Notes under the pieces: model-generated | Told to the model about the DNA's origin: nothing | What the model saw: the letters and a program-made list of their open reading frames with translations, nothing else | The model's database searches: none | Made by a program: the position numbers and the translations under genes | In this document: positions 1 to 40,292 of the stretch, piece by piece | How the letters are laid out: the number at the start of each line of letters is the position of its first letter | Position numbering within the stretch: position 1 is the first letter of the stretch | Assembly: GCA_016873115.1 (NCBI GenBank) | Contig: VGYB01000017.1 | Location: 1-40,292, forward strand | Direction: 5' to 3' | Origin: Planctomycetota bacterium | GTDB lineage: Bacteria > Planctomycetota > Phycisphaerae > Phycisphaerales > SM1A02 | Length of the DNA stretch: 40,292 nucleotides

Positions 1-887
1 TCGGCCAGCGGCCCCCAGCACTCCCTGAATCCGTCGCGAGCATCAGCAGGCACTGCGGCGTTGCGGTACTCGCAGTCCCGGCAGTGCGTACCCAGATCGA
101 TCGGCAATTGTCGGAGCGAGCTATCGCGCAAGGCCTTGGACAGGCGCTTGCGGGTTGGTTCCACGCCATCCGCGTCGGTGTTCGCCAACAGTTCCGCAAC
201 CTCACTGGACACATCCAGAAAGGCCAGGAAGTGGTCGTTCTTCAGCGCGCTTGGATCGCCGAGATACCGTGCACGAGGCATGCCGAATTCGGTCTTTGAC
301 TCCGGGAGCAGTTCGATCCTGCTGTGCACCGCGGCTTCGCTGCACGGGCGCGCGGTGTCGACCACGCACAACTTCGGCACGACCGTGAAGCCGGGGGGCA
401 GCGCTCCACGCACGACCTGCGTCTGGAAGGCCACGTCCTGCAGATACGGGAGCCACTCACTGCCGATGCCACCACGTTTGCCGCGGAAGGGAGTCTGGCC
501 GTCCTCGATCGAGTTGAAGCTCTTGGCCTTGATTTCGATCAACTCGATGGTCTTGCCGCGGCGCGAGAGAAGGTCCACGCGGGCGCTGCATCCATCGTGC
601 TCGAACACAGCTTCGAACAAGTCGACTGCAGTCGCTGCAGTCAACATGCGAAGCGTGGCCTTCGCCGGGGTCTCCTCGCCCTCGGTGTGAATCACCTTGC
701 CGTCGGGGTACAGGGCTCGCGCGATCGCCTCGACCATGAAGCCACCATCGGCAAGGAACTTCAGGTAGGGATCGTCTTGCGACGTGCTTGGGTAGCGCTC
801 AACCGCATAGGCCAGGCGACGGGGGCAACCATGGCCAATCTTGAACTGGCTCTTGGAGAGCAACGGAACGGATCGGGAGCCGCTCAT
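1..887 (-). CDS. DUF2779-type Cas4/RecB-like nuclease, C-terminus outside the window
   Basis: A reading frame open from an ATG at 887 to the window edge gives 295 residues. It begins with SKSQFKIGHGCPRRLAYA, which resembles the N-terminus of DUF2779 and Cas4-like proteins with a first cluster cysteine. A PD-(D/E)XK nuclease core follows: an Asp in ARVDLL, then IELIEIKAKS with the E-x-K pair. Near the visible end is HCRDCEYR followed by ECW, as in the C-terminal cysteines of 4Fe-4S Cas4/AddB nucleases. DUF2779 proteins usually carry a further C-terminal domain, which would lie outside. The ribosome-binding sequence GAGGTGG overlaps the end of the upstream small gene, so the two are probably co-transcribed. 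No CRISPR array or cas gene is nearby. The nuclease fold is supported by motifs; substrate and biological role are unknown. Confidence 0.8.
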   Translation of the reverse strand, partial: MSGSRSVPLLSKSQFKIGHGCPRRLAYAVERYPSTSQDDPYLKFLADGGFMVEAIARALYPDGKVIHTEGEETPAKATLRMLTAATAVDLFEAVFEHDGCSARVDLLSRRGKTIELIEIKAKSFNSIEDGQTPFRGKRGGIGSEWLPYLQDVAFQTQVVRGALPPGFTVVPKLCVVDTARPCSEAAVHSRIELLPESKTEFGMPRARYLGDPSALKNDHFLAFLDVSSEVAELLANTDADGVEPTRKRLSKALRDSSLRQLPIDLGTHCRDCEYRNAAVPADARDGFRECWGPLA

Positions 888-899
888 CGGCCACCTCGT

Positions 900-1067
900 T
901 CAACGCAGCGGCTGTGGTCCGCCGAGGATCTGGGCCCCAGGAATCATCGCCTGCGCGACCTTCTTGGCATCGGACTGGGAGATCGCCCGAACCACGATCT
1001 CGCGCGGTGTTCGTACCTGATCGCCCGGAAGCTTGTAGCGGACAACCCACTCTCGTTCGTTGCTCAT
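900..1067 (-). CDS. 55-residue conserved-looking small protein upstream of the nuclease
   Basis: A 55-residue frame starts MSNEREWVVRYKL and ends GPQPLR. It is preceded by GAGGT nine bases before the ATG at 1067, and its stop lies 12 bases before the nuclease start. The sequence has alternating charged and hydrophobic positions (EWVVRYKL, REIVVRAIS) followed by a short helix (SDAKKVAQAMIPGAQIL), which suggests a compact alpha/beta fold. I do not recognise a family with certainty. The tight spacing suggests it is translated with the nuclease and may be its partner or regulator. The longer frame reaching 1139 lacks a good ribosome-binding site and I reject it. Confidence 0.6.
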   Translation of the reverse strand: MSNEREWVVRYKLPGDQVRTPREIVVRAISQSDAKKVAQAMIPGAQILGGPQPLR

Positions 1068-1293
1068 GTGATGGACCTCGATAGGGCTCCGAACGGTTGC
1101 GCTCCGCCAATTGGGACGACTGTTGAAGGCTACAACCATGTTTGGAGTGGATCAAGGGAGTCATGCGGCATCGTTTGGACTGATCGTTCATTCCGGCACA
1201 GAAATCCAAAGCGGTACTCGTGCGAACAGACGCCGTCGTTCCTCCGACCGAATACGATGACCAGCTACCATCCCACGTCCTCAGGAGTCAGCC

Positions 1294-1899
1294 ATGGCGA
1301 ACCCGACGAAAGCGGCATTGTAGGCGTGCATCACCAAACCCCAAGCGGTGTCAGAGCTGTTGAGGCTTTCTGACGGGGATTCGGCGCTCCTCGCGAAGGC
1401 ATATGCCTTGGCAAAGAAAGAGGAGGAGCCCATCGATGACGCCGATGGCCTCTACGGCTGGCTGTACTGGTGCCAGATGAACGGGATGAAGAAGGACGCT
1501 GCCGCTCTGTCACGCCTCACGATGGCAATTCTCGAACTCCCAGAGTCTGCGCCCAAGGGCAAGGCAGCGGTCGTGTCGGCGGGTCAACTGGTCGGGTTCC
1601 GCCCGAAGGAGCATGCCGAGTTCACCTTCTACCCAAGTCCTGAGTTCAAGAGAAGCTGCGAATGCGAGCACGATGATGTCGGTCTGTGGTGCGATGCGGG
1701 CGAGACGCTGCTGCTGCTGCAACTCGAGCGGACGAAGCGCGGCACACGCACCCGAATGCAGATCGCTGAAGATGTCTGTGAAATCGTCGCCAAGGAGTGG
1801 GACGAGGTGGAAGCCGAGGAGCTTTCTGGCCTGAGCCGCCGTCGGAGGGCGAATTCCATCTTCGACATCGCCCGCATCCGCGACGAGTACGTGGGCTGA
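1294..1899 (+). pseudogene. Unknown cytosolic protein with an in-frame amber codon after codon 9
   Basis: ATG at 1294 is preceded by AGGAG at a 7-base spacing. The frame reads MANPTKAAL, then TAG at 1321-1323, then continues open for 191 codons to 1899. Without the amber codon the product would be 201 residues. The only alternative start, GTG at 1348 (183 residues), has no ribosome-binding site. The body is rich in charged residues, has LYGWLYWCQMNGMKKDAAAL and a cluster SCECEHDDVGLWCD, and no signal peptide or membrane segment. I do not recognise a family. Either the gene carries a nonsense mutation (CAG to TAG is one transition), or GTG 1348 is used, or the nine codons are a leader peptide. 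The 226 bases between this gene and the divergent gene ending at 1067 show no other feature. Confidence 0.5.
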
Positions 1900-1975
1900 A
1901 TCGAGCCCTCAACAAGCCCGCAATCCTCGGCGAATTGGAAAGTCGCAAGGGGCGCCCCCCCATGGCTCATCCGAC

Positions 1976-3781
1976 TCAGTCGCCCTGGTCCAGGATGGCC
2001 ATGAAGGCCTCCTGCGGGATCGTGACGGAGCCGATCTGCTTCATGCGCTTCTTGCCTTCCTTCTGCTTCTCGAGCAGCTTGCGCTTGCGGGTCACATCGC
2101 CGCCGTAGCACTTGGCCGTCACGTTCTTGCGCATGGCCTTGATCGACTCGCGGGCGATGATCTTGCCGCCGATCGCCGCCTGCAGCGGGATCTCGAACTG
2201 GTGGCGGTCGATCTGATCCTTGAGCTTGCCCAGGATCACGCGCGAGCGCTGCTCGGCGTTGTCGCGGTGGCAGATCAGGCTCAGCGCTTCGACGGGCTCG
2301 GCGTTCACCAGGATCTGCACCTTCACCAGGCGATCCTCGCGGTAGCAGGTGATGTGGTAGTCCATCGTGCCGTAGCCGCGGGTGACCGACTTCAGCTTGT
2401 CGTAGAAGTCGTAGATGATCTCGGCGAGCGGGATCTCGTACTTCAGGATCTGGCGGCTCTCGCTGATCATCTCCTGCGACTGGAAGATGCCGCGGCGCAC
2501 CTCGCAGAGTTTCATCAGGTCGCCGATGTTCTCGTTGGGGCAGATGATCTCGATGCGCACGATCGGCTCGCGGATCGCCTTGACCCGCGACAGGTCCGGC
2601 AGGTCGGCGGGATTGTGGATCTCGAGCTCGGTGCCGTCGTTGAGGTCGATGATGTACGACACCGTCGGTGCCGTCTGCACGATCGACACGCCGCCCTCGC
2701 GCTCGAGCCGCTCCTGCACGATGTCCATGTGCAGGAGCCCGAGGAAGCCGCAGCGGAAGCCGAAGCCGAGCGCCTCGGAGTGCTGGGTCTCGAAGGTGAA
2801 GCTGGCGTCGTTGAGGTGGAGCTTCTCGATCGCCTCGCGCAGGGCCTCGAAGTCGCTCTTCTTGCCCTGCTCATCCGCGCTCGACGGATAGAAGTCGCAG
2901 AAGACCATCTGCTTGGGCTCTTCGTAGCCCTCGAGCGCGATCTCGGCAGGATCGATGTCGAGCGTGATGGTGTCGCCGACGCGCACATCGCCGAGGGTCT
3001 TCATCCCGGCGCAGACCGAGCCCACCTGCGACAGGCAGAGTTCCTTGACCTTCTGCGGGAAGGGCGTGTAGCGCAGGAGCTCGGTCACGCTGAAGGTGCG
3101 CCCGGTGCCCATCATGCGGATCTTGTCGCCCTGGCGGAGCTGGCCATCGAAGATGCGCACATACATCACGACGCCGCGGTATTCGTCGTACTTGGCATCG
3201 AAGACGAGGCCGCGCAGCTTGGTCGTGGTTGGCGCCTTGGGCTCGGGGAGCTTCTCGCAGATCGCATCGAGCAGTTCGCTGATGCCCTGACCGGTCTTGG
3301 CGCTCACCAGGAGGCAGTCCTCGGCAGCGAACCCGAAGACCTGCTCGATTTCCATGGCGACACGCTCGGGTGCTGCGGCGGGGAGGTCGATCTTGTTGAC
3401 GACCGGGATGATCGTGAGGTCGCCGGCGACCGCGAGGTACGCATTGGCGACCGTCTGCGCTTGCACGCCCTGCGTGCTGTCGACGACGAGCACGGCGCCT
3501 TCACACGCCTTGAGGGCGCGGGAGACCTCGTAGGCGAAATCCACATGGCCGGGCGTGTCGATGAAGTTGAGCTCGTACTCCTCGCCCCTCCAAGTGTGGC
3601 TCACGGTGACGGCGCTCGCCTTGATGGTGATGCCGCGTTCGCGCTCAAGGTCCATCGAGTCGAGCATCTGCGCACGGGCCTCACGCTCGCTGACGGCCTT
3701 GGTGGCCTGCAGCAGGCGATCGGCGAGCGTGCTCTTGCCGTGGTCGATGTGGGCGATGATGGAGAAGTTGCGGATCTTCAC
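1976..3781 (-). CDS. lepA: Elongation factor 4 (LepA), back-translocating ribosomal GTPase
   Basis: The 601-residue product matches the usual LepA length of about 600. It is a translational GTPase that binds stalled or mispositioned ribosomes. The G1 loop AHIDHGKST is at residues 10-18, the G3 motif DTPGHVDF near residue 76 and NKID near residue 130. EF-G-like domains and the LepA-specific C-terminal domain follow (FRCGFLGLLHMDIVQERLEREG and KMRKNVTAKCYGGD-type sequence). The start is a GTG at 3781 with no clear Shine-Dalgarno. It lies 25 bases behind a small membrane protein and 3' of rimO in a minus-strand run, so it is probably co-transcribed with them. It converges on the gene ending at 1899. 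Confidence 0.97.
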   Translation of the reverse strand: MKIRNFSIIAHIDHGKSTLADRLLQATKAVSEREARAQMLDSMDLERERGITIKASAVTVSHTWRGEEYELNFIDTPGHVDFAYEVSRALKACEGAVLVVDSTQGVQAQTVANAYLAVAGDLTIIPVVNKIDLPAAAPERVAMEIEQVFGFAAEDCLLVSAKTGQGISELLDAICEKLPEPKAPTTTKLRGLVFDAKYDEYRGVVMYVRIFDGQLRQGDKIRMMGTGRTFSVTELLRYTPFPQKVKELCLSQVGSVCAGMKTLGDVRVGDTITLDIDPAEIALEGYEEPKQMVFCDFYPSSADEQGKKSDFEALREAIEKLHLNDASFTFETQHSEALGFGFRCGFLGLLHMDIVQERLEREGGVSIVQTAPTVSYIIDLNDGTELEIHNPADLPDLSRVKAIREPIVRIEIICPNENIGDLMKLCEVRRGIFQSQEMISESRQILKYEIPLAEIIYDFYDKLKSVTRGYGTMDYHITCYREDRLVKVQILVNAEPVEALSLICHRDNAEQRSRVILGKLKDQIDRHQFEIPLQAAIGGKIIARESIKAMRKNVTAKCYGGDVTRKRKLLEKQKEGKKRMKQIGSVTIPQEAFMAILDQGD

Positions 3782-3806
3782 GGCGTGGTCCGGAGAGTCC
3801 TGAAGT

Positions 3807-4226
3807 CTATGCGACCCGACCGCATTCTGGACATTCCATCGCGCCTTGGTCCAGGAGGTGTCCGCAGCCTTCGCAGACCGGGGTCCCCGAGCGCTTCATG
3901 GCCATGCGGTAGCAGGGGGCGTAGTGGCGCCGGAACGCGACGACGAATGCCAGATGCTGGATCGCCAGGATCGGGATCAGGCCGAGTGCCGTGGCGGCGA
4001 TGAACGCGCCTGTGGCCAGGGAACCCTTCGCTGCCAGGGCGGCGAGGAACAGGAAGAACCACGCCCACATGAGCCAACCGGGCACGGCGATCAGGCTCCA
4101 GAGGATGAAGCCCACGGTGTGGTGCCAACTCCTGAGCATGATCAGATTCGCAACCCAGTGCAGGTGAACCTGCTCGCGCCAGCCGGGGCGGAAGGTCGGA
4201 TCGGCAAGGTCAGGCAGCCAGCCCAT
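3807..4226 (-). CDS. Small membrane protein with C-terminal zinc ribbon
   Basis: The frame gives 139 residues. Two to three hydrophobic segments (WHHTVGFILWSLIAVPGWL, WFFLFLAALAA, TALGLIPILAIQHLAFVV) precede a C-terminal CEGCGHLLDQGAMECPECG, a C-x2-C...C-x2-C zinc-ribbon knuckle. Zinc-ribbon-tailed small membrane proteins of this kind are common in Planctomycetota. The function is unknown. It lies between rimO (23 bases) and lepA (25 bases), so it is most likely translated from the same messenger. The start at 4226 is the only ATG that keeps the N-terminus clear of rimO. Confidence 0.75.
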   Translation of the reverse strand: MGWLPDLADPTFRPGWREQVHLHWVANLIMLRSWHHTVGFILWSLIAVPGWLMWAWFFLFLAALAAKGSLATGAFIAATALGLIPILAIQHLAFVVAFRRHYAPCYRMAMKRSGTPVCEGCGHLLDQGAMECPECGRVA

Positions 4227-4249
4227 GCAGCGCCCTGGGGCTCCCGCAC

Positions 4250-5794
4250 TCAGCGGCCGAGCACCGGCAGCTTCACGCTGCGCTCGAGGTCCTCGGTCGG
4301 CTGCATCACGAGGTCGTAGCCATCGCTCGCGACGACCGTGCAGCGCACGAGTTCGCCCGCCACGAGCGGCTCGCGGCTGTGGATGTAGCTGAGGCTGTCG
4401 ATCTGCGGTGCCTGGAAGTAGGTGCGCCCCGTGAAGAGCGAGCCGCCCTTGGTCACGCCGGTCGTGGCGCGCCCGGTGGTGCGGCCCTTGACGGGGCCCT
4501 CGACGAGCACATCGAACTGCACCTTCTCTTCCGCGAGGTACGCCGCATTCTCGAAGGCGATCTCCTGCTGGAGCAGCATGAGTTCCTGCTCGCGGGCCTC
4601 CTTGATCTCGTCCGGCACATGCAGGGCGGGGTCCTTGTCCATCGTGCCGCTGGGCGTGCCATCCTCGGGCGAGTACTTGAAGACGCCGACCGCATCGAAT
4701 TGGCATTCGTCGATGAAGGCCAGCAGGTCCTCGTGATCCTCCTGCGTCTCGCCGGGGTGACCGGTGATGAAGGTCGTGCGGATCGCCATGCCGGGGATGC
4801 GGTCGCGCAACTTCATCACGAGGTCGCGCTGCTGCGTGGCAGTGGTGCGGCGGCGCATGAGTTCGAGCATGCGTTCGCTGCCGTGCTGCAGCGGGATGTC
4901 GATGTACTTGACCACATTGCGCAGGCGCGCGATCGTGTCGATCATCGAATCGGTGAAGTTCGACGGGTAGGCGTACATCAGGCGCAGCCACGCGCCACCG
5001 CGTTCGTTCGCGGCCGCATCGAGCGCGGTGAGCATGCCCTCGAGCCCGCCGTCGTAGCCGATGTCCATCCCGAAGCTCGTGGTGTCCTGCCCGATCAGGT
5101 TGAGCTCGAAGGCCCCGTCCTGGAAGAGGCCCTTGGCCTCGGCGACGATCGCATCCACCGGCTTCGAGCGCATCTTCCCGCGGATCCCCGGGATCGTGCA
5201 GAACGCGCAGCGCTGGTTGCAGCCCTCGCTCACGCGCAGGTACGCCCAGTGGCGAGGCGTCAAGCGGTAGCGCTGCTCGTCGCCCTCGAAGTAGCCGATG
5301 CCCTGGCCATCCTTGCCGTGCACGGTCAGGCCGGTGGTCTCGATGCCGCGTTCCTTGGCGGCCTGGATCGCGTTGCCCGAGATCCAGTAGCGCGGGGCAT
5401 CCTTGGTCACGCCTGCGCGGGCGGCGCGCTCGCCGCGCACGGCCTCGATGATGTGATCGCGGTCGAAGACGCCGATCATGGCATCGATGCCGGGCGCCCA
5501 CTCGAGCATCTTGGCGCGGTGGCGCTGCACGAGGCAGCCGGCCACGACCACGCGCTGCAGTTCGCCCCGCTCCTTGCGCGCGATCGCATCCTTGATCACG
5601 CCCAGGCTCTCGTCCTTGCTCGCCTCCAGGAACCCGCAGGTGTTGACGACGATGGCGTCCGGCGAATCGTCCTCGTTGACGAGCTCGAGCCCATCGGCGC
5701 GGAGCAGGCCCAGCATCTTCTCGCTGTCAACGAGATTCTTCGGACAGCCGAGGCTGACGAAGCTGACGCGGGAGACGGTGCCGGTGGCGCTCAT
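4250..5794 (-). CDS. rimO: Ribosomal protein S12 (Asp89) methylthiotransferase RimO
   Basis: RimO is a radical-SAM enzyme that adds a methylthio group to a conserved aspartate of ribosomal protein S12. From the ATG at 5794 the protein has 514 residues, against about 440 in typical members. The N-terminal UPF0004 domain has its three cluster cysteines (SLGCPKN, NTCGF, VAGCLVQ, about residues 17, 53 and 87). The radical-SAM motif CNQRCAFC is at about residues 192-199. A TRAM domain ends the protein. Extra length lies between the first two domains, where an approximately 60-residue insert contains WISGNAIQAAKERGIE. A TTGACG/TAGGAT promoter-like pair lies directly upstream. It heads the run rimO, zinc-ribbon protein, lepA. 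Confidence 0.93.
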   Translation of the reverse strand: MSATGTVSRVSFVSLGCPKNLVDSEKMLGLLRADGLELVNEDDSPDAIVVNTCGFLEASKDESLGVIKDAIARKERGELQRVVVAGCLVQRHRAKMLEWAPGIDAMIGVFDRDHIIEAVRGERAARAGVTKDAPRYWISGNAIQAAKERGIETTGLTVHGKDGQGIGYFEGDEQRYRLTPRHWAYLRVSEGCNQRCAFCTIPGIRGKMRSKPVDAIVAEAKGLFQDGAFELNLIGQDTTSFGMDIGYDGGLEGMLTALDAAANERGGAWLRLMYAYPSNFTDSMIDTIARLRNVVKYIDIPLQHGSERMLELMRRRTTATQQRDLVMKLRDRIPGMAIRTTFITGHPGETQEDHEDLLAFIDECQFDAVGVFKYSPEDGTPSGTMDKDPALHVPDEIKEAREQELMLLQQEIAFENAAYLAEEKVQFDVLVEGPVKGRTTGRATTGVTKGGSLFTGRTYFQAPQIDSLSYIHSREPLVAGELVRCTVVASDGYDLVMQPTEDLERSVKLPVLGR

Positions 5795-5803
5795 GGGCAC
5801 CAC

Positions 5804-5830
5804 ATCCTAGGTCACGCCGGCGCACGTCAA
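5804..5830 (-). promoter_or_regulatory. Predicted sigma70-type promoter of rimO
   Basis: On the minus strand TTGACG (5825-5830) is followed after 15 bases by TAGGAT (5804-5809), which ends 9 bases before the rimO ATG. Transcription would start within a few bases of the start codon, giving a leaderless or nearly leaderless mRNA. The spacer is short of the ideal 17. Confidence 0.55.
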
Positions 5831-7188
5831 GCGCGGTAGAGGCGATGTCGCTCGACGATCTCGACGACGGCAGGAAGGATGCCGTTTGGCCGTTCGCCCC
5901 GGCCGAGCGCTGCACGAAGGGCGGTCGAGCTCAGGTCGACGGGGGCGACCGGCAGCAGCCAGTCGGTGGTTTCACCGAGGCCGTAGCGCTGGGAGAACTC
6001 CGTGAGCCAGGAGCGGACCTCGTCCACGGTGTGCGGGGGCCGGATGACGACGGCAGGTCGTGCGAGGTCCAGGATCGCTCGCCAGTCCCGCCAGCGATCC
6101 AGTTGCATCAGCGCATCGGAGCCGATGAGGAGCCGCACCGAGCGAGGTCCGTGCTCGGTGCTGCCGGGGATCAATGGCAGCAGCGTGCGCAGCGTGTCGA
6201 TGGTGTAGCTCGCCCCGCCGCGCTCGAGTTCGCAGCCACTGACCATGATCGCGGCGCTCGTGCGGGGCATGTCGGGATCGTGCAGTGCGGCCTGGAGCAT
6301 CTCCCAGCGCACGGCCGGCGGCGCTGCCTTCGCATCCTTGAGGGGATTCGCGGCCGCAGGCACGATGATCGCGCTCGAGGCGGAGACCGTGCGGCAGGCC
6401 TCGATCAGCATGCCGAGGTGGCAGCGGTGCGGGGGATCGAAGGTCCCGCCCATGATGAGTGCGGGGTGTGCGGTGCTGCACGCCACGGGTGCACCATCGA
6501 CGGCATCGAGCATGTGCACGAGCAGGGCCTGCGCACGAGCGAGCGCGCGTGAGCTGCGTGACTGCAGCGTCATGAGCCTGGCGCCCAGGCTCGGCGACCT
6601 CAGCACCGCAGCCGCGGCAGCGGCCACCTTGGGATTCCCATCCGCGTCGACGAGGTCGAGCACCTCGATCGGCATCTCGTCGAGCGGGCCGTCGCTCACG
6701 GCGCGAATGACAGTCCAGGCCATGCCTCGCGCCGAGGCAGCCTGCGCGAAGGCCCAGCACTCCATGTCGACGAGGTTCGCACCGGTGCGTTCGGCGAACG
6801 CCACTCGATCCGACGGCGTGGCGATGATCGTGTCGGCGTGGCCGACGGTGGTCGTCGACTTGGGTGGAGCCAACCGCGCCGTGGGGGAGTGCGTGCTCGA
6901 CCCGGTCGCTGCATCGACGACGCGATCGATGACCCACGCGGTCTCGCGGTCACACGGCTCACGAAGGCCGCCCGCGATGCCGAAGAGCACCGCATGGCGC
7001 GGTCGGTCGGGAAGTCCATCGATGCGTGTGAAGGCGCGCTCGATCGCATCGCGTCCGATGCCGCACTGGATCACGGGAACCGGACGGCCGCAGGACTCTG
7101 CAGCCTTGCGCTCGATCAGCATGGGGCAGACGATGATCGAGGACCCAGCGCGACCGGGATGGAATGTCGGTTGGCTCTCGTGCGGCAC
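5827..7188 (-). CDS. nadD: Fusion of a nucleoside-phosphorylase-like domain with nicotinate-nucleotide adenylyltransferase (NadD)
   Basis: The product has 453 residues. The C-terminal part, from about residue 244, is NadD, which makes deamido-NAD from nicotinate mononucleotide and ATP. It has the nucleotide-binding GGTFDPPHRCHLGML and the late LSSTALRAAL motif. Residues 15-205 resemble the MTA/SAH nucleosidase and hopanoid-phosphorylase (PNP_UDP) family: IVCPMLIERKA, FGIAGGL and DMECWAFAQAA...IRAVSDG. NadD is normally a stand-alone protein of about 200 residues. The canonical HxGH is HRCH here, so the glycine is a cysteine and both histidines are kept. GTG at 7188 follows a TAGCCT hexamer by 7 bases. 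It lies upstream of rimO on the same strand. The substrate of the phosphorylase-like part is unknown. Confidence 0.88.
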   Translation of the reverse strand: MPHESQPTFHPGRAGSSIIVCPMLIERKAAESCGRPVPVIQCGIGRDAIERAFTRIDGLPDRPRHAVLFGIAGGLREPCDRETAWVIDRVVDAATGSSTHSPTARLAPPKSTTTVGHADTIIATPSDRVAFAERTGANLVDMECWAFAQAASARGMAWTVIRAVSDGPLDEMPIEVLDLVDADGNPKVAAAAAAVLRSPSLGARLMTLQSRSSRALARAQALLVHMLDAVDGAPVACSTAHPALIMGGTFDPPHRCHLGMLIEACRTVSASSAIIVPAAANPLKDAKAAPPAVRWEMLQAALHDPDMPRTSAAIMVSGCELERGGASYTIDTLRTLLPLIPGSTEHGPRSVRLLIGSDALMQLDRWRDWRAILDLARPAVVIRPPHTVDEVRSWLTEFSQRYGLGETTDWLLPVAPVDLSSTALRAALGRGERPNGILPAVVEIVERHRLYRA

Positions 7189-7195
7189 GGACTCG

Positions 7196-7201
7196 AGGCT
7201 A
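7196..7201 (-). promoter_or_regulatory. Predicted -10 element for a leaderless nadD-fusion transcript
   Basis: TAGCCT on the minus strand ends 7 bases before the GTG start at 7188. There is no Shine-Dalgarno. The same arrangement recurs at many other gene starts in this window. No convincing -35 was seen. Confidence 0.4.
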
Positions 7202-7262
7202 CCGGGGTGGGCCAGAGGTCGTGCGCACTGGGGAAGTCCTCGCCACGGAGCGCCGGAGTCGC

Positions 7263-7268
7263 TATAGT
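7263..7268 (+). promoter_or_regulatory. Predicted -10 element of the tRNA-Glu gene
   Basis: TATAGT lies 19 bases before the first base of the tRNA, so a transcript would begin about 12 bases upstream of the mature 5' end. The -35 region is weak. Confidence 0.45.
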
Positions 7269-7287
7269 CTTCGCCCGTCCACCGACT

Positions 7288-7362
7288 GGCCCCATCGTCT
7301 AGCCCGGTCTAGGACATCTCCCTTTCACGGAGAGGACAGGGGTTCAAATCCCCTTGGGGTCA
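7288..7362 (+). tRNA. tRNA-Glu (anticodon TTC)
   Basis: The 75 bases fold into a complete cloverleaf. The acceptor stem GGCCCCA pairs with TGGGGTC and contains one G-T pair. The anticodon arm is TCTCC-CTTTCAC-GGAGA with anticodon TTC. The T arm is AGGGG-TTCAAAT-CCCCT, and A is the discriminator base. No CCA is encoded. The layout matches bacterial glutamate tRNAs closely. A strong terminator hairpin follows 8 bases later. The last 19 bases of the gene are repeated 238 bp downstream. Confidence 0.96.
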
Positions 7363-7433
7363 TTCACCTTGCAGCCCCGGCGGATGCCGGGGCTGCTTCG
7401 TTTCATGACCCACCGCAGCGCCCGCTGCAGCTG
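7344..7433 (+). repeat. 90-bp direct repeat, copy 1 (tRNA 3' end plus terminator)
   Basis: This copy starts inside the T arm of tRNA-Glu and runs through the terminator hairpin to the CTGCAGCTG at 7425-7433. Positions 7582-7671 repeat it exactly over 90 bases, an offset of 238 bp. It resembles the attL/attR scar of an element integrated at a tRNA 3' end, or a small tandem duplication. Confidence 0.95.
7371..7400 (+). terminator. Intrinsic terminator of tRNA-Glu
   Basis: A perfect 11-bp stem (GCAGCCCCGGC with GCCGGGGCTGC, loop GGAT) at 7371-7396 is followed by TTCGTTT. It would end the tRNA transcript. Confidence 0.85.
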
Positions 7434-7581
7434 ATGCTGCAGCGGCCACCGCGGGGCGCGCTCGGGCTCCTCGTCCGGCGCGGCCGTCGGCTGCGCCGCC
7501 GTGCGCGCCAAGCCTCGTCGCCCTCGCCCGCCTCAAGGGGCTGTGTCGCCTGGGTCTCGGGCTCGCGCCCTCGACCCGGCG
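7434..7581. other. 148-bp segment between the two tRNA-end repeats
   Basis: Very GC-rich sequence without a credible reading frame or a second tRNA. It begins and ends at the borders of the 90-bp repeat, so it is the unique part of the duplicated or inserted unit. I see no integrase, inverted terminal repeats or transposase remnant in it. Confidence 0.6.
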
Positions 7582-7671
7582 TCAAATCCCCTTGGGGTCA
7601 TTCACCTTGCAGCCCCGGCGGATGCCGGGGCTGCTTCGTTTCATGACCCACCGCAGCGCCCGCTGCAGCTG
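7582..7671 (+). repeat. 90-bp direct repeat, copy 2
   Basis: Exact second copy of 7344-7433. It carries the last 19 bases of tRNA-Glu, including the 3' half of the acceptor stem, but lacks the rest of the tRNA, so it cannot make a functional tRNA. Confidence 0.95.
7609..7638 (+). terminator. Duplicated copy of the tRNA terminator
   Basis: The same 11-bp stem and 4-base loop as at 7371, followed by TTCGTTT. It may insulate the downstream beta-helix gene from tRNA read-through. Confidence 0.75.
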
Positions 7672-7732
7672 GCGCGGGTGATTCGTCTGGAATATCGACC
7701 CGCCATGCGTGACTTGCTCGGGACTGGTTGTA

Positions 7733-7762
7733 GGTTCCGTCACCCCAATGGGGCCAAGAACC
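7733..7762 (+). promoter_or_regulatory. Hairpin abutting the start of the beta-helix gene
   Basis: GGTTC (7733-7737) can pair with GAACC (7758-7762), and CCCC (7743-7746) with GGGG (7750-7753) inside it. The stem ends exactly at the ATG at 7763, and no Shine-Dalgarno is visible. It may affect translation. The fold was read by eye only. Confidence 0.3.
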
Positions 7763-9217
7763 ATGAAGATCCTGACCACGCTGCTCGTCCTGGGTGCACT
7801 GTCCTCGTCGGCGCAGGCCGCCGTCAAGTTCGTCAACATCAACCTCACGGCGGGGGCGGATGACGGGTCGAGCTGGGACAACGCCTACCGCTCGGTCGAT
7901 GGCGTGTCGCGCGCGCTGACCGCGGCCGTCAGTGGCGACCAAGTCTGGGTGGCCAAGGGCATCTACGAGCCGACCTCGGGCACCTCCCGGACGGTCTTCA
8001 TCACGATGAAGACGGGTGTGGCCGTCTATGGGGGTTTCGCGGGAACCGAGACCGAACTCGCCCAGCGCGACATCGCCGCCAACCCGACGACGCTCACCGG
8101 CGACCTCTCGCGCAACGACAACGGGACGACCACCAACCTCGCCGACAACTCCTATCACGTGGTCTCGGCGACCGGCGTCGCGGCGACGGCGGTGCTCGAT
8201 GGCTTCACGGTGACCGGTGGCTATGCCAATGGCGCGACCGCGTCCAACTACGACAAGGGCGGCGGGATCATCATCCTCTCCAATGGCCAACCCACGATCC
8301 GCAACTGCACCTTCGTCGGCAATCGTTGCACCTTCGGTGGTGGTGCGGGCTATGTCCTGAGTGCAGGCGGCTCGTTCGTGGACTGCGACTTCCTCGACAA
8401 TCTCGGTGGCTCGTACGGCGGAGCCTTCGATACGAATGCCGGTGCGGTCACCTGGACCGGGTGCTTCTTCCGCAACAACCAGGCGGCGCGCGCGGGTGCG
8501 ATCGAGACCTACGGCGTGGCCAGCCGCTCGATCACCAACTGCGTCTTCATCCAGAACCGCGCCACGAGTTCCAGCAGTGGCGGCGCGATCTGGTCCGGCA
8601 ACAGCGCGACCGTCACGATCCGGAATTGCACCTTCGTCGACAACTCCGCGGTCGCAGCGAGCGGCGGTGGGTTCCTGAACACGGGGGGCACCACCACGCT
8701 GGCCAACTGCATCTTCTGGAACAACACCGGGACCGGTGGTACGGCCAACAACCAGGTCACCAACTCCGGTGGCACGACCACGGTGAGCTACTCGCTCGTG
8801 CAGGGTGGTTTCGCCGGCACGGGCAACATCTCGGCGGCCCCGCTGTTCATCAATCAGGGCAGCTATGACCTCCGACTCCAGTCGGCATCCCCGGGCGTTG
8901 ATGCGGGGAGCAGCTCGTTGATCCCAGCGGGCATCCTTGTCGATCATGACGGTCTGCCGCGTCGAGTTGACATCGTGTCGACTCCCGACACGGGCGTCGG
9001 TCCACCGATCGTCGACATGGGCGCCTACGAGGCGCAGGTCCCGCCGCCGCCACCGTGCCCGGCGGACCTCAACAACGACGGTCTGGTCGATGGCGCCGAT
9101 CTCGGCACGCTCGTGAGCAACTGGGGAGGTTCAGGCCAGGGCGATGTCGATGCGAACGGTGTCGTCGATGGAGCCGACTTGGGCACCTTGCTCAGCAGTT
9201 GGGGCGTCTGTCCCTGA
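7763..9217 (+). CDS. Secreted right-handed beta-helix protein with dockerin-like C-terminus
   Basis: The 484-residue product starts MKILTTLLVLGALSSSAQA, a clear Sec signal peptide with an AQA cleavage site. The body is built of repeats with GG(A/G)-I and IRNC-TFV-N patterns (for example near GGGIIILSNGQPTIRNCTF and GGAIWSGNSATVTIRNCTF). These are typical of PMP-like or pectate-lyase-like parallel beta-helices. The C-terminus has two calcium-binding dockerin-like units, DLNNDGLVDGADLGTLVSNW and DVDANGVVDGADLGTLLSSW. In planctomycetes such tails occur on many secreted proteins; their partner is generally unknown. Upstream in-frame starts at 7709 and 7748 would spoil the signal peptide. The ligand is unknown; surface adhesion or polysaccharide binding is possible. 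Confidence 0.85.
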   Translation: MKILTTLLVLGALSSSAQAAVKFVNINLTAGADDGSSWDNAYRSVDGVSRALTAAVSGDQVWVAKGIYEPTSGTSRTVFITMKTGVAVYGGFAGTETELAQRDIAANPTTLTGDLSRNDNGTTTNLADNSYHVVSATGVAATAVLDGFTVTGGYANGATASNYDKGGGIIILSNGQPTIRNCTFVGNRCTFGGGAGYVLSAGGSFVDCDFLDNLGGSYGGAFDTNAGAVTWTGCFFRNNQAARAGAIETYGVASRSITNCVFIQNRATSSSSGGAIWSGNSATVTIRNCTFVDNSAVAASGGGFLNTGGTTTLANCIFWNNTGTGGTANNQVTNSGGTTTVSYSLVQGGFAGTGNISAAPLFINQGSYDLRLQSASPGVDAGSSSLIPAGILVDHDGLPRRVDIVSTPDTGVGPPIVDMGAYEAQVPPPPPCPADLNNDGLVDGADLGTLVSNWGGSGQGDVDANGVVDGADLGTLLSSWGVCP

Positions 9218-9308
9218 TCACGCGGCCGCCACCATGCCCGGCCGGCACGGTGTGACGATCGCACGCAGCTGCCGGTGGCTCGGCGCAGCTCCTGGGTATC
9301 GGGATCCG

Positions 9309-9314
9309 TAGCAT
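9309..9314 (+). promoter_or_regulatory. Predicted -10 element for the leaderless acyltransferase gene
   Basis: TAGCAT ends 6 bases before the ATG at 9321. No Shine-Dalgarno is present in the short gap. Confidence 0.4.
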
Positions 9315-9320
9315 CCAGTC

Positions 9321-11048
9321 ATGTGGCTTGAACTCGCTGAACGCCTGTTGGGCGTCAGGAAGCTCCGCGCGCTCGGGCGCGCAGCCGCGGCGAGCGGGCA
9401 ACCGACCATCTTCCATGGGCTGCTGAAGGAAGGCCGACGCACGCTGGACATCACCGGCAGCATGGCGGAGTCCCTGCCGTCACGGGGGCCAGTGGTGGTC
9501 GTGGCGAACCACGCGTTCGGCCTCTGGGACCCCTGCGCGATGTGCGCGCTCGTCACCGAGCATCGGCGCGACATGCGGATCATGGCCAACATCCGCCTGA
9601 TGGAGGTCGACTCGCTCCGCCCGTGGTTGATCGGCGTCGATGTGATGGGGGGAGCCAATGCCCGAACCACGAACATGCGGTCCTTGCTGCAGGCCATGCA
9701 TTGGCTCGCCGATGGGCATGTGCTGTGCCTGTTCCCCGCGGGCGAAGTGAGCCACCGCAGCAGGAATTGCCCGGTGAGCGTGGATCCGCCGTGGTCGGCC
9801 AATGTCGGTCGCCTCATGATGAAGCACCGGGCCATGGTCGTGCCCATGTGGTTCGAGGGAGAGAACTCGCCGTGGTTCCATCGGCTCGGCATGGTGCACC
9901 CGATCCTGCGCACCGCGCAGATCCCGCGCGAGGCCGTGAAGCAATTCGGCCAGCCGCTGCGCGTGAGCATCGGTCGCCCGATCCTCCCCGAGCGGATGGA
10001 GCGCTTGGGCGATGCGCAGAGCGTGACCGACTACCTGCGCGTGCGCTGCGAGATGCTCGGTCGCGACCTGCGCCAACGCACGGTCAAGGCGCCCGTGCTC
10101 GGCCCCCAGGAGCCGCTCATCGAACACGCGCTGCACGGCCCCGACGCACTCGAGGAGGAACTGCGCGCGCTGCCCGGGACGGAGCTCTACCACAGCGAGG
10201 GTCCGTATGCCATCTACTGCGCGCGCGCATCGCTGATCCCACGCGTGCTGCACGAGATCGGCCGCCTGCGCGAGGTGACCTTTCGTGCGGTCGGAGAGGG
10301 CAGCGGTCGCGCGATCGATCTGGATCGGTACGACGGCCAGTATCGTCATGTCTTCGTCTGGCAGCGCGAACGGCGCGAGATCGTCGGTGCATATCGGCTC
10401 GGTCTGGCCCGTGAACTCATGGAGCAGTCGGGGATCAAGGGGCTCTACCTCTCGAACTACTTCGAGTTCGCGCCCGAGATCCTGCCCAGGCTCGAGGATG
10501 CACTGGAGATGGGCCGCGCGTGGGTCCGCGCGGAGTACCAGCGCAAGCCGCTGCCGCTCTTCCTGCTCTGGCGTGGCATCGCGCTCTTCATCGCGCGCCA
10601 TCCGCGCATCGGATCGCTGTACGGCACCGTCAGCGTGAGCGACGACTTCCGCTTGGCGAGCAAGCATGTGATCGTGGCGTTCCTGCATGCCACCCGCCGT
10701 GCCGACGGGCTCGCCGAGCTCGTGAAGGCGAAGAACCCGCCCAAGGACTTCGGCGCTCACCACGGGGATCCCGACAGTTGGCGGCAGTCGCTCGGGCAGG
10801 TGGCCGAACTCGAGCAGTTGGTCAAGGAGATCGAGGAAGGCCGGCGAACCGTGCCCGTCCTCATCCGCCAGTACCTCAAGATGGAAGCCCGCGTGCTCGC
10901 CTTCAATGTGGACCGCGACTTCGGCAATGTGGTCGATGTCCTCATGTGGATGGATGTTCCCCGGATCCCCGAGCGGATGTTGCGGGTCTACATGGGCCAG
11001 AAGGAGATGGGCGCCTACCTCGCCTTCCAGTCCGCGCACCGGGAGTAG
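9321..11048 (+). CDS. OlsF-like bifunctional acyltransferase (PlsC-type plus GNAT/OlsB-type domains)
   Basis: The 575-residue protein joins two acyltransferases. The N-terminal PlsC/AGPAT-like domain has NHAFGLWD at residues 63-70, an H-x5-D motif as in OlsF-type proteins, and FPAGEVS in place of the FPEGTRS block. From about residue 270 a GNAT-type domain resembles OlsB and hemolysin-like N-acyltransferases (HVFVWQRERREIVGAYRLG, GLYLSNYFEF, FLLWRGIALFIARHP). OlsF enzymes acylate the amino group and then the hydroxyl of the lipid to make ornithine or related aminolipids. The lipid made here is not shown by the sequence. The gene is flanked by aroB, whose predicted -10 uses this gene's stop codon. 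Confidence 0.82.
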   Translation: MWLELAERLLGVRKLRALGRAAAASGQPTIFHGLLKEGRRTLDITGSMAESLPSRGPVVVVANHAFGLWDPCAMCALVTEHRRDMRIMANIRLMEVDSLRPWLIGVDVMGGANARTTNMRSLLQAMHWLADGHVLCLFPAGEVSHRSRNCPVSVDPPWSANVGRLMMKHRAMVVPMWFEGENSPWFHRLGMVHPILRTAQIPREAVKQFGQPLRVSIGRPILPERMERLGDAQSVTDYLRVRCEMLGRDLRQRTVKAPVLGPQEPLIEHALHGPDALEEELRALPGTELYHSEGPYAIYCARASLIPRVLHEIGRLREVTFRAVGEGSGRAIDLDRYDGQYRHVFVWQRERREIVGAYRLGLARELMEQSGIKGLYLSNYFEFAPEILPRLEDALEMGRAWVRAEYQRKPLPLFLLWRGIALFIARHPRIGSLYGTVSVSDDFRLASKHVIVAFLHATRRADGLAELVKAKNPPKDFGAHHGDPDSWRQSLGQVAELEQLVKEIEEGRRTVPVLIRQYLKMEARVLAFNVDRDFGNVVDVLMWMDVPRIPERMLRVYMGQKEMGAYLAFQSAHRE

Positions 11049-11051
11049 CCT
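11046..11051 (+). promoter_or_regulatory. Predicted -10 element for leaderless aroB, built from the upstream stop codon
   Basis: TAGCCT begins with the TAG stop codon of the acyltransferase and ends 6 bases before the aroB ATG at 11058. It may be used even if the two genes are also co-transcribed. Confidence 0.35.
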
Positions 11052-11057
11052 GTCAGC

Positions 11058-12173
11058 ATGCGAAAGGACCTGGCGCACGGTCGCCCGCCCAACGAGAGCG
11101 TGATCCGCATCGGCCACGAGGCAGCGGATGCCGTCCGTCATGCGCTCGTTTCACGACCCGCGGGCGGACCGGTGGCGATCGTCGCCGATCAGGCGGTGGT
11201 CGCCTTCGCCGGACGCATCGCTCAGGGGCTCCAGGGTGTGGGCATCGATGCACGCTTGTGCACGATGGTTGCGGATGAACGCGCGAAGTCACTCGACACC
11301 GTTGGATCGCTCGCTGCGCAGTTCCAGGCGCACGGGATCACGCGCTCCGGCGTGGTTGTGGCCGTGGGCGGCGGCATCGTGGGTGATACGGCGGGCTTCC
11401 TCGCAGCCACATACATGCGCGGCGTGCGGTGCATCCAGGTGCCGACCACGCTGCTCGCCATGGTCGATGCCGCCATCGGCGGGAAGACGGCGGTCAATGT
11501 GGTGTTGCGCGACGGGAGCCTCGCGAAGAATGCGGTCGGTGCATTCGCGATGCCTGAGCTGGTCGTGTGCGATCCCGCCGCGCTGGCCACCTTGCCGCCC
11601 CGGGAGATGCAGTGCGGCCTGGCCGAGTGCGTGAAGCATGCGCTGCTCGCCGATGCAGGACTGCCCGAGTGGCTCACCGCCAACGCGATGTCGGTCGTGG
11701 GCAAGGACGCCGCGACGATCATCCAACTGGTCGCCCGGGCCGCGGCCGTGAAGGTCGCCATCGTCGACCGTGACCCGACCGAGCAGGGGGAGCGCGCGCT
11801 CCTGAACCTTGGGCACACCTACGCGCACGCCATCGAGGCCCGTCATGACGACCGCATCAAGCACGGCGAGGCTGTGGCGATCGGCCTGATCGCCGCCATG
11901 ACCGCAGCCAGCCGCCTCGGGCGCGTCAGGCATGCACAGGTGGAGGCCCTAGAAGCGCTTCTCGAGCGCGTCGGACTGCCCACCAGGCTGCAGGATGTGG
12001 TGTCCAGCCCGGATCCGGCGGCCACGCTTCGCCGGTGCATGGACCTGGACAAGAAGCGTGCGGGCAGGGGATTGGTCATGGTGCTGCCCGAGGGGCCGGT
12101 CGGTGCAGGCCTCGTCGAGGCCCCGCCCGAGGATGCCGTCATGGCCGGTTGGTCGGCGGTCGGGGCTGCGTGA
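11058..12173 (+). CDS. aroB: 3-dehydroquinate synthase
   Basis: AroB converts DAHP to 3-dehydroquinate, the second step of the shikimate pathway, using NAD and a divalent metal. The product has 371 residues, close to the usual 360. The NAD-binding VAVGGGIVGDTAGFLAA, YMRGVRCIQVPTTLLAMVD and GGKTAVN are all present. The metal ligands are represented by the E of GLAECVKH, the H of NLGHTYAHAIE and the H of IKHGEAVAIG. The start is the ATG at 11058, 9 bases after the acyltransferase stop. It converges on the beta-propeller gene 20 bases away. Confidence 0.96.
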   Translation: MRKDLAHGRPPNESVIRIGHEAADAVRHALVSRPAGGPVAIVADQAVVAFAGRIAQGLQGVGIDARLCTMVADERAKSLDTVGSLAAQFQAHGITRSGVVVAVGGGIVGDTAGFLAATYMRGVRCIQVPTTLLAMVDAAIGGKTAVNVVLRDGSLAKNAVGAFAMPELVVCDPAALATLPPREMQCGLAECVKHALLADAGLPEWLTANAMSVVGKDAATIIQLVARAAAVKVAIVDRDPTEQGERALLNLGHTYAHAIEARHDDRIKHGEAVAIGLIAAMTAASRLGRVRHAQVEALEALLERVGLPTRLQDVVSSPDPAATLRRCMDLDKKRAGRGLVMVLPEGPVGAGLVEAPPEDAVMAGWSAVGAA

Positions 12174-12192
12174 TCGACTCCGACGAGTGGTC

Positions 12193-14565
12193 TCAGAACC
12201 CGAAGCTCGAGAGCAACGCGCCAAGATCTTCGCCGTCCACTTCGCCGTCGTGATTCAGGTCACCTGCGCAGCCGAACGTGGCGGTGCATGATCCCCACTG
12301 CGACAGGATCACACTGAGGTCGGCACCGTCGACGGATCCATCGACGTTGAAATCCGCGGGAGCGGGGAGCGATGACCTCCACGCACCTCGCCCGTATGTC
12401 GCGAGCAGCACGGTCCGCGCTGCAGCATTGATCTGCAGTTGACTCGTGTTGACATTCGGCAGGGTCGTTCCGCTCCGTATCCACGACACGCCATCGTCGA
12501 AGCTCGCGTAGACGCCCGCGCCGGAGCCGACGACCATTCCTGGAAGCCCACGACCCCAATCAATGGCGAGGCACTGCGCCGTGATCCCGCCCGGCAGGGT
12601 GCCCGTCACCGATTGCCAGGCCGTGCCGTTGGACGTACGGAGGACCCGTGTGCTCGAACTGGTCACTCGGCAGATGTACGCCGAGGTCGGATCACCGGGC
12701 ATCGGGCAGATGGTTCCGATGGCGGTGTTGTCAGACGCGCGCGCGAGCAGCCAGGTGGTGCCGCCGTCGGCGGTCCGGTAGACGCCACCGCGACTGTTCC
12801 CGACCCACAGATGATCTGGCATGCCGGGGACCGGAGCGATGCAGGAGATCGTGCCGCCGCTGCCGACCGTGGTCGTGCTGATCGCGGTCCACGTGCTGCC
12901 GGTCGTTGCGGCCGTGTTCCTCCAGATTCGATTCGAACCCGCGTAGAGCGTGGTCGGCGAACTCAGGTCCAGAGCGATCGGCGAGATCCAGTCGCGGGTG
13001 TCGCCCGTCCAGGCCCCGCTGATGTCCACACACCACGAGTTGATGCATCGGATCACGCGCAGATAGGGGTATGTCGGCCACGTCATCGACGAGGTCGCGG
13101 GATCGGTCTCGCACGCGCCACCATCGCCGGTGTAGGTCTGCGTGAAGGTCAAGGATGACGATGTCTTTCGTGCGGAGCCGGCATCCTGCGTGCCAATGGC
13201 GATGTGATTCGTGAGCGTGTCATGCTGATCGATGGCGTAGATCTGGACTGCGCCGAGGTTGCCGCTGCGATTCTGCCATGTGGAGCCCACGCGCCGCGAG
13301 ACGCCGCCGTCGTGAGCGAACCACGGCACCCCGTCGGCGCCCCAGGCGATCCAGTGATGATCCGGGTGAATGCGCCCACCGTTCGAGGAAATGTCGGTCC
13401 AGGATGCTCCGGCGTTGGTGCTCTCGACGATGCCTGCCACGCTGTAGGTGTCGACGCCGCCACCGAAGTAGCGGTTGGGATTCGCCGGATCGATCGAGAT
13501 TGAGGCGTCGTACCACCCCTGCGGCAGAGGGAAATCGGGCACACCGGAGATCGCCGCCCATGTTGCGCCGTCGTCGGTCGTTCGGTACAGGCCAAGGAGG
13601 CCGCCGCTGCTGTTGATGAAGAGCGCGAGCAGCGTTGATGGTTGCGATGGGGCGATCGCGAGCACAATGCGGTGGAGGCCGGTGGTCGGAAGCCCGCCCG
13701 TGAGCTTGACGAAGTTCGCGCCCGCGTCGGTCGACTTGTAGATCCCTTGGCCGTATCGAGCGACATAGACGATGCTCGGCGTGATCGGATGCACGACCAG
13801 GCTCGAGCAATCCGCACCGAGCCCAACCCCGGAGGACCACGTCGCGCCGCCATCCCGGCTGACGCGATAGCCGAGCGAGCCGGTCCAGTGCAGGGCACTC
13901 GGCACGGCGGGATCGTCGCTCGAGACGACCGCGATGCCTGAGCATCTCGCCGAGCCCAGGGCCGCAGCGCCGAACTGCGTCCATGTCTGCCCACCATCGA
14001 GCGATCGAAGCACCCCGGCGCCGGTCGAACTGACGGTGTATTCGCCAGTGCCAGCCCAGATGGACTCGGGGTTCTGCCGATCGATCGCGATGGCACCGTG
14101 GTTCAGGATGGGCGCCTGGTCGCTCATGGGGGTCCACGAGAGCCCCGAGTCCATGGTCTTCCAGATCCCGCCGGAGGCGCTCGCGGCGTAGGCGATCGCT
14201 GGATCGGTCGGGTGGCAGGCAAGGCCCGCGACGCGGCCTCCCGAGTTGCCGTTGCCAGCCCAGTAGTCGTTGGCCAATGGCCGTGGTCCGATGAATGTCC
14301 AGGCGAGTTCGGCATCCGGAGCAAGGCCCGCCGTGCCGTTGAGCACGGCGGCAGGAACCGCTTCGCCGACGATGCGAGGGTGCCCGGGCGGCGGTGGGCC
14401 GAAACCCTTGCGCGTGCGGGGGTTCTCGCCGGTGATCGCGCGAAGCGGCGAGCCATCGGGACCTCGCACGGGGGCAGGAGTACAGGCTCCGACGAGCGTG
14501 GACGCCGCGAGGGCGACCACAGCGACCTGGCCAGTGAAGCGAACGGGCCGCCAAAGCGAGTCCAT
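12193..14565 (-). CDS. Large BNR/sortilin-type beta-propeller lipoprotein with dockerin-like tail
   Basis: From the ATG at 14565 the product has 790 residues. The N-terminus has a hydrophobic stretch ending in TLVGAC, a lipobox, so it is probably a lipoprotein. The body contains many Asp-box/BNR motifs (SASGGIWKTMDSGLSWTPM, YRTTDDGATWAAISG, SFDDGVSWIRSG). These indicate one or two beta-propellers of the sialidase or VPS10-like photosystem-assembly type. The C-terminus has dockerin-like units DFNVDGSVDGADLSVILSQW and DLNHDGEVDGEDLGALLSSF, as in the protein at 7763. A consensus promoter lies 8 bases from the ATG. Catalytic sialidase residues were not identified, so an enzymatic role should not be assumed. 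Confidence 0.85.
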   Translation of the reverse strand: MDSLWRPVRFTGQVAVVALAASTLVGACTPAPVRGPDGSPLRAITGENPRTRKGFGPPPPGHPRIVGEAVPAAVLNGTAGLAPDAELAWTFIGPRPLANDYWAGNGNSGGRVAGLACHPTDPAIAYAASASGGIWKTMDSGLSWTPMSDQAPILNHGAIAIDRQNPESIWAGTGEYTVSSTGAGVLRSLDGGQTWTQFGAAALGSARCSGIAVVSSDDPAVPSALHWTGSLGYRVSRDGGATWSSGVGLGADCSSLVVHPITPSIVYVARYGQGIYKSTDAGANFVKLTGGLPTTGLHRIVLAIAPSQPSTLLALFINSSGGLLGLYRTTDDGATWAAISGVPDFPLPQGWYDASISIDPANPNRYFGGGVDTYSVAGIVESTNAGASWTDISSNGGRIHPDHHWIAWGADGVPWFAHDGGVSRRVGSTWQNRSGNLGAVQIYAIDQHDTLTNHIAIGTQDAGSARKTSSSLTFTQTYTGDGGACETDPATSSMTWPTYPYLRVIRCINSWCVDISGAWTGDTRDWISPIALDLSSPTTLYAGSNRIWRNTAATTGSTWTAISTTTVGSGGTISCIAPVPGMPDHLWVGNSRGGVYRTADGGTTWLLARASDNTAIGTICPMPGDPTSAYICRVTSSSTRVLRTSNGTAWQSVTGTLPGGITAQCLAIDWGRGLPGMVVGSGAGVYASFDDGVSWIRSGTTLPNVNTSQLQINAAARTVLLATYGRGAWRSSLPAPADFNVDGSVDGADLSVILSQWGSCTATFGCAGDLNHDGEVDGEDLGALLSSFGF

Positions 14566-14572
14566 GCGGCAA

Positions 14573-14600
14573 ATCCTAGTTCGGCCTTCCAGCATGTCAA
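14573..14600 (-). promoter_or_regulatory. Consensus sigma70 promoter giving a leaderless transcript for the beta-propeller lipoprotein
   Basis: On the minus strand TTGACA (14595-14600) is followed after 16 bases by TAGGAT (14573-14578). The -10 ends 7 bases before the A of the ATG at 14565, so the predicted transcription start coincides with the start codon. Confidence 0.7.
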
Positions 14601-14702
14601 AGCAGGATGCGCATCCAAGGTCGCTCCGCGCTACAGTTCCCAGCGTCTGAAGGATCCCGCCGGGCAGGACGCCCGGCACGCGAGAAGGCCACTGGAGCAA
14701 GG

Positions 14703-15686
14703 ATGCGCGTTTCGTCCATAGTCAATCAGAAGGGCGGCTGTGGGAAAACGACCACGGCCGTGAACCTTGCCGCCGTGCTCGCCTCGCAGGGCGTGCGCGT
14801 GCTGCTCGTCGATCTGGATCCACAGTCGCATTGCGCGGTGTCGCTTGGCGTACCCGCCGATCGCATCCAGCACTGCGTGGGCGATGTGCTCGAGCAGGGG
14901 GCAGGTTCGCCGCTGGTCCAGTCGGGGCTGCTGTGGGAGCCGGTCAAGGGTGTATGGCTTGCACCGAGCCATCTGCGCATGTCGCGCATCGAGTCGAGCG
15001 GTCCGCTGCTGCGCGCGAACGATCGCGACCGTCGATTGTCGAAACTGCTTGATGTGATGGCGCCACGCTTCGATTGGTGCCTGGTCGATTGCCCACCGAC
15101 TGCCGGCTTGCTCACCTTCAATGCGGTGCGGGCCTGCGACGAACTCATCGTGCCGGTCGAGACGGGATTCCTGGCGCTCAAGGGTGCCGAGAGCCAGGTG
15201 GCGCTCCTTGATGCGGCCGTCGCGCGCATGGAGCGGGCGGTCACGCTGCGCATCCTGCCCACGATGCATCGCGACGGAACGAACCTGAGCGCTGACATCC
15301 TTGGTGCCCTGCAGCGCAAGTTCCCCGGCCGTGTGGCGCCGCGCTCGATCCGCCATCACGAAGCGCTTCGGGAGGCCGTCTCCTTCGGCCAGCCCATCAC
15401 CGAGTTCGCGCCCTCGAGCGACGCAGCCGCCGAGTTCCGAGCACTCGCCGCGTGGCTCGTTGGTTCGCCGCCTGCGGTGCAGCGCACGCAGGAAGCGTGG
15501 GCGCAGCGTGCAGCGCGCGCCGTGGACGACAGCCCCGAGCCGGAGTACGAGGCCATCGGCGAGGCACTGCCCGCATCAGCCCGTCAGGCCCCTCAACTCA
15601 GTGCGCGTGCGCTCGATGTGGTCGAACGCATGCGATCGCTCCGGGCGGTGGAGGCCACGGTTGCGTCAGAGGAGGCCAAGCCATGA
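14703..15686 (+). CDS. ParA/MinD-family ATPase with C-terminal extension
   Basis: The 327-residue product has the deviant Walker A KGGCGKTT at residues 10-17, VDLDPQ at about residue 36 and VDCPPTAG as the switch/Walker B region. These define a SIMIBI ATPase of the ParA family that dimerises on ATP. About 70 residues after the ATPase core form a charged extension of unknown role. GGAG six bases upstream supports the ATG at 14703 over the longer frame from 14607. The stop overlaps the next gene by ATGA, so the two are translationally coupled. No ParB or parS-like site is seen, so this is probably not the chromosomal segregation ATPase but a positioning or flagellar/chemotaxis-type ParA. Confidence 0.85.
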
Positions 15687-16918
15687 GCACGCGATCCACC
15701 TACCAGGATCTCGCGGCGCACTTCATGGGCTCTCCAGAACCCAATGCACCGATTGGTGCCGGCACCTCGCCGCGGCTTCCCGATGCGGCTGTGCTCGTGG
15801 CGCTCTGCGGCAACCTGCCGTCGATGTCCGGCATCTGGCTCGCCCAGTTGGCCGAGCGCCTGGCGAGAACCCATGGTCCGACCGGCCTCGTGCGGTTCGA
15901 TGACCAGCGTATGCGGGTGGATCTCTTCCACGCCGAAGGCCGCGACGTGGAGGTTGCCGCAGAGAAGCTGCCCGACGCATGCCGCGTGGTGCGGCGATGG
16001 ATCGTTGCCCTGCCTGATGGATATGCCGCCAGCGATTGCCTGATCCCCTCGACCGAACTGGTGCTGCTCACCGGCTGCGATGAGGCCGCCAAGGCGGCTG
16101 CACGCCTGAAGTTGCAGGAGCTGTCCTCGAAGTTCGAGACGATGTCCGTTGCCGGGAGGCCCGTGCATGTGGTGACGGTGGCCGCATCACAGGAAGTGGG
16201 TGCCGCGGCTGCGGGCGGGCTCAGCCAGTGGGCCGATGGCCAGATGTCCATGCCGGTGCGCTGGTGCGGCTCGATTGAGCGCGTCGATCGCCTGGGAGGC
16301 GTGGTCACCGCCGAGACCCGCTCGCGCACGCGCGCCGACTTCGCTGCGGTCGCCACGCAACTCTGCGATGCGCTGCGGGCCGTGGCTTCGCGCTTTGACA
16401 CCCCCGCACCGATCGATTCATCCCTCCAACCACCGGCCGAACTGCCTCAAACCGCCACCCCTCCCATCAAGGAGCCCGCCATGGCCACCGTACCCGCCTT
16501 TGTCGATCCCAACCACGCCGCCCAGCGCACCGCTCGCACGGACGCGCCCCGCAGCAGCCTGCTCGCATGGTTCCCGGAGTTCGTCGGCCTGCGCATCCGC
16601 CCGGCCAACGCCGCGCATGTGGAGCTCGCCATCGACATGCATGGTCGGTTGCATCTCCTGAGTACCGATGCCAGCACGCGCGACCTTCGCGTGGCCCGCA
16701 GTTGGTGCACCTCGAACTGGTCGTTGCTCAGCTCGGCCGTGGTCGACCTGAAGGATGTCTCGCATCCCGAGATGGTCGATCATCTCGTGCTCGACGAAGC
16801 ACGGCTGGGCGTGCCGCTGCACGGCTCGGGCATCCTGTTGCATGTTGGCATCGAAGTGGCCGGCCAGCGACGGCGCATCGACCTGAATGACGAGCAGAGC
16901 GCCGGCCTGTCGGCCTGA
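15683..16918 (+). CDS. Unknown partner of the ParA ATPase, probably with a degenerate P-loop domain
   Basis: The 411-residue protein starts at an ATG overlapping the ParA stop, with AGGAGG upstream. Residues 35-200 look like a decayed ParA/MinD fold. [20 protein letters not shown] sits where a Walker A would be but lacks the Gly-Lys-Thr core, and [11 protein letters not shown]...[15 protein letters not shown] resembles the MinD post-switch region. A proline-rich linker (about 235-265) leads to a C-terminal domain of about 140 residues with [18 protein letters not shown] and [18 protein letters not shown] recognise no family for that domain. The inference of a pseudo-ATPase rests on pattern only. 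Confidence 0.6.
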
Positions 16919-16927
16919 TCAACGCGC

Positions 16928-17914
16928 TCAGGCGAGGCATGTGGTGCGCAGGGTGCGGTCCCACGCGCCCCAGGCAAAGTTCTCGCGCTCGCCGTCGGTC
17001 CACCCCGCGGCAGCAAGCACGGCATCCAGGGCATCGAACTGGTCGGGTGCCCGCACTCCCGCGGGCACCTGCATCGGCGTGAAGCCGCCGTCAAGATCGC
17101 TGCCGAGGCAGCATTGATGGCGTCCCGCGATCGATGCCACGCGCTCAAGGTGGGCCAGCGCATCATGCAGCGTCGCCTCACGCCCGTGGGCGAGGAATGA
17201 GCCGTAGAGATTCAGCCCGACCACGCCGCCGCGAGCGGCGATCGCGGCGATCTGGTCATCGCGCAGGTGCCGCTGGCGATCGTCCACCAAGGCGCGGCAG
17301 TTGCTGTGGCTGGCCACGACGGCGCGCGGTGAAGTGGCAAGCAGGTCATCGAGCGCCGCATCGGCCAGGTGGCTTGCATCGTGCAGCATGCCGAGCCCAT
17401 CGAGCGCGGCGACGGTCTCGCGCCCAAGTGCCGTGAGCCCCCCGTGCGCCGCATTCCCGCCAGCGTGTCGCGAGCCGAGCGCCCAGGTCAGGCCCACCAC
17501 GCGCACGCCGCGCGCATGCCACCAGGCCACATCCTCGGGTGACCGGATCGGATCGGCACCCTCCATGAGCAGCACCACGCGAAGCGGTGCGGAGGTGTCG
17601 AGGTCCGTGGCCGTGCGCACGATGCGAAGGTGCCCAGCACGCTCCATGGCCTCGTACCACTCCAGTTGCCGGACACCGGCCGCAAAGGCACTGTCGGGAT
17701 CGAGCGCGTCGTAGCCCGTGGGCGTGCCTGCGCCCTCAGGGCTGCGCTCGGTGAAGATCGTGCCGAGCACCGTCGTCACGCGCCCGCGCACGAGTGCCGG
17801 CAGGCTGACGCAGCGCAACGCAGGATCAGGCGCGTCCGCGAGCAGGTCGTGTCCGTGAAGCGCGAGGTACGCAAGGTCGAGGTGGCCATCGCACCAACGG
17901 GTCGGTCGCAGCAT
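16928..17914 (-). CDS. Membrane dipeptidase-family zinc peptidase (M19, renal dipeptidase-like)
   Basis: The 328-residue product has the M19 metal-site pattern: DGHLDLAY (the HxD ligands) near the start, VLLMEGAD with the bridging glutamate, VVASHSN with a metal histidine, HDASHLAD and the GSDLDGG near residue 275. Such enzymes hydrolyse dipeptides, often with a D-residue at the C-terminal side, and are usually cytosolic in bacteria. No signal peptide is visible. It is divergent from the DUF2752 gene; their predicted -10 elements are only 14 bases apart. It converges on the ParA partner gene. Confidence 0.9.
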   Translation of the reverse strand: MLRPTRWCDGHLDLAYLALHGHDLLADAPDPALRCVSLPALVRGRVTTVLGTIFTERSPEGAGTPTGYDALDPDSAFAAGVRQLEWYEAMERAGHLRIVRTATDLDTSAPLRVVLLMEGADPIRSPEDVAWWHARGVRVVGLTWALGSRHAGGNAAHGGLTALGRETVAALDGLGMLHDASHLADAALDDLLATSPRAVVASHSNCRALVDDRQRHLRDDQIAAIAARGGVVGLNLYGSFLAHGREATLHDALAHLERVASIAGRHQCCLGSDLDGGFTPMQVPAGVRAPDQFDALDAVLAAAGWTDGERENFAWGAWDRTLRTTCLA

Positions 17915-17920
17915 GCCGCA

Positions 17921-17946
17921 AGGCTAGCGAGCACCGGCGTTACAGT
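17921..17946. promoter_or_regulatory. Divergent -10 pair for the M19 peptidase and DUF2752 genes
   Basis: TAGCCT (17921-17926, minus) ends 6 bases before the M19 ATG at 17914. TACAGT (17941-17946, plus) ends 6 bases before the DUF2752 ATG at 17953. Both predict leaderless mRNAs from a 38-base intergenic region. Confidence 0.5.
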
Positions 17947-17952
17947 CCGCGC

Positions 17953-18411
17953 ATGGCAGCGACCGCACAGTCCACCATCGATGCCCGGCTCTCGCCGTCC
18001 GAGCGCCTGACCTCGCTCGTGGTCGGCCTGGTTGCGGCAGCGCCTGTGATCGTGGCCGCCTTCCTGCGGCCCGATCCCTCTGGCATCGGGACGCATGTGC
18101 AACTGGGCATTCCGACCTGCACCTGGCCGACGGCCTTGGGCATCACCTGTCCATCGTGCGGGATGACGACGGCGTTTGCGCATGCAGCGGCTGGTGATCT
18201 CCTGGCCTCGATCCGGACGCAGCCGATGGGGTTCCTGCTCGCGGTGCTCGCCACGGCGGTAGCCATGCTGGGCGTGCTTGGAGCGGCGACAGGGAGTCGG
18301 CTAGGCTATTGGCTCTGCCGGAGTCCCGGCCGAACGGTTTGGTGGGTTGTCGGCTCCACGGCCCTCGCGTCCTGGCTCCTGACGACCGCTCGCCTGAAGG
18401 GATGGATCTGA
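17953..18411 (+). CDS. DUF2752 membrane protein
   Basis: The 152-residue protein has three predicted membrane segments (LTSLVVGLVAAAPVIVAAFL, FLLAVLATAVAMLGVLGAA, WWVVGSTALASWLLTTA). Between the first two is the family signature ITCPSCGMTTAFAHAAAGDL with its CPxCGxTTA core. DUF2752 proteins are small inner-membrane proteins of unknown function found widely in Bacteroidetes and Planctomycetota. The next gene starts inside its last codons, so they are probably translated together. Confidence 0.88.
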   Translation: MAATAQSTIDARLSPSERLTSLVVGLVAAAPVIVAAFLRPDPSGIGTHVQLGIPTCTWPTALGITCPSCGMTTAFAHAAAGDLLASIRTQPMGFLLAVLATAVAMLGVLGAATGSRLGYWLCRSPGRTVWWVVGSTALASWLLTTARLKGWI

Positions 18412-19073
18412 ACGTGCTTCGACCGCTGGCCATCGTCACCCTTTGCCTTGCGTGCCTGCCCCTCGGAGGCTGCTGGGTGTTCGGCGTGGCGAGTGCCGTG
18501 GGCGACAACATCGAGTCGCTCAAGAAGATCGAGGTCCTGGCGAAGTACGACGGCCTGGAGAACCGCACCGTGGCCGTGCTCTTGCAGGTCGACATGCAGA
18601 CGGCCTACGAGCATCCGACGGCGATGGGCAATGTGGCGCTCAACCTGGCCTTCGTGCTGCGCAAGAATGTGCACGGTGTGCGCGTGCTCGATCCCACCGT
18701 GGCGCTCGCGTGGCAGCACCAGAATCCATCGTGGCCAGCCATGCCTCTGGGCAAGATCGCGCAGGAACTCGATGTCGAACGGCTCGTGGTCGTCGACCTC
18801 TACGAATACCGCCTGAATCCGCCTGGGAACCGTTGGCTGTGGGACGGACTGGCCGCGGCCAATGTGGGCATCGTCGAGCACGATGGCCTCGATCCCGATG
18901 CCTACGCCGCCGAATTCAACATCATGGGCAAGTTCCCCGATATCGAGAACCTCGGCCGCGAGAGCGCGACCGAGCGCAGCGTTGAGATTGGTCTGCAAAA
19001 GGTCTTCGTCGACAAGGCAGGCTGGCTCTTCTACGACCACCTCGAGGACAAGTACCCGGATCGTGCACGATGA
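18402..19073 (+). CDS. Lipoprotein of unknown function, first of a coupled pair
   Basis: The 223-residue product starts MDLNVLRPLAIVTLCLACLP and ends its signal in LGGC, a lipobox, so it should be lipid-anchored. The ATG at 18402 overlaps the DUF2752 stop by 10 bases. The mature part has an alpha/beta pattern with VAVLLQVDM, KIAQELDVERLVVVDLYEYR and AAANVGIVEHDG. This loosely recalls CsgG/FlgO-like periplasmic domains that sense or form secretion pores. This is a weak impression, not a family assignment. It overlaps the following lipoprotein gene by ATGA, and both products have exactly 223 residues, suggesting a functional pair. Confidence 0.72.
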   Translation: MDLNVLRPLAIVTLCLACLPLGGCWVFGVASAVGDNIESLKKIEVLAKYDGLENRTVAVLLQVDMQTAYEHPTAMGNVALNLAFVLRKNVHGVRVLDPTVALAWQHQNPSWPAMPLGKIAQELDVERLVVVDLYEYRLNPPGNRWLWDGLAAANVGIVEHDGLDPDAYAAEFNIMGKFPDIENLGRESATERSVEIGLQKVFVDKAGWLFYDHLEDKYPDRAR

Positions 19074-19741
19074 TGCTTCGACCGATCGTCATCCTGCTGA
19101 TGGCCGTGCCGTGCCTGTCGGCGGCATGCAACATCATCATCCCGGCGACCTACATCATCGAAGGCCCTCCGAAGGTGCCTGCGGTGTTCGAGCTCCCCGA
19201 AAAGCGCACGCTGGTCTTCGTCGATGACCCGAAGAACCGCATGACGCGCGTGGCCTTGCGCGCCGAGGTGGCCGACCGAACCGAACGGCTGCTCTTCGAC
19301 CAGGGCAAGGTGACCGAGTTGGTCAGCTGTGCCGATGCCATTCAGCTCGCGCGTCGCAGCGACGCGCAGGGCAAGCGCGCCAGCATCGAGTCGATCGGTC
19401 GCGCGATGAACGTGCAGCAGGTCATCTATGTCGTGGTCGAGCAATTCGCGCTCAGCGTGGATGGTGCCAGCCCGCGACCGGGTGCCACGGTGCGCGTGAA
19501 GGTGATCGACCTCGAAGACCAGACCCGCATCTTCCCGGGCGATGACGGCGGTCACCCGGTCCAGGCTGAGTTGCGCGAACCGCCGCAGTCGATGTACGTC
19601 TCCACCTCCGGCCGGCGCCAGATCGAGGACCAGCTCGCGATGCAATTGGCCACCGACATCGCCGAGCTCTTCTACGAGCACGAGGAGAACCCGCTCGGCG
19701 GCACGCTCCAGGCGCCCCGCCAGCGCGCACAGGATCGCTAG
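19070..19741 (+). CDS. Lipoprotein of unknown function, second of a coupled pair
   Basis: The 223-residue product begins MMLRPIVILLMAVPCLSAAC. SAAC is a lipobox, so it is exported and lipid-anchored. The mature protein has RTLVFVDDPKNRM, an amphipathic helix, then SIGRAMNVQQVIYVVVEQF and VRVKVIDLED. This order (strand, helix, INVQQVIYV strand) is similar to the preceding lipoprotein, so the two may be distant paralogues. It is translationally coupled to both neighbours: ATGA upstream and a 1-base stop/GTG overlap downstream. No known family was recognised. Confidence 0.72.
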   Translation: MMLRPIVILLMAVPCLSAACNIIIPATYIIEGPPKVPAVFELPEKRTLVFVDDPKNRMTRVALRAEVADRTERLLFDQGKVTELVSCADAIQLARRSDAQGKRASIESIGRAMNVQQVIYVVVEQFALSVDGASPRPGATVRVKVIDLEDQTRIFPGDDGGHPVQAELREPPQSMYVSTSGRRQIEDQLAMQLATDIAELFYEHEENPLGGTLQAPRQRAQDR

Positions 19742-20589
19742 TGACGCTGCATGTCATCGACATCGGCACGCCTGCCACCGTCTGCCCGACGCGGTTGAGA
19801 TCCATCGTCGAGTCGCTGCGTGCCCAGGGCGTCGAGCGAGATCGCATCGTGGCCGTGGGCACAGCCACGGACCATGCACGCGCGGCCGGTCTGGATGCCG
19901 GCCGCGTGGTCGGGGTGCGTCCGAACGCGCTGCATCTGGCCCGATGGACCCACGGTCATGGCCGCGTGGTGGCGTGGGGTGAGTGGAGCCATGGCGTGCC
20001 TGACGGCGTGTCGTGGGCCGAGCGTGCGCCCACATCGTGGCGGGCCGTGCCGCCATCGTCGTGGAATCCGGGCCCCGCTGCACCACTGGTGCTCTGGTGT
20101 GGCGAGCCTTCCGCAACGGTCTGCGGGCTGATCGCGGCCGAGGCGATCGCGAGGGTGGCGTTGCTTGGCTGCGCGGCTCGCTTGGTCTTGGCGCCGGGTG
20201 CAGCCAGGCTGGACCGCGCTCGACAGCTCGCGCACGACTTGGGCCTGAGTGAGTCGTTCATCGTGCTGGAGGACCACGCCGCGCTCGCCACGATTGCGGC
20301 TCAGGCGGCCGTCGCTGTGGTGGCTCCAACCATCGACGGCTCGTACACCATGGCGACGCAGGTCGGAGTACCGGAGTGCTTGGCTGCCTTCGCTGCGGCT
20401 GGTACGCCCTGCCTGGCCCCGCATGGCGCGACGCATGAACCGTGGGTGGTCCGACCGCAGGAAGAGGGGGTCAATGGGCTCACACTGTGCCTGGCTCGCC
20501 TGCTTGGCTCGGCCGGCGAGCAGACGGCCGCGGGCGCACGGGCGAAGGCCGCGGCTGCGGCGCTTCGCGAGTCCTTGGTGAGTGTCTGA
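19741..20589 (+). CDS. Hypothetical protein, possibly a glycosyltransferase-like Rossmann fold
   Basis: The 282-residue product starts at a GTG that overlaps the preceding TAG by one base. It has a strongly alternating alpha/beta pattern. LVLWCGEPSATVCGLIAAEA, RLVLAPGAARLDRARQLAHD and VAVVAPTIDGSYTMATQVGV resemble the second Rossmann domain of GT-B glycosyltransferases (glycine loop, then a D-G-S... acceptor loop). Key family residues are not certain. It has no signal peptide and probably acts in the cytosol. It is the last gene of the DUF2752-lipoprotein-lipoprotein run and converges on the amidohydrolase. Confidence 0.6.
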   Translation: MTLHVIDIGTPATVCPTRLRSIVESLRAQGVERDRIVAVGTATDHARAAGLDAGRVVGVRPNALHLARWTHGHGRVVAWGEWSHGVPDGVSWAERAPTSWRAVPPSSWNPGPAAPLVLWCGEPSATVCGLIAAEAIARVALLGCAARLVLAPGAARLDRARQLAHDLGLSESFIVLEDHAALATIAAQAAVAVVAPTIDGSYTMATQVGVPECLAAFAAAGTPCLAPHGATHEPWVVRPQEEGVNGLTLCLARLLGSAGEQTAAGARAKAAAAALRESLVSV

Positions 20590-20599
20590 GTGCTGCCGT

Positions 20600-21694
20600 T
20601 CAGGCGGCGAGGAAGGCCCTGGCGGCATCTCGGTAGAGCCACGAGAGCCGTTCACGATCAAGGCCGAGCCCCTGGAATCCCGGTGCATCGAGCGGTCCGT
20701 GGCGGATGGGATCGACCATGGCGAGATCGGGGTCGCTGATCGGGCTCGGCCCGTTCCAGGTGGTTTCCCAGAAGGTCCGCAGCGTCCAGTAGCGGCTGGT
20801 GTAGAGCTCGAACGCCTCGCGCTCGTCGTTGGCCTTGGACGCCATCTCCGACTTGCCGTCCATGGCGACCAAGTGGTCATCGCTCGTCACGGTGTCGCTG
20901 CCGAACATGATGCGCGCTTGATGGCGATCGAGGAACGCGATGAGCTCGTCGCGCGGGTGTCGTGAGAGTTCGCGCACCATCCACTTCGTTGCGCTGGTGT
21001 CGAGCCAGAGGTTGGTATGGCGGGCGAGGAGGCCATCGAGGAACACGAGGTCCTCGGGCCAGCCGCCCATGTGCGCCACCAGCGTCGGTACGCGCCAGCG
21101 ATCGAGCATGGCCTCGAGCGGTTCGTAGTGGGAGCGCTTGGTGCCATAGGTCGACGCATCGCGGTAACGCGTCGCGAACCACGCATCGGGATCGGCGCAA
21201 TGCACCATGAAACGCATGCCGAGTGATGCAGCGAGGTCGGCGGCATCCACGCGCGCGGCGGCACCGAGCGCGAGTGCGCCCGGGCTGCCGGCCTCGATCG
21301 CGATGTCCGTTGCACGCGGGGCAGCCCAGAACTTGACCGTCCGTACGCCTTCGCGGTGAAACGCACGGATCCTGTCGAGATACCCGGCCGTGTGTGCGCG
21401 CAGCCTGTCCGGGTCGGCGAAGTTCGGCACGGCGATGAAGTCGATGCGATCACCGAAGACCGCACGGATCGAGTCGAGTTGCTCCAGATGCGTCATCGAG
21501 TGGAGGCGCTCAATCCCGTAGAGCGCGCAGCAGTCGCGCAACAACGCGGCTGCACGCGCGCCGTTCACATGGAGGTGGGCATCGATGATCGGAACGCAGG
21601 GGGCACCCAGCAGCGCAGCTTCGGAGCGGTAGTCCAGGCCGAATCGATTCGACGCCCCGCGGAAGAGGCCGGTTGCAGTGGAGCCCACGCGCAT
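20600..21694 (-). CDS. Amidohydrolase-family metal-dependent hydrolase (amidohydrolase_2 type)
   Basis: From the ATG at 21694 the protein has 364 residues. Metal-binding signatures of the amidohydrolase superfamily are seen: DAHLHVN (HxH) near residue 39, FMVHCADPD, TLVAHMGGWPED and the terminal FGSDTV aspartate. The layout matches the amidohydrolase_2 or TIM-barrel decarboxylase/hydrolase group, whose substrates vary widely. The substrate here is unknown. An alternative ATG at 21700 leaves only one base after a TACGAT hexamer, whereas 21694 is 7 bases away, the spacing seen elsewhere, so I prefer 21694. Confidence 0.82.
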   Translation of the reverse strand: MRVGSTATGLFRGASNRFGLDYRSEAALLGAPCVPIIDAHLHVNGARAAALLRDCCALYGIERLHSMTHLEQLDSIRAVFGDRIDFIAVPNFADPDRLRAHTAGYLDRIRAFHREGVRTVKFWAAPRATDIAIEAGSPGALALGAAARVDAADLAASLGMRFMVHCADPDAWFATRYRDASTYGTKRSHYEPLEAMLDRWRVPTLVAHMGGWPEDLVFLDGLLARHTNLWLDTSATKWMVRELSRHPRDELIAFLDRHQARIMFGSDTVTSDDHLVAMDGKSEMASKANDEREAFELYTSRYWTLRTFWETTWNGPSPISDPDLAMVDPIRHGPLDAPGFQGLGLDRERLSWLYRDAARAFLAA

Positions 21695-21701
21695 CGTCAT
21701 G

Positions 21702-21707
21702 ATCGTA
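21702..21707 (-). promoter_or_regulatory. Predicted -10 element fixing the amidohydrolase start
   Basis: TACGAT on the minus strand ends 7 bases before the ATG at 21694 and 1 base before the ATG at 21700. The spacing favours a leaderless start at 21694. Confidence 0.4.
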
Positions 21708-21772
21708 GGCGCGGGTGCACGGAGGGCGTGAGGCGAATGGACGCTGCTGCCCGGGCGTGAGCTGCAGCGCGC

Positions 21773-22450
21773 TCAGCGCTTGCGGCCAGCAACTCCCGAG
21801 GACGAGCGTGAGCCATCGCGTGCCGGCGACTTCTTCGCCACGGGGCGGATGCGCCGAGGTGCAGCCTTGGGTGTGGCGCTGCGGCGCACGGGCGCACTGG
21901 GCACGGGCTCGAGCGTGGTCGTCGAGGGAAGATGCCGCGTGCGGAAGGCTGGAGTCTCAGGAGCCTCGATGGGTCCTTCGCAGAGGCACGAACCCGGCGC
22001 GTGCATGACCTGGGCGTGGTGCACCATCCCGACATAGACCTCGAAGTCCGCGTCGATGTCGAGATGGCGGACGAGCTCGCAATCGAAGAAGGCGTGCGCC
22101 CGCTCAGGCACGACGCCGCGGCTGGGTGCGGTGCGATGGGGAATGCCCAAGAACGGATCGCCCCCGTGGTCGGGTGCCCGCGCGAACATGCGTCGCAACA
22201 GGGCGTCCTCCTTCGGGAGCACGCTCAGGGTGAAGTTGCGGCTGTCGCGGATCAGGGGGCTGATGATCTGACCCTTTTCGAGAGCCACCATGAGCATGGG
22301 GGGGTGCATGGCGCACTGCTGCACGCAACGCACGATGACCCCCGTGCGGATCTCGCCGAAGGTCGCGGTTAGCAACATGGCGGCGTTTGGGATCAGCGCC
22401 AGAGCAGGGTCGGCCAACGCACGTGAGAGCGGGGGTCGGTCGGTCAGCAT
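21773..22450 (-). CDS. Flavin-reductase-like FMN-binding protein with basic C-terminal tail
   Basis: The 225-residue product begins at an ATG (22450) with GGGAGA five to ten bases upstream. The alternative ATG at 22462 has no such site. Residues 1-150 resemble the flavin reductase domain fold: PNAAMLLTATFGEIRTGVIV, CVQQCAMHPPMLMVALEKG and RDSRNFTLSVLP, which is the usual layout of the FMN-binding split barrel. The last 55 residues are low in complexity and rich in Arg, Lys, Pro and Ser, which suggests a disordered nucleic-acid or membrane contact tail. The redox partner is unknown. Confidence 0.78.
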   Translation of the reverse strand: MLTDRPPLSRALADPALALIPNAAMLLTATFGEIRTGVIVRCVQQCAMHPPMLMVALEKGQIISPLIRDSRNFTLSVLPKEDALLRRMFARAPDHGGDPFLGIPHRTAPSRGVVPERAHAFFDCELVRHLDIDADFEVYVGMVHHAQVMHAPGSCLCEGPIEAPETPAFRTRHLPSTTTLEPVPSAPVRRSATPKAAPRRIRPVAKKSPARDGSRSSSGVAGRKR

Positions 22451-22583
22451 GCAATCTCCCATGGCGTAACAACTGGCCAGAGTCTGGATTGTGATCTAAC
22501 TAACTACAATATCAAGACTTATGTTCGTGGTTCCCGCGAGATTATGGCTCAGATGGGGCCGACTTGAGAAAAATGGCAGCAGT

Positions 22584-22619
22584 GTGTTGCATGGTGGGGC
22601 CAAGTGTCGTAGAGTGGGG
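22584..22619 (+). promoter_or_regulatory. Four tandem 10-bp MraZ-type boxes upstream of mraZ
   Basis: GTGTTG (22584), GTGGGG (22594), GTGTCG (22604) and GTGGGG (22614) recur at exactly 10-base intervals. MraZ is known to bind arrays of GTGKN-type boxes spaced by one helical turn upstream of its own gene. The array ends 14 bases before the mraZ start. A TTGAGA at 22564 could be a -35 for a promoter overlapping the array, but the -10 is unclear. Confidence 0.75.
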
Positions 22620-22633
22620 CTGAGGTCACTTGG

Positions 22634-23050
22634 GTGCTCTTCACGTCCACCTACATCCACGGACTCGACGCGAAGCGTCGTCTAGCGATCCCCGCCCAAT
22701 GGCGGGCGCGCCTGGACCCCATGGTCCATGGCGCTCGGATCATGGTGTCGCCGGGCTCGGGTGGCCGGCTGTGCCTGTGGACCGAGAAGGAGTTCGAAGT
22801 CCAGGCGGAGCCGTTCCGGTCAGGGCTGGTGAACGATGCTCAATCCGCCAAGCGGGCGGCCTTGCTGTTCAGCAACAGCGATGCCCTCGAGGTCGATACG
22901 GCCGGCCGTATCCGCATTCCGGATCGGTTGCTCGAGCTGTTCAAGCTGGAGGACAAGGTGGTCCTCCTTGGGGTGGGCAACCACATCGAACTCATCAGCG
23001 CCTCGCAGTACCGGGAGCCGACGCTGGAGGACATCACGGGCATGCAGTGA
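22634..23050 (+). CDS. mraZ: MraZ, cell-division-associated transcriptional regulator
   Basis: The 138-residue product starts at GTG 22634, 7 bases after GAGGT. It has the two SpoVT/AbrB-like halves of MraZ: TYIHGLDAKRRLAIPAQWRA in the first and LEVDTAGRIRIPDRLLELF in the second. These contain the DxxxR DNA-contact motifs, with Arg in place of the usual Gly in the first. MraZ forms rings and represses its own operon, usually mraZ-mraW-ftsL. Here it is not followed by mraW or any division gene; it is followed by a structured RNA and csrA. Its operator array lies directly upstream. Confidence 0.93.
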   Translation: MLFTSTYIHGLDAKRRLAIPAQWRARLDPMVHGARIMVSPGSGGRLCLWTEKEFEVQAEPFRSGLVNDAQSAKRAALLFSNSDALEVDTAGRIRIPDRLLELFKLEDKVVLLGVGNHIELISASQYREPTLEDITGMQ

Positions 23051-23315
23051 GCGCACAGCGCACATTGCGGCTCGAACGAACGCACCAGGACGGTGCACTG
23101 GGTGCACGGATCGCACCCAATCGGGCACACGGAAGGTGCCCGGACACGCTGGAACCCGCCTGCACGGACGCAGCCTGTTCCAGCTTCTGACCGAACCATG
23201 GATGGTTCGGGCCACAGCCAAGGATGGCGGTGGCAGCCTCAAGGATGAGGCGCAGTGGGCGAAAGCCCGTTTCCGTCGATGCCCCTGCACCTCAAAGGGT
23301 GCAGGGGCATTTTTA
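23051..23315 (+). ncRNA. CsrB/RsmZ-like CsrA-sequestering RNA candidate: seven GGA-loop hairpins plus terminator
   Basis: The 265-base interval after mraZ holds seven successive hairpins, each with GGA in its loop. Stem positions and loop sequences are: 23082-23096 (AGGAC), 23099-23119 (ACGGATC), 23122-23142 (ACGGAAG), 23148-23184 with an outer 8-bp and inner 4-bp stem (ACGGAC), 23191-23210 (ATGGAT), 23211-23234 (AAGGAT) and 23236-23251 (AAGGAT). The stems differ in sequence while the loops stay ANGGA or AGGA, which matches the CsrA target ACANGGAU. GGA-to-GGA distances are 20-35 bases, suitable for bridging by a CsrA dimer. A GGGC-GAAA-GCCC hairpin (23257-23268) and an intrinsic terminator follow. 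No promoter was seen, so the 5' end is uncertain. It may be processed from the mraZ mRNA. The neighbour is csrA. Confidence 0.82.
23279..23314 (+). terminator. Strong intrinsic terminator of the GGA-hairpin RNA
   Basis: A perfect 13-bp stem, ATGCCCCTGCACC with GGTGCAGGGGCAT around the loop TCAAAG, is followed at once by a run of T (23310-23314). It separates the RNA and mraZ from csrA. Confidence 0.92.
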
Positions 23316-23356
23316 TGGACTTCCCAAGATAACCATCTGCCGGAACTCGACATTTG

Positions 23357-23478
23357 TTCATCCGAGGAGGGGTGAATCCCGAAGGAGGGGGGTACTTTGA
23401 TTTGGTCCGGGCGCGTCGCCTGGGTCAGCCACCGCACGGTGCGAACGGATGCGCGCGGTGGCCAGTCTGGGCAGGAGG
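23357..23478 (+). promoter_or_regulatory. csrA leader with GGA hairpins, likely CsrA autoregulation
   Basis: Between the terminator and csrA, TTCATCC pairs with GGGTGAA (23357-23376, loop GAGGAG). GCCACCGC pairs with GCGGTGGC (23428-23462), enclosing an inner 4-bp stem with loop GAACGGAT. A weaker CCC/GGG hairpin (23378-23389) has loop GAAGGA. The Shine-Dalgarno AGGAGG at 23473 is itself a GGA site. CsrA commonly represses its own mRNA by binding such sites. A promoter for csrA was not identified. Confidence 0.65.
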
Positions 23479-23484
23479 TCCGCT

Positions 23485-23721
23485 GTGCTCGTCATCACCC
23501 GTCACGTCGGCGAAGAAGTCATCATCGGAAACCCCGCAGCTCCGCTGGGGACCATCCGCATTGCCGCCATCAAGGGTGATCGCGTCCGCATTGCGTTTGA
23601 CTTCCCTCGAGAGATGCCCGTCCACCGCAGCGAGGTGGCCAGGGAGATCCTCGAGGAGCAGCAGCAGCGGCGAACTGACATCGCCGGCCGTATCACGGAA
23701 GACGGGGCGGCCGGGGCTTGA
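23485..23721 (+). CDS. csrA: CsrA, carbon-storage / post-transcriptional regulator
   Basis: The 78-residue product starts at GTG 23485, 6 bases after AGGAGG, and reads MLVITRHVGEEVIIG. It has IRIAAIKGDRVRIAFDFP and REMPVHRSEV, which contains the conserved VHR arginine that contacts RNA. CsrA dimers bind GGA motifs in hairpin loops near ribosome-binding sites and alter translation or stability of many mRNAs. It is often linked to flagella and surface life, though no flagellar gene is seen here. The residues NPAAPLG form a small insertion between the first strands compared with E. coli. A GGA-rich RNA directly upstream could titrate it. Confidence 0.95.
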   Translation: MLVITRHVGEEVIIGNPAAPLGTIRIAAIKGDRVRIAFDFPREMPVHRSEVAREILEEQQQRRTDIAGRITEDGAAGA

Positions 23722-23775
23722 TGCCCTGACCGCTGGGGCGGTCCGGTCCGCGCTGCACCCCTGGCGGGGTACGAC

Positions 23776-24033
23776 TCAATTCAGGGAATGGACCGAGACG
23801 ATCCCCGGGATGCGCTCCCGGAGCAGCCGTTCGATGCCGCCGCGAAGGGTCATGGACTTGCTCGGGCAGGTGATGCACGCTCCGAGGAAGCGCAGCACGA
23901 CCTTGCCCCCCTCCGTACTCACCACTTCCACATCACCGCCATCATCCCGGATGCCCGGGCGAACCAGATCCAGCACGGCCCTCACGCGCTCATCGAGCGG
24001 TCCGTGGGGCTGGGCCTTGGTCTCGCGGGGCAT
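23776..24033 (-). CDS. NifU-like C-terminal domain Fe-S scaffold protein
   Basis: The 85-residue product has the NifU C-terminal domain: LVRPGIRDDGGDVEVV, FLGACITCPSKSMTLRGGIE and LLRERIPGI. The C-x2-C pair in ACITCPS holds a transient Fe-S cluster for transfer to client proteins. The domain is present alone, as in many bacterial Nfu proteins. The ATG at 24033 lies 6 bases after a TACACT hexamer on the minus strand, so its mRNA is probably leaderless. The long upstream frame to 25338 is an antisense artefact of the next gene. It converges on csrA. Confidence 0.93.
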   Translation of the reverse strand: MPRETKAQPHGPLDERVRAVLDLVRPGIRDDGGDVEVVSTEGGKVVLRFLGACITCPSKSMTLRGGIERLLRERIPGIVSVHSLN

Positions 24034-24039
24034 CGCCAA

Positions 24040-24068
24040 AGTGTAGTCAGGCCTCGATTCCGTACACT
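24040..24068. promoter_or_regulatory. Divergent TACACT -10 pair for the NifU-like and lipoprotein genes
   Basis: TACACT at 24040-24045 (minus) ends 6 bases before the NifU-like ATG. A second TACACT at 24063-24068 (plus) ends 7 bases before the lipoprotein ATG at 24076. Identical hexamers with identical geometry on both strands support their use. Confidence 0.5.
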
Positions 24069-24075
24069 GGCCCGC

Positions 24076-25476
24076 ATGCGCACGGCCGCGCCGACCGTTC
24101 TTGCCCTTCTCCTGGGTGCCTGCGCCTCGGGCCCCATCAGCGACCCGCAGGGTGTGCTGGCCACGCCCGATGCGCTGCCAGCACAGCACATCCGCGCGAT
24201 GGAGCAGCTCGATGCCGAGCCCACGCCGGAATACATCCGCCAACTCAAGTCCATCGTGATCTCGACGGGCTATGTGCAACAGATCCGCGAAGAGGCATTC
24301 GACCGCCTCTACCGGATCGACAAGCCTGCGCTCGAGGAGTCCATCGAGGTGAACCTCGCGCGCATGACGGCACTCGAGTGGCGACGCACGCTGTGCCAGC
24401 GCATCGCCGAACTGCGCTGGACCGAACTCGCGCCGGCACTGATCCGTGCGTGGGCCATGCCGATACCCGGTTGGGACGACAAGCCAATGGAGCGGCCTGA
24501 GCGCTTGGCGCTGGTCGCGCTCTACGGCGAGGAAGGACTCGTTCCGGAACTCTTCCGGACGATGAATGATCCTGCCGTGCGCCAGCAGGAGAACCTCCGC
24601 ATGCGCTGCTGGGAGCTGCTCGTGGCCCAAGGCCAGCAAGAGCGGCTCTTGACCGAACTGCGCGAGACGGAGCCTGCCAAGGGCGATGCGCTCATGCGGG
24701 AACTCAGGACGGGCGTGCTCGACCTGGGCATCATGCCGCGCAACAAGGAGGAGATCCTCTGGATGCGTGCGTTCGTTCAGCCGGGGCGGGCTGCGTTCCT
24801 GGAGCGGGCGAAGACCGCCTTGGCCAAGCTCCCCGACGCCGCGCGTCGTTCGCTCGAGGTACGCGAGGTGCCCGTGGCGATGGCGGTCGTCGAAGGGTGG
24901 CCCGAGCTTGCCCTGCGCACCAAGCAGGAACTCTTCGAACAGGTCCGGGCGACCATCAAGCCCAGCCGACACTCGCCGAACTTCGATGGTTACGACGGGA
25001 AGTACAGTGAGACCCTGTACGACCAGCGTGACCGGCTCACCTGGGGGGACTGTGCGCTGATCCTCGTGCTGCACCGCGCCTTCGAGTCGCCGCAGTTGCG
25101 CACGCACCTCTTCGAGATCGGCGATCGCGATGTCAATGACCGCGGTACCGAGTATGGCGGCATCCTGCGGCTCGACGACCAGGGGCGCATCGAAGCGGTC
25201 GAGTTCACGCCCCGCGTTCGTGGCAGCGATGTCCGCTTCGAGGCCAGCAAGGAGATGTTCGAGGCCGGATACACCGGGCTCTCGCACTTCCATTTCCACG
25301 CGCAGTCCTACGACAACGGCCGCTATGCAGGGCCGCACATCGGCGACTTCACCTACGCCGACGCCACGGGCGTGAATGGCATCGTCTTCTGCTTCATCGA
25401 CAGTGCCACGCTCAATGTGGATGTGTACCGCCGCGGCCGGGTCGTCATCGACATGGGCACGATCCGACGGCCATGA
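24076..25476 (+). CDS. Lipoprotein with HxHxH-containing C-terminal domain, unknown function
   Basis: The 466-residue product has a short signal with LLLGAC lipobox. Residues 45-290 are mostly helical. A C-terminal domain of about 110 residues contains GLSHFHFHAQSYDNGRYAGP, HIGDFTYADATGVNG and FCFIDSATLNVDVYRRG. The HxHxH followed by GD...AD loosely resembles a JAB/MPN-type metal site, but the usual E and the exact spacing are not established. Its stop overlaps the dapF start by ATGA, so it opens the operon that continues through dapF and the arginine genes. Confidence 0.7.
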   Translation: MRTAAPTVLALLLGACASGPISDPQGVLATPDALPAQHIRAMEQLDAEPTPEYIRQLKSIVISTGYVQQIREEAFDRLYRIDKPALEESIEVNLARMTALEWRRTLCQRIAELRWTELAPALIRAWAMPIPGWDDKPMERPERLALVALYGEEGLVPELFRTMNDPAVRQQENLRMRCWELLVAQGQQERLLTELRETEPAKGDALMRELRTGVLDLGIMPRNKEEILWMRAFVQPGRAAFLERAKTALAKLPDAARRSLEVREVPVAMAVVEGWPELALRTKQELFEQVRATIKPSRHSPNFDGYDGKYSETLYDQRDRLTWGDCALILVLHRAFESPQLRTHLFEIGDRDVNDRGTEYGGILRLDDQGRIEAVEFTPRVRGSDVRFEASKEMFEAGYTGLSHFHFHAQSYDNGRYAGPHIGDFTYADATGVNGIVFCFIDSATLNVDVYRRGRVVIDMGTIRRP

Positions 25477-26396
25477 CTGCGTTGCCGTTCACCAAGATGC
25501 ATGGCCTCGGCAACGACTATGTCTACATCGATGGCTTCGTGCACCAGGTTGATGATCCTGCGGCACTCGCACGCCAGATCAGCGACCGGCATCGGGGCAT
25601 CGGCAGCGATGGCCTGATCCTGGTCATGCCGCCGGATCGCGGCATCGACGCTCATGTGCGCATGCGCATGTTCAACGCCGACGGCAGCGAGAGCGAGATG
25701 TGCGGCAACGGCGTTCGTTGCGTCTGCAAGTTCGCGATCGATCGCGGGCTCGCGAGTGCGAACCCGCTGCGCGTGCAGACCGGTCGGGGCGTGCTGAGCC
25801 TTGCCTGGACGGCCGGGGCGGATGATCTGGTGGAGTCGGTCCGCGTGGACATGGGCGCACCGATCCTGGCCAGTGCGCGGGTTCCTGCATCGTTCCCCGG
25901 GCTCGATCCCTCCGCGCCGGTCGTGGGCCATGGGAACCTTGCCGCGTCGCTGCGCAAGGCAGTCGGTGACGGGGGTTGGGGCGCCATGGAGCCGGTGGCG
26001 ACCCTCGTGAGCATGGGCAACCCCCACCTGGTGCTCTGGTGCCCGAGCGTGGCGTCGGTCGATCTGGCTGCGATCGGGCCCAAGCTCGAGCACCATGAAG
26101 CCTTCCCTGCACGGATCAATGTGCATGTGGTCGAGGTCGTCGACGGCGGGCATGTGCGCATGCGCACCTGGGAGCGGGGAAGCGGCATCACCCGGGCGTG
26201 CGGCACGGGTGCCTGCGCGGTGACGGTGGCCGGTGTGCTCGAAGGCCGGACCCGCAACTCGATCCGAGCGCATCTGCCCGGTGGCATGCTGATGCTGGAG
26301 TGGGCTGGTGGCGAGTCGAGCGTCTTCATGACGGGGCCGGCGACGACCGTGTTCGAGGGTTCGTGGCGACCATCGTGTGCGGCGGTGTCTGCATGA
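25473..26396 (+). CDS. dapF: Diaminopimelate epimerase
   Basis: DapF interconverts LL- and meso-diaminopimelate, for lysine and peptidoglycan synthesis, using two cysteines and no cofactor. The 307-residue product has FTKMHGLGNDYVYID at the N-terminus, NADGSESEMCGNGVRC with the first catalytic Cys and ITRACGTGACAV with the second. It is slightly longer than the usual 275. It starts within the stop of the preceding lipoprotein and ends within the start of the M20 gene (ATGA), so it is embedded in an operon. Confidence 0.97.
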   Translation: MTALPFTKMHGLGNDYVYIDGFVHQVDDPAALARQISDRHRGIGSDGLILVMPPDRGIDAHVRMRMFNADGSESEMCGNGVRCVCKFAIDRGLASANPLRVQTGRGVLSLAWTAGADDLVESVRVDMGAPILASARVPASFPGLDPSAPVVGHGNLAASLRKAVGDGGWGAMEPVATLVSMGNPHLVLWCPSVASVDLAAIGPKLEHHEAFPARINVHVVEVVDGGHVRMRTWERGSGITRACGTGACAVTVAGVLEGRTRNSIRAHLPGGMLMLEWAGGESSVFMTGPATTVFEGSWRPSCAAVSA

Positions 26397-27598
26397 CCGA
26401 GGCGGCACGCGCGCGTGATCGAGCCGTGATCGAAGCCGTGCGCGCGCTGGAGCCGGCTGCGCGGACGGGTTGGCGCGAGCTGGTCGATCTGGAGTCATCG
26501 TCCGCTGATGTGGGCGCCCTGGGTCGCGTGCTCGCGTGGGTTGAGCGTGCGCTGATCGATCTCGGTGCATCGATCGAACGCCGACCTGCTCCGACCGCCA
26601 TGAACAGGATCGATGCACCCGATGGCACAAGCACGGGTGCTGGGGTCGCCGTGGCGAAGTCAGGATCCGATGATCGACGGCGCATGCTCGTGTGCGTGCA
26701 TCTGGACACGGTGCACGCGCACTGGCAGGGGGCCACTTGGACGGAAACCGGCTCGCGTGTCGTGGGTCCGGGCGTGGCCGACATGAAGGGGGGCGTGCTG
26801 GTCGTGCTGCTCGCGCTGCGAGCGCTAAGACAGGCACGGATCGATGACCTGTCATGGACCGTGGTGGCCACCACGGACGAGGAGACTGGCTCGTGGGCCA
26901 GTCGTGATGCGCTGGCCGCCCTCGCACCGGGCCATGCGGCGGCCTTCATCCCGGAGCCTGCGATGCCCGATGGATCGATTGTGGTCCAGCGACCGGGCAG
27001 CGCACGCGTGTCGATCGAGGTCACGGGCCGCGCCGCCCATGCGGGGCGCGATGCGGCGAAGGGGATCAGTGCCGTCACCGCACTGTGCGAGGCGGTGGCT
27101 GCTGCAGCACGGCTTGCCGATCCGCCGCGGCGCATCGTGAACATGGCGCTCCTTCGTGGAGGCGATTCCACGAACATCATTCCCGACCACGCTGATGCGG
27201 TGGGCAACATCCGCTGGCAGTCCGAGGCTGACGGCCATGCACTGTGTTCCGGCTTGCAGGCACTTGGCCGCGGCGGACCCGATGACCTGCCGCAGGTGGT
27301 GGTGGGGATCGAGGTGAATCGACCGGTCAAGGAACGCACGGATGCGGTCGAGGCGTTGGTGCGTTGCATGCAGGATGCAGCCGGATCGCTTGGCCTCCAT
27401 GTGGGGGCAGGATTCACAGGCGGAGTGAGCGATGGCAACATCATTCAGGCGGCTGGCGTGCCGACGCTCGATGGCATGGGTGTCCGGGGCGGCAACCTGC
27501 ATCGACACGATGAGTTCGCCGAGTTGGACAGCCTCGGTGAGCGTGCTGCGCTGCTCGCCCTGACCATGCTGCGTGTGCGGGATAGCATCCGGCCATGA
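26393..27598 (+). CDS. M20-family peptidase/deacylase (ArgE/DapE/CPG2 type)
   Basis: The 401-residue product has the M20 metal-binding pattern: MLVCVHLDTVHAH (His and Asp), GVADMKGGVLVV (bridging Asp), TTDEETGSWAS (Glu-Glu) and GNLHRHDEFAEL (final His). M20 enzymes remove N-acyl groups from amino acids or cut dipeptides. Two roles are plausible from context. It could be DapE (N-succinyl-diaminopimelate desuccinylase), because dapF is immediately upstream. Or it could be a succinylglutamate desuccinylase replacing AstE, because astC, astA and astD follow. Its stop overlaps the aminotransferase start by ATGA. The sequence alone does not decide. Confidence 0.85.
   Translation: MTEAARARDRAVIEAVRALEPAARTGWRELVDLESSSADVGALGRVLAWVERALIDLGASIERRPAPTAMNRIDAPDGTSTGAGVAVAKSGSDDRRRMLVCVHLDTVHAHWQGATWTETGSRVVGPGVADMKGGVLVVLLALRALRQARIDDLSWTVVATTDEETGSWASRDALAALAPGHAAAFIPEPAMPDGSIVVQRPGSARVSIEVTGRAAHAGRDAAKGISAVTALCEAVAAAARLADPPRRIVNMALLRGGDSTNIIPDHADAVGNIRWQSEADGHALCSGLQALGRGGPDDLPQVVVGIEVNRPVKERTDAVEALVRCMQDAAGSLGLHVGAGFTGGVSDGNIIQAAGVPTLDGMGVRGGNLHRHDEFAELDSLGERAALLALTMLRVRDSIRP
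27583..27588 (+). promoter_or_regulatory. Possible internal -10 before the aminotransferase gene
   Basis: TAGCAT lies inside the last codons of the M20 gene and ends 6 bases before the ATG at 27595. It fits the leaderless pattern but may be chance. Confidence 0.25.
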
Positions 27599-29028
27599 GT
27601 CACGGATCGACCCATCACGACGCGCTGCCGGCCTTCGCCCGCGACCCTCAGGTCGCCGAATTGATCGAGCGCATCGTGGCCCGTGTCGGAGCACTGCAGG
27701 GGAACCTGACCGCCGCACGCCCCGCCGATCCGGCTCGGAAGGAGTCGTATGACGCCTGGCTCGCACGCAACGGAGGTGTGCGTGGAAGGGCGTCGCTCTA
27801 TCCCTATGTGGGCACCGGTGCCGGCTGCGGGCCGCTGGTGGAGCTCGCTGATGGCAGCGTGAAGTGGGACATGATCAATGGCATCGGCGTGCACATGTTC
27901 GGCCATGCGGATCCGCGAATGGTGCGGGCCGGGCTCCGGGCTGCCGTCGCGGATGTGGTCATGGAGGGGAATCTCCAGTTCAACGCCGACTCGATCGCGA
28001 TCGCCGAACTCCTGGTCGCCGAGGCCTCCAAGGACAGCTCGATCCGTCACGCGTTCATCACGAACTCCGGCTGCATGGCCAACGAGAGCGCGCTCAAGGT
28101 CTGCCAGCAGAAGACCAATGCAGCACCGCGGGTGATTGCGTTCGCCGATTGCTTCATGGGTCGATCCACCACGATGAGCCAGATCGGTGATGGCCCGGAG
28201 TATCGACAGGGCGTCGTGCAGAATGTGCTCGTCGACTACATGCCGTTCTATGACCCCGCCATGGGCGAACGCTCGATCGAGATGGCGGCCTGGCACCTCG
28301 AGCAGGCAATCCACCGCTACCCGGGGCAGCACAGCTGCTTCGTCATGGAGCCGGTGCAAGGGGAGGGCGGCTTCAGGGTCGCGCCCCGTGAGTTCTTCGT
28401 CCGCCTGATGACGATCTGCCGCAAGGCCGGCATCCCGGTCTGGGCCGACGAGGTGCAGAGCTTCGGCCGCACCGAGAGCATGTTCGCCTTCCAGATGCTG
28501 GATCTGGGCGAGTTCGTCGATGTGGTCACGATCGGCAAGATGAGCCAGGTCTGCGCATGCCTCTTCACCGAGGCGATGAACCCCAAGGCGGGCCTGCTCA
28601 GCGGCACCTTCTCGAGCAGCGTGAGCGCATTCCAGTCGGGGCTCGAGGCGCTGACGATCCTCCGCGACGGCGGTTACTACGGCCCCGATGGGCGCAACGC
28701 CCGGTTGCACGCCGCGTTCCGCAAGCATGCGGAGCGATTGATCGGCGCCCATCCGGAGTGGTTCCCGCCTGCGCGTGATTCGCTCGGCCGTGCGCAGCCC
28801 TCGCTCGTCGGTGGGGTGGGTGGCATGATGCGCCTGACACCCTTCGGCGGCGACAAGGACCGCATCATGAAGCTCCTGCATGCCGCGTTCGACGAGGGGG
28901 TGATCGCGTTCATCTGCGGCCATGGCCCGTATCACATGCGCATGCTCGCCCCCGTCGGCGTGATGGAGCCGGCCCACATGGGCCCTGTCTTCGAGGTGAT
29001 CGAGCGAGCCTTCAGGAAGGTGGGGTGA
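27595..29028 (+). CDS. Class III PLP aminotransferase, AstC-like (succinylornithine transaminase candidate)
   Basis: The 477-residue protein is a fold-type I, class III aminotransferase. ITNSGCMANESALKV binds the phosphate of PLP, WADEVQSFGRTESMFAF contains the D that contacts the pyridine ring, and the Lys in DVVTIGKMSQV is the Schiff-base lysine. The length exceeds that of AstC (about 406), mostly at the N-terminus. Neighbours astA and astD make succinylornithine 5-transaminase the likely role, but acetylornithine or lysine aminotransferase is possible. The ATG at 27595 overlaps the M20 stop by four bases. Confidence 0.82.
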   Translation: MSHGSTHHDALPAFARDPQVAELIERIVARVGALQGNLTAARPADPARKESYDAWLARNGGVRGRASLYPYVGTGAGCGPLVELADGSVKWDMINGIGVHMFGHADPRMVRAGLRAAVADVVMEGNLQFNADSIAIAELLVAEASKDSSIRHAFITNSGCMANESALKVCQQKTNAAPRVIAFADCFMGRSTTMSQIGDGPEYRQGVVQNVLVDYMPFYDPAMGERSIEMAAWHLEQAIHRYPGQHSCFVMEPVQGEGGFRVAPREFFVRLMTICRKAGIPVWADEVQSFGRTESMFAFQMLDLGEFVDVVTIGKMSQVCACLFTEAMNPKAGLLSGTFSSSVSAFQSGLEALTILRDGGYYGPDGRNARLHAAFRKHAERLIGAHPEWFPPARDSLGRAQPSLVGGVGGMMRLTPFGGDKDRIMKLLHAAFDEGVIAFICGHGPYHMRMLAPVGVMEPAHMGPVFEVIERAFRKVG

Positions 29029-29032
29029 CGGC

Positions 29033-30103
29033 ATGTTCGTGATCCGTCAAGCCACGCTCGGCGACCTGCCCACGCTGCTGAAGCTGGCGAAGATGGTCCA
29101 CTTCATCAACCTGCCGGCCGACAAGGACCTGCTTGCCGAGAAGATCCAGGCGAGCCGCCTGAGCTTCACGGGCAAGGAAACCCACGCGCGTGACCGTGAG
29201 TGGATGTTCGTGCTCGAGGACACCTCGAGCGGCGCAGTGATCGGCACGAGCGCACTGATCGGGTGCATCTCGTGGAGCGGCCATCCGCATCTCTTCTTCC
29301 AGGTCAGCAAGCGCGAGCACTACAGCAAGGACCTCGGCACGGGCCAGGTGCATGTGACGATCCAGCTCGGTTCCGACGAGTCGGGTGCAAGTGAGGTGGG
29401 CGGGCTCATCCTCTCGCCGGGCTACCGTGGCCATTCCGAGAGGCTCGGCGCGCTGCTCTCGCTCGTGCGGTTCCACTTCATCGGCCTGCACCGAGCGAAG
29501 TTCAGCCCCGTGATCCTGGCCGAGATGATGGGGGCGCTCGATCCCAACAGCCACACTCCGCTCTGGGAGTACCTGGGCCGGCGCTTCATCAACCTGAGCT
29601 ACGCCGAGGCGGACCTCTTCAGCACCAAGAGCAAGGAGTTCATCCAATCGCTCTTTCCCAAGAGCGAGATCTACATCAGTCTGCTGCCCCCCGAGGCACG
29701 CAACCTCATCGGCAAGGTCGGTGACGAGACCGCACCGGCCCTGCGCATGCTCGAGAAGCAGGGCTTCCGCGAGATGAACCATGTCGATCCGTTCGACGGC
29801 GGCCCGTACCTGCAGGCGCGTCGGGACGAGATCCCCTTGGTGAGATCGACCGTGCGGCTGAAGGTTGCATCGCTTGGCCGCGGCAATGCCGAGGCGATCG
29901 TGAGCTCACAGGATCTCGAGCACGGGTTCCGCGCTCTGCGCGCGCGGGTCAGCGTTTCGGGCAAGACGGTGCGCCTTCCCCGCGAGGCGGCAAAGGCACT
30001 GGGTGTCGAGGTCGGCAGCAGCGTCGGCGTGACCGTCCTGAAGGCGCCCGGTCGTGCGAAGCGCGCCGGCACGAAGGCTCGAACCACGACGAAGCGGCGC
30101 TGA
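29033..30103 (+). CDS. astA: Arginine/ornithine N-succinyltransferase AstA
   Basis: AstA transfers a succinyl group from succinyl-CoA to the alpha-amino group of arginine, or ornithine in some organisms. The 356-residue product matches AstA along its length: the N-terminal MFVIRQATLGDLPTLLKLA, EWMFVLEDTSSGAVIGTSAL, SSELC-like GASEVGGLILSP, FSPVILAEMMGALD, LWEYLGRRFINLSYAEADLF and GFREMNHVDPFDGGPYLQA. A basic tail of about 20 residues (RAKRAGTKARTTTKRR) extends beyond the typical end. It starts 4 bases after the aminotransferase stop, with AGGAAGG upstream. Confidence 0.93.
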   Translation: MFVIRQATLGDLPTLLKLAKMVHFINLPADKDLLAEKIQASRLSFTGKETHARDREWMFVLEDTSSGAVIGTSALIGCISWSGHPHLFFQVSKREHYSKDLGTGQVHVTIQLGSDESGASEVGGLILSPGYRGHSERLGALLSLVRFHFIGLHRAKFSPVILAEMMGALDPNSHTPLWEYLGRRFINLSYAEADLFSTKSKEFIQSLFPKSEIYISLLPPEARNLIGKVGDETAPALRMLEKQGFREMNHVDPFDGGPYLQARRDEIPLVRSTVRLKVASLGRGNAEAIVSSQDLEHGFRALRARVSVSGKTVRLPREAAKALGVEVGSSVGVTVLKAPGRAKRAGTKARTTTKRR

Positions 30104-30106
30104 CGC

Positions 30107-31594
30107 ATGGGGCCAGCCAACCTGATCGATGGACGCTGGCACCCGCTTCAGGCGGAGGGTGCCGATGTCACAAGCGTGAATCCGGCGCGACCCGAGGAGG
30201 TGGTGTGGAGCGCCCGAGCCTCGATCGATGCAGTGTCAGCGGCCATCGTGGCAGCACGACGCGCTCTGCCAGCCTGGCGCATGGCAGGCGCCGATGCCCG
30301 GGCCGGCGCGCTCAAGCGATTCGCTGCGGTCGTGACCGCACGCACGGAGGACATCGCCCGCGCCATCACGCGCGAGATGGGCAAGACCCTGGCCGAATCC
30401 CGGCTCGAGGTCAAGCTCCTGGCCGACAAGGTGGCGATCACGCTGGGCGAAACCTGCCAGTCTCGCGTGCGGCCGTGGCAGGTCGCGGTGGCCCCCACGC
30501 GGGTGGACCGCTGCAGCTTCCGATCGCACGGCGTGATGGCCGTGCTCGGGCCGTTCAACTTCCCGGCACACCTTCCCAATGGGCACTGGGTACCGGCGCT
30601 GCTCCTGGGGAACACGATCGTCTTCAAGCCCAGCGAGCGCACCCCGCTCGTGGGCCAGATCATGGCCGAGTGCATGGTGGCAGCGGAACTGCCGCCGGGC
30701 GTCTTCAACCTCGTGCAGGGCGGGCCGGAGGTGGCCAAGTCGCTGGTGGCGCATGACGGGCTCGACGGGATTCTCTTCACCGGGTCGTGGCCGGTCGGTC
30801 GAAGCATCATGCAAGCGAATCTCGACCGGCCCGGACGGTTGCTCGCACTGGAGATGGGCGGCAGCAATGCCGCCATCGTGCTGGACGATGCACATCGTCG
30901 GCAGGCCGTGCTCGAGTGCGCCCGCGCATCCTTCGCCACGACTGGTCAGCGATGCACCTGCACGCGACGCATCGTCGTGCACGAGTCGGCAGCGCCGTGG
31001 TTCATCCCCGCGTTCTGCCGCATGGCGAGCACGCTGCTGGTCGGAGAGGGCGATGGCGCGGCTCCGGCCTTCATGGGTCCGCTGACGACGGAGGCGGCCA
31101 GGCGAGCGGCGCTGGAGTTCCAGGCCGGCGCGGTCTCGCGTGGGGCCACGATCCTGCTGCGTGCGTCGGCCTTGGATCGGCCGGGCTGGTTCATGACACC
31201 GGGCATCCTCAAGTGGCCGCGCCTGACGCTTGAGCATGATGGGGAGGTCTTCGCCCCCATCGTGCAACTCGCCGTGGCGAGGAACGATGAGGACGCGCTC
31301 GAGCAGGCGAATGCCTCGCGGTTTGGCCTGGCGGCGAGCGTCTTCACCGCGAGCCGGGCACGCTGGGAGGCGCTGTGCCCGCGCCTCGAGGCAGGCTGCG
31401 TCAATTGGAATGTGGGTACCGCCGGCGCGAGCAGTGCGTTGCCGTTCGGCGGACTCGGCTTGAGCGGCAACCACCGTCCGGCTGCCGCCTTCAGCGTGGA
31501 TTCCTGCGCTGCACCCATCGCCCACCTCGAAGAATCAAGCGATGCCGCTGCGGTGCCCGATGGCGCCCTGTGGGACGACACCTGGCTGGGCTGA
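30107..31594 (+). CDS. astD: Succinylglutamate-semialdehyde dehydrogenase AstD
   Basis: The 495-residue protein belongs to the aldehyde dehydrogenase superfamily. It shows MAVLGPFNFPAHLPNGHWVP, KPSERTPLVGQ and ILFTGSWPVGR for NAD binding. LALEMGGSNAAIVLD holds the general-base Glu and FATTGQRCTCTRR the catalytic Cys. This combination is typical of AstD, which oxidises N-succinylglutamate semialdehyde to N-succinylglutamate. The start is 3 bases after astA. It is followed after 27 bases by a ureohydrolase, so the run continues. Confidence 0.92.
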   Translation: MGPANLIDGRWHPLQAEGADVTSVNPARPEEVVWSARASIDAVSAAIVAARRALPAWRMAGADARAGALKRFAAVVTARTEDIARAITREMGKTLAESRLEVKLLADKVAITLGETCQSRVRPWQVAVAPTRVDRCSFRSHGVMAVLGPFNFPAHLPNGHWVPALLLGNTIVFKPSERTPLVGQIMAECMVAAELPPGVFNLVQGGPEVAKSLVAHDGLDGILFTGSWPVGRSIMQANLDRPGRLLALEMGGSNAAIVLDDAHRRQAVLECARASFATTGQRCTCTRRIVVHESAAPWFIPAFCRMASTLLVGEGDGAAPAFMGPLTTEAARRAALEFQAGAVSRGATILLRASALDRPGWFMTPGILKWPRLTLEHDGEVFAPIVQLAVARNDEDALEQANASRFGLAASVFTASRARWEALCPRLEAGCVNWNVGTAGASSALPFGGLGLSGNHRPAAAFSVDSCAAPIAHLEESSDAAAVPDGALWDDTWLG

Positions 31595-31621
31595 TGCCCA
31601 GCACCTGAAGAGGAGCACGAC

Positions 31622-32596
31622 ATGCCGACCGACCTGCCCAGTGGACGCGAGCGACCGAGGTTCAGCGGGCTGCCCACCTTCATGCGGCTTCCCGAGCTGG
31701 ATCGCGTGCGCGCCGAGCATCAGCCGGTCGAGTGGTGCATCTACGGTGTCCCCTTCGATGGTGGCACGACCTACCACCCGGGTGCGCGCTTCGGTCCGCG
31801 GGCCGTGCGTGACGCGAGCCAGTATGTCAAGCCCTGCAGCCCGGAGCTGGGCATCGATCTTGCGCAGCGCTTCAGCATGGCCGATGCCGGGGACAGTCCC
31901 GTGGCGGCGTACTCCTGCTCGGACAATGTCGGGCTGGTGCAGGACTTCGCGAGTGGCCTCGGTGATCAGGATCTGACGCGGCTGCTTGCCATCGGCGGGG
32001 ATCACTCGATTGCACTCGCCAACCTGCGCGTGGCCTGGCAGCGCGCGGGCCGGCCGTCGAGCGGGCTGCCGCTCATCCACATCGATGCGCACCTCGATAC
32101 GGTCGATGTCATCTGGGGCGAGCGTTACGGGCACGGGAGCTTCCTGATCCGTGCCATCGAGGAAGGGGTGGTCGATCCGAAGCGCACGCTGTCGCTCGGG
32201 GTGCGGGGTCCGCTGAATACGCTGAAGGACCTCGACTTCGGTCGCGAGGCGGGGATCACCGTCGTGGGCATGTCACGCTGGGTCGAGGACCGCGCATCGG
32301 TCGCAGCGATCATCCAGGAGTTCCGAGCGCGACTCGGCGACGACGAGTGCTACCTGACGCTGGACATCGACGCGTGCGATCCATCGTGCGCGCCCGGCAC
32401 GGGGACGCCCGTGAGCGGTGGGTTCAGCGCGGCCGAACTCTTCCTGGCGCTGCGGTGGCTGGCGGGCATCCGGCTTGCCGGTGCCGATGTGGTCGAGGTC
32501 TGCCCGTCGCGCGATCCCCAGGGGATCACGGCGCTGCTTGCCGCCCAGGCTGCCTTCCAGATCCTGTGCATCGACGCTGCGGCGCACCCGGAGTGA
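31622..32596 (+). CDS. Agmatinase-family ureohydrolase, last gene of the ast operon
   Basis: The 324-residue product has the manganese-binding signatures AIGGDHSIALANL, HIDAHLDTVD and LTLDIDACDPS. It has RYGHGSFLIRAIEEG after DAHLD, as in agmatinase and guanidinobutyrase, and not the DINT of arginase. Such enzymes release urea from guanidino compounds. In an operon with AstA, AstC and AstD but no AstB, it may cut N-succinylarginine to N-succinylornithine and urea. The related proclavaminate amidinohydrolase also acts on an alpha-N-substituted arginine. Acting as an arginase upstream of AstA is an alternative. GAGGAG six bases upstream fixes the start. Confidence 0.88.
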   Translation: MPTDLPSGRERPRFSGLPTFMRLPELDRVRAEHQPVEWCIYGVPFDGGTTYHPGARFGPRAVRDASQYVKPCSPELGIDLAQRFSMADAGDSPVAAYSCSDNVGLVQDFASGLGDQDLTRLLAIGGDHSIALANLRVAWQRAGRPSSGLPLIHIDAHLDTVDVIWGERYGHGSFLIRAIEEGVVDPKRTLSLGVRGPLNTLKDLDFGREAGITVVGMSRWVEDRASVAAIIQEFRARLGDDECYLTLDIDACDPSCAPGTGTPVSGGFSAAELFLALRWLAGIRLAGADVVEVCPSRDPQGITALLAAQAAFQILCIDAAAHPE

Positions 32597-32629
32597 GCAC
32601 CGGCACGATTCGCTGGCAGGGCGCCCTGC

Positions 32630-34159
32630 TTACGGTGTACCCAGGCGTTCGTCGAGCCAGGTCGGGACCTGGTCCAGCGCCACGCGCTCCTGCTGCAGCG
32701 TGTCGCGGTGGCGAACCGTGACCGAGCCCGTCGATGCCGTCTCGCCGTCGATCGTGAAGCAGTAGGGGGTGCCGGCCTCGTCCATGCGTGCGTAGCGCTT
32801 GCCGATCGATTGCTTCTCGTCGAACTCGATGGTGTGCTTGCGGCGGAGTTCCCGATAGAGCTTCTCGGCGATCTCGGGCTGGCCATCCTTGGCGGTGAGG
32901 GGATAGACCGCAGCCTTGATCGGTGCCATGCGCGGGTGGAACCGCATGACGACGCCGCTGGGCCGAGCGGGATCGGGCGTGTACGCCTCGCACAGGAGCG
33001 CAAGCGCACCGCGATCGGCGCCGGCGCTCGGCTCGACGACATGCGGGAAGTAGCGTTCGTTGCGGGCCTGGTCGAAGTAACGCATCTTCTCGCCCTTGCC
33101 GCAGTGGTTGGCATGCTGCGTGAGGTCGAAGTCGGCGCGGTGCGCCACGCCCTCGAGCTCGCCGTAGCCCGGCGAGGTGAACGGGAACCGGTACTCGATG
33201 TCGCTCGTGCCGGCGCCGTTCTTGGCGTAGTGGGCGAGTTCGTCGCGGTCGTGCTCGCGCAGCTGCAGGTTCGCGCTCGTGAGGCCGATCGACTGCCACC
33301 ACCCGAAGCGCCAGTCACGCCACCAGCGATACCACTCGACGGCGGTCGAGGGATGGATGAAGAACTCGATCTCCATCTGCTCGAACTCACGGCTGCGGAA
33401 GGTGAAGTTGCGCGGGGTGACCTCGTTGCGGAAGGCCTTGCCGACCTGGGCGACGCCGAAGGGGATCTTCACGCGGCTCGTGTCCACCACGTTCCAGAAA
33501 TTGGCAAAGATGCCTTGCGCGGTCTCGGGCCGCAGGTAGGCCATCGAATCGTCGTCCTGCAGCGCGCCGCAGTGGGTCTTGAACATCAGGTTGAACTGCC
33601 GGGGCTCGGTGAGGGAGCCGGGCTCGTTCGCGGCCGGGCCCATGCAGCGGGCGCGCTCGTCGGCGGAGATCGCCGTGAACGGACGCAGCACATGGTCGGC
33701 GCCGGGGGCATCGATGCGCTCGTACTTGCAGAGCGCCTTGGTGGCGCGGGTGCGTGCGTCATCATCGCCCTCCACGAAGGCCCAGAGCCGTGCATCGCCG
33801 GCCATGCGGCCAAGCACCACGAGATGGTCGGCCCGGTAGCGCTGCTTCGATTCGCGGCAGTCGACCATGGGGTCGTTGAACCCGCCGGCGTGCCCGGAGG
33901 CGACCCATGTCTTGGGGTTCATGATGATCGTGCAGTCCACGCCGACGATGTCGATGGGCTCGCCATCGGGACCGAGCAGTTCGCGCTCCACGACATCGGC
34001 CCACCATGCACTCTTCAGGTTGCGCTTGAGCGCGGTGCCGAGCGGTCCGTAGTCCCAGAAACCGTTGATCCCGCCATAGATCTCGCTGGATTGGAAGATG
34101 AAGCCGCGGCGCCGGCAGAGGGACACGATGTCGTCCATTGTCTTGGGGCTGTCGCTCAT
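32630..34159 (-). CDS. glyS: Glycyl-tRNA synthetase, homodimeric class II type
   Basis: The 509-residue product is the single-chain alpha2 GlyRS found in eukaryotes, archaea and some bacteria, not the alpha2beta2 form. It begins MDDIVSLCRRRGFIFQSSEI and has YGGINGFWDYGPLG and LRPETAQGIFANFWNVVDT (motif 2 region). EVTPRNFTFRSREFEQMEIE and the C-terminal anticodon domain (AVYPLTAKDGQPEIAEKLY) follow. It charges tRNA-Gly. The stop TAA lies 34 bases from the ureohydrolase end, and the genes converge. A TAGCAT hexamer lies 10 bases before the ATG. Confidence 0.95.
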   Translation of the reverse strand: MSDSPKTMDDIVSLCRRRGFIFQSSEIYGGINGFWDYGPLGTALKRNLKSAWWADVVERELLGPDGEPIDIVGVDCTIIMNPKTWVASGHAGGFNDPMVDCRESKQRYRADHLVVLGRMAGDARLWAFVEGDDDARTRATKALCKYERIDAPGADHVLRPFTAISADERARCMGPAANEPGSLTEPRQFNLMFKTHCGALQDDDSMAYLRPETAQGIFANFWNVVDTSRVKIPFGVAQVGKAFRNEVTPRNFTFRSREFEQMEIEFFIHPSTAVEWYRWWRDWRFGWWQSIGLTSANLQLREHDRDELAHYAKNGAGTSDIEYRFPFTSPGYGELEGVAHRADFDLTQHANHCGKGEKMRYFDQARNERYFPHVVEPSAGADRGALALLCEAYTPDPARPSGVVMRFHPRMAPIKAAVYPLTAKDGQPEIAEKLYRELRRKHTIEFDEKQSIGKRYARMDEAGTPYCFTIDGETASTGSVTVRHRDTLQQERVALDQVPTWLDERLGTP

Positions 34160-34169
34160 GGAGCGCAGG

Positions 34170-34175
34170 ATGCTA
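34170..34175 (-). promoter_or_regulatory. Predicted -10 element for near-leaderless glyS
   Basis: TAGCAT on the minus strand ends 10 bases before the ATG at 34159. There is no room for a Shine-Dalgarno and a normal leader. Confidence 0.35.
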
Positions 34176-34238
34176 ACGGCACGCTCCGGCCGCGGTCGGG
34201 CCTTGGCGCACCGGAGCGGGTGTCGTTCCCGGAGTCGG

Positions 34239-34838
34239 TCAGCGATCCGGACGCGGCAGCTCGATCAGCTTCAGGAACTCGGCTCGCGTGGCGGCACTCT
34301 CAAGGAACTCGCCGAAGAGCTTGCTGGTGGTCGTCCACGCTCCCGGCTGGTGCACGCCGCGGTAACACATGCAGAAGTGGCGTGCCTGCACGACGACGGC
34401 GACACCGCGCGGCTTGAGGTGTTCCTCGAGCGCGTTGGCGATCTGTGCCGTGAGCTTCTCCTGGACTTGCAGCCTCTTGGAATAGACCTCGACGAGCTTG
34501 GCGAGCTTGGACAGTCCGACCACCTTGCGGTCGGGGATGTAGGCCACATGGGCCTTGCCGATGAAGGGCACCATGTGGTGCTCGCAGTGGCTGTGCACAT
34601 CGATGTCCGACAGCAGCACCATCTGGTCGTAGCCATCGATCTCGGTGAAGGTCTTGGACAGCACATCCTCGGGGCGCATCGAGTATCCCTGGAAGTGCTC
34701 GAGCATCGCCTTGACCACGCGCTTGGGGGTCTCGCGCAGGCCCTCGCGCTCCGGGTCATCTCCGACGAAGCCCAAGAGCGACTTCACATTGGCCATGGCT
34801 TCCTTGACGCGGGGGTCGTTGAGGTCTGGTTCCTTCAT
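34239..34838 (-). CDS. folE: GTP cyclohydrolase I (FolE)
   Basis: FolE opens GTP to dihydroneopterin triphosphate, the first step of folate, and of queuosine where present. The 199-residue product matches the family. It has [20 protein letters not shown], then [20 protein letters not shown] with the Zn Cys and His and [29 protein letters not shown] and [15 protein letters not shown] with the second Zn Cys follow. CMCYRG replaces the usual CMTMRG. The ATG at 34838 lies 9 bases after a TATGAT hexamer. The frame extends upstream but without family similarity. Confidence 0.96.
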
Positions 34839-34847
34839 GGGGCGACG

Positions 34848-34884
34848 ATCATAGGCGGCCACCGCCTTCACCGCGTGGTAGCGT
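34848..34884. promoter_or_regulatory. Divergent -10 pair for folE and the AsmA-like gene
   Basis: TATGAT (34848-34853, minus) ends 9 bases before the folE ATG. TAGCGT (34879-34884, plus) ends 6 bases before the ATG at 34891. Both are leaderless-type arrangements in a 52-base intergenic region. Confidence 0.5.
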
Positions 34885-34890
34885 CCGGGC

Positions 34891-35754
34891 ATGACGGGAC
34901 ATGCACGTCGAATCGCGCGTTGGGGCGCCGCGTTGATGCTCCTGCTGGCCGTCGCCGGGGTGGCAGCCGTGCTTGCCCTCGACTCGATCGTGGTCACGGC
35001 GGTCCGTGCTGCGGGGCCTCGCCTTCTGGGCGTGGAGGTTGGCCTGTCATCGGCATCGATCGGGATCATCCGCCGGAGCACAAGCCTGGATGCCTTGCGC
35101 ATCTCCAATCCAGCCGGTTTCTCCTCCGCTTCTTGCCTGGTCATCGGCCGCATGGACATCGAAGCCGGCGTCCTGGATGCACTCGGTCACGACATCGTCA
35201 TCCCGTCGATGCTCATTGATGGATTGGAACTGAGGCTCGAGAAGAGGGATGGCGTCATCAATGTGCAGCAGATCATCGACCACGCCTCGAAGGCGATGGG
35301 TACCGCTCCGTCGGCAGACCCCAAGCCAGCACCCGGTTCGGGTACCAAGGTCCTGATCCGCGAGCTCACGCTGCGCCATGTGCGCCTGATTGCCAGCGGC
35401 GATGTGGCGAAGGTGCCCACCGGGCTCGATGTCAGGCTGGATGAGCTTGTCCTGCATGATGTGAGTTCGGACAACCCGTCCGGTGACCTCGGCGACCAGC
35501 TCGTCACGATCATCCTCGATGATGTGGTGGCCGCGGTCGTCACGAAGGGCACCTCGCAGCTGGCCGAGGGCGCGGTGAGGGCGCTCGATGACGCACTGTC
35601 GAACCTTGGCGATGGTGCGGGCCTGGTCAAGGGAGTGATGGACACGATCGGCGAGCATGGCGGCAAGGCCCTCGAGGATGCCAGCAAGTCCCTGATGGAT
35701 GGCGCTGGCAAGGCACTCGATGGCCTGCTCGGCGGCCCAAAGGAGAAGAAGTGA
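34891..35754 (+). CDS. AsmA-like inner-membrane-anchored protein
   Basis: The 287-residue product has one N-terminal membrane segment ([21 protein letters not shown]). A beta-rich periplasmic part follows, with [30 protein letters not shown] and [12 protein letters not shown]-like repeats. These resemble the N-terminal AsmA/YhdP domain thought to move or organise lipids between membranes. The C-terminal 80 residues are Gly, Ala and Asp rich with amphipathic helices ([19 protein letters not shown]). The family link is moderate. It overlaps the HutG-like start by one base, so the two are co-translated. Why a lipid-handling protein is paired with a ureohydrolase is unclear. Confidence 0.65.
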
Positions 35755-36716
35755 TGCCGTGGCGCCCCGCCGCAGACGATGCGTGGTCCGGCCGCGACGA
35801 CGGCAATGACCCGCGTGCACGCCGTTGGCACCAAGCGGTCCAGCCCTGGGATTGGGACAGCCGTGATGCCGCGCAGGGCACCGTGGTCATCATCGGGTAC
35901 GCGGTCGATGCCGGCGTGCGCCGCAACAAGGGGCGTTCAGGCGCGGCCGAGGGCCCGACGACGCTTCGTCGGGCGTGCTCGAACCTGCCATGCCCGGCGC
36001 ATCCGATCGCGCTTGCCGATGGCGGCGATGTGGTGGCCGACGGTGATGGTGTGCTCGGCGCCCAAGAGGAACTTGCGCGACGCGTGTCGAGTGCACAGGC
36101 CCGCGGAGCACGGACGCTGGTCTTTGGCGGCGGTCACGATGTCGCGTTCGGCCACTGGCTCGGGCTCGCCACGCATGATGGTTCTACGCCCCGTGATGGC
36201 GTCACCGCCAGCGTGAACCTCGATGCGCACCTCGACAACCGCCCCGTTCCAGCCGAGGGACCCAACAGCGGCACGAGCTACTCGCAGATGCAGTCGTGGT
36301 GCTCGGCACACGGTCGCTCGTTCGCCGCGCTGGCACTGGGCATCCAGCGCGCCAGCAACACCGCGGCACTCCTCGCCCGCGCCCAGGAGCAGGGCTATGC
36401 GTGGCAGGGGCCCGCTTCGCTGGCGCCCGACCGGATCGATGCCTCGCTGGCGGCGATTGCGCGCCATGATCGTGTCCACCTGACAGTCGACCTGGATTGC
36501 TTCGCCGCCGCCTATGCACCCGGCGTGAGTGCGCCCACGCCATTGGGCGTCGGCCCCGAGGCGGCGGAGAGCATCCGTCGGTGCATCGCCTTGTGCCGTG
36601 TGTGCGGCGCGGACCTCGCTGAGCTGGCGCCGGCGCTTGACCCCGATGGTCGGACGGCACGACTTGCGGCGGCGCTCGCCTTCGAGATCGTGGATGCGTG
36701 GTCGACGCTCCGGTGA
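35754..36716 (+). CDS. Formimidoylglutamase-like ureohydrolase (HutG family)
   Basis: The 320-residue product has the ureohydrolase metal motifs in HutG-like form: LVFGGGHDVAFGHWLGL, VNLDAHLDNRPVP and LTVDLDCFAAAYAPGVSAP. It also has NKGRSGAAEGPTTLRR near the start, characteristic of formimidoylglutamase, which releases formamide from N-formimidoylglutamate in histidine breakdown. No hutH, hutU or hutI is nearby, so substrate assignment is tentative. AAGGAG eight bases before the ATG at 35754 favours it over the GTG at 35751. It converges on the sulfatase-like gene. Confidence 0.82.
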   Translation: MPWRPAADDAWSGRDDGNDPRARRWHQAVQPWDWDSRDAAQGTVVIIGYAVDAGVRRNKGRSGAAEGPTTLRRACSNLPCPAHPIALADGGDVVADGDGVLGAQEELARRVSSAQARGARTLVFGGGHDVAFGHWLGLATHDGSTPRDGVTASVNLDAHLDNRPVPAEGPNSGTSYSQMQSWCSAHGRSFAALALGIQRASNTAALLARAQEQGYAWQGPASLAPDRIDASLAAIARHDRVHLTVDLDCFAAAYAPGVSAPTPLGVGPEAAESIRRCIALCRVCGADLAELAPALDPDGRTARLAAALAFEIVDAWSTLR

Positions 36717-36749
36717 GGCCTGAGCCGATCCATCGGCCGCTTGATTGCC

Positions 36750-38168
36750 TCAGGTATCAGGATCCGTCTTCCGCGTCCGGCGCTTGTCCGGGTCCGGAAG
36801 GGCTGGCGGCGGGGGTGGTGTCTTCAGGGCCTCGGGGATCGTCCCATCCGCGAGCCACCGGGCCGGAGGCAGCGCCTGGCTCCACCGCTCGTGCCGCTCG
36901 CGCATCATGGTGTAGGCATCGACCGAGTCGTCGGCGGCGTTGATCGACTCGCTCGGATCCTGATCGATGCGGTAGATCGAGGGCGCACCATCGAGGGGGA
37001 TGACGTACTTGAGTCCAGAGAACATCGTGGCTGCGCTCATGCCGGACTGCCAGTGCACTTCGGCGTGGGGCAGATCCCGTGAGTCGCCGTTGATGAAGGG
37101 CATCAGATCGACGCCATCGATCGATGCAGGGGCCGGCTGGCCAAGCGCAGCAGTCACCGTCGGCAGCACATCAGCACCTGTGACGGGATGCGGGTAGGTC
37201 GTCCCGGGGGCGATGCGACCGGGCAGCGCGATGATCATGGGAATGCGCAGCCCGCCCTCGAAGCAGCTGCCGAAGTCGCCATGCAACGGACCGTTCGATG
37301 ATCCCCATGCCATCGATCCGCCCGTGTCGCCCAGCACCACCACCATCGTTCGCCCAGTCTGGCCGGTGGCGTCCAGGGTCGCCAGCATGGCGCCGATCGA
37401 TCGATCGAGCGAACGAAGCGACGCGGCCATCTCGCGACGACGGCCCTTGAGCGTTGGGAACGCTGCGAGGTCATCTGCTGACGGCGCCAACGGAGGCGAG
37501 AGCCCGGGCAGCGCCACCACGAGGACCCATGGCTTGGATCGCTCGCGCTCGATGAAGCCCGTGGCGCACCCGGTCATCGCATCCTCGAGCCGCTCGAAGC
37601 TCTCGTCGACGGCACCGAGGCTCCGCAGGGAGAACCCGTCGTCCTTGCCCGGTCGCGGCTTGCGCGTCCGTGTGGCATGTGCGACGAAGCAATCGAAGTT
37701 GAAGCCCATGGACATGGGTGACTGCTCTGCCGTGACACCCATGTGCCACATGCCGACGAAACCGGTGGTCCATCCTCCGGAAGCGAAGGGCGAGCCGATG
37801 GTGGGCGTGCCGGCATGTAGGCCGCGCAGCCCAGCGTCGGGGGCTGAGGCCTCTTCGCTCAACGGCATGGCGAACTCGAAGCCCATCGCGTTGGGCCAAC
37901 GTCCCGTGAGGATGGCCGCGCGCGCCGGCGAAGGCTCGGGTGATGCTGCATACGCGCGCTTGAGCACCGCACCGCGAGAGGCGAGCGCATCGAGGTTCGG
38001 GGTGGCACCGAGCGTCGATCCGAGGAAGCCGACATCGCCGGTGCCAACGCGATCAAGCACGATCACCAGGGCATTGGGCCGGGCAGGATCGGGCGCGGAG
38101 GGATCCTGACCGAGTGCAGCGTGCGAAAGCAGCGCAGCCGCACAGAGCCAGCGGAACGAGATCAACAT
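36750..38168 (-). CDS. Sulfatase-fold protein with lost catalytic residues (pseudo-sulfatase)
   Basis: The 472-residue product has a signal peptide (FRWLCAAALLSHAALGQ) and the alkaline-phosphatase/sulfatase fold. PNALVIVLDRVGTGDVGFLG, GATPNLDALASRG, RAAILTGR and VVVLGDTGGSMAWG line up with known blocks. The nucleophile motif C/S-x-P-S/A-R is PSPAR here, with Pro at about residue 79 where the formylglycine precursor Cys or Ser should be. The DD of the first metal block is DR, GKWHLG is GMWHMG, and the late DHG/DNG is DTG. The enzyme is therefore unlikely to be an active sulfatase. It overlaps the coiled-coil lipoprotein gene by one base. Confidence 0.8.
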   Translation of the reverse strand: MLISFRWLCAAALLSHAALGQDPSAPDPARPNALVIVLDRVGTGDVGFLGSTLGATPNLDALASRGAVLKRAYAASPEPSPARAAILTGRWPNAMGFEFAMPLSEEASAPDAGLRGLHAGTPTIGSPFASGGWTTGFVGMWHMGVTAEQSPMSMGFNFDCFVAHATRTRKPRPGKDDGFSLRSLGAVDESFERLEDAMTGCATGFIERERSKPWVLVVALPGLSPPLAPSADDLAAFPTLKGRRREMAASLRSLDRSIGAMLATLDATGQTGRTMVVVLGDTGGSMAWGSSNGPLHGDFGSCFEGGLRIPMIIALPGRIAPGTTYPHPVTGADVLPTVTAALGQPAPASIDGVDLMPFINGDSRDLPHAEVHWQSGMSAATMFSGLKYVIPLDGAPSIYRIDQDPSESINAADDSVDAYTMMRERHERWSQALPPARWLADGTIPEALKTPPPPPALPDPDKRRTRKTDPDT

Positions 38169-38842
38169 CAGCCGCCTGCGAGGGCCTTCCGGGCCGACGA
38201 GAAGAGCACGACCGCGACGGCACCAATCACGGCACCCACGATGGCGATGAGCGCAGTGCCGCTCTCCGGCTCGGGCTGCTCGGACGACTTCATGCCGTCG
38301 GCCACCTTGATGGCTTCATCGCGCTCGAAGGTGGCTCTGTCGCGCTGCTCACGCGCAGATATGGCATCCTTGCGGGCTTGGTCGAGGTTGGCATCGAGCT
38401 TGGTGCGTTCGGCGGCGGCCGTGTCGCTTGTGCCCTTGGCCTTGGAGAGTTCCGAGGTGATCTCGTCGATGCGCTTGAGCGCAGCATCGCGCTGATCCTT
38501 GGCCGCGTTGGCATCGGCAACGGCGGTCGCGGCGCGACGGTCGGCATCGGCGGCAGCGCGCCTGGCCTCTTCGGCGTCACCTTGCGCCTTCACGGCGATG
38601 GCCTTGGACTCCTCGGCGGCGGCGCGGGCTTCGGTCGCGGTGCGGTGGGCTTCGGTGAGTGCCTTGTCCCGCTCGGCCAACTGCCCGGTCATTCGCTCGA
38701 GCGATCGGCGCGACTCGGAGTTCTCGCCGCGCAGGGCATCCACCTCGGTGACGAGCTCCCGATTGCGGACCTCGAGTTCGCGGGTGCAGGCGGGAAGCGT
38801 GGCCAGGCTGGTGACGATGAGTGCAGCGGGAATGCAACGCAT
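38168..38842 (-). CDS. Coiled-coil lipoprotein with C-terminal transmembrane helix
   Basis: The 224-residue product has a signal ending in the lipobox TLPAC (MRCIPAALIVTSLATLPAC). About 155 residues of heptad-patterned coiled coil rich in Ala, Glu, Lys and Arg follow (RELEVRNRELVTEVDALRGE onward). It ends in one hydrophobic helix, GTALIAIVGAVIGAVAVVLF, and a short basic tail. A lipid anchor at one end and a membrane helix at the other, separated by roughly 20 nm of coiled coil, could bridge two membranes. The ATG at 38842 is 7 bases after TACGAT. It is translated with the pseudo-sulfatase downstream. Confidence 0.78.
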   Translation of the reverse strand: MRCIPAALIVTSLATLPACTRELEVRNRELVTEVDALRGENSESRRSLERMTGQLAERDKALTEAHRTATEARAAAEESKAIAVKAQGDAEEARRAAADADRRAATAVADANAAKDQRDAALKRIDEITSELSKAKGTSDTAAAERTKLDANLDQARKDAISAREQRDRATFERDEAIKVADGMKSSEQPEPESGTALIAIVGAVIGAVAVVLFSSARKALAGG

Positions 38843-38849
38843 GACGGGT

Positions 38850-38855
38850 ATCGTA
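38850..38855 (-). promoter_or_regulatory. Predicted -10 element for the coiled-coil lipoprotein
   Basis: TACGAT on the minus strand ends 7 bases before the ATG at 38842, a leaderless-type arrangement. The -35 region is weak. Confidence 0.4.
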
Positions 38856-38865
38856 GCGATTGGAC

Positions 38866-40134
38866 TCACTCCACCGCTGCTGAGAGCCGCGCCGGATCGA
38901 CCATCGACAGGTCGATGCACGGTGGACGACCATCGATCAGGTCGGCCACGAGTTCACCGGTCACGGGCCCCAACGTCATGCCCAGCATGGCGTGGCCAGT
39001 GGCCATCACTAGACCGTCTGCACCCGGGACCCAGCCGATCGCGGGCATGCCATCGGCCAGGCAGGGGCGCCAGCCCGACCAGTGCTCGCTCGCGCGGGCA
39101 TCGTCGATGCCCCGCACATACGCCCGCGCTCCTTCGGTGAGCATGGCCAGCCGCCGCGGCATCGGCGGCGCATCGAGCGGGCTGATCTCGAGCGTACCGG
39201 CCAAGCGCAGGCGACCACCCATCGGGGTCACCGCGATGAAGGTCTCGTGCAGCACGCACGCCGTCGCCGGGAGGCCCGGCATGCCGTCGAGCTGGACGTG
39301 ATAGCCGCGTGCACCCTGCATGGGAAGGTCCAGACCCGCATCGCCGGCGAGTCCGGTGCTCCAGACACCCGCCGCCAGCACCACGGCTGCACCACTCACG
39401 ACGGTGCCATTGGCGCAGATGGCGCCGGTGATCCGACCGGTTCCATCACGTTCGAGGCCGGTTGCATCCCACCCAGGGCCAGTCAGCACACGCACACCGC
39501 GGCGCTCAAGAGCGCGGGCGAGGCCCTTGGTGTACGCGCGGGGATCCATGTTGGCACTGTCCTTGTGGAGGACGGCGCCCGCGACGGCATCGGTGAAGCA
39601 GGGGCTCATCGCCCGCAGCGCCGCGCCGTCGAGGCACTCGTGCGTGAAACCGTGCGGTGCGAGCATGCGGGCCTCGTCCTCGGCTGCATCCATGTTCTCT
39701 TCGTGAAGAACGACATCGAGCCAGCCCGTGCGGCGATAGCCACAGTCGATCGACTCGGCATCGATCGTGCGCTCGAACCGCTCCAGCGAACGCCAGCCCA
39801 TCTGGCAGAGCGTGACCATGCAGCGATTCAGGTGCTCTTGGTTGCAATGCCGGTGGAAGTTCCACAGCCAGGAGATCAGGCCCGGATCGAGCCGAGGACG
39901 GATGTAGAGCGGGCTGGTCGGATCAAGCATCCACTTCAGTCCACGCACGCTCACGCCGGGCCGCGTGAGTGGGGGATGGCCGATCGACAGCATGCCGGCG
40001 TTCCCGCACGAGGCGCTGTCATGGATCATCTCGCGGTCGAGCACGACGACCTCGTGGCCGCGCTCGCTGAGTTCGTAGGCGGTCGAGAGGCCGACGATTC
40101 CGCCTCCGACGATCGCGATGGGCTGCTTGCTCAT
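38866..40134 (-). CDS. D-amino-acid dehydrogenase-like FAD oxidoreductase (DadA family)
   Basis: The 422-residue product has the FAD-binding IAIVGGGIVGLSTAYELSER at its N-terminus, then VVVLDRE. It continues with SASCGNAGMLSIGHPPLTRPG and PRLDPGLISWLWNF, which match DadA-type flavoproteins that oxidatively deaminate D-amino acids (D-alanine in E. coli). The C-terminal ATGHAMLGMTLGPVTGELVADL is the usual FAD-closing motif. Without a dad operon the substrate is uncertain, and glycine or sarcosine oxidase relatives cannot be excluded. The ATG at 40134 lies 9 bases after TAGAAT. It is divergent from the Gfo/Idh gene. Confidence 0.88.
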   Translation of the reverse strand: MSKQPIAIVGGGIVGLSTAYELSERGHEVVVLDREMIHDSASCGNAGMLSIGHPPLTRPGVSVRGLKWMLDPTSPLYIRPRLDPGLISWLWNFHRHCNQEHLNRCMVTLCQMGWRSLERFERTIDAESIDCGYRRTGWLDVVLHEENMDAAEDEARMLAPHGFTHECLDGAALRAMSPCFTDAVAGAVLHKDSANMDPRAYTKGLARALERRGVRVLTGPGWDATGLERDGTGRITGAICANGTVVSGAAVVLAAGVWSTGLAGDAGLDLPMQGARGYHVQLDGMPGLPATACVLHETFIAVTPMGGRLRLAGTLEISPLDAPPMPRRLAMLTEGARAYVRGIDDARASEHWSGWRPCLADGMPAIGWVPGADGLVMATGHAMLGMTLGPVTGELVADLIDGRPPCIDLSMVDPARLSAAVE

Positions 40135-40143
40135 GGCCGGGTT

Positions 40144-40149
40144 ATTCTA
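40144..40149 (-). promoter_or_regulatory. Predicted -10 element for the DadA-like gene
   Basis: TAGAAT on the minus strand ends 9 bases before the ATG at 40134. No consensus -35 at normal spacing was found. Confidence 0.4.
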
Positions 40150-40186
40150 GGATCGCTTCGCCTTGCGGAGCACTCAAGGAGCGACC

Positions 40187-40292
40187 ATGGCCTTCGGCAT
40201 CGGCATCATCGGCTGCGGCGGGATCGGCGGCGTGCATGTTCAGGCGGCGACCCGTGCGGGCCTTCCCATCGTGGCGGTCTGGGACATCCGGC
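40187..40292 (+). CDS. Gfo/Idh/MocA-family NAD(P)-dependent oxidoreductase, N-terminal fragment
   Basis: An open frame from the ATG at 40187, with AAGGAG upstream, reaches the window edge. It reads FGIGIIGCGGIGGVHVQAA and then PIVAVWDIR. The GxGxxGxxH Rossmann start is typical of Gfo/Idh/MocA sugar or inositol dehydrogenases. Only 35 residues are visible, so the substrate cannot be inferred. Confidence 0.75.
   Translation, partial: MAFGIGIIGCGGIGGVHVQAATRAGLPIVAVWDIR

Follow-up and report, generated by a model that had tools for sequence, protein, structure and literature searches.

A hairpin array 3' of mraZ in a planctomycete as a candidate CsrA-sequestering RNA

Results

The region between mraZ and csrA2 was analysed in a window of 40,292 nucleotides, which is the whole stretch of DNA studied and forms contig C17 of a 2.36-Mb genome. 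Both genes lie on the plus strand, and the segment 23082-23314 between them holds seven non-overlapping GGA-loop hairpins followed by a terminator. The features of the locus are as follows, with the supporting evidence in brackets.

22554-22619, plus strand: three TGGGG boxes (22554, 22595, 22615) upstream of mraZ (kept in 8 congeners)
22634-23050, plus strand: mraZ, 138 aa, GTG start (Pfam MraZ PF02381, 61 bits)
23082-23096, plus strand: hairpin 1, GCACC-AGGAC-GGTGC (hairpin count; kept in 8 congeners)
23099-23119, plus strand: hairpin 2, TGGGTGC-ACGGATC-GCACCCA (hairpin count; congener alignment)
23121-23143, plus strand: hairpin 3, loop ACGGAAG (hairpin count; congener alignment)
23148-23184, plus strand: hairpin 4, two-tier, tip CTGC-ACGGAC-GCAG at 23160-23173 (fold, hairpin count)
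23191-23210, plus strand: hairpin 5, CCGAACCA-TGGA-TGGTTCGG (hairpin count; 22.5 bits with hairpin model R1, the highest score in the window)
23211-23234, plus strand: hairpin 6, two-tier, tip GCCA-AGGA-TGGC at 23217-23228 (hairpin count)
23236-23251, plus strand: hairpin 7, GCCTCA-AGGA-TGAGGC (hairpin count, hairpin-model search)
23257-23268, plus strand: small hairpin GGGC-GAAA-GCCC, 5' of the terminator (fold)
23279-23314, plus strand: 13-bp intrinsic terminator with T-run (sequence, terminator scan; kept in congeners)
23439-23456, plus strand: hairpin with AACGGATG loop (ACGGAT hairpin) in the csrA2 leader (invariant in 8 congeners)
23469-23481, plus strand: short hairpin, GGGC-AGGAG-GTCC, whose loop holds the csrA2 Shine-Dalgarno sequence (leader comparison)
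23485-23721, plus strand: csrA2, divergent CsrA paralogue with a 4-residue insertion (Pfam CsrA, 51.9 bits)

A sequence-only reading had placed GGA cores at 23088, 23108, 23131, 23166, 23200, 23222 and 23243; all seven positions were correct, and each lies in a hairpin loop whose stem has 4 bp or more. It had also described ANGGA or AGGA loops on stems that differ from hairpin to hairpin, closed by a 13-bp intrinsic terminator. The stems do differ in sequence, all but one of the seven loops show ANGGA once the closing base pair is included (the exception, hairpin 1, has CAGGA), and the terminator was detected by a dedicated terminator scan, being absent from the list of a simpler one. The 250-nt core carried seven GGA-loop hairpins, whereas most of 1000 dinucleotide shuffles had none or one and no shuffle had more than 4, an excess of GGA loop motifs over chance that is expected of a CsrA-sequestering sRNA. 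No other 250-nt stretch of the window held more than five, whichever strand was read. The fold of the array RNA has an energy of -147.8 kcal/mol (z = -7.8).

The search of the genome with hairpin model R1, in which 150 of 1399 candidates were scored, found no second array cluster. Lone strong ANGGA hairpins occur elsewhere in genome G000 at C36:18960-18977 (L298), C11:47948-47965 (L299) and C2:10475-10492 (L295); some are possibly near gene starts and are candidate CsrA targets. The window holds two identical copies of a sequence that forms a strong hairpin (GCAGCCCCGGCGGATGCCGGGGCTGC), at 7363-7400 and 7600-7640, the first copy lying directly 3' of a tRNA at 7288-7362.

Seven other genomes of the genus also carry the array RNA, at 88-93% identity and again flanked by mraZ and csrA2, and the alignment of the 8 congeners revealed the constraint on each part. 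None of the 21 GGA positions varied and neither did any of the seven bases at -2, while the N at -1 varied in five of the seven hairpins; variable positions made up 10% of stems and 45% of other unpaired sequence. This is the pattern expected if A-N-GGA in a loop is selected. Hairpin 5 showed a compensatory change from A-U to G-C, with both sides of one pair altered, in four of the 8 congeners.

Nucleotide search of relatives detected similarity to the array in the same genus only, because the hairpin stems and their order change; regions were therefore compared by their position relative to mraZ. Other genera of the family carry GGA-loop hairpins with unrelated stems 3' of mraZ and on its strand. 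ANGGA hairpins form a sharp peak 0-400 nt 3' of the mraZ stop codon, in the sense strand only, with a density of 2.33 per 230 nt in the peak region of the family against about 0.1 elsewhere, and the sites are almost never spaced by less than 18 nt. At least one such hairpin was present in all 61 named Phycisphaerales loci with mraZ (mean 3.5, compared with 0.23 in shuffled sequence), a set that overlaps the genomes used in the other searches. Array-type hairpins extend across the family of the window and most families of the class: the other families of the order and class, the CsrA-less one excluded, gave a mean of about 1.9 ANGGA hairpins per 450 nt, and shuffles about 0.2. The sequence-only reading would have lost its ground if relatives had not kept the GGA hairpins; they are kept in the 8 congeners and class-wide. 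Conservation across the phylum was unsupported by 28 loci from its remainder (0.43 against 0.25 expected). Family f47, outside the class, has 2-3 ANGGA hairpins 3' of mraZ in three genomes (L272, L282, L294), which could be an independent array or a remnant of one.

The specificity of the loops was assessed in 37 regions of the family. GGA ranked first of the 64 loop trinucleotides, with 132 occurrences compared with 32 in shuffles. When only GGA was required, the flanks that emerged were C (84%), A (84%), N, GGA, U/C and G (77%), so that the loop consensus is A-N-GGA with flanking C and G, as expected of a CsrA-sequestering sRNA. This consensus, C-A-N-GGA-[U/C]-G, is close to the RUACARGGAUGU selected by SELEX for CsrA (PMC7652899). 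In a test without preselection for pairing, 51% of ANGGA sites in the 3' region of mraZ had at least 5 of 6 flanking pairs, compared with 6% for [CGT]NGGA in the same region, 0% for ANGGA in antisense and 4% for ANGGA further downstream. Among 60 hairpins, which were preselected for good pairing, double-sided compensatory cells numbered 146 against 46 in shuffled data, and covariation was 0.997 against 0.213. Chance composition is thus ruled out by the shuffles, the antisense strand, other motifs and other positions.

The upstream side of mraZ was also informative. Pairs of TGGG at exactly 10/20 nt spacing were found upstream of the gene in 92% of 60 named loci and in 2% of shuffles, and the boxes follow a strict 10/20/30-nt periodicity in the window (22554-22634) and in these 60 loci. 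TGGGN boxes repeated at a 10/20-nt period upstream of mraZ have the form of an MraZ operator, and in planctomycetes the TGGG boxes are likely to be such an operator. On the downstream side, an intrinsic terminator closes the array in 41 of the 61 loci of the family, where about one is expected. In most loci outside the order the gene after mraZ is rsmH, judged from the downstream reading frames, and the hairpins lie between the two. The array belongs to mraZ and not to csrA, because it lies 3' of mraZ on the same strand, csrA is often convergent, and rsmH is the next gene outside the order.

The csrA2 product retains the LVITR and VHR motifs and matches CsrA relatives in the PDB with E 4.5e-9; its insertion lies around NPA.P.G, and the paralogue runs through the family. 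Most genomes of the family have two csrA genes, a classic copy adjoining fliW and the divergent csrA2. FliW and the classic CsrA were not found in the genus of the window, which has csrA2 only, and in the genome of the window this gene was the single csrA match. Within the family csrA2 adjoins mraZ; in 41 of 61 loci it follows in the same orientation, and in the other 20 it is convergent. Outside the family csrA does not adjoin mraZ. These arrangements rule out a csrA leader as the general role of the array. The leader of csrA2 has hairpins of its own at 23439-23481, and the form with the Shine-Dalgarno sequence in the loop, GG[GA]C-AGGAG-GTCC, recurs in many csrA2 leaders of the family. Since the ACGGAT hairpin is invariant and the Shine-Dalgarno sequence can sit in a loop, the leader sequence suggests a site of CsrA autoregulation.

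The relation of the array to the presence of CsrA was examined across the class. CsrA was found in none of the six genomes of family f16, the only CsrA-less family in the class sample, and the mraZ 3' regions of this family held 0.17 ANGGA hairpins against 0.20 expected and 1.89 elsewhere. A total as low occurred in 5 per 100,000 draws of six random class genomes (estimated from 20,000), but the lack of the array counts as one event and not six, because the six genomes form a single clade. The genome of the window encodes CsrA, and the array is absent where CsrA is absent, as for a CsrA-sequestering sRNA, on the basis of this one clade and with one exception. The exception, G180, has 4 hairpins and no csrA found; its assembly is 87% complete in 720 contigs, and the gene may be missing through an assembly gap. 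Few or no hairpins were seen in the CsrA-bearing families f7, f8, f18 and f23. In family f16 (L125, L133, L135, L136, L219, L220) rsmH was read in three loci, and in these it is still separated from mraZ by 360-430 nt. The density of ANGGA hairpins was equal with and without FliW (1.84 and 1.90), which rules out dependence on FliW, and in roughly half of the class genomes with CsrA that were compared the array is found together with FliW.

The search of Rfam that the sequence-only reading had proposed gave no support for family membership. CsrB, CsrC, RsmX, RsmY and RsmZ had no match at curated score in the window or in 20 related loci, and none to the array up to E = 10; no Rfam family of any kind reached its threshold in the array or the 20 loci. 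Permissive thresholds yielded no family either, and a match to NsiR1 rests on the terminator. TwoAYGGAY (RF01731) scored 24.1 bits (E 0.12) against a gathering score of 43, which leaves the array outside that family as well.

Discussion

RNA antagonists of CsrA were described in 2014 as identified in Gammaproteobacteria only (PMC4333381), and Planctomycetes were listed in 2015 among the phyla that may use FliW instead (PMC4682653). No planctomycete CsrA-sponge RNA was found in the literature on CsrA with Planctomycetes or Phycisphaera, a body of text that includes few subscription papers or preprints.

As the best explanation of the results, we take the array for an RNA that sequesters CsrA; it would be the mraZ 3' UTR itself or a piece cut out of that transcript, and would end at its own terminator. 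We give this a probability of roughly three in four. In this form the CsrB/RsmZ-like sponge of the sequence-only reading is strengthened by the class-wide ANGGA hairpins, the covariation of unrelated stems, the SELEX-like flanks and the absence of the array where CsrA is lacking; it has to be corrected in respect of the neighbour, as the conserved one is mraZ and not csrA. We infer that the array is transcribed, binds and titrates CsrA, and stands under the control of MraZ. Points against a sponge are the single CsrA-less clade, genome G180 and the CsrA-bearing families with few or no hairpins. In addition, many genomes outside the genus of the window have only 2-4 sites, which is few for this role, and many of the stems are long, where SELEX work suggested a possible disadvantage of very stable ones (PMC7652899).

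The array would work like CsrB or RsmZ and is set apart as a functional analogue, a new variant and not a family member, because no Rfam model matched at threshold. RsmZ, RsmX and RsmY of Pseudomonas are likewise short RNAs with GGA in consecutive hairpin loops, and RsmZ, with its eight GGA sites, takes up four to five RsmE dimers (PMC13287468); the array differs from them in lacking an Rfam match, in lying 3' of mraZ and not in a separate gene, and in its phylum. CsrB and CsrC of E. coli titrate CsrA through repeated CAGGA(U/A/C)G loop motifs (PMC7652899) and resemble the array in this repetition of GGA loops, although CsrB has 22 GGA sites to the seven of the array, which matches neither Rfam model. 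There are Csr sRNAs under the control of the two-component system BarA-UvrY or GacS-GacA; at the locus of the array, MraZ-box-like operators were found. The adjacent hairpins with A-Y-GGA-Y loops of TwoAYGGAY are also similar, but they number two and not seven. TwoAYGGAY is a predicted, not proven, CsrA-binding RNA outside Gammaproteobacteria (PMC4333381), with human gut, Gammaproteobacteria and Clostridiales as its sources (PMC2864571). In the CsrA-FliW network of Campylobacter jejuni, as outlined in PMC4894983, a dual-function flagellin mRNA is involved, and there too a protein-coding transcript takes part in CsrA control; the array differs in having dedicated sites after the coding sequence, and in its genus no FliW was found.

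A free-standing sRNA gene, with its own promoter within the end of mraZ, would still be a sponge; this reading is compatible with the best explanation and only varies it. The last 8 mraZ codons are invariant at third positions in the 8 congeners, as an overlapping promoter could cause, but this constraint is absent in a second group of 15 relatives, and only about 30 nt separate the mraZ stop codon from hairpin 1. The scan found no sigma-70-like site on the array strand, nor one for mraZ itself. Codon-position and promoter scans thus give no clear evidence of a promoter just upstream of the array, and a separate gene is considered unlikely; the RNA is more likely the mraZ 3' UTR or a product processed from the mraZ transcript.

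The chief rival in function is action in cis, in which CsrA would bind the mraZ 3' UTR and stabilise or destabilise the mRNA, or control the downstream rsmH in dcw operons, with no meaningful titration. It agrees with the constant position 3' of mraZ, with the location between mraZ and rsmH outside the order, and with the low number of sites in many genomes. In the family, however, csrA2 is often convergent and the array often closed by a terminator, and therefore no downstream gene is available for control in cis; furthermore, on a typical mRNA leader a CsrA/RsmE dimer contacts two GGA motifs (PMC13287468), fewer than the seven sites in the genus of the window. We regard cis action without titration as distinctly improbable, and a cis effect and titration may occur together. 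That the hairpins bind another protein or are structural stabilisers, with a coincidental resemblance to CsrA sites, is very improbable: it fits stems more stable than typical SELEX winners, but A(-2), GGA and the flanking C and G match the CsrA consensus, and the CsrA-less family has no array.

The sequestration model predicts the following course of events. Transcription controlled by MraZ would pass through mraZ into the array and halt at the terminator. The A-N-GGA loop of each hairpin would occupy one of the RNA-binding faces of a CsrA dimer. With two loops taken up per dimer, the array could have room for about three to four dimers on its seven sites. CsrA would be withdrawn in this way from the mRNAs that it represses, probably including that of csrA2. 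Because the array lies behind MraZ-box-like operators, free CsrA would drop when mraZ is expressed, and mraZ expression would thereby couple cell-division control to the Csr regulon.

Conclusion

For the class as a whole, the results tilt modestly towards a planctomycete Csr system in which the mraZ 3' UTR would be the sponge and autoregulated MraZ would set the level of free CsrA, a system that would have arisen independently of CsrB/RsmZ and would coexist with FliW. The joint action of FliW and sRNAs in any species was left to be determined in a 2020 review (PMC7652899). The class offers array and FliW side by side, and also genera with the array in which no FliW was found, and this makes the question directly testable. 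If the sequestration reading is true, it would mean convergent evolution of a CsrA sponge, and it would tie MraZ, a widely conserved regulator, to global post-transcriptional control.

Follow-up and report, generated by a model that had tools for sequence, protein, structure and literature searches.

A divergent csrA gene of Phycisphaerales with a conserved Shine-Dalgarno hairpin and a sponge-like RNA downstream of mraZ: sequence evidence pointing to a self-limiting Csr circuit

Does the csrA gene of a planctomycete limit its own translation, and if so, through which part of its leader? The gene lies in a stretch of 40,292 nucleotides, hereafter the window, from the 2.36-Mb draft genome of an uncultured freshwater planctomycete. 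A sequence-only reading of this DNA had proposed that CsrA represses its own translation by binding GGA in two well-formed leader hairpins, in a weaker one and in the Shine-Dalgarno (SD) sequence, with an RNA encoded upstream acting as a titrator. The locus reads, in order, mraZ, a non-coding stretch, the csrA leader (23317-23484) and csrA, with the following features.

22634-23050, + strand: mraZ gene with a GTG start; Pfam MraZ, E 1.1e-16; adjoins csrA in most of the family.
23051-23316, + strand: non-coding stretch, putative CsrB/RsmZ-like RNA; seven hairpins have GGA in the loop; intrinsic terminator at about 23279-23316.
23357-23376, + strand: hairpin 1 of the sequence-only reading, loop GAGGAG; species-specific and probably not a conserved site.
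23376-23393, + strand: the weak GGA site of that reading (23378-23389); z -0.96; TGA in place of GGA in five of eight species.
23428-23462, + strand: hairpin 2 of that reading, loop GAACGGAU with GGA at 23447; probable second CsrA site (predicted).
23469-23481, + strand: SD hairpin, gggc-AGGAG-gucc, with the Shine-Dalgarno sequence in the loop; principal candidate CsrA operator.
23485-23721, + strand: csrA gene with a GTG start; divergent CsrA with a four-residue insertion; Pfam CsrA, E 7.6e-14.

The identities first given to csrA and mraZ stand on these Pfam matches. The window protein scores 51.9 bits against the CsrA profile PF02599 (curated cut-off 27), which makes it a member of the family, and its named relatives belong to metagenome-assembled genomes of Phycisphaerales and of other planctomycetes. 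This mraZ-linked protein is a divergent CsrA, and E. coli CsrA is the reference against which its insertion is defined. In an alignment with solved CsrA structures, it keeps R6, V42, H43 and R44 and has I, H and M in place of L4, R7 and V40, all of them residues that we take to be RNA contacts in the E. coli protein. The adjacency of mraZ and csrA extends to nearly the whole family, in two layouts: codirectional (mraZ, RNA, csrA) or convergent (loci L003-L031 and L073-L112). In other families of the order, the stretches around the divergent csrA genes yielded no mraZ.

Which part of the leader could serve as an operator? The SD sequence AGGAGG (23473-23478, six bases before the GTG start at 23485) is indeed a GGA site, as had been proposed. 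It had been noted only as sequence, and the hairpin that carries it went unremarked. This SD hairpin is the sole leader feature with convincing covariation, and it has what an autorepressed leader is expected to have, a GGA site overlapping the SD and held in an accessible loop. In an alignment of eight species of the genus, running from the mraZ stop to the csrA start, its 13 columns 23470-23482 are invariant. Since the leaders of the genus are too similar for an RNAalifold covariation analysis, the family and the order were used instead. The window has the form gggcAGGAGgtcc, and other family loci have gcgaCAGGAGGTtcgc, tcaggCAGGAGGTcctgg, cggcAGGAGGgccg, ggacAGGAGgtcc and others. The hairpin also occurs beyond the family, at divergent csrA genes of the order's other families (for instance ggacAGGAGgtcc, gtgcaAGGAGtgcac and tggtCAGGAGacca), and is missing from a good part of them; 19 loci lack AGGAG at the SD position, and several order members lack the hairpin. 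When the right flanks were dealt out anew among the 68 distinct contexts of family and order, none of 10,000 shuffles reached the observed mean stem score (3.35 vs. 2.80 +/- 0.085). The excess is weaker in the family alone, being reached in 22 of 5,000 shuffles. These figures should be taken as support rather than proof, because the shuffles ignore relatedness, so that related sequences inflate them, and because the G and U that follow AGGAG are partly explained by complementarity to the anti-SD. As judged from these comparisons, compensatory changes apparently maintain the SD hairpin at the level of the family and, in part, at that of the order.

Could this hairpin work without CsrA? It might be a translation-tuning or temperature-sensitive structure, its AGGAG loop being a ribosome-binding site kept accessible. 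GGA is present in any strong SD, the stem is short and weak (-4.6 kcal/mol, z 0.28), and covariation reveals a structure, not its ligand. Still, a stem of at least 4 bp is found at 51 of the 66 family csrA starts (77%) and at only 18 of 84 control SD-like sites (21%), the controls being other AGGAG sites in the loci compared; among the control AGGAG sites of the same DNA, the count is 109 of 502. Moreover, RsmE binds stems that are closed by a C-G pair and carry an A(N)GGAX loop, stem-loops SL3 and SL4 of RsmZ representing the 5-nt form (PMC4005645), and the loop of the SD hairpin has this very form. A GGA-rich, sponge-like RNA is also encoded nearby. We thus regard a structure unrelated to CsrA as unlikely. 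Since RsmE is known to target 5-nt AGGAX loops that sit on a C-G pair, autorepression is the best reading; the SD hairpin would be its main site of action and hairpin 2 a second one.

What, then, do the hairpins upstream of the SD contribute? The two well-formed GGA-loop hairpins that had been described do exist. Hairpin 1 has a stem of 6-7 bp (-8.2 kcal/mol, z -4.0 against its own shuffles), and hairpin 2 has 8 bp, a 3-nt bulge, 4 bp and a loop of 8 nt (-20.4, z -2.6). The weaker hairpin is located as described but folds no better than its own shuffles, and its GGA is lost in five of the eight species, where the site reads GAATGAGG. Of GGA hairpins whose stem has 5 bp or more, the leader holds three between positions -180 and -18, where 0.29 would be expected from dinucleotide shuffling (p ~0.01, 300 shuffles). 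Such a cluster is by itself unremarkable, since the entire leader folds no better than its shuffles (z +0.23) and a simple scan of the window gives three further clusters of four GGA hairpins. The folding of the whole leader was dropped as evidence of structure, this z being uninformative. The three further clusters (2777-2951 on the + strand; 1855-1991 and 9904-9987 on the - strand) are probably due to chance given the background rate of the scan, and possibly CsrA targets.

The comparison of leaders between relatives, which had been suggested as a check, separates these elements: hairpin 2 and the SD are kept in the genus, but hairpin 1 and the GGA of the weak site are not. In hairpin 1, 9 of the 20 columns vary, and both GGA and stem are missing in all seven sister species. 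Hairpin 2 is invariant in the eight species except for its outermost pair, which is broken in two, and so offers no covariation by which to test it. Most other genera have no equivalent. Outside the genus, GGA hairpins 5' of the SD are about twofold more frequent than in shuffles (22 vs. 11.6) and reach p<0.05 at 4 of 59 loci. An upstream second GGA site, as dimer bridging would use, is thus conserved in the genus through hairpin 2 and not general in the family; from its conservation, hairpin 2 is a probable second CsrA site. In the minimum-energy fold, the start of the leader (23317-23324, GGACTTCC) pairs over 8 bp with the SD region (23474-23481, GGAGGTCC). This long-range pairing was set aside, several of its pairs being broken in one sister species (L007).

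One could also argue that the leader hairpins are mostly the product of chance in a G-rich leader, csrA being controlled by its promoter and the sponge RNA only. The unexceptional fold of the whole leader, the poor conservation of hairpin 1 and the weak site, the rarity of upstream GGA hairpins in other genera and the four-hairpin clusters elsewhere in the window all fit this view. Yet the SD hairpin covaries over family and order, and the block 23428-23482 is almost invariant although synonymous sites at the csrA start vary. Chance therefore seems an improbable account of the leader. The conserved SD-hairpin block looks constrained as RNA and not as protein, since the csrA codons just downstream vary synonymously. 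Conservation of 23449-23484 as an N-terminal CsrA extension, for which the open frame from the in-frame ATG at 23449 and the near-invariance of the block would speak, is most improbable and was rejected on the substitution pattern and on the starts of relatives: the outer-pair change of hairpin 2 in two species is non-synonymous there, whereas downstream csrA codons change synonymously, and nearly all relatives start with an ATG that takes the exact place of GTG 23485 and is preceded by a strong SD.

The stretch between mraZ and the leader raises a second question: is it a titrator of CsrA? It folds far better than shuffles (z -8.76), and its seven GGA-loop hairpins have their GGA at 23088, 23108, 23131, 23166, 23200, 23222 and 23243, with an unpaired probability of 0.98-1.0 at all seven. 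The strong terminator, just 5' of the leader, occurs in each of the eight species compared within the genus. Multiple GGA-loop hairpins, no coding and a terminator are the anatomy of a sponge RNA, and to this extent the idea of an upstream titrator is borne out; the sequestration of CsrA is a prediction. The hairpins persist in the eight species; one stem shows an A-U to G-C double change, and several changes affect a single side. In loci outside the genus, the 400 bases that follow mraZ contain 203 GGA hairpins on the mraZ strand, where 33.8 are expected, and 23 on the opposite strand; 43 of 55 loci individually reach p<0.05. Loci with convergent mraZ and csrA account for 114 such hairpins (21.4 expected), and terminator-like sequences follow the RNA in 37 of 63 loci. 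Many, not all, genomes in other families of the order have long-stemmed ANGGA hairpins after mraZ, as seen without shuffle statistics. In one locus from a different family of the order (L247, genome G469), the mraZ strand carries six GGA hairpins some 285-455 bases past mraZ, while the opposite strand has none. Taken together, these comparisons strongly support a CsrB/RsmZ-like nature for the RNA at 23051-23316. We considered that the RNA might be part of the csrA leader and rejected this, as it follows mraZ also where mraZ is convergent with csrA. The sponge-like RNA is thus linked to mraZ, lying downstream of this gene in both layouts.

At the gathering threshold, Rfam matched only a tRNA and no Csr or Rsm family. 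A match of 23211-23252 (+ strand) to TwoAYGGAY, a predicted CsrA binder of Clostridia (PMC4333381), is below threshold (24.1 bits, cut-off 43). A scan of the + strand of the mraZ-csrA interval for sigma-70-like promoters recognised none. Just 5' of mraZ, at 22595-22635 (+ strand), the repeats TGGGG (22595), TGTCG (22605), TGGGG (22615) and TGGGT (22631), mostly 10 apart, resemble MraZ operator repeats. They suggest ordinary autoregulation of mraZ, which would also drive the downstream RNA if the two were co-transcribed.

How could these elements work together? The csrA mRNA would be a target of its own product. The SD would be displayed in the 5-nt AGGAG loop of a short hairpin with a C-G closing pair, and a CsrA dimer would clamp this loop, bridging in the window genus to the GGA in hairpin 2, 27 bases upstream. 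When free CsrA is high, the clamped SD would be closed to ribosomes. The mraZ-linked RNA would sequester CsrA and relieve the repression of csrA and of other targets. The anatomy, the conservation and the covariation of the elements are observed. From them we infer CsrA binding, repression and sequestration, as well as a leader transcript that includes 23428 onward. The comparative evidence backs the original proposal of autorepression for the SD hairpin and hairpin 2, where CsrA is presumed to bind, but not for hairpin 1 and the weak site. The best explanation of the locus, which we consider reasonably likely, is that csrA is autorepressed by way of the SD hairpin, helped by hairpin 2, and that the mraZ-linked RNA titrates CsrA.

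Why would this CsrA be controlled by RNA? The genome of the window has one CsrA gene, as does its genus, and no FliW was detected in nine genomes of the genus, which would fit control by RNA rather than by FliW. A second CsrA match occurs in many genomes of the family, and in four of them (G033, G155, G177 and G179) the weaker of the two adjoins FliW. In a tally of the sampled genomes, two CsrA matches occur in 41 of 47 with FliW, against 0 of 14 without it. Phycisphaerales may hold two Csr systems: a flagellar one, with a canonical CsrA beside FliW, and one with the divergent CsrA, its SD-hairpin operator and a CsrB-like RNA downstream of mraZ, which would couple CsrA titration to the locus of this cell-division regulator. 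Genera without the flagellar CsrA-FliW pair would keep the second only. We give this broader scheme even chances.

According to a 2014 paper, CsrA-sequestering RNAs of the CsrB/RsmZ class had been identified only in Gammaproteobacteria, and it predicts candidates in Firmicutes (PMC4333381); in 2015 it was suggested that planctomycetes may rely on FliW instead (PMC4682653). No planctomycete Csr RNA was described in the literature that we searched, an absence that is weak evidence, as most subscription papers lay outside the search. The comparisons presented above point to a Csr circuit that limits itself, in an organism remote from the bacteria known to have circuits of this kind. If this is true, a circuit of autorepression plus sponge exists, or re-arose, in a distant phylum, where it is tied to mraZ. 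The SD hairpin and the GGA-hairpin RNA provide short, exact RNA targets for binding assays.

Finally, how does this putative circuit compare with known systems? In the CsrA-hag-FliW system of B. subtilis, CsrA blocks the SD through two leader sites (PMC7652899). The window is alike in its two predicted leader sites and predicted SD blockage, and differs in that FliW is undetected in its genus and the target is csrA, not flagellin. Like CsrB, CsrC and RsmX/Y/Z, the window RNA has tandem GGA-loop hairpins and an intrinsic terminator; unlike them, it has no Rfam match at the gathering threshold, is linked to mraZ and is planctomycete. Like SL3 and SL4 of P. fluorescens RsmZ and the RsmE-bound hairpin at the hcnA ribosome-binding site, the SD hairpin has a C-G pair immediately below an A(N)GGAX loop, binding being predicted in the window; in contrast to these, it has G-U as the penultimate pair, a position held by A-U, G-C or others in relatives. 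Another parallel is csrA of E. coli, whose leader has CsrA sites, one of them overlapping the SD, in a negative feedback with sponge RNAs (PMC7652899). The window has a predicted CsrA site at the SD of the csrA leader and a putative sponge RNA as well. Unlike in E. coli, its conserved operator would be a hairpin with the SD in the loop, accompanied in the genus by one upstream hairpin, and its protein is a divergent CsrA of Phycisphaerales.
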